Source: Thermoplasmata archaeon (GTDB taxonomy: Archaea; Thermoplasmatota; E2; DHVEG-1; B8-G13). Taken from it: a stretch of DNA of 18,318 nucleotides. A model generated the notes under the pieces. That model had not been told where the DNA came from. It saw nothing but the letters and a program-made list of their open reading frames with translations, and made no database searches. The DNA lies in the NCBI GenBank assembly GCA_021162485.1, contig JAGGYP010000061.1:1-18318 (forward strand), written 5' to 3'. This document shows, piece by piece, positions 1 to 18,318 of the stretch (position 1 is the stretch's first letter; every line of letters starts with the position of its first letter). The position numbers were made by a program, and so were the translations under genes.

Positions 1-43
1 AGAACACTATTTAATAGAAAAAACATTTTTGTTAATATTAGAA
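1..43 (-). terminator. possible transcription end downstream of the saccharopine dehydrogenase-like gene
   Basis: On the minus strand, just after the stop codon at 44, the sequence has a weak AACA/TGTT inverted repeat around an A-run, followed by a T-rich tract (about 16-27). Archaeal transcription often ends in T-rich DNA, so a terminator is plausible. The stem is only 4 bp and no gene is seen in this stretch. Confidence 0.25.
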
Positions 44-1198
44 TCATCTGACTTTAGTTATTTTTCTATTAACAGCTATGCCACGTTTTTTTAATTCATT
101 AAACATAATATCTGGTGGCACAACCTTTTCCGGGGTTAAAACACCTTTATCCATAATATCTTCTCTTTCTATCATTTGAGCAATTATAGATGTTGAGTAC
201 CCTGTTGTACGCATCATTGCTGTTATCTTGTTTTTCTCATCATAATAATCAATCATCTCATACTCCATCTTGTATTTCTCCTCATTTACTTCTCCCTTGC
301 TTAAAACCTTGAGTAAAACAACATCTGGCTCATTTTTAGGCAAACTTTTAAGTAAAATCTTTGCTAAAAAATCCACTGGTGCGATAGGTCTACCATTCAC
401 ATCTATCTTTTCTTTTTTGGTTAATCCTAGATCTACAAGTAGTTTAAATTTTTCACAATGCCCTGGATACCTAATTGTTTTATAATCCAGGTAACCTATT
501 CTATCTTTATAGGTGTATGGGAGTGTTGAACATCCCCCAGAGGTGAGAAAAGCTTCCATCTTTCCAAAAGGTTCAGGAAACTCTACTGTTTCGATTTCTG
601 TTAATGATTTTTTTCTTTTAACCTCACCATGATCAAGAACTACTGCATCCTCGACATATTCATTTATCAACCCATATGGTGAAAAAACAATTTGATAGTT
701 TAAAGGTGGTTTTGGATAAAGAGGTAAACCTCCAACCCTTATTTTCACATAATCGATATATTCCATCCTATCTACAATATCCCTAGTTATAATAGATGTT
801 AAACCCGGTGCAAGACCACAATCAGGTATAACTAATACATTTCTCTTTCTAGCTTCTTTATCCAAAGAGATTTCTTTTTTAACAACATCATTGTTTCCCC
901 CCAAATCTAGAAAATGGGTTTTTGTTTCTATAGCATTTTTAGCAAGCATATAATTAAACATATATGGAAGAGCTGATACGGCTATATCCTGTTCTCTGAG
1001 AAGTTCTCTAACCTTTTTACTTTTTGCTACATCGAGAACCACCGGGTTTATGCTTTTGTCTTTGATAAAATTATTGACGCTGCTAATTGCATGTGTATCC
1101 TTGTCTGCAATGGTGATAGTATCAAAATCTGAGCAGCAGGATAGATCATAGGCTATTGCTTTTCCCATCATCCCAGCACCAAATATTAGAATATTCAT
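44..1198 (-). CDS. saccharopine dehydrogenase-family oxidoreductase (lysine 6-dehydrogenase-like)
   Basis: A 384-residue NAD(P)-dependent oxidoreductase, probably cytosolic. Residues 1-30 form a Rossmann nucleotide-binding start with GAGMMG at 7-12. The middle carries the family signature LDLGG, then a run like VIPDCGLAPG before the C-terminal catalytic domain. The length matches lysine 6-dehydrogenases and stand-alone saccharopine reductase-like proteins of thermophiles (about 360-390 residues). The substrate is therefore probably an amino acid such as lysine, or saccharopine, but this cannot be settled from sequence alone. The start codon follows a GGAAAGGTG Shine-Dalgarno on the minus strand at about 1202-1210. 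A TATA-like AATATAATT lies near 1251-1260. Both support this start. The gene stands alone, downstream of and parallel to the C25 protease gene, which fits an amino-acid-degrading context. Confidence 0.82.
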   Translation of the reverse strand: MNILIFGAGMMGKAIAYDLSCCSDFDTITIADKDTHAISSVNNFIKDKSINPVVLDVAKSKKVRELLREQDIAVSALPYMFNYMLAKNAIETKTHFLDLGGNNDVVKKEISLDKEARKRNVLVIPDCGLAPGLTSIITRDIVDRMEYIDYVKIRVGGLPLYPKPPLNYQIVFSPYGLINEYVEDAVVLDHGEVKRKKSLTEIETVEFPEPFGKMEAFLTSGGCSTLPYTYKDRIGYLDYKTIRYPGHCEKFKLLVDLGLTKKEKIDVNGRPIAPVDFLAKILLKSLPKNEPDVVLLKVLSKGEVNEEKYKMEYEMIDYYDEKNKITAMMRTTGYSTSIIAQMIEREDIMDKGVLTPEKVVPPDIMFNELKKRGIAVNRKITKVR

Positions 1199-1261
1199 CT
1201 ACACCTTTCCCTCATATATTTTTGAAGTAGAATTCTAAGTTAATTTCAATAATTATATTAA

Positions 1262-1288
1262 AAAATAAAAAAAAGAGAGATAGTCTCT
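1262..1288 (-). terminator. hairpin plus T-tract after the first C25 protease gene
   Basis: Read on the minus strand, 15 bases past the protease stop codon, there is a 5-bp stem AGAGA/TCTCT with a 3-base loop (1276-1288). It is followed at once by a T-run broken by a single A (about 1262-1274). This resembles an intrinsic terminator and would separate the protease transcript from the downstream dehydrogenase, whose own TATA-like box lies next to it. Confidence 0.5.
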
Positions 1289-1303
1289 AGGTTTTTACAC
1301 TAT

Positions 1304-3199
1304 CTATTCGTATCCGCCGATTTTAAGCGTTGGATCTCCCAGGAGAACCCATTCTTCAACTGTTTTTCTATCAATCTGGTCCTTATTGCATGGGAAGGTG
1401 TTAACATAGTCTGTTACCGTCTGACCCCATGTTTCACCTAGTATTTCTTTACCCTGCTCACCGTATACTTGGAAGAAATGAGATTCTATCCATCCACCCA
1501 AACCTTCTATACAGTCTGGTATGTCATTGTCATTATAATCTCCAATGAGACCATAACCCAACCCTGTATTACCAATTGTGGCTATTGATCCTCCCCTGAG
1601 ATTTCTGGTTAGCCACCAGCTCCAGCATTCAGGTGTTGGCCCATATGTCCACTCATTTTTTAACCAGTCAAAGGTGCTAACGTTGAACTCGCTGTTGTGA
1701 CATCCACCTACTATGCAAACCGGTAGTTTTTCTCCATTGGAAAGTTTTGGCATGTCGTATACCATTAGACCATTTACCCACTCATGGCTTCCTGGTGCAT
1801 GTGATGCCCATGCTGTCGGACTACCATGACCTGCAAAATATAAGAAACCAGATCCTTGGCTTATAGTGTTGATTACATCATCGGGACCAGTGAATGTTCC
1901 TTCAGATGTATAGAGTTTTACAGCCTCAAACTTGTCAGATACGTATTGATATCCATGCCAAGTCTCTATTTCTCCCTCATAGTATTTTGTTGTCTCATAG
2001 TCATCTGGGAATGTATCACCTGCGACTAGTATTATTTTGTTAAACCAGCTGGGATCAGCCTTTTTGCTTTCATAGTTGATAATCTTGTCAACTATTATCT
2101 TAACTTCGAACTTGTTTCTACAGGCTAGTCTACCAACATACACATCTGGGTAGAGATCCAGTATGTCTTTTTTGAAAGATTTCCACTCTGCATATACGCC
2201 ATTGTCGTTTGAATCCCAATCGTCAAACACTGGTGTACCATCCTCATATTTGTAGATATCTGCAAAGTAGAGATCACTAACATATCCTCCCTCTGCGGTA
2301 TCATCTAGATTAGAATACCTCACTGGGATATACCACAGTCTATCATTCTCATGACCTGGTCCTGCCATTCCCCAGTCTCCAAATAATAGAGATTTCTTAC
2401 CACCCACTAGTAGTACATACTTTATGTTCCATTCTTCTATAGCCTGCTTGATATAGTATTTTAGTTTCTCTGCACCATCTCTTCCTGTTGTGCTAGAATA
2501 TACATCCTCAATTGTAACTAATTTAGTCCTGATACCAAGATTTTCCTTGTGATCCACTAGTCTCTGTAGCTCAGTTGTGAATTTAGAAGGAGCAACTATT
2601 AGTAGATCATACTCATCTGGGAAAGTAATGGGTTTCTTTGAAGGTACAGATGTTATTTTTATGGATATTTCCTCGGCATAATACAACATGTTTTCAGAAG
2701 GAGAATATCTCAATGGGTTTGTTGCTATGGTAAGGTAGAATACTCTGTCCTTGCCATCTAATCCACATCCAATACGATATGTGTACCATGTATCTGGATA
2801 AAGCATGTTGCTTTCATATGTTTCCTTGTTCAGAGTAACTGTTTGCTTAGTTGCTTTTATGGTAGCTCTCTGAACCGGTTGAGGAGCGGGAACAATCTTG
2901 CTGGATAATTCTACTTTTTTAACCTTTGTTGGTGTGCATTCTACACTGGTTATTTTTGTTCCTATTGGGAATTTAAATGTTTTGACATATGTTGGTAGAA
3001 GTGGTTTCCCTGGTTCTCTTATCCAAGAGTTTGCCTCTTTTAGATCAACTGCAACAAAGGAGTCTATTTCTTTGATATTAGGTATCGAAAACCTTACTTT
3101 TTCTATTTTTTCTATTTTGTTCTCTTTTGCAATAGCAACAGCCCCAAAAATGCTGCCTAATAATATTCCTATTGCCAACATCACTAAAATTTTTTTCAT
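1304..3199 (-). CDS. secreted C25 (gingipain-like) cysteine protease, copy 1
   Basis: A 631-residue exported cysteine endopeptidase of the caspase-like clan CD. Residues 1-24 are a signal peptide (MKK, hydrophobic core, AIAKE). Residues about 25-190 look like the C25 pro-region, with KPLLPTYVKT near 65-74. The peptidase domain starts near 196 with EYDLLIVAPSKF. The catalytic dyad is His458 in FAGHG and Cys500 in VGGCHN, both intact. An acidic loop DSNDNG at 329-334 could bind calcium. The protein ends in GDPTLKIGGYE, as many family members do, with no membrane anchor or visible sorting domain, so it is probably released. The start is supported by GGAGG at 3209-3213, 9 bases before the ATG. 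It is a paralogue of the protease at 9871-11685. The expected role is external protein breakdown; cleavage specificity cannot be read from sequence. Confidence 0.9.
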   Translation of the reverse strand: MKKILVMLAIGILLGSIFGAVAIAKENKIEKIEKVRFSIPNIKEIDSFVAVDLKEANSWIREPGKPLLPTYVKTFKFPIGTKITSVECTPTKVKKVELSSKIVPAPQPVQRATIKATKQTVTLNKETYESNMLYPDTWYTYRIGCGLDGKDRVFYLTIATNPLRYSPSENMLYYAEEISIKITSVPSKKPITFPDEYDLLIVAPSKFTTELQRLVDHKENLGIRTKLVTIEDVYSSTTGRDGAEKLKYYIKQAIEEWNIKYVLLVGGKKSLLFGDWGMAGPGHENDRLWYIPVRYSNLDDTAEGGYVSDLYFADIYKYEDGTPVFDDWDSNDNGVYAEWKSFKKDILDLYPDVYVGRLACRNKFEVKIIVDKIINYESKKADPSWFNKIILVAGDTFPDDYETTKYYEGEIETWHGYQYVSDKFEAVKLYTSEGTFTGPDDVINTISQGSGFLYFAGHGSPTAWASHAPGSHEWVNGLMVYDMPKLSNGEKLPVCIVGGCHNSEFNVSTFDWLKNEWTYGPTPECWSWWLTRNLRGGSIATIGNTGLGYGLIGDYNDNDIPDCIEGLGGWIESHFFQVYGEQGKEILGETWGQTVTDYVNTFPCNKDQIDRKTVEEWVLLGDPTLKIGGYE

Positions 3200-3344
3200 A
3201 GTTTATTGCCTCCATTTGGTACTAATGCTCATATATTATTTAAATTTTATGTATAACCCTATATTATATTATTTTTTAATTATATAAATAAATTTTAGAT
3301 TTTCTAAAAATTAATCAACAAATAGTGTATATACTACATGAAAA
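3200..3344. promoter_or_regulatory. divergent promoter region, C25 protease / NAD kinase-like gene
   Basis: This 145-bp AT-rich spacer separates two divergent genes. A TATA-like TTATATAAAT at about 3279-3288 could serve the plus-strand gene and would leave a leader of about 35 bases without a clear Shine-Dalgarno. For the minus-strand protease, the AT-rich stretch at about 3231-3250 is the likely TATA region, and GGAGG (3209-3213) is its ribosome-binding site. No operator-like symmetry stands out. Confidence 0.4.
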
Positions 3345-4490
3345 ATGTATCGACCTAAAAAAATAGGTTTTATAGTAAACCCTATTGCAGGAATGGGTGG
3401 ACGAGTAGGTCTTAAGGGTACTGATAATGTTGTAGATAAGGCTATAGAACTTGGTGCGAAACCTATTGCACCTCAGAGGGCGCTAGATGCTTTAATTAAA
3501 ATTAAAAATCTAAACCATGACAAGATAAAATGGTACACTGTTGAAGGTCTCATGGGGGAGAGTATTCTAAGACAAAGTAGTTTTAGAGATTTTGACATCG
3601 TTTATACTCCTAAAAATCCTGATAAAACATCTGCTCGAGATACCAAGATGGCATGTGAGAAAATGTTGGAAACAGGAGTGGATCTGATACTATTTTGCGG
3701 TGGAGACGGCACTGCAAGAGACATATATGAGGTTGTTGACAAAAAAACACCTATGTTGGGTATACCTGCTGGAGTAAAAATGCATTCTGGTGTATTTGCA
3801 ATAAACCCTGATGCAGCTGCAAAGATATTGAAAAGATATTTAGATAATGAGCTGAGGATAGGAGAAGTGGAGTTACTTGATTTGGATGAAGAGAAATATA
3901 GAAATGGTGTATGGGAGATAAAATTGTATGGAACCGGTCTTGGATTAATAGAACCAACGTATATTCAATCTGGTAAAGCGGTGTTTCATGAGGTTACAGA
4001 TGAAGAGATAAAAGATGAAATAGCAGAATATATAATCGAGGAAATGAAAAAAGACACCGATAGTTTATACATACTAGGCTCTGGTAGCACTCTGTATCAT
4101 ATAGGCAAGAAAATTGGAGTGGATAAAACCCTTCTAGGCATAGATGCTGTATATAGTATGAGACAAGTTGGCAAGGATTTAAATGAGAAACAACTCCTTG
4201 AATTGTTGAATGAGTATGAGAAAGCTAAACTTGTGATAAGTCCGATTGGAGCACAAGGGTTTATACTGGGTAGAGGAAATCAACAACTTAGCCCCAAAGT
4301 AATCAAAAAAATTGGGATTGAAAACATAATCGTGGTCGCAACACCCTCAAAGCTTGCATCAACACCAATTTTAAGAGTGGATACAGGGGATAAAAAACTA
4401 GATGAACTATTTGTAAAAAGAGGATATATGATAGTAGTGATAGGATATAGACTTATGAAAGTAGTAAAATTCCAGAGAGAAGCTACATAA
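3345..4490 (+). CDS. ATP-NAD kinase family protein (COG3199/AcoX-like)
   Basis: A 381-residue cytosolic protein of the NAD/diacylglycerol-kinase fold. It has the N-terminal VNPIAGMGG motif at 11-19, the family signature GGDGTARD at 119-126, and PAGVKMHSGVFAINP at 141-155. The GGDGT motif binds the phosphate donor and is diagnostic of the superfamily. Length and motif spacing match the longer archaeal/AcoX branch (COG3199), not the short classical NAD kinases of about 270 residues. It probably phosphorylates NAD or a related molecule; the true substrate of this branch is uncertain. No good Shine-Dalgarno precedes ATG 3345. An ATG 7 bases upstream is out of frame. The stop lies 3 bases from the end of the convergent threonine dehydrogenase gene. 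Confidence 0.8.
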   Translation: MYRPKKIGFIVNPIAGMGGRVGLKGTDNVVDKAIELGAKPIAPQRALDALIKIKNLNHDKIKWYTVEGLMGESILRQSSFRDFDIVYTPKNPDKTSARDTKMACEKMLETGVDLILFCGGDGTARDIYEVVDKKTPMLGIPAGVKMHSGVFAINPDAAAKILKRYLDNELRIGEVELLDLDEEKYRNGVWEIKLYGTGLGLIEPTYIQSGKAVFHEVTDEEIKDEIAEYIIEEMKKDTDSLYILGSGSTLYHIGKKIGVDKTLLGIDAVYSMRQVGKDLNEKQLLELLNEYEKAKLVISPIGAQGFILGRGNQQLSPKVIKKIGIENIIVVATPSKLASTPILRVDTGDKKLDELFVKRGYMIVVIGYRLMKVVKFQREAT

Positions 4491-4493
4491 TAA

Positions 4494-5468
4494 TTATATA
4501 AGCCCTGCCTCGTGTTTTTTCTGTAATTTTTCTATCATATCCTTTACCATTTTCTCTAGATCATAATCTGGTTTCCATCCCCATTCTTCTCTTGCAGCAC
4601 TATCGTCTATGCTTTTTGGCCATGAGTCTGCTATTTTCTGTCTAAAATCCGGCTTGTATTCACAGACAAAATCTGGGATATGCTTTTTTATTTCATCTGC
4701 TAGTTCTTTTGCTGAAAAGCTCATCGCGGTTAGGTTAAAATCTGTGTGATGCTTTAATTTTGAAAAATCTGCCTCCATCAGCTGTATAGTTCCCTTTATG
4801 CAGTCTGGCATATATGTCATTGGTAATACTGTGTCTTCTCTAACAAAACAAGTGTATCTTTTATTCTTTATTGCTTCATAAAATATCTCTACTGCAAAAT
4901 CTGTTGTTCCTCCACCTGGTAGTGTTTCACTACTAATTATACCTGGATACCTTATACCTCTTACATCAACATTGAATTTTCTAACATAGTATTCCCCTAA
5001 AAGTTCTCCAGCAACCTTGGTTATACCATACATGGTTCTTGGTTTGAGTATTGTATCCTGTGGCGTGTTTTCCTTTGGTGTCTCGGGACCAAAAACAGCG
5101 ATAGAACTTGGATGAAATACTCTTAGATTATGCTCCCTGGCTATCTCAAGTATATTATACAAACCATTTATATTAACATCCCAACACAATAAAGGTTTTT
5201 CCTCTCCAGTAGCAGAAAGTATAGCCGCCATATGATAAATAGTATCTATACCATACTCTCTCACTACCTTCTCTATACTCTCCCTGTCTCTAACATCTAT
5301 AGTTTCATATGGTCCTGTTGATAATAATTTTTCACTTGGTTTCCTCCTGTGTCCCGCTGCTACAACATTATTGTTTCCATATTTCTCACGAAGTGCAATT
5401 GTTAGCTCAGATCCTATTTGACCTGTAGCACCGGTGACAAGTATTTTGTTCATCTCACTTTTCGCCAT
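4494..5468 (-). CDS. L-threonine 3-dehydrogenase, SDR (NAD-epimerase-like) type
   Basis: A 324-residue NAD-dependent enzyme expected to oxidise L-threonine to 2-amino-3-oxobutyrate. It has the extended-SDR pattern: GATGQIG at 13-19 for NAD, a PSSIAVFG catalytic-serine segment near 120-127, and Tyr147/Lys151 in MYGITK. The PGGGTTDFA stretch and the overall layout match the SDR-type threonine dehydrogenases known from Thermoplasma and some bacteria, not the zinc type. The gene beside it encodes the next enzyme of the pathway, which strongly supports the call. The chosen start (MAKSEMNK) has AGGGGGAT just upstream. An ATG at 5495 would add 9 residues and lies about 25 bp from a TATA-like AATTAATAAATAC (5515-5527), so a longer leaderless form remains possible. 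Confidence 0.88.
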   Translation of the reverse strand: MAKSEMNKILVTGATGQIGSELTIALREKYGNNNVVAAGHRRKPSEKLLSTGPYETIDVRDRESIEKVVREYGIDTIYHMAAILSATGEEKPLLCWDVNINGLYNILEIAREHNLRVFHPSSIAVFGPETPKENTPQDTILKPRTMYGITKVAGELLGEYYVRKFNVDVRGIRYPGIISSETLPGGGTTDFAVEIFYEAIKNKRYTCFVREDTVLPMTYMPDCIKGTIQLMEADFSKLKHHTDFNLTAMSFSAKELADEIKKHIPDFVCEYKPDFRQKIADSWPKSIDDSAAREEWGWKPDYDLEKMVKDMIEKLQKKHEAGLI

Positions 5469-5623
5469 TTTTATCCCCCTAAATAAGGATTTCAATTGTT
5501 GTTATCTCAACTTAGTATTTATTAATTCTGATTTTTTATTTTGCACAACCTTTTAATAATCTGTCTATTATTCTTTATTTACCTTTTCAAAACGGGGGAA
5601 ATTTAAAAATGGAGGAATATAAA
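5469..5623. promoter_or_regulatory. divergent promoter region of the threonine-degradation pair
   Basis: This spacer lies between two genes of one pathway that are read in opposite directions. The minus-strand gene has a TATA-like box at about 5515-5527 and the ribosome site AGGGGG at about 5473-5478. The plus-strand gene has a TATA-like TTTAATAAT at about 5550-5558, a G-run at 5594-5598 and GGAGG at 5611-5615. The two promoters are close enough to share one regulator, but I see no clear palindrome. Confidence 0.45.
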
Positions 5624-6805
5624 ATGAGAGAGATGACCGAGTTTCTGAGAAGAGAATATGAGGAAATGGAAAAGCAGGGGCTTACATGGACCATTAGAAG
5701 TTTAAATGGGCCTTCTCAACCACATGTGAAGGTGGAAGGGAAAGACTGTCTGATGCTTGCATCCAACAATTATCTCGACCTAGCAAATGATCCCAGGTTA
5801 AAGGAAGCTGCAATAAAAGCAATAGAAAAATATGGTGCCGGAGCTGGATCTGACTGGTCAATAGCTGGAACAATGGATATACACATAGAACTCTACAAAA
5901 AAATTGCGAAATTCAAAAACACAGAGGATGCTATAACCTTTCAGACAGGATTCGCGGCAAACTCTGGATTGATTCCGCAGCTCGCTGGTAAAGGTGATTT
6001 GCTTGTTTCAGATGAATTAAACCATGGCTCAATAATAGACGGTGTAAGGTTAACAAAAGCAGATAGAGCCGTATATCCTCATTCAGATATGGCAGCGTTA
6101 GAGAAGATACTAGAGGATGCTAATAAAAAAGATTACAGAAGAGTAATTATCCTAACAGATGGTGTTTTCAGTATGGATGGAGATATCGCAAAGATGAAAG
6201 AGATTTGTAAACTTGCAGATGAATACCAAGCACTGGTCTATGTTGATGATGCACATGGTGAAGGAGTGCTTGGAGATGGACATGGAATTGGGAAGCATTT
6301 TAACCTAGAAAAAGAAATACATTTTCAGATAGGAACATTCTCTAAAGCCTTTGGAAGTTTTGGCGGCATGCTAGCAGGTTCTAGAGATCTTATACTGTTT
6401 GCATATAACAAAGCAAGAACATGGCTGTTAAGTGCAGCATTTCCACCACATGTAGCTGCAGCAAACATTGCAGCACTTGATATAGTAGAAAAAGAGCCAG
6501 ACAGAGTAAAAAGACTATGGGATAACACAAAATATTTCAAAAAAGAAGTGGAAAGCATGGGATATGATACAGGAAATAGCGAAACACCAATAATTCCTCT
6601 AATCGTAGGCGAGAGTAAGAAGGCAAAACGACTAGCTGATAAGATGTACGATGAGGGAATATTTGCACTTGCAATAGTTTATCCAATGGTTGCAAGAGAT
6701 AAAGCTAGAATCAGGGTGCAAATGAATGCAGGTCATACAAAAGAAGATTTGGATTTTGCTTTAGAAAAACTTGAGAGAATAGGAAAAGAGCTAAAAATAA
6801 TTTAA
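5624..6805 (+). CDS. kbl: 2-amino-3-ketobutyrate CoA ligase / glycine C-acetyltransferase-like PLP enzyme
   Basis: A 393-residue PLP enzyme of the alpha-oxoamine synthase family, predicted to split 2-amino-3-oxobutyrate with CoA into glycine and acetyl-CoA. Family motifs, numbered from the upstream ATG at 5609 (subtract 5 for this start), are: the SDELNHGSIIDG substrate/PLP region (134-145), DGVFSMDGD (184-192), VDDAHGEGVLG (212-222) with the cofactor-binding Asp213 and His216, and the Schiff-base lysine Lys246 in TFSKAFGSFGG. The related biotin enzyme BioF shares these motifs, but the divergent threonine dehydrogenase favours Kbl. ATG 5624 has GGAGG 8 bases upstream. ATG 5609 also has a G-run 10 bases upstream and would add five residues. 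The stop codon overlaps the stop of the convergent isomerase gene. Confidence 0.87.
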   Translation: MREMTEFLRREYEEMEKQGLTWTIRSLNGPSQPHVKVEGKDCLMLASNNYLDLANDPRLKEAAIKAIEKYGAGAGSDWSIAGTMDIHIELYKKIAKFKNTEDAITFQTGFAANSGLIPQLAGKGDLLVSDELNHGSIIDGVRLTKADRAVYPHSDMAALEKILEDANKKDYRRVIILTDGVFSMDGDIAKMKEICKLADEYQALVYVDDAHGEGVLGDGHGIGKHFNLEKEIHFQIGTFSKAFGSFGGMLAGSRDLILFAYNKARTWLLSAAFPPHVAAANIAALDIVEKEPDRVKRLWDNTKYFKKEVESMGYDTGNSETPIIPLIVGESKKAKRLADKMYDEGIFALAIVYPMVARDKARIRVQMNAGHTKEDLDFALEKLERIGKELKII

Positions 6806-7848
6806 ACTTCTCTCAACTTTTCTTTTAATTTTGTAATTATTTCAACTGGTGTAGGATCTACATTTCTAAGTATTGCCAAGTAACAGCTTACAAAATCTCC
6901 TAAATATATTGTAGCAACTATTTTAGATAGCTCACTTTTACCAATAGATTCAATTTCTATAACCTCGGCAGCAACATTAGATAACAAATTTTTCAAGAAA
7001 TCCAGTCTTTTACTCATTGCAGATGTTTCCAAATCTCTATCGCGAAATAGGATACAAGCAAATCTCTTTGATGTTTCCTTATCATAAAACCAACCTACTA
7101 TATCATTATGATTGCATTCTGGTAAAACATCCTCCCTGGCAATAACCTTGCTATTCTCATTTAACTGGGTTCTCCATCTCTTTGCAACTGGAGAAAATAT
7201 GCCCCATCCATACAGTTGTGGTATTTTGCTATGCAATCTACTAGCTATTTGCTTTGCTAGATTTTCATTAGTTTTTACCTCCCTTCTATTTTTTTCCCTT
7301 AAAACACTTGTAGATTCTATCACGTCTTCAACTTCTTGCGATATATCTATCTCAAATATCTTGCCTAAAATTTTTAACACTGGAAGCAGTAGATAGGCCA
7401 AGGCAGCTCTCGGTTGAAAACCTGCCGGTACTTTAACATGATAAAAACTGTTTTCATTGCACAACTCTTCTAAGCTTCCGCCACTTGATATCCCTATTAT
7501 GGTTGATTTTTTCTTCAAAGCTTCTTTAAACATGTTTAAAGACTCTTCAGTATTTCCAGAATAGCTTATTATAAGAGCAAGGGTTTTTTCATCTACCCAA
7601 GCCGGCAGATTATAATCTTTATTTACATAAACAGGTGTTTTTATCTTGTTTTTGAAATACACTGAAGCTATATCGCCACATATACCAGATCCGCCCATTC
7701 CTCCTATTATAATGTTTTTAAAGTTTGATTCAATGTTTAAACCTCTAGCCAGAGATGCTGCTTCTCTTATTTGCTCTGGAAAACTTTCTACTACACCAAG
7801 CATATCTGAGGAGTCTATTCTCTTTATTAACTTTATATCATCTAACAT
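6802..7848 (-). CDS. bifunctional phosphoglucose/phosphomannose isomerase (SIS-domain)
   Basis: A 348-residue isomerase that would interconvert glucose-6-P or mannose-6-P with fructose-6-P in the cytosol. The family's SIS-domain motifs are all present: GGMGGSGICGD at 49-59, ISYSGNTEES at 94-103 for phosphate binding, FQPRAALAYL at 144-153, and LPECNHNDIVGW at 242-253 with the conserved Glu/His. The C-terminus VDPTPVEIITKLK is also typical. The length fits archaeal PGI/PMI proteins (about 300-350). I chose ATG 7848. A TATA box lies 24-33 bp upstream, no Shine-Dalgarno is present, and so the message is probably leaderless. An in-frame ATG at 7875 overlaps that TATA box and is unlikely to be used. 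It converges on the Kbl-like gene, sharing stop-codon bases. Confidence 0.88.
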   Translation of the reverse strand: MLDDIKLIKRIDSSDMLGVVESFPEQIREAASLARGLNIESNFKNIIIGGMGGSGICGDIASVYFKNKIKTPVYVNKDYNLPAWVDEKTLALIISYSGNTEESLNMFKEALKKKSTIIGISSGGSLEELCNENSFYHVKVPAGFQPRAALAYLLLPVLKILGKIFEIDISQEVEDVIESTSVLREKNRREVKTNENLAKQIASRLHSKIPQLYGWGIFSPVAKRWRTQLNENSKVIAREDVLPECNHNDIVGWFYDKETSKRFACILFRDRDLETSAMSKRLDFLKNLLSNVAAEVIEIESIGKSELSKIVATIYLGDFVSCYLAILRNVDPTPVEIITKLKEKLREV

Positions 7849-7919
7849 TGAGATAAATATAAGTAACAACGTCATTTATATGTTACGAAAAATAATACGG
7901 CTAGGAAAGGTGGTAAAAT
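7849..7919. promoter_or_regulatory. compact divergent promoter, isomerase / NUDIX operon
   Basis: On the minus strand CATATAAATG (7873-7882) fits a TATA box about 28 bp from the isomerase ATG at 7848, which implies a leaderless message. On the plus strand, AAAATAATA near 7889-7897 may be the NUDIX TATA element, and AAAGGTGG at about 7906-7913 is its ribosome-binding site. The two promoters share only about 70 bp, so the genes may be co-controlled. Confidence 0.45.
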
Positions 7920-8330
7920 ATGCGATATAGGTCATCAAAGCTTACCGTAGATGCGATAATCACAAAAAATGATAAAATACTCCTTATAAAACGCAGGAGG
8001 AAACCTTTTAAAGATTTTTGGGCTCTGCCAGGTGGTTTTGTAAACTATGGCGAAAAAGTTGAAGATGCTGTTATAAGAGAAGTCTTAGAAGAAACCAGTC
8101 TGGAATGTAGGATTGAAAAACTCCTGGGCGTGTATTCTGATCCAAATAGAGATCCTAGAGGGCATACTGTATCAATAGTATATCATCTGAAAATCATAAA
8201 AGGGGAACCAAGAGGAAATGATGATGCTTGTGATGCAAAGTTTTTTAATGTAAAAGATATACCTTCTCTACCTCTAGCATTTGATCACAAGAAGATAATA
8301 AATGATTATTTGAAATCTGAAAGGTGTTAA
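7920..8330 (+). CDS. NUDIX hydrolase (ADP-ribose pyrophosphatase-like)
   Basis: A 136-residue cytosolic hydrolase of nucleoside diphosphates linked to another moiety. The Nudix box runs from Gly39 to Leu61 (G-x5-E-x7-REVLEETSL). The metal-binding glutamates Glu54, Glu57 and Glu58 are present, but the usual glycine near the end of the box is Ser60. LLIKRRRKPFKDFWALPGG before the box and YSDPNRDPRGHTVSIVYHL after it resemble archaeal ADP-ribose pyrophosphatases, which makes ADP-ribose the best guess. The start has AAAGGTGG about 7 bases upstream. The stop codon is 2 bases before the TFS start, and the TFS ribosome-binding site lies inside this gene's last codons, so the two are probably co-transcribed and coupled. 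Confidence 0.88.
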   Translation: MRYRSSKLTVDAIITKNDKILLIKRRRKPFKDFWALPGGFVNYGEKVEDAVIREVLEETSLECRIEKLLGVYSDPNRDPRGHTVSIVYHLKIIKGEPRGNDDACDAKFFNVKDIPSLPLAFDHKKIINDYLKSERC

Positions 8331-8332
8331 GG

Positions 8333-8629
8333 ATGTTTTGTCCTAAATGTAAATCCCTGATGTATCCACAAGGTGATGAACTTGTTTGCAAAAACTGTGG
8401 ATATATAGAAAAGAAGAGGGGAAAAAAGATTGTGAAAACAAAAGGAAAGGAAAAAGAGCTTGCCATAATAGAAGAGAAGGTTGAGGTTTTACCAAAAACA
8501 AGGATTACCTGTCCAAAATGTGGAAACAAAGAAGCATATTGGATACTACGTCAGACAAGAGCGGCAGATGAACCGGAAACAAGAATATACATCTGCACAA
8601 AATGTGGATACAAATGGAGAGAATATTAG
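8333..8629 (+). CDS. tfs: transcription factor S (archaeal TFIIS/RPB9-like)
   Basis: A 98-residue RNA polymerase cleavage factor that helps stalled polymerase cut back and restart. It has an N-terminal zinc ribbon (Cys3/Cys6 and Cys19/Cys22), a basic, lysine-rich linker, and a C-terminal zinc ribbon with CPKC and CTKC pairs. Between the C-terminal pairs, QTRAADEPETR carries the Asp-Glu hairpin that works in the polymerase active site in TFIIS, so this is an active TFS and not an RPB9-only form. I chose ATG 8333 because AAGGTG (8321-8326) lies 6 bases upstream and homologues begin with MFCPKC. A GTG at 8324 would add only three residues. It lies between a NUDIX gene and PCNA; TFS next to PCNA is a recurring euryarchaeal arrangement. 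Confidence 0.95.
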   Translation: MFCPKCKSLMYPQGDELVCKNCGYIEKKRGKKIVKTKGKEKELAIIEEKVEVLPKTRITCPKCGNKEAYWILRQTRAADEPETRIYICTKCGYKWREY

Positions 8630-8639
8630 TTTAAACCGT

Positions 8640-8721
8640 CACAGTTATAAACACACATTATATTATTGTCCTAAATAAAAAAATTGGGGGACAAATTCTA
8701 GAATCAGAGGAGGAAAATCTC
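8640..8721 (+). promoter_or_regulatory. probable promoter and leader of PCNA
   Basis: TATA-like elements TTATAAAC (about 8645-8652) and ATTATATTATT (about 8658-8668) lie in the gap after TFS, and AGGAGG (8708-8713) sits 8 bases before the PCNA ATG. The gap of about 90 bases and its AT-rich boxes suggest that PCNA has its own promoter, although read-through from TFS is possible. Confidence 0.45.
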
Positions 8722-9459
8722 ATGTTTAACGCCAAAGTTAAAGCAGAGGTATTGAAAAATGTTATAGAAGCTGCTTCACCCTTGGTAAACGAGATTAAAC
8801 TAAATATAAAACCAGATGGAATTTCCTTTAGAGCAGTAGACTCAGCACATGTAGCTATGGTTGATCTCCATCTAAGCTCAAAGGCTTTCGAAGAATATAA
8901 GGCAGACGAAATGGAGCTTGGCATAGATCTAGACAAACTAAATGGGATATTGAGACTAGCATCTTCTAATGATATAGTATCTTTGGAATATGATGAAGAA
9001 ACTCACAGACTTGTTATCAAGATAGGAAATCTGGTGAGAAAAATTGGGTTGATTGATACTGCTGGAATGCCTGACCCAAAAGTACCCAATCTAAATCTTC
9101 CATCCAAGGTTATTCTCAAATCAAATGAGCTAAGCCAGGGAATAAAAGCATCTCAAGCAATATCTGATCATATTGCCTTATTAGTAGACTCAGATGGATT
9201 TGAACTATACGCGGAAGGAGATACAGATGTAGTAAATCTTAGATTACCAAAAGATCTATTATCTGAGCTCAATGCACCACAGAAATGTAAAAGTTTATTC
9301 TCAATAGATTACTTTAGCAGTATGATTAAACCTGTTAAAAGCGATGAAGAAGTGACCATATTCCTAGGAAATGATAACCCTATCAAGTTAGAATTTGATT
9401 TCGCTGATAAAAATGGACATGTTACATATCTACTAGCGCCAAGGATAGAATCCGAGTAG
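8722..9459 (+). CDS. pcn: DNA polymerase sliding clamp (PCNA)
   Basis: A 245-residue clamp subunit that forms a ring around DNA and tethers polymerase, ligase, FEN1 and other partners. The length is typical of archaeal PCNA (about 245-250). The N-terminus has KNVIEAASPLVNEIKLNI, then GISFRAVDSAHVAMVDLHL, both hallmarks of the family. The inter-domain connecting loop includes GMPDPKVPNLNLP (about 115-127), and the C-terminus ends in VTYLLAPRIESE, which forms part of the partner-binding surface. Only one PCNA gene is present here, so a homotrimer is expected if there is no second copy elsewhere. A strong AGGAGG precedes the ATG. Pop5 follows after 30 bases, so PCNA and Pop5 may share a transcript. 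Confidence 0.97.
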   Translation: MFNAKVKAEVLKNVIEAASPLVNEIKLNIKPDGISFRAVDSAHVAMVDLHLSSKAFEEYKADEMELGIDLDKLNGILRLASSNDIVSLEYDEETHRLVIKIGNLVRKIGLIDTAGMPDPKVPNLNLPSKVILKSNELSQGIKASQAISDHIALLVDSDGFELYAEGDTDVVNLRLPKDLLSELNAPQKCKSLFSIDYFSSMIKPVKSDEEVTIFLGNDNPIKLEFDFADKNGHVTYLLAPRIESE

Positions 9460-9489
9460 ATACAACATTTTTATCCTCAAAAAATAGGG

Positions 9490-9819
9490 GTGTCAAACAT
9501 AGTTAGAGGTAAAAATAGAAAGAGATACGTTGGGTTCAAAATTACAGGAGATAAAATTAATTTTTCAGAATTAGATAAAACCATAAAAGAAAAATGCAAA
9601 GAAAAACTAGGAAAAGAGCCTAGAGAGATTTACTTAAAATTGATCAAATTTAAAAACAATTATGGAATAATAAGATGTAAACACACTGAAAAGGAAAATA
9701 TTATAAAACTTCTTAGGTCAATTGAGAAAATTGGCAATAAAAGTGTTAAAATAGAAACTAGAGCCACATCTGGCACAATAAAGGCTCTAATAAGAAAACA
9801 TATGAAAGAAATATTTTAA
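9490..9819 (+). CDS. rnp2: RNase P protein component Pop5 (Rnp2)
   Basis: A 109-residue protein of the archaeal RNase P complex, which trims the 5' end of precursor tRNA. The pattern matches Pop5: a basic start then KRYVGFKI, a central LKLIKFKNNYGIIRCKHTE, and a C-terminal VKIETRATSGTIKALIRK. The SGTIKAL motif and the preceding strand are the most diagnostic parts. In RNase P, Pop5 pairs with Rpp30, which is not in this window. The start is GTG; no ATG fits upstream in frame. The Shine-Dalgarno is poor, while a TATA-like ATTTTTATCC at about 9465-9474 would suit a leaderless message. The gene lies 30 bases after PCNA. Confidence 0.82.
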   Translation: MSNIVRGKNRKRYVGFKITGDKINFSELDKTIKEKCKEKLGKEPREIYLKLIKFKNNYGIIRCKHTEKENIIKLLRSIEKIGNKSVKIETRATSGTIKALIRKHMKEIF

Positions 9820-9870
9820 ATAGAATTATACCTATATCCAAACAATAGGTAGTTAAGGGGGATAATTATT
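9810..9870 (+). promoter_or_regulatory. leader of the second C25 protease, with a small inverted repeat
   Basis: A TATA-like ATTTTAAATA (about 9812-9821) overlaps the end of the Pop5 gene. Downstream is an inverted repeat ACCTAT (9830-9835) / ATAGGT (9845-9850) with a 9-base gap, then AGGGGG (9856-9861), the ribosome-binding site for the GTG start at 9871. The repeat lies where a repressor or an RNA hairpin could act, but at 6 bp per arm it may be chance. Confidence 0.35.
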
Positions 9871-11685
9871 GTGAAAAAACATAGTATAGAGAAACTAATG
9901 GTTATAACGATCTTTGGCTTGTTCATGTTCTTAAATCTAATAACACCTGCTATAGCAATTGTAAAAACATCCATTGTTAATAGTTATGCGACCACTATCA
10001 AACATATTTGCATAGACAAAAGGTTTGATAAACCAATGGTTAAAAATGTTAACTCTAGATTGCACGTTGAAATAAGAAACATTAATACCTATGTTAAAAA
10101 GGTAAATAAACCATTGCTACCAGTTTATAGAAAAACCTATATCCTTCCTCTGGGAAGCAAAATTTTAGACATTAAATGTAAACACTCTCAAATAAATAGA
10201 ATAAAACTATCAGAAAAAATAGATATTTATAATGGTGGTAAATGGATTAAAACTGGAGAAGATGTTTTTCTTCCAGAGAAGGATACACTTGTTTATCCAA
10301 AAAATTGGTTCAATTACAAGTTAGGTGGAATGATAAAGGAGGGGAAACGTGTAACCATTTTAACACTGGAATTATATCCTGTAAGATACAATTCAAAAGA
10401 AAAATATATTGAATATGTTAATGAGATCAAAATTGATTTCATCTACAAAGAGGGTAGAACTAAAAACACTATTAGCAGTTATGATCTTCTCATAGTCTGC
10501 CCATCTAGCTTTATCTCTTATGCACAAAAGCTTGCGGAACATAAAAATTCACTTGATATAAAAACAAAAATTCTCAGTCTCAAGGAAATATACTCTGACT
10601 ATACAGGTTATGACAATGCAGAGAAGATAAAAGAGGCCATTAGAGAAGAAATCGAGGAAGATGACATAAAATATGTCTTATTGATAGGTAGCATTGATAA
10701 GTTACCTACAAGAGAAACCTGTATAATACAAAAATGGCGGAATCAGTATTGGAATGAAACAATATTATCTGATCTCTACTATGCTGATATCTATGATGCA
10801 AATGGTAGTTTCTGCAGCTGGGATTCAAATGGTAATGGAAAATATGGTGAAAGATTTTATGGTGTAAACGGGGTAAACGATACCGTGGATCTTTATCCAG
10901 ATGTATACGTTGGTAGACTAGCTTGTAAAAATGTATTCGAGGTTAAGACTGTAGTGGATAAAATCATAAATTACGAAAAAAAGGCTAGGAATGGAAATTG
11001 GTTCAAACGTTTACTTGTGATAGGTGGCGATACTTTTCCAGGATGGGGTGTGGTGGAAGGAGAGTTTGTTACAGAAAAAACAATGCAAATATTATCAGAT
11101 TTTAATCCTACCAAACTCTGGGCTTCATTAGGAAATCTCAACGCACTAAATATCCAAAAAGAGTTTAACAAGGGTTATGGTTTTGTTCATTACTCTGGAC
11201 ATGGATTTGAATATGGATTTGCCACGCATCCTATAGGCAGTGATGAATGGATTGGGAATTATTACACCCCTTATGCTGCGGCTTTGTTAAATGGTTATAA
11301 GTTACCTGTTATGTTTTTTGATGCTTGCCTAACTGCAAAGCTTGATTTTAACTCATCAGATCTAAGAGGATACGGCATCCCTATACCATTTGACATAACC
11401 TTTCCATGTTTTGCATGGTTTTTAGTTAAAAAACCCATGGGTGGAGCAATAGCTACTATTGGTGCTACTAGAGTAGCCTTTACCCATGTAAGCTCTACTG
11501 GCGTTCACGCTGGAGCAAGTCGCCTGGCTTTAGACTTCTTTAGCTCCTATCATAATACTACAATGCTTGGTGAAATGTTTGCAGAAGCACAAATTAAATA
11601 TCTAGAAAATGTTGGAAGAGACTATTACACATTAGAGGAATTCATACTATTAGGAGATCCCTCTCTAAAAGTTGGCGGCTATTAA
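9871..11685 (+). CDS. secreted C25 (gingipain-like) cysteine protease, copy 2
   Basis: A 604-residue exported cysteine protease, paralogous to the one at 1304-3199. Residues 1-29 form a signal peptide with a long hydrophobic core ending in PAIAI. The pro-region shares KPLLPVYRKTY (about 80-90) with copy 1. The peptidase domain opens with SYDLLIVCPSSF at about 203-214. The dyad is His444 in YSGHGFE and Cys486 in FFDACLTAK, both intact. An acidic WDSNGNGKYGE loop at about 317-327 mirrors the possible calcium loop of copy 1. The C-terminus is GDPSLKVGGY, again with no anchor. The two copies differ around the catalytic cysteine (GGCHN versus DACLT), so they may cut different bonds. The GTG start follows AGGGGG by 9 bases. 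A tRNA-Asn gene follows. Confidence 0.88.
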   Translation: MKKHSIEKLMVITIFGLFMFLNLITPAIAIVKTSIVNSYATTIKHICIDKRFDKPMVKNVNSRLHVEIRNINTYVKKVNKPLLPVYRKTYILPLGSKILDIKCKHSQINRIKLSEKIDIYNGGKWIKTGEDVFLPEKDTLVYPKNWFNYKLGGMIKEGKRVTILTLELYPVRYNSKEKYIEYVNEIKIDFIYKEGRTKNTISSYDLLIVCPSSFISYAQKLAEHKNSLDIKTKILSLKEIYSDYTGYDNAEKIKEAIREEIEEDDIKYVLLIGSIDKLPTRETCIIQKWRNQYWNETILSDLYYADIYDANGSFCSWDSNGNGKYGERFYGVNGVNDTVDLYPDVYVGRLACKNVFEVKTVVDKIINYEKKARNGNWFKRLLVIGGDTFPGWGVVEGEFVTEKTMQILSDFNPTKLWASLGNLNALNIQKEFNKGYGFVHYSGHGFEYGFATHPIGSDEWIGNYYTPYAAALLNGYKLPVMFFDACLTAKLDFNSSDLRGYGIPIPFDITFPCFAWFLVKKPMGGAIATIGATRVAFTHVSSTGVHAGASRLALDFFSSYHNTTMLGEMFAEAQIKYLENVGRDYYTLEEFILLGDPSLKVGGY

Positions 11686-11712
11686 TTTTTAAAAAACACT
11701 AAAATAGGTAAT

Positions 11713-11721
11713 CTTTTATTT
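11713..11721 (+). promoter_or_regulatory. TATA box of tRNA-Asn
   Basis: CTTTTATTT lies 24-32 bp before the first base of the mature tRNA, the distance expected for an archaeal TATA box. Transcription would then start close to the tRNA 5' end. Confidence 0.4.
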
Positions 11722-11744
11722 CAAGAAAATATTTGTAACAGTAT

Positions 11745-11817
11745 GCCGCCGTAGCTCAGTTGGTAGAGCACTCGGCTGTTAACCGAGTGGTCGCCGGTTC
11801 GAGTCCGGCCGGCGGCG
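11745..11817 (+). tRNA. tRNA-Asn (anticodon GTT)
   Basis: A full cloverleaf of 73 bases. The acceptor stem is GCCGCCG (11745-11751) with CGGCGGC (11810-11816), discriminator G at 11817. The D arm is 11754-11769 with 4-bp stem GCTC/GAGC. The anticodon arm is 11771-11787, stem CTCGG/CCGAG, loop CTGTTAA, with anticodon GTT at 11778-11780 reading Asn codons AAC/AAU. The T arm is 11793-11809, stem GCCGG/CCGGC, loop TTCGAGT. All stems are perfectly paired and strongly GC-rich against the AT-rich surroundings, which suggests growth at raised temperature or simple structural constraint. CCA is not encoded and no intron is present. Confidence 0.97.
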
Positions 11818-11845
11818 TCTGATATCTTACACCAAAAAGTACTAG

Positions 11846-11917
11846 TTTTATAAAAAATTATATAAAACAAAAATTGATTTGTTTTTACTGGAAATACTTA
11901 TCCACAGAGGGAAAAAG
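11846..11917 (+). promoter_or_regulatory. promoter and leader of the uncharacterised gene at 11918
   Basis: Two TATA-like boxes, TTTTATAAA (11846-11854) and TTATATAAAAC (11858-11868), lie downstream of the tRNA. GAGGG at about 11907-11911 is a reasonable ribosome-binding site for ATG 11918. The arrangement suggests transcription separate from the tRNA. Confidence 0.4.
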
Positions 11918-12820
11918 ATGGGATGCGAAGAAATTCAAACAAATGTTAAACTGGATTATATACAAGATTTTGAAATGATTTTTAGTAGAATGAAAATAGA
12001 CCGTCCAAGAGAAGCAGCTGCCTATTATGTGATACTTGTGGTAGACAACCCAAGAGAGTTTTCTGATTTTCTAAGAGTGGCTGAACCCCTGGTTAATATA
12101 ACAAGGAGACCGTTGGAGGCAGGTAGAGCATCTCTGCTAAAAAATGGGATAATAGCAGAGGTTCTCTTTACAAGCGAGGAAGAAGAGGAAAAATTTGGCA
12201 GAGAAAGTTACCTACCTGTGCCACCCCAGGTTATATGGGATGATGTTAAGGATGATGTAAAAACAGTTATAAACGAGGATACCTACAATATGGTTCAGAG
12301 ACACGTAGCAGAGATAAACAAGGCATATGATGAAAATTTCAAAACATATGGTATAAAAATAAAAAGAAATGGCAATGTCACACTTAGATACTCTGACAAA
12401 TGGATGATATACATGATGCTAAAAAATTGTTTGGAGAAAAAAAAGCAGCTCTACCTTCAAGTTGGCGGTGAAAGACTTCTAGACAGCCCATTTTTAAAAT
12501 ATCTTGAAAAGTTCATAGAACTTGAATCAAAGGTAAAACTAATAATTGACTCTAAAGACAACTTGGATAATGCGAAAAAACTTTTAGAAAGATATGGTGA
12601 CAAACTTGAAATCAAATATTTCCCAGATGAAACATTTGGGACAATGAGAAACTATATTCTTGGAAAAGAACTAGCGATCAATGGTATAAAGATACTAAAT
12701 CCAAAAGAGGATTCCGAGCCAGTATACGTGGGGACAGCATATGTTGATTTAGAAAACGTAGAAACTCTGAAGGATACATTCGAAGGGCTTTGGAAACTTG
12801 CAAAACCCATACAAAAATAA
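11918..12820 (+). CDS. uncharacterised protein, possible TrmB/PLD-like C-terminal domain
   Basis: A 300-residue soluble protein that I do not firmly recognise. It has no signal peptide, membrane segment or CxxC motif. The N-terminal half is mixed alpha/beta with DRPREAAAYYVILVVDNP and a Glu-rich TSEEEEEKFG turn. The C-terminal half (about 155-300) has a strand-rich run KQLYLQVGGERLL and VKLIIDSKDNLD, and ends with EPVYVGTAYVDLENVETL and FEGLWKLAKP. The final pattern resembles the phospholipase-D-like sensor half of archaeal TrmB-type regulators, but no typical N-terminal winged helix is evident, so this comparison is weak. ATG 11918 is preferred because of GAGGG upstream; TTG 11879 is an unlikely earlier start. 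The thioredoxin-CcdA gene starts 15 bases after its stop and may be co-transcribed. Confidence 0.55.
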   Translation: MGCEEIQTNVKLDYIQDFEMIFSRMKIDRPREAAAYYVILVVDNPREFSDFLRVAEPLVNITRRPLEAGRASLLKNGIIAEVLFTSEEEEEKFGRESYLPVPPQVIWDDVKDDVKTVINEDTYNMVQRHVAEINKAYDENFKTYGIKIKRNGNVTLRYSDKWMIYMMLKNCLEKKKQLYLQVGGERLLDSPFLKYLEKFIELESKVKLIIDSKDNLDNAKKLLERYGDKLEIKYFPDETFGTMRNYILGKELAINGIKILNPKEDSEPVYVGTAYVDLENVETLKDTFEGLWKLAKPIQK

Positions 12821-12835
12821 AATATAGTGTTAACC

Positions 12836-14056
12836 ATGAAAAAATACGTGATTATACTACTAGCAACTACTTTGATGGTTATTTTTTTAGCTGAAACAAC
12901 TCTGGCAGAGAGTAAAATCTATCTAGAATATTTCTACAGTGAAGGATGTCCAACCTGTGCAACTAAAACACCTATAATTGATCAAATAGAGCTACAGTAT
13001 AGGGGGAAGATCATAGTAAAAAGATACGATATCAGTCAAAGTGATAACTATAAGAGATGGATCTCATATGGTTTCTATGATATTCCATCGGTGGTGATAA
13101 ACAATGAAACAAAGATTCCAAATGAAAAACTTAACAAAACAAACTTGGAGAATATCATCATTTCATACCTATCAGGGGAAGGGTTCAATGTAACAAAAAA
13201 TAATAACACACTAAATGTGCCCATATTTGGAGAAATAAACACTAAAAAGGTATCACTTACCCTATTGACCATAGTATTTGGCGGGCTTGACAGCTTTAAC
13301 CCATGTGCATTCTTTGTCCTATTAGTCTTATTAAACCTGCTATTGTATGCAAATTCTAAACGAAGAATGCTCCTGATAGGCAGCATCTTTGTTTTCTTCT
13401 CAGGTTTCATCTATTTCCTATTTATGCTAGCATTATTTGGAGTATTCTATGGAATTTTTCTAATCACAGAGCAACATTCGATCATATCAATAGTTGTAGG
13501 TTCTATTGCCTTGATTATAGGAGGGTTAAATGTTAAGGATTTCTTCTATTTTAAAAAAGGACCCAGTGCTAGTATCCCAAACAGCAAAAAACAAAAGTTG
13601 TTTAAAAGAATGAGAAAGATTGTAAATATATCCTATCTCCCATACATGATAATAGGTACTATAGCTCTCGCGGTTTTTGCAAATACCTATGAATTGTTTT
13701 GCACAATGATGCTCCCTGTGATCTACACGAGCGAGGTTTTACCAATATATGGACTATCAATCCACAATATACAATCTTATCTTTACATACTGCTTTATAA
13801 CATAGTATATGTTATACCGTTGATGACAATTGTTGCCTTTTTTATAATAACCTTAGGGAAAAAGAAGTTAACAGAATGGCAGGGTAGGGTTCTTAAACTT
13901 CTATCAGGTAACATGATGATATCCCTTGGTTTGATATTATTAATAAAACCCAGTATGTTAAGCAACATAACCATCACAATCACGATATTAACAATTGTTA
14001 TAATTGCAACACTAACCATGTCCATGGGATTAAAAAGATTGGAGCAAAAGAGTTAA
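12836..14056 (+). CDS. thioredoxin-CcdA fusion membrane protein (DsbD-like electron carrier)
   Basis: A 406-residue membrane protein predicted to pass reducing power across the membrane to exported proteins. Residues 4-19 are a signal or first membrane helix. Residues about 25-115 form an external thioredoxin-like domain with Cys38/Cys41 in GCPTC and a cis-proline in DIPSV (Pro84). From about 140 comes a CcdA/DsbD-type membrane domain of about six helices. It has the paired redox cysteines expected in that family: Cys157 in SFNPCAFF and Cys289 in YELFCTMMLP. In bacterial DsbD the thioredoxin domain is C-terminal to the membrane part; here it is N-terminal. ATG 12836 is favoured; no Shine-Dalgarno is visible. 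It converges, with a 6-base gap, on a TlpA-like lipoprotein that could be its redox partner. Confidence 0.85.
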   Translation: MKKYVIILLATTLMVIFLAETTLAESKIYLEYFYSEGCPTCATKTPIIDQIELQYRGKIIVKRYDISQSDNYKRWISYGFYDIPSVVINNETKIPNEKLNKTNLENIIISYLSGEGFNVTKNNNTLNVPIFGEINTKKVSLTLLTIVFGGLDSFNPCAFFVLLVLLNLLLYANSKRRMLLIGSIFVFFSGFIYFLFMLALFGVFYGIFLITEQHSIISIVVGSIALIIGGLNVKDFFYFKKGPSASIPNSKKQKLFKRMRKIVNISYLPYMIIGTIALAVFANTYELFCTMMLPVIYTSEVLPIYGLSIHNIQSYLYILLYNIVYVIPLMTIVAFFIITLGKKKLTEWQGRVLKLLSGNMMISLGLILLIKPSMLSNITITITILTIVIIATLTMSMGLKRLEQKS

Positions 14057-14062
14057 AAAAGA

Positions 14063-15166
14063 CTAGGTTAAAAGCTTGTCTAACTCAGAAGTTATCTTCT
14101 CCGCCCCAACAAAACCACCGTTACTAAATGATATCAAACCTTCTTTATCTATTATAAACAATTTAGGCAGACTAATGTAGAAAAACGGAGAAGGTTGCAT
14201 GTCCAACTTTGTCTCTATAAACTTTTCTGTAACCTTTGTCTTAGATGTATCTAATGCAAACAACCAATCCGCGCCTATTTCCTCCTTAATCTTTGTAACA
14301 TTTTCTATCGTATCAGCATAGGGATCAAACGATTGCACAAATATAGACATTATTATGACATCTTCTCCATACTTATCTGATATGTTTTTAAGCTCGTTTA
14401 ACTGTGATTTACAAAATACACAGCTTACAGAGGAAAAATCAAGGATTACAATTTTTCCCCTATAATCTGATAAAGTGAAATTATTTCCATCAATGGTTTC
14501 TATTGTGAAATCAGGTGCTTCTTTTTTAGACTCTATCTCTATATAAACAGGTTGAGACCAATTGCTCTCGGCGCCTTTAGCATCTTTTGCTTTGGCTCTA
14601 ACAGTATAATTCCCTGGTTGAGTCCAAGAATGATCAAAACCAGCGTTTTCTCCACTTTTAAACAGATGAGACGTCCAACCTGTATGATTTCCATCTCCCC
14701 AATCAATATAATAAGAGATTTTATCTCCTTCTGGATCTGTAGAATTTATTTTAAAAAGATAAAAAAGATATGTTCTTCTCTTCACTCCGATATTGAACGC
14801 TAGTTTTGGAGTTTCTGGTGGGTTATTTGGAGATGTTGATATCCTAATTTTTTTCGAAATTGTCTCTACAGAGCCATCGGTCTTCCAAGCTTTTAAAACA
14901 ACAGTATAATTTCCATCTTTACTATACTGGTGTTTTGGGTTTTGCTCTGTACTAGTATTTCCATCTCCAAAATCCCAAAGCCATGCAGAAATTAAATTTT
15001 TAGCATTTGGATAAATAGCAACGAATTGTATTTCATCATAAGTTGTTGGATTAGTAGGTGCAAAATCAAAATTTAACTTAGCTGCCTCCTGTACGCAGCC
15101 TGTCGAGGATATCAGAATTACAATCGTAAACATGGCTACTAATCTCAATCCCATATTGTCTAACAT
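14063..15166 (-). CDS. PKD-PKD-TlpA/thioredoxin lipoprotein
   Basis: A 367-residue envelope protein. A hydrophobic leader ends in SSTGC, a lipobox-like site with Cys24 as the likely lipid anchor. Two PKD-type beta-sandwich domains follow: the first around 33-110 with WDFGDGNTS (64-72), the second around 120-212 with DWGDGNHTGW (155-164). The C-terminal third (217-367) is a TlpA/AhpC-like thioredoxin domain starting APDFTIETIDG, with redox Cys249/Cys252 in SSVSCVFC and a later PKLFIIDKEG strand. It probably reduces or exchanges disulfides in proteins outside the cell membrane, with the PKD domains as spacers or as contacts to the surface layer. GGAGG lies 9-10 bases before ATG 15166. The convergent Trx-CcdA gene is a plausible electron source. 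Confidence 0.85.
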   Translation of the reverse strand: MLDNMGLRLVAMFTIVILISSTGCVQEAAKLNFDFAPTNPTTYDEIQFVAIYPNAKNLISAWLWDFGDGNTSTEQNPKHQYSKDGNYTVVLKAWKTDGSVETISKKIRISTSPNNPPETPKLAFNIGVKRRTYLFYLFKINSTDPEGDKISYYIDWGDGNHTGWTSHLFKSGENAGFDHSWTQPGNYTVRAKAKDAKGAESNWSQPVYIEIESKKEAPDFTIETIDGNNFTLSDYRGKIVILDFSSVSCVFCKSQLNELKNISDKYGEDVIIMSIFVQSFDPYADTIENVTKIKEEIGADWLFALDTSKTKVTEKFIETKLDMQPSPFFYISLPKLFIIDKEGLISFSNGGFVGAEKITSELDKLLT

Positions 15167-15222
15167 CTCTAATGCCCTCCTAGTGATAGCATCTACTCGT
15201 AATAATCACTATTTAATATAAA
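15167..15222 (-). promoter_or_regulatory. promoter and ribosome-binding site of the PKD-TlpA gene
   Basis: On the minus strand, TTTATATTAAAT (15211-15222) is a good TATA box. With a start about 25 bp downstream, the leader would be about 24 bases and contain GGAGGG (about 15175-15180) before ATG 15166. Confidence 0.55.
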
Positions 15223-15242
15223 ACTTTCTTTGGATAATTCTG

Positions 15243-15827
15243 CTATTTGTGATATCTACGTTTGATAAAAATAATGCCTATAGACGCTGCTATGGCAGTT
15301 CCCATTATTATAAAAATCAGAAAGGTTGACTTAAGAGGAAACAGAAGATACTGAGGTGTATCGATATAGGTTCTTATTAGATAACCAACGTTGATATTTT
15401 TTTTCTCCTCTGATTGTATGGAGAGAGCTATCCATGATTCCCAATGTTTATTCAGATTCTCCTCCTGTAATTCCTTGGGAATGTGGAGATGGATGTAGAT
15501 GTTGGCGCTGCTATTACTTGATATGTTAACCTTTTGTGGATGTAACTCCAGCCAGGTTAAATTTTCTATAGGTTCTCTACCTTGGCGGATCAGCTCCAGT
15601 GGTTCAGGGTGTTTAAAATATGCTTTTACCGAGATACTATAGGGGAAACTATTAGTTACTGTTATTTTCTTAGTAGTATTTCCCTCGAAATAACTATTAT
15701 TCATTTTTATATAGATCTCTGCAGGTTCAACACTAACATTCGCACAGGCAAGGTTTGAAAACATTAAAAATATTAAAAATGATGCTAAGCAGAATAGTAA
15801 TTTTATTTTTTTAGCATACAACGCCAT
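15243..15827 (-). CDS. small single-pass surface protein with an Ig-like ectodomain
   Basis: A 194-residue protein with a signal peptide (about 1-28), an external beta-rich domain (about 30-150), one C-terminal membrane helix (about 166-188) and a short basic tail (KRRYHK). The ectodomain pattern, VSVEPAEIYIKM, then KKITVTNSF, then WLELHPQKVNISSNSSANI, then LHIPKEL, is reminiscent of Ig-like chaperone or DUF916-type domains, where a protein is anchored and its beta sandwich faces outward. Several N-x-S/T sites (NVS, NTT, NLT, NIS, NSS) fit N-glycosylation outside an archaeal cell. It has no recognised catalytic motif. It is probably transcribed from its own TATA box, 58 bases after the beta-helix gene, and may be a partner of that protein. 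Confidence 0.6.
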   Translation of the reverse strand: MALYAKKIKLLFCLASFLIFLMFSNLACANVSVEPAEIYIKMNNSYFEGNTTKKITVTNSFPYSISVKAYFKHPEPLELIRQGREPIENLTWLELHPQKVNISSNSSANIYIHLHIPKELQEENLNKHWESWIALSIQSEEKKNINVGYLIRTYIDTPQYLLFPLKSTFLIFIIMGTAIAASIGIIFIKRRYHK

Positions 15828-15830
15828 CCT

Positions 15831-15862
15831 CTCCGCTTCTATCTAATCTAGATTTATATATC
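15831..15862 (-). promoter_or_regulatory. promoter of the small surface protein
   Basis: On the minus strand GATATATAAATC (15851-15862) is a clear TATA box about 30 bp before ATG 15827. GCGGAGAGG just before the ATG may help ribosome binding, although the spacing is short and the leader would be only a few bases. Confidence 0.5.
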
Positions 15863-15885
15863 TCTCTTTCTCTTATTAATTTTTT

Positions 15886-17904
15886 TTATTTAAACATCTC
15901 ATCTACTTTTTTTTCTATCTCCTCTACACTTTCATATGTTTCAGTATCATCTTTTCTAGGATGATATTCTTTCTCTTTAAACCTGGATAGTGGTTCAATA
16001 TTCATGTCCTCTATAACCTTTCTTTCAGTTGTATGTATCAAAGAAGTCTCATGTGGTTCAAATCTTTTATCTTCTAAGATGGGTTTCTCTATCTTCTGCC
16101 CCTCCTCCTTTTTCATATAAAACTCTAATGGTATGAATTCTTCCAATCTCTGTTCTATCTCTTGTCCTTCATCCTTTTTCATTGTGAACATTTTTCTCTT
16201 CTTGATGAAAAATATTATTGCTACAGCAGTTGCTATTATAATCATTGCAGCTAGTATCCATAATATGAGGTTAAGCTCTTTTTGCTCCCCATTATATAGA
16301 ACTAGTTTTTTGTTTTCTAGGTTGTATAGATGATCTATTTTGTCATCATTGTCCATATCCAATAGGTATCCATTTTTCTCCATTTTAGTATCTGTTTTAA
16401 TGTTGTTCTCAGGATCGTAGAATATGTCATATATACTATCGTTGTCTATATCAATTAGGTACATGGTCCCTTTATCTGTAGATATAGGTTCTATCTCGTT
16501 ATTTTGTTTTGGATCTGTCCCTAAGAATTCTTCCTGCGAGTCTAGCAGACCATCGTTGTCATCATCTATATCTATATAGTCTGGTAGGTGATCATTATCA
16601 TTGTCAGTTGGATAGCTATATGGATCATATGGGTCTGTGCCATATTTTTTCTCCTCATTATCTGTCCATTCATCTTTATCAGAGTCCAAGGAGCTGGTGT
16701 CTATAGTGAAGGTATATGTTACATAATCACTCATCTTGTTATCGTTGCTCTCAGCTCTCAAATATAAGGTGTGGTAGCCATCAGAGAGTGGAATAGTTGA
16801 TGTCCAGATGGTCACATTTCCTATAGATGTCTCCATCAAGTTATCTACCTTTATGTAATATGTTTTTATACCGCTATGATGATATGATGGATTCCATGTG
16901 AAGGTTGGGGTGTTATCTGTTATGTTTGACAGTATTTGGATATTTGTAGGCTGAGTGGGTTTATCTGGGATTATTCTACTCATCAGTGGATAGTTGTCTC
17001 TATTCTCTTCAGATATTATATGTGGGGTATCTCCTATTCCATCCTCATTACTGTCTATGCCCTCATAATCATCCCAGTAGTTTCCCTCCATCCCACTGTC
17101 CCATTTGTTCTTGTTTTCATCTACCGCGTCTATATCATTCTTGAAAAAATTGTTATGATAGATTGTATTGTTGTTTGAATTCTGCCAGATATAGATCCCT
17201 CTATAGTTGCCGTAGATGTTGCAATCTGAAATCAGATTGTTGTTGGAGTTTATTCTTAGGTCTATGCCAACTTCGTTGTTAAAAACATTACAATTGACTA
17301 TCCGATTGTTTCTAGACGATAGAAGTGCTAAGATACCAACACTGCAACCATATATGTTACAGTTAGATATCACATTGTCTAATCCCTGTATTTTTACTCC
17401 AATACCTGAAGAGTGATCATTAGCGATTATACAATCAGATACTATTGTATAGGATGCTTGTATATAGATACCTACTCCGTTAATAGGTACATCTATATAG
17501 CTACTATAGATTTTGCATCTTATACTCTCAGATGAGACTTTTATCGTATAATCATATGCGTTTACTAATTTCAGATTTCTTATCTCAACATATGAAGAAT
17601 CTATTAATATTCCTTCTCTGCCTTTGAAGTTTATTATTGTGGTCTCGGAATTATCACCAAGTAGTATTAATTTTTTATCAATTGTAAGATTAGACTCTAT
17701 ATATACCCCGCTTTTTACTCTGATAGTATCCATGGATGTCGCATTTTCCACAGCTGCCTTTATACTTGTGTAGTCGCCACTGCCATTTATATCCACTATC
17801 AAGGTTTTACTGTATACCGGAGGAACAGAGGAAACATGTTGTACAATAGGCAACAAGATGAGAATCAGGAGGGTAAACATTGTAAAAACTCTACGTGGCC
17901 TCAT
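15886..17904 (-). CDS. large beta-helix (NosD-like) surface protein with Ca-binding repeats, one membrane helix and a cytoplasmic tail
   Basis: A 672-residue surface protein. Residues 1-27 are a signal peptide. Residues about 35-265 form a right-handed parallel beta helix with many N-rich PbH1 turns (SNCNIYG, VNCNVFNN, SDCNIYGN). It ends in the hallmark GNYWDDYEGIDSNEDGIGD (274-292) and DNYPLM. An Ig/FN3-like domain spans about 315-402. Residues 406-465 hold thrombospondin-type-3-like acidic repeats such as IDIDDDNDGLLD (444-455), likely to bind calcium. Further acidic repeats (DIDNDSIYD, DMDNDDKID) follow. One membrane helix (545-567) leads to a charged tail of about 105 residues inside the cell. 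GGAGG lies 4 bases before ATG. The start overlaps the RHH gene's stop (ATGA), which means coupled translation. Function is unknown; surface layer, adhesion or sugar binding are options. Confidence 0.85.
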   Translation of the reverse strand: MRPRRVFTMFTLLILILLPIVQHVSSVPPVYSKTLIVDINGSGDYTSIKAAVENATSMDTIRVKSGVYIESNLTIDKKLILLGDNSETTIINFKGREGILIDSSYVEIRNLKLVNAYDYTIKVSSESIRCKIYSSYIDVPINGVGIYIQASYTIVSDCIIANDHSSGIGVKIQGLDNVISNCNIYGCSVGILALLSSRNNRIVNCNVFNNEVGIDLRINSNNNLISDCNIYGNYRGIYIWQNSNNNTIYHNNFFKNDIDAVDENKNKWDSGMEGNYWDDYEGIDSNEDGIGDTPHIISEENRDNYPLMSRIIPDKPTQPTNIQILSNITDNTPTFTWNPSYHHSGIKTYYIKVDNLMETSIGNVTIWTSTIPLSDGYHTLYLRAESNDNKMSDYVTYTFTIDTSSLDSDKDEWTDNEEKKYGTDPYDPYSYPTDNDNDHLPDYIDIDDDNDGLLDSQEEFLGTDPKQNNEIEPISTDKGTMYLIDIDNDSIYDIFYDPENNIKTDTKMEKNGYLLDMDNDDKIDHLYNLENKKLVLYNGEQKELNLILWILAAMIIIATAVAIIFFIKKRKMFTMKKDEGQEIEQRLEEFIPLEFYMKKEEGQKIEKPILEDKRFEPHETSLIHTTERKVIEDMNIEPLSRFKEKEYHPRKDDTETYESVEEIEKKVDEMFK
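16087..16182 (-). repeat. duplicated 10-residue unit in the cytoplasmic tail of the beta-helix protein
   Basis: Two 30-base segments (16087-16116 and 16153-16182), 66 bases apart, match at 24 of 30 positions. They encode MKKEEGQKIE and MKKDEGQEIE, identical at 8 of 10 residues. They lie directly after the membrane helix and suggest an internal duplication of a tail module that may bind something inside the cell. Confidence 0.7.
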
Positions 17905-18083
17905 CTTTCCTCCCCTCCTTCCTTATCTGTGATTTTTAACAGGCCACGCTCTGCTAGATAAATGAGAACCATGTTCTTGACTACTTCTGACTCTGAGTTT
18001 CCCAGTTTACCAATCTGTTTTTTGATTATCTTACGTATAACTGGTGGAAAACTCACTGGAAAACGTGATGAACCCTGATTCAT
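17901..18083 (-). CDS. small ribbon-helix-helix (CopG/Arc-type) DNA-binding protein
   Basis: A 60-residue protein that looks like a bare ribbon-helix-helix regulator. A short strand SRFPVSFPPV (about 6-15) is followed by helix IRKIIKKQIGKLG, the turn GNSESEV, and helix VVKNMVLIYLAERGLL. RHH proteins act as dimers whose paired strands sit in the DNA major groove. Its promoter carries half-sites matched to such a protein, with one group between TATA box and start codon, so self-repression is likely. No Shine-Dalgarno precedes the ATG, and the TATA box is about 27 bp upstream, so the message is probably leaderless. The last codons, encoding EGGEER, contain the GGAGG used by the next gene, and the stop TGA overlaps its ATG. 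An antitoxin role was considered, but no small toxin gene is beside it. Confidence 0.72.
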   Translation of the reverse strand: MNQGSSRFPVSFPPVIRKIIKKQIGKLGNSESEVVKNMVLIYLAERGLLKITDKEGGEER

Positions 18084-18117
18084 TTTAGATTCAAATATGA
18101 ATCACAATATTAAAAAT
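18077..18117 (-). promoter_or_regulatory. RHH promoter with overlapping operator (group 1)
   Basis: On the minus strand TTTAATATT (18106-18114) fits a TATA box about 27 bp from the start codon at 18083. Half-sites GATTC at 18077 and 18088 and GAATC at 18099 are each 11 bp apart. The latter two form the near-palindrome GATTCAAATATGAATC (18088-18103). The operator therefore fills the space between TATA box and start codon, and the 18077 half-site runs into the first codons. Binding there would block polymerase. Confidence 0.6.
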
Positions 18118-18221
18118 TTTTCTATATTTTGCACATCCTGCAATTATTAAATTATATCCACCCAGATACTCTTGATTTTAAAATGTTTTTTAACATATTA
18201 GAAGTAATTAAATTCCATTTT
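18104..18221. other. AT-rich spacer between operator groups
   Basis: Apart from the RHH TATA box at its left end, I see no gene, RNA or repeat here. The composition is very AT-rich and could favour looping between the two operator groups. Confidence 0.4.
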
Positions 18222-18285
18222 GATTCATATTAGAATTAGTATGATCCAAATTAAATATGATTCAAATTTGAATCATATAAGAATC
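18222..18285. promoter_or_regulatory. distal operator cluster (group 2) with a perfect 24-bp palindrome
   Basis: Half-sites GATTC at 18222, GAATT (one mismatch) at 18233, GATCC (one mismatch) at 18243, GATTC at 18259, GAATC at 18270 and GAATC at 18281. Bases 18255-18278 are a perfect palindrome, with core GATTCAAATTTGAATC at 18259-18274. Within each group the spacing is 11 bp (18222/18233 and 18259/18270/18281), the same as in the operator beside the RHH gene. This is probably a binding array for that regulator. Confidence 0.6.
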
Positions 18286-18318
18286 ATTATATAAAAATAT
18301 ATGAAAACAGGGTTAAAA
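18273..18318 (+). promoter_or_regulatory. possible rightward promoter and gene start at the window edge
   Basis: TCATATAAGA (18273-18282) lies about 24 bp before ATG 18301, which would suit a leaderless gene beginning MKTGLK and leaving the window. A second TATA-like box, ATTATATAAAAATAT (18286-18300), could instead start a message further right. Either promoter would overlap or adjoin the distal operator cluster. Only six codons are visible, so the gene itself is not established. Confidence 0.25.

Follow-up and report, generated by a model that had tools for sequence, protein, structure and literature searches.

A phased array of palindromic sites in the promoter of a putative autorepressor gene coupled to a beta-helix surface protein in Thermoplasmata archaea

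Introduction

Which protein binds a row of GATTC/GAATC words set 11 bp apart in front of a small archaeal gene, and what does its binding control? The question is raised by one end of a contig from a Thermoplasmata archaeon (JAGGYP010000061.1, assembly GCA_021162485.1), which we analysed over its complete length of 18,318 bases (the window). The array sits at the contig end, with position 18318 as the last base, and the source genome assembly comprises 761 kb at about 60% completeness. The array precedes an open reading frame on the minus strand (17901..18083; found in 16 of 52 genomes of the order) for a 60-residue ribbon-helix-helix (RHH)-like regulator, a putative autorepressor. On the same strand follows a gene (15886..17904) for a 672-residue NosD-type beta-helix protein, which was assigned by Pfam and, judging its N-terminus by eye, is apparently secreted. 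To our knowledge, readable operators are known for few chromosomal autorepressors of uncultured archaea.

Results

The window carries a phased array of GANTC sites

The initial annotation had listed eight GATTC/GAATC sites in 11-bp phase, of which seven are exact. Three of these form a proximal group: site 1 (18099..18103), which adjoins a TATA-like element, site 2 (18088..18092) and site 3 (18077..18081). The TATA-like element of the regulator promoter, TTTTAATA, is predicted at 18108..18115 on the minus strand, where it aligns with TATTTAAATA/TTTATAAATA in the relatives; the script used for such calls returns some best match every time, and the element of the window is weak. The proximal group had been placed between the TATA box and the start codon, which holds for two sites, whereas the third shares one base with the ATG. 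In the middle group, the site at 18222..18226 is exact, whereas the one at 18233..18237, earlier claimed as exact, reads GAATT and is one base off. This degenerate site and an AATTC at 18211..18215 both lie in the 11-bp register with one mismatch each and flank the 18222 site. The distal group consists of three exact sites (18259..18263, 18270..18274 and 18281..18285). The 24-bp palindrome at 18255..18278 is perfect, as had been stated, and is made by two neighbouring palindromic sites.

Within 18060-18318, GATTC/GAATC occurs 7 times compared to a mean of 0.73 in dinucleotide shuffles (maximum 5 in 5000), and exact 11-bp pairs occur 4 times compared to a mean of 0.0012 (maximum 1 in 5000). The pattern GAWTCN6GAWTC is found 4 times in the whole window, every time in the array, at an expectation of 0.10, and GANTC triples at 11-bp steps are found twice compared to none in 200 shuffles. 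All these figures are flattered, as the motif was picked post hoc, and it is the relatives described below that provide independent confirmation. The phased array is real, and its 11-bp phasing is far above chance.

A second copy of the proximal unit, consisting of three sites and a TATA-like run, is located at 18258..18297 (78% identity over 40 nt). The direct repeat formed by 18076-18115 and 18258-18297 reaches a local alignment score of 37, while the best of 300 base shuffles reached 34, and the far group of the window may be a duplicated promoter unit. A decayed regulator copy in the gap is not supported, its score being matched by 32 of 300 shuffles. A search for an RNA element at 17800-18318 gave no Rfam match.

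Spacing and promoter geometry are conserved in close relatives

A protein search across the 52 genomes of the order returned 17 matches at E<=0.1, and 16 of them, own genome included, had E<1e-16. The remaining match in G018 (E 0.09, within a 782-aa ORF) was discarded from the carrier set. For the analysis of promoters, one per genome was used, leaving out the second tandem copy in G030 (L007), which is without its own promoter. The 11-bp spacing, on whose conservation beside the gene the initial annotation had staked its reading, is kept where the gene is kept: all 15 relatives have at least one exact GANTC pair, with L015 and L017 carrying a single one each. Together, the 16 promoters hold 95 GANTC sites (14.3 in shuffles) and 43 GANTC pairs at exactly 11 bp (0.037 in shuffles, maximum 2 in 1000), and 11 bp is the sole GANTC pair spacing below 22 bp. 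In 80 kb from six neighbourhoods outside the array, one 11-bp pair was found among 231 GANTC.

A matrix built from 86 in-phase sites reads T-GANTC-A plus an alternating AT spacer and correlates at 0.96 with its own reverse complement. The words had been described as half-sites, but with this self-complementarity each is a complete palindrome, TGANTCA. As the sites are full palindromes, one dimer per site appears likelier.

In the aligned promoters, the TATA-like element lies directly upstream of the first proximal site, and the start codon follows this site at 20 bp in 10 of 16 promoters and at 33-34 bp in five. In the sixteenth, that of G010, the ATG of a diverged first regulator copy is located 21 bp past the first proximal site. 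Where the ATG is placed 13-14 bp further out, the sites keep their place relative to the TATA element, which argues that they are part of the promoter. Of 60 distances from distal to proximal sites in the 15 relatives, 55 equal 1 or 2 mod 11, and the nearest distal site stands 24 bp (six relatives), 34 bp (five), 45 bp (three) or 56 bp (one) away. The gap thus consists of 24 bp holding the TATA element plus about whole helical turns, and a single 11-bp lattice runs on both sides. The window is the exception, with its nearest upstream site 123 bp away and in a different helical phase. Proximal sites were assigned by hand for this geometry (the first one in L015 reads GATGC); sites within a genome are non-independent and the genomes share ancestry, and the geometry is hence given without a p-value.

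Two further features were observed in these promoters. In 8 of 15 relatives (e.g. L008, L009, L010, L014 and L016), the word CTCCTTA directly precedes the first distal site, and CTCC does so in 12 of 15; CTCCTTA is absent from the 33 bases that the window has there. In L009, L010, L014 and L017 (and L006), the distance from promoter to start codon is 13-14 bp greater, and in L010, L014 and L017 a two-codon ORF occupies the old start position, which suggests that a leaderless start gave way to leadered translation.

The array is nearly confined to the regulator promoter

The initial annotation had proposed a genome-wide search for the paired pattern. With a spacer-aware version of it, 37 of 40 places in the 16 carriers turned out to be the regulator locus, while the reversed control gave 1 place in the carriers; in the 36 non-carrier genomes, 9 lone pair places were found, distributed over 6 genomes. 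Exact GANTC triples occur at 14 places in the 52 genomes (3 for the reversed control); 12 of these belong to the regulator locus and are spread over 10 of 16 carriers. Accordingly, the paired or triple array is close to private to the regulator promoter. As it is near-unique per genome, the regulator gene appears to target itself. Among places with the paired pattern, a second target elsewhere was considered and rejected: the three off-locus pairs in carriers and the nine in non-carriers are all lone pairs. Four off-locus pairs were inspected, three of which lie within long ORFs and one (in G022) sits at the end of a 92-codon ORF.

The regulator has an RHH-like sequence and is coupled to NosD

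By eye, the regulator follows an RHH-like sequence pattern (RFPVxF, helix, GNS, helix). Neither Pfam nor NCBIfam has a match for the window protein, and none of the 15 close members matches an RHH family in either collection. Profile searches against the PDB returned no RHH chain; one gave a chance-level hit to a dehydrogenase (E 0.68), the second none. An AF2 model from three sequences (pLDDT 63) has helices at residues 14-24 and 31-45 and leaves the strand region unmodelled; with this model, Foldseek found nothing significant. Matches below the cut-off conflict: five of the 15 close members touch LexA_DNA_bind (best value 0.069), which is a different fold, whereas one distant relative touches ParG (0.043; a ParG-like partition protein is the subject of PMC3346939), RHH_1 (0.11) and DUF6290 (within 0.04-0.11). 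Since neither a curated profile nor the sequence of a solved structure places the protein in the RHH (Arc/MetJ/CopG) superfamily, we use RHH-like as a description and make no claim to membership; an RHH fold is treated as likely. The window protein has no match in PADLOC or PHROGs, and PHROGs gave weak, mostly functionless matches to its relatives. No relative was found among viral contigs, nor among plasmids in a DNA search, that would point to a viral or plasmid origin.

In Pfam, the gene downstream matches NosD at 2.2e-16 and Beta_helix at 9.1e-16, and in each of the 15 genomes where the junction between the two genes is visible, they overlap by ATGA. Orthologues of the NosD-type protein (E<=1e-60) are present in the 16 regulator carriers and also in G001, where the match begins at contig base 46 and the upstream part is missing. 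In G013, only the C-terminal half of NosD matches, on another contig, and in G041 the gene extends into masked sequence. With the regulator present in 2 of 11 high-completeness genomes of the order, the regulator-NosD unit is accessory. Tandem regulator copies following one promoter array were seen in G013 (three; L012/L022, G013:C29) and in G030 (two; L007/L021, G030:C94). In G010, the strongly diverged first copy (L004, G010:C133:9937-10104, E 3.3e-8) separates the array from the intact copy.

Distant relatives favour 11-bp repeats with other words

Family profiles reach beyond the carriers to genomes of the same order, class and phylum, and a reverse search recovers the window protein at 1.1e-10. 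Nine distant genes, drawn from seven genomes, have upstream regions with a total of 20 5-mer matches at 11 bp, where shuffles give 3.6 (no more than 12 in any of 1000), and such matches are found in 8 of 9 genes compared to 2.5 in shuffles; these nine promoters had been inspected before the pooled test, and the fresh test consists of two later genes, L142 and L144. This test was split, with L142 (G023:C72) in favour and L144 (G028:C83) showing no array. On the minus strand upstream of L142, five ATACTA words follow each other at exactly 11 bp and run into the ATG. All eleven distant relatives together have 45 matches at 11 bp and 26 at 22 bp, and no other spacing from 6 to 30 bp exceeds 13, with L142 alone contributing 23 of the 45. 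Taken singly, four of the eleven are convincing (L142, L057, L060 and L126, whose counts were reached by 0, 1, 3 and 7 of 500 shuffles, respectively), and seven are without a convincing 11-bp signal, L061 showing none at all. The set is not fully independent, as one genome contributes two similar paralogs, L058 and L065; L129 and L130 (weak hits, upstream region unread) and L128 (no clear ORF) were left out. Upstream of L060, four ATATC/GATAT words stand at 0, 11, 22 and 33 bp before the ATG, and for this gene alone a repeat count at least as high at some spacing from 6 to 29 bp was reached in 102 of 1000 shuffles. G023 carries two paralogs that differ in their words but share the 11-bp step. 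As a group, the distant relatives favour 11-bp repeats with other words.

The gene next to the distant regulator encodes a DNA methyltransferase in seven of eight cases tested (L057, L058, L059, L060, L061, L065 and L066), a count by HMM that excludes L126, L127 and L144. The eighth neighbour, after L142, has no Pfam match but matches the DarG model in PADLOC, and is followed by a gene for a PIN-domain protein. Such loci of an RHH-like gene and a methyltransferase gene may represent a non-HTH controller class of archaeal restriction-modification systems. A literature search over titles and the first parts of abstracts, with few subscription journals included, gave among the matches listed neither RHH controllers of archaeal restriction-modification operons nor a NosD-coupled regulator family. 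Tentatively, the close and distant members could be read jointly as an RHH-like clan of autoregulators with a private word for each member, paralogs within a genome included, repeated through the member's core promoter at an 11-bp step set by the protein; its distant members would control methyltransferase (restriction-modification) operons as a non-HTH counterpart of C proteins, and one branch would have come to control how much of a surface protein is made; we find this conceivable, if somewhat short of probable.

An autorepression model and its alternatives

These features make it probable that the array is the operator of a cooperatively autorepressed two-gene unit, which encodes the RHH-like protein and the coupled beta-helix surface protein. 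We infer the RHH fold, binding as dimers, cooperativity, a leaderless start and repression from sequence features. Each 11-bp repeat would present one palindromic TGANTCA to one protein dimer, and neighbouring dimers, about one helical turn apart, would bind cooperatively. The sites directly downstream of the TATA element would cover the stretch to the (probably leaderless) start, and the upstream group in the same register would nucleate and extend the row of dimers. With abundant protein, this row would occlude TFB/RNA polymerase and switch transcription off, and a falling protein level would reopen the promoter. The ATGA overlap would couple the output of surface protein to this feedback. 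Self-repression, already suggested by the initial annotation, is the best reading because the array is near-private genome-wide and the proximal sites lie between the TATA element and the start.

As a variant of this model, the protein may regulate in both directions, with activation from the distal sites at low concentration and repression from the proximal sites at high concentration. AvtR, for which PMC5569661 describes this very division between distal and proximal sites, provides a precedent, and the two site groups flanking the TATA element in fixed register would suit it. The phase could, however, serve repression alone, and we regard dual regulation as unlikely, though deserving of attention.

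It is less probable still that a different transcription factor binds the array and regulates the operon, with the small protein doing something else. Array, regulator and NosD co-occur wherever the junction is visible, for which reason co-occurrence alone cannot name the binder, and another protein could bind. Nevertheless, a near-single-target array beside a small gene of DNA-binding-like appearance is the usual mark of autoregulation. In addition, some distant paralogs hold the 11-bp spacing and change the word, as if the adjacent protein set both.

The separation of two site groups in the window had led to the proposal of a looping operator bridged across about 118 bp. This does not carry over to the 15 relatives, in which 24-56 bp separate the proximal group from the nearest upstream site at nearly constant phase, while the window has its 123 bp in another phase and a far group that resembles a duplicated promoter unit; we therefore consider looping very improbable.

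GANTC is also the specificity of HinfI/CcrM-type enzymes, and the free middle base of the core and the methyltransferases following the distant relatives might suggest an array that senses or protects the methylation state, but the conserved flanks and strict 11-bp spacing go beyond a methylase site and the distant relatives use non-GANTC words, which leaves this reading with hardly any likelihood.

Discussion

Known small regulators share individual traits with the probable autorepressor unit described here. SvtR, AvtR and F55 of archaeal viruses belong to the small RHH proteins and repress the promoters of their own genes, with distal high-affinity sites and oligomerisation towards BRE/TATA, and F55 binds tandem repeats with the 11-letter consensus ATAGATAGAGT (PMC5569661). 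By analogy, this spreading model fits the promoter anatomy in the window, and repeated sites near TATA and start in the own promoter, as in SvtR/AvtR-type regulation, are found in all 16 promoters. In contrast to these viral, multi-target regulators, the present unit is a chromosomal operon with a near-single target; its words are palindromic, rigidly spaced by 11 bp and placed on both sides of the TATA element, and a PDB search with its profile retrieved no RHH structure.

Among chromosomal regulators, CdrS of Haloferax volcanii is a small RHH-annotated protein encoded immediately upstream of ftsZ2 and is described as a global regulator with 18 ChIP sites (PMC8406309). The regulator analysed here likewise lies immediately upstream of a partner gene that travels with it, but its array is near-unique per genome and the partner is of a surface type, which sets the locus apart from CdrS-ftsZ2. 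The C proteins of type II restriction-modification systems are HTH activator/repressors, and Omega of the epsilon-zeta system is an RHH repressor that binds repeats in its own promoter cooperatively (PMC3874152). As in these systems, a small autoregulator gene precedes the regulated gene, and the distant relatives precede DNA methyltransferase genes; unlike for type II C proteins, the partner in the window is a NosD beta-helix protein and no methyltransferase.

With regard to phasing, RHH dimers of RelB bind on one DNA face, and insertion of 2 or 10 nt between the half-sites abolishes repression, which illustrates how tightly an RHH operator is tied to its spacing; RelB is an antitoxin with a toxin as co-repressor, and its four 6-bp repeats form one bipartite operator (PMC2812701). 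An RHH protein beside DNA modification is already known from DndE of phosphorothioate systems, some of which include cytosine methylases, but the two RHH domains of DndE belong to a scanning machinery (PMC10853773). The side-by-side arrangement of dimers at fixed spacing that we propose resembles Arc and MetJ, although PDB profile searches and Pfam revealed no sequence relationship to them. In Arc the half-sites are spaced by 11 bp, while MetJ binds 8-bp boxes, with dimers side by side at fixed spacing in both.

New here are the rigid palindromic 11-bp lattice flanking the TATA element, the surface-protein partner and the distant relatives that change the word. The locus offers a testable operator grammar, composed of a palindromic word, an 11-bp step and a TATA gap that changes by helical turns, and the words of the paralogs could form a set of orthogonal archaeal operators. 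A transition from restriction-modification-style controllers to a surface-protein switch would suggest a route by which regulators of defence systems are recruited.

Further genes were recorded around the NosD partner. Downstream of NosD, the window encodes a 194-aa protein on the minus strand (ORF at 15243..15827; Cep192_D6 below the cut-off), and a gene of about 200 aa resembling it follows NosD in five of six neighbourhoods, as judged by eye. Upstream, the neighbourhoods read carry secreted-looking genes of about 180 and 200 aa (by eye), and the upstream gene in L075 encodes a PKD-domain protein according to Pfam. On the contig of the window itself, two gingipain-like C25 peptidases are encoded at 1304-3199 on the minus and at 9871-11685 on the plus strand.
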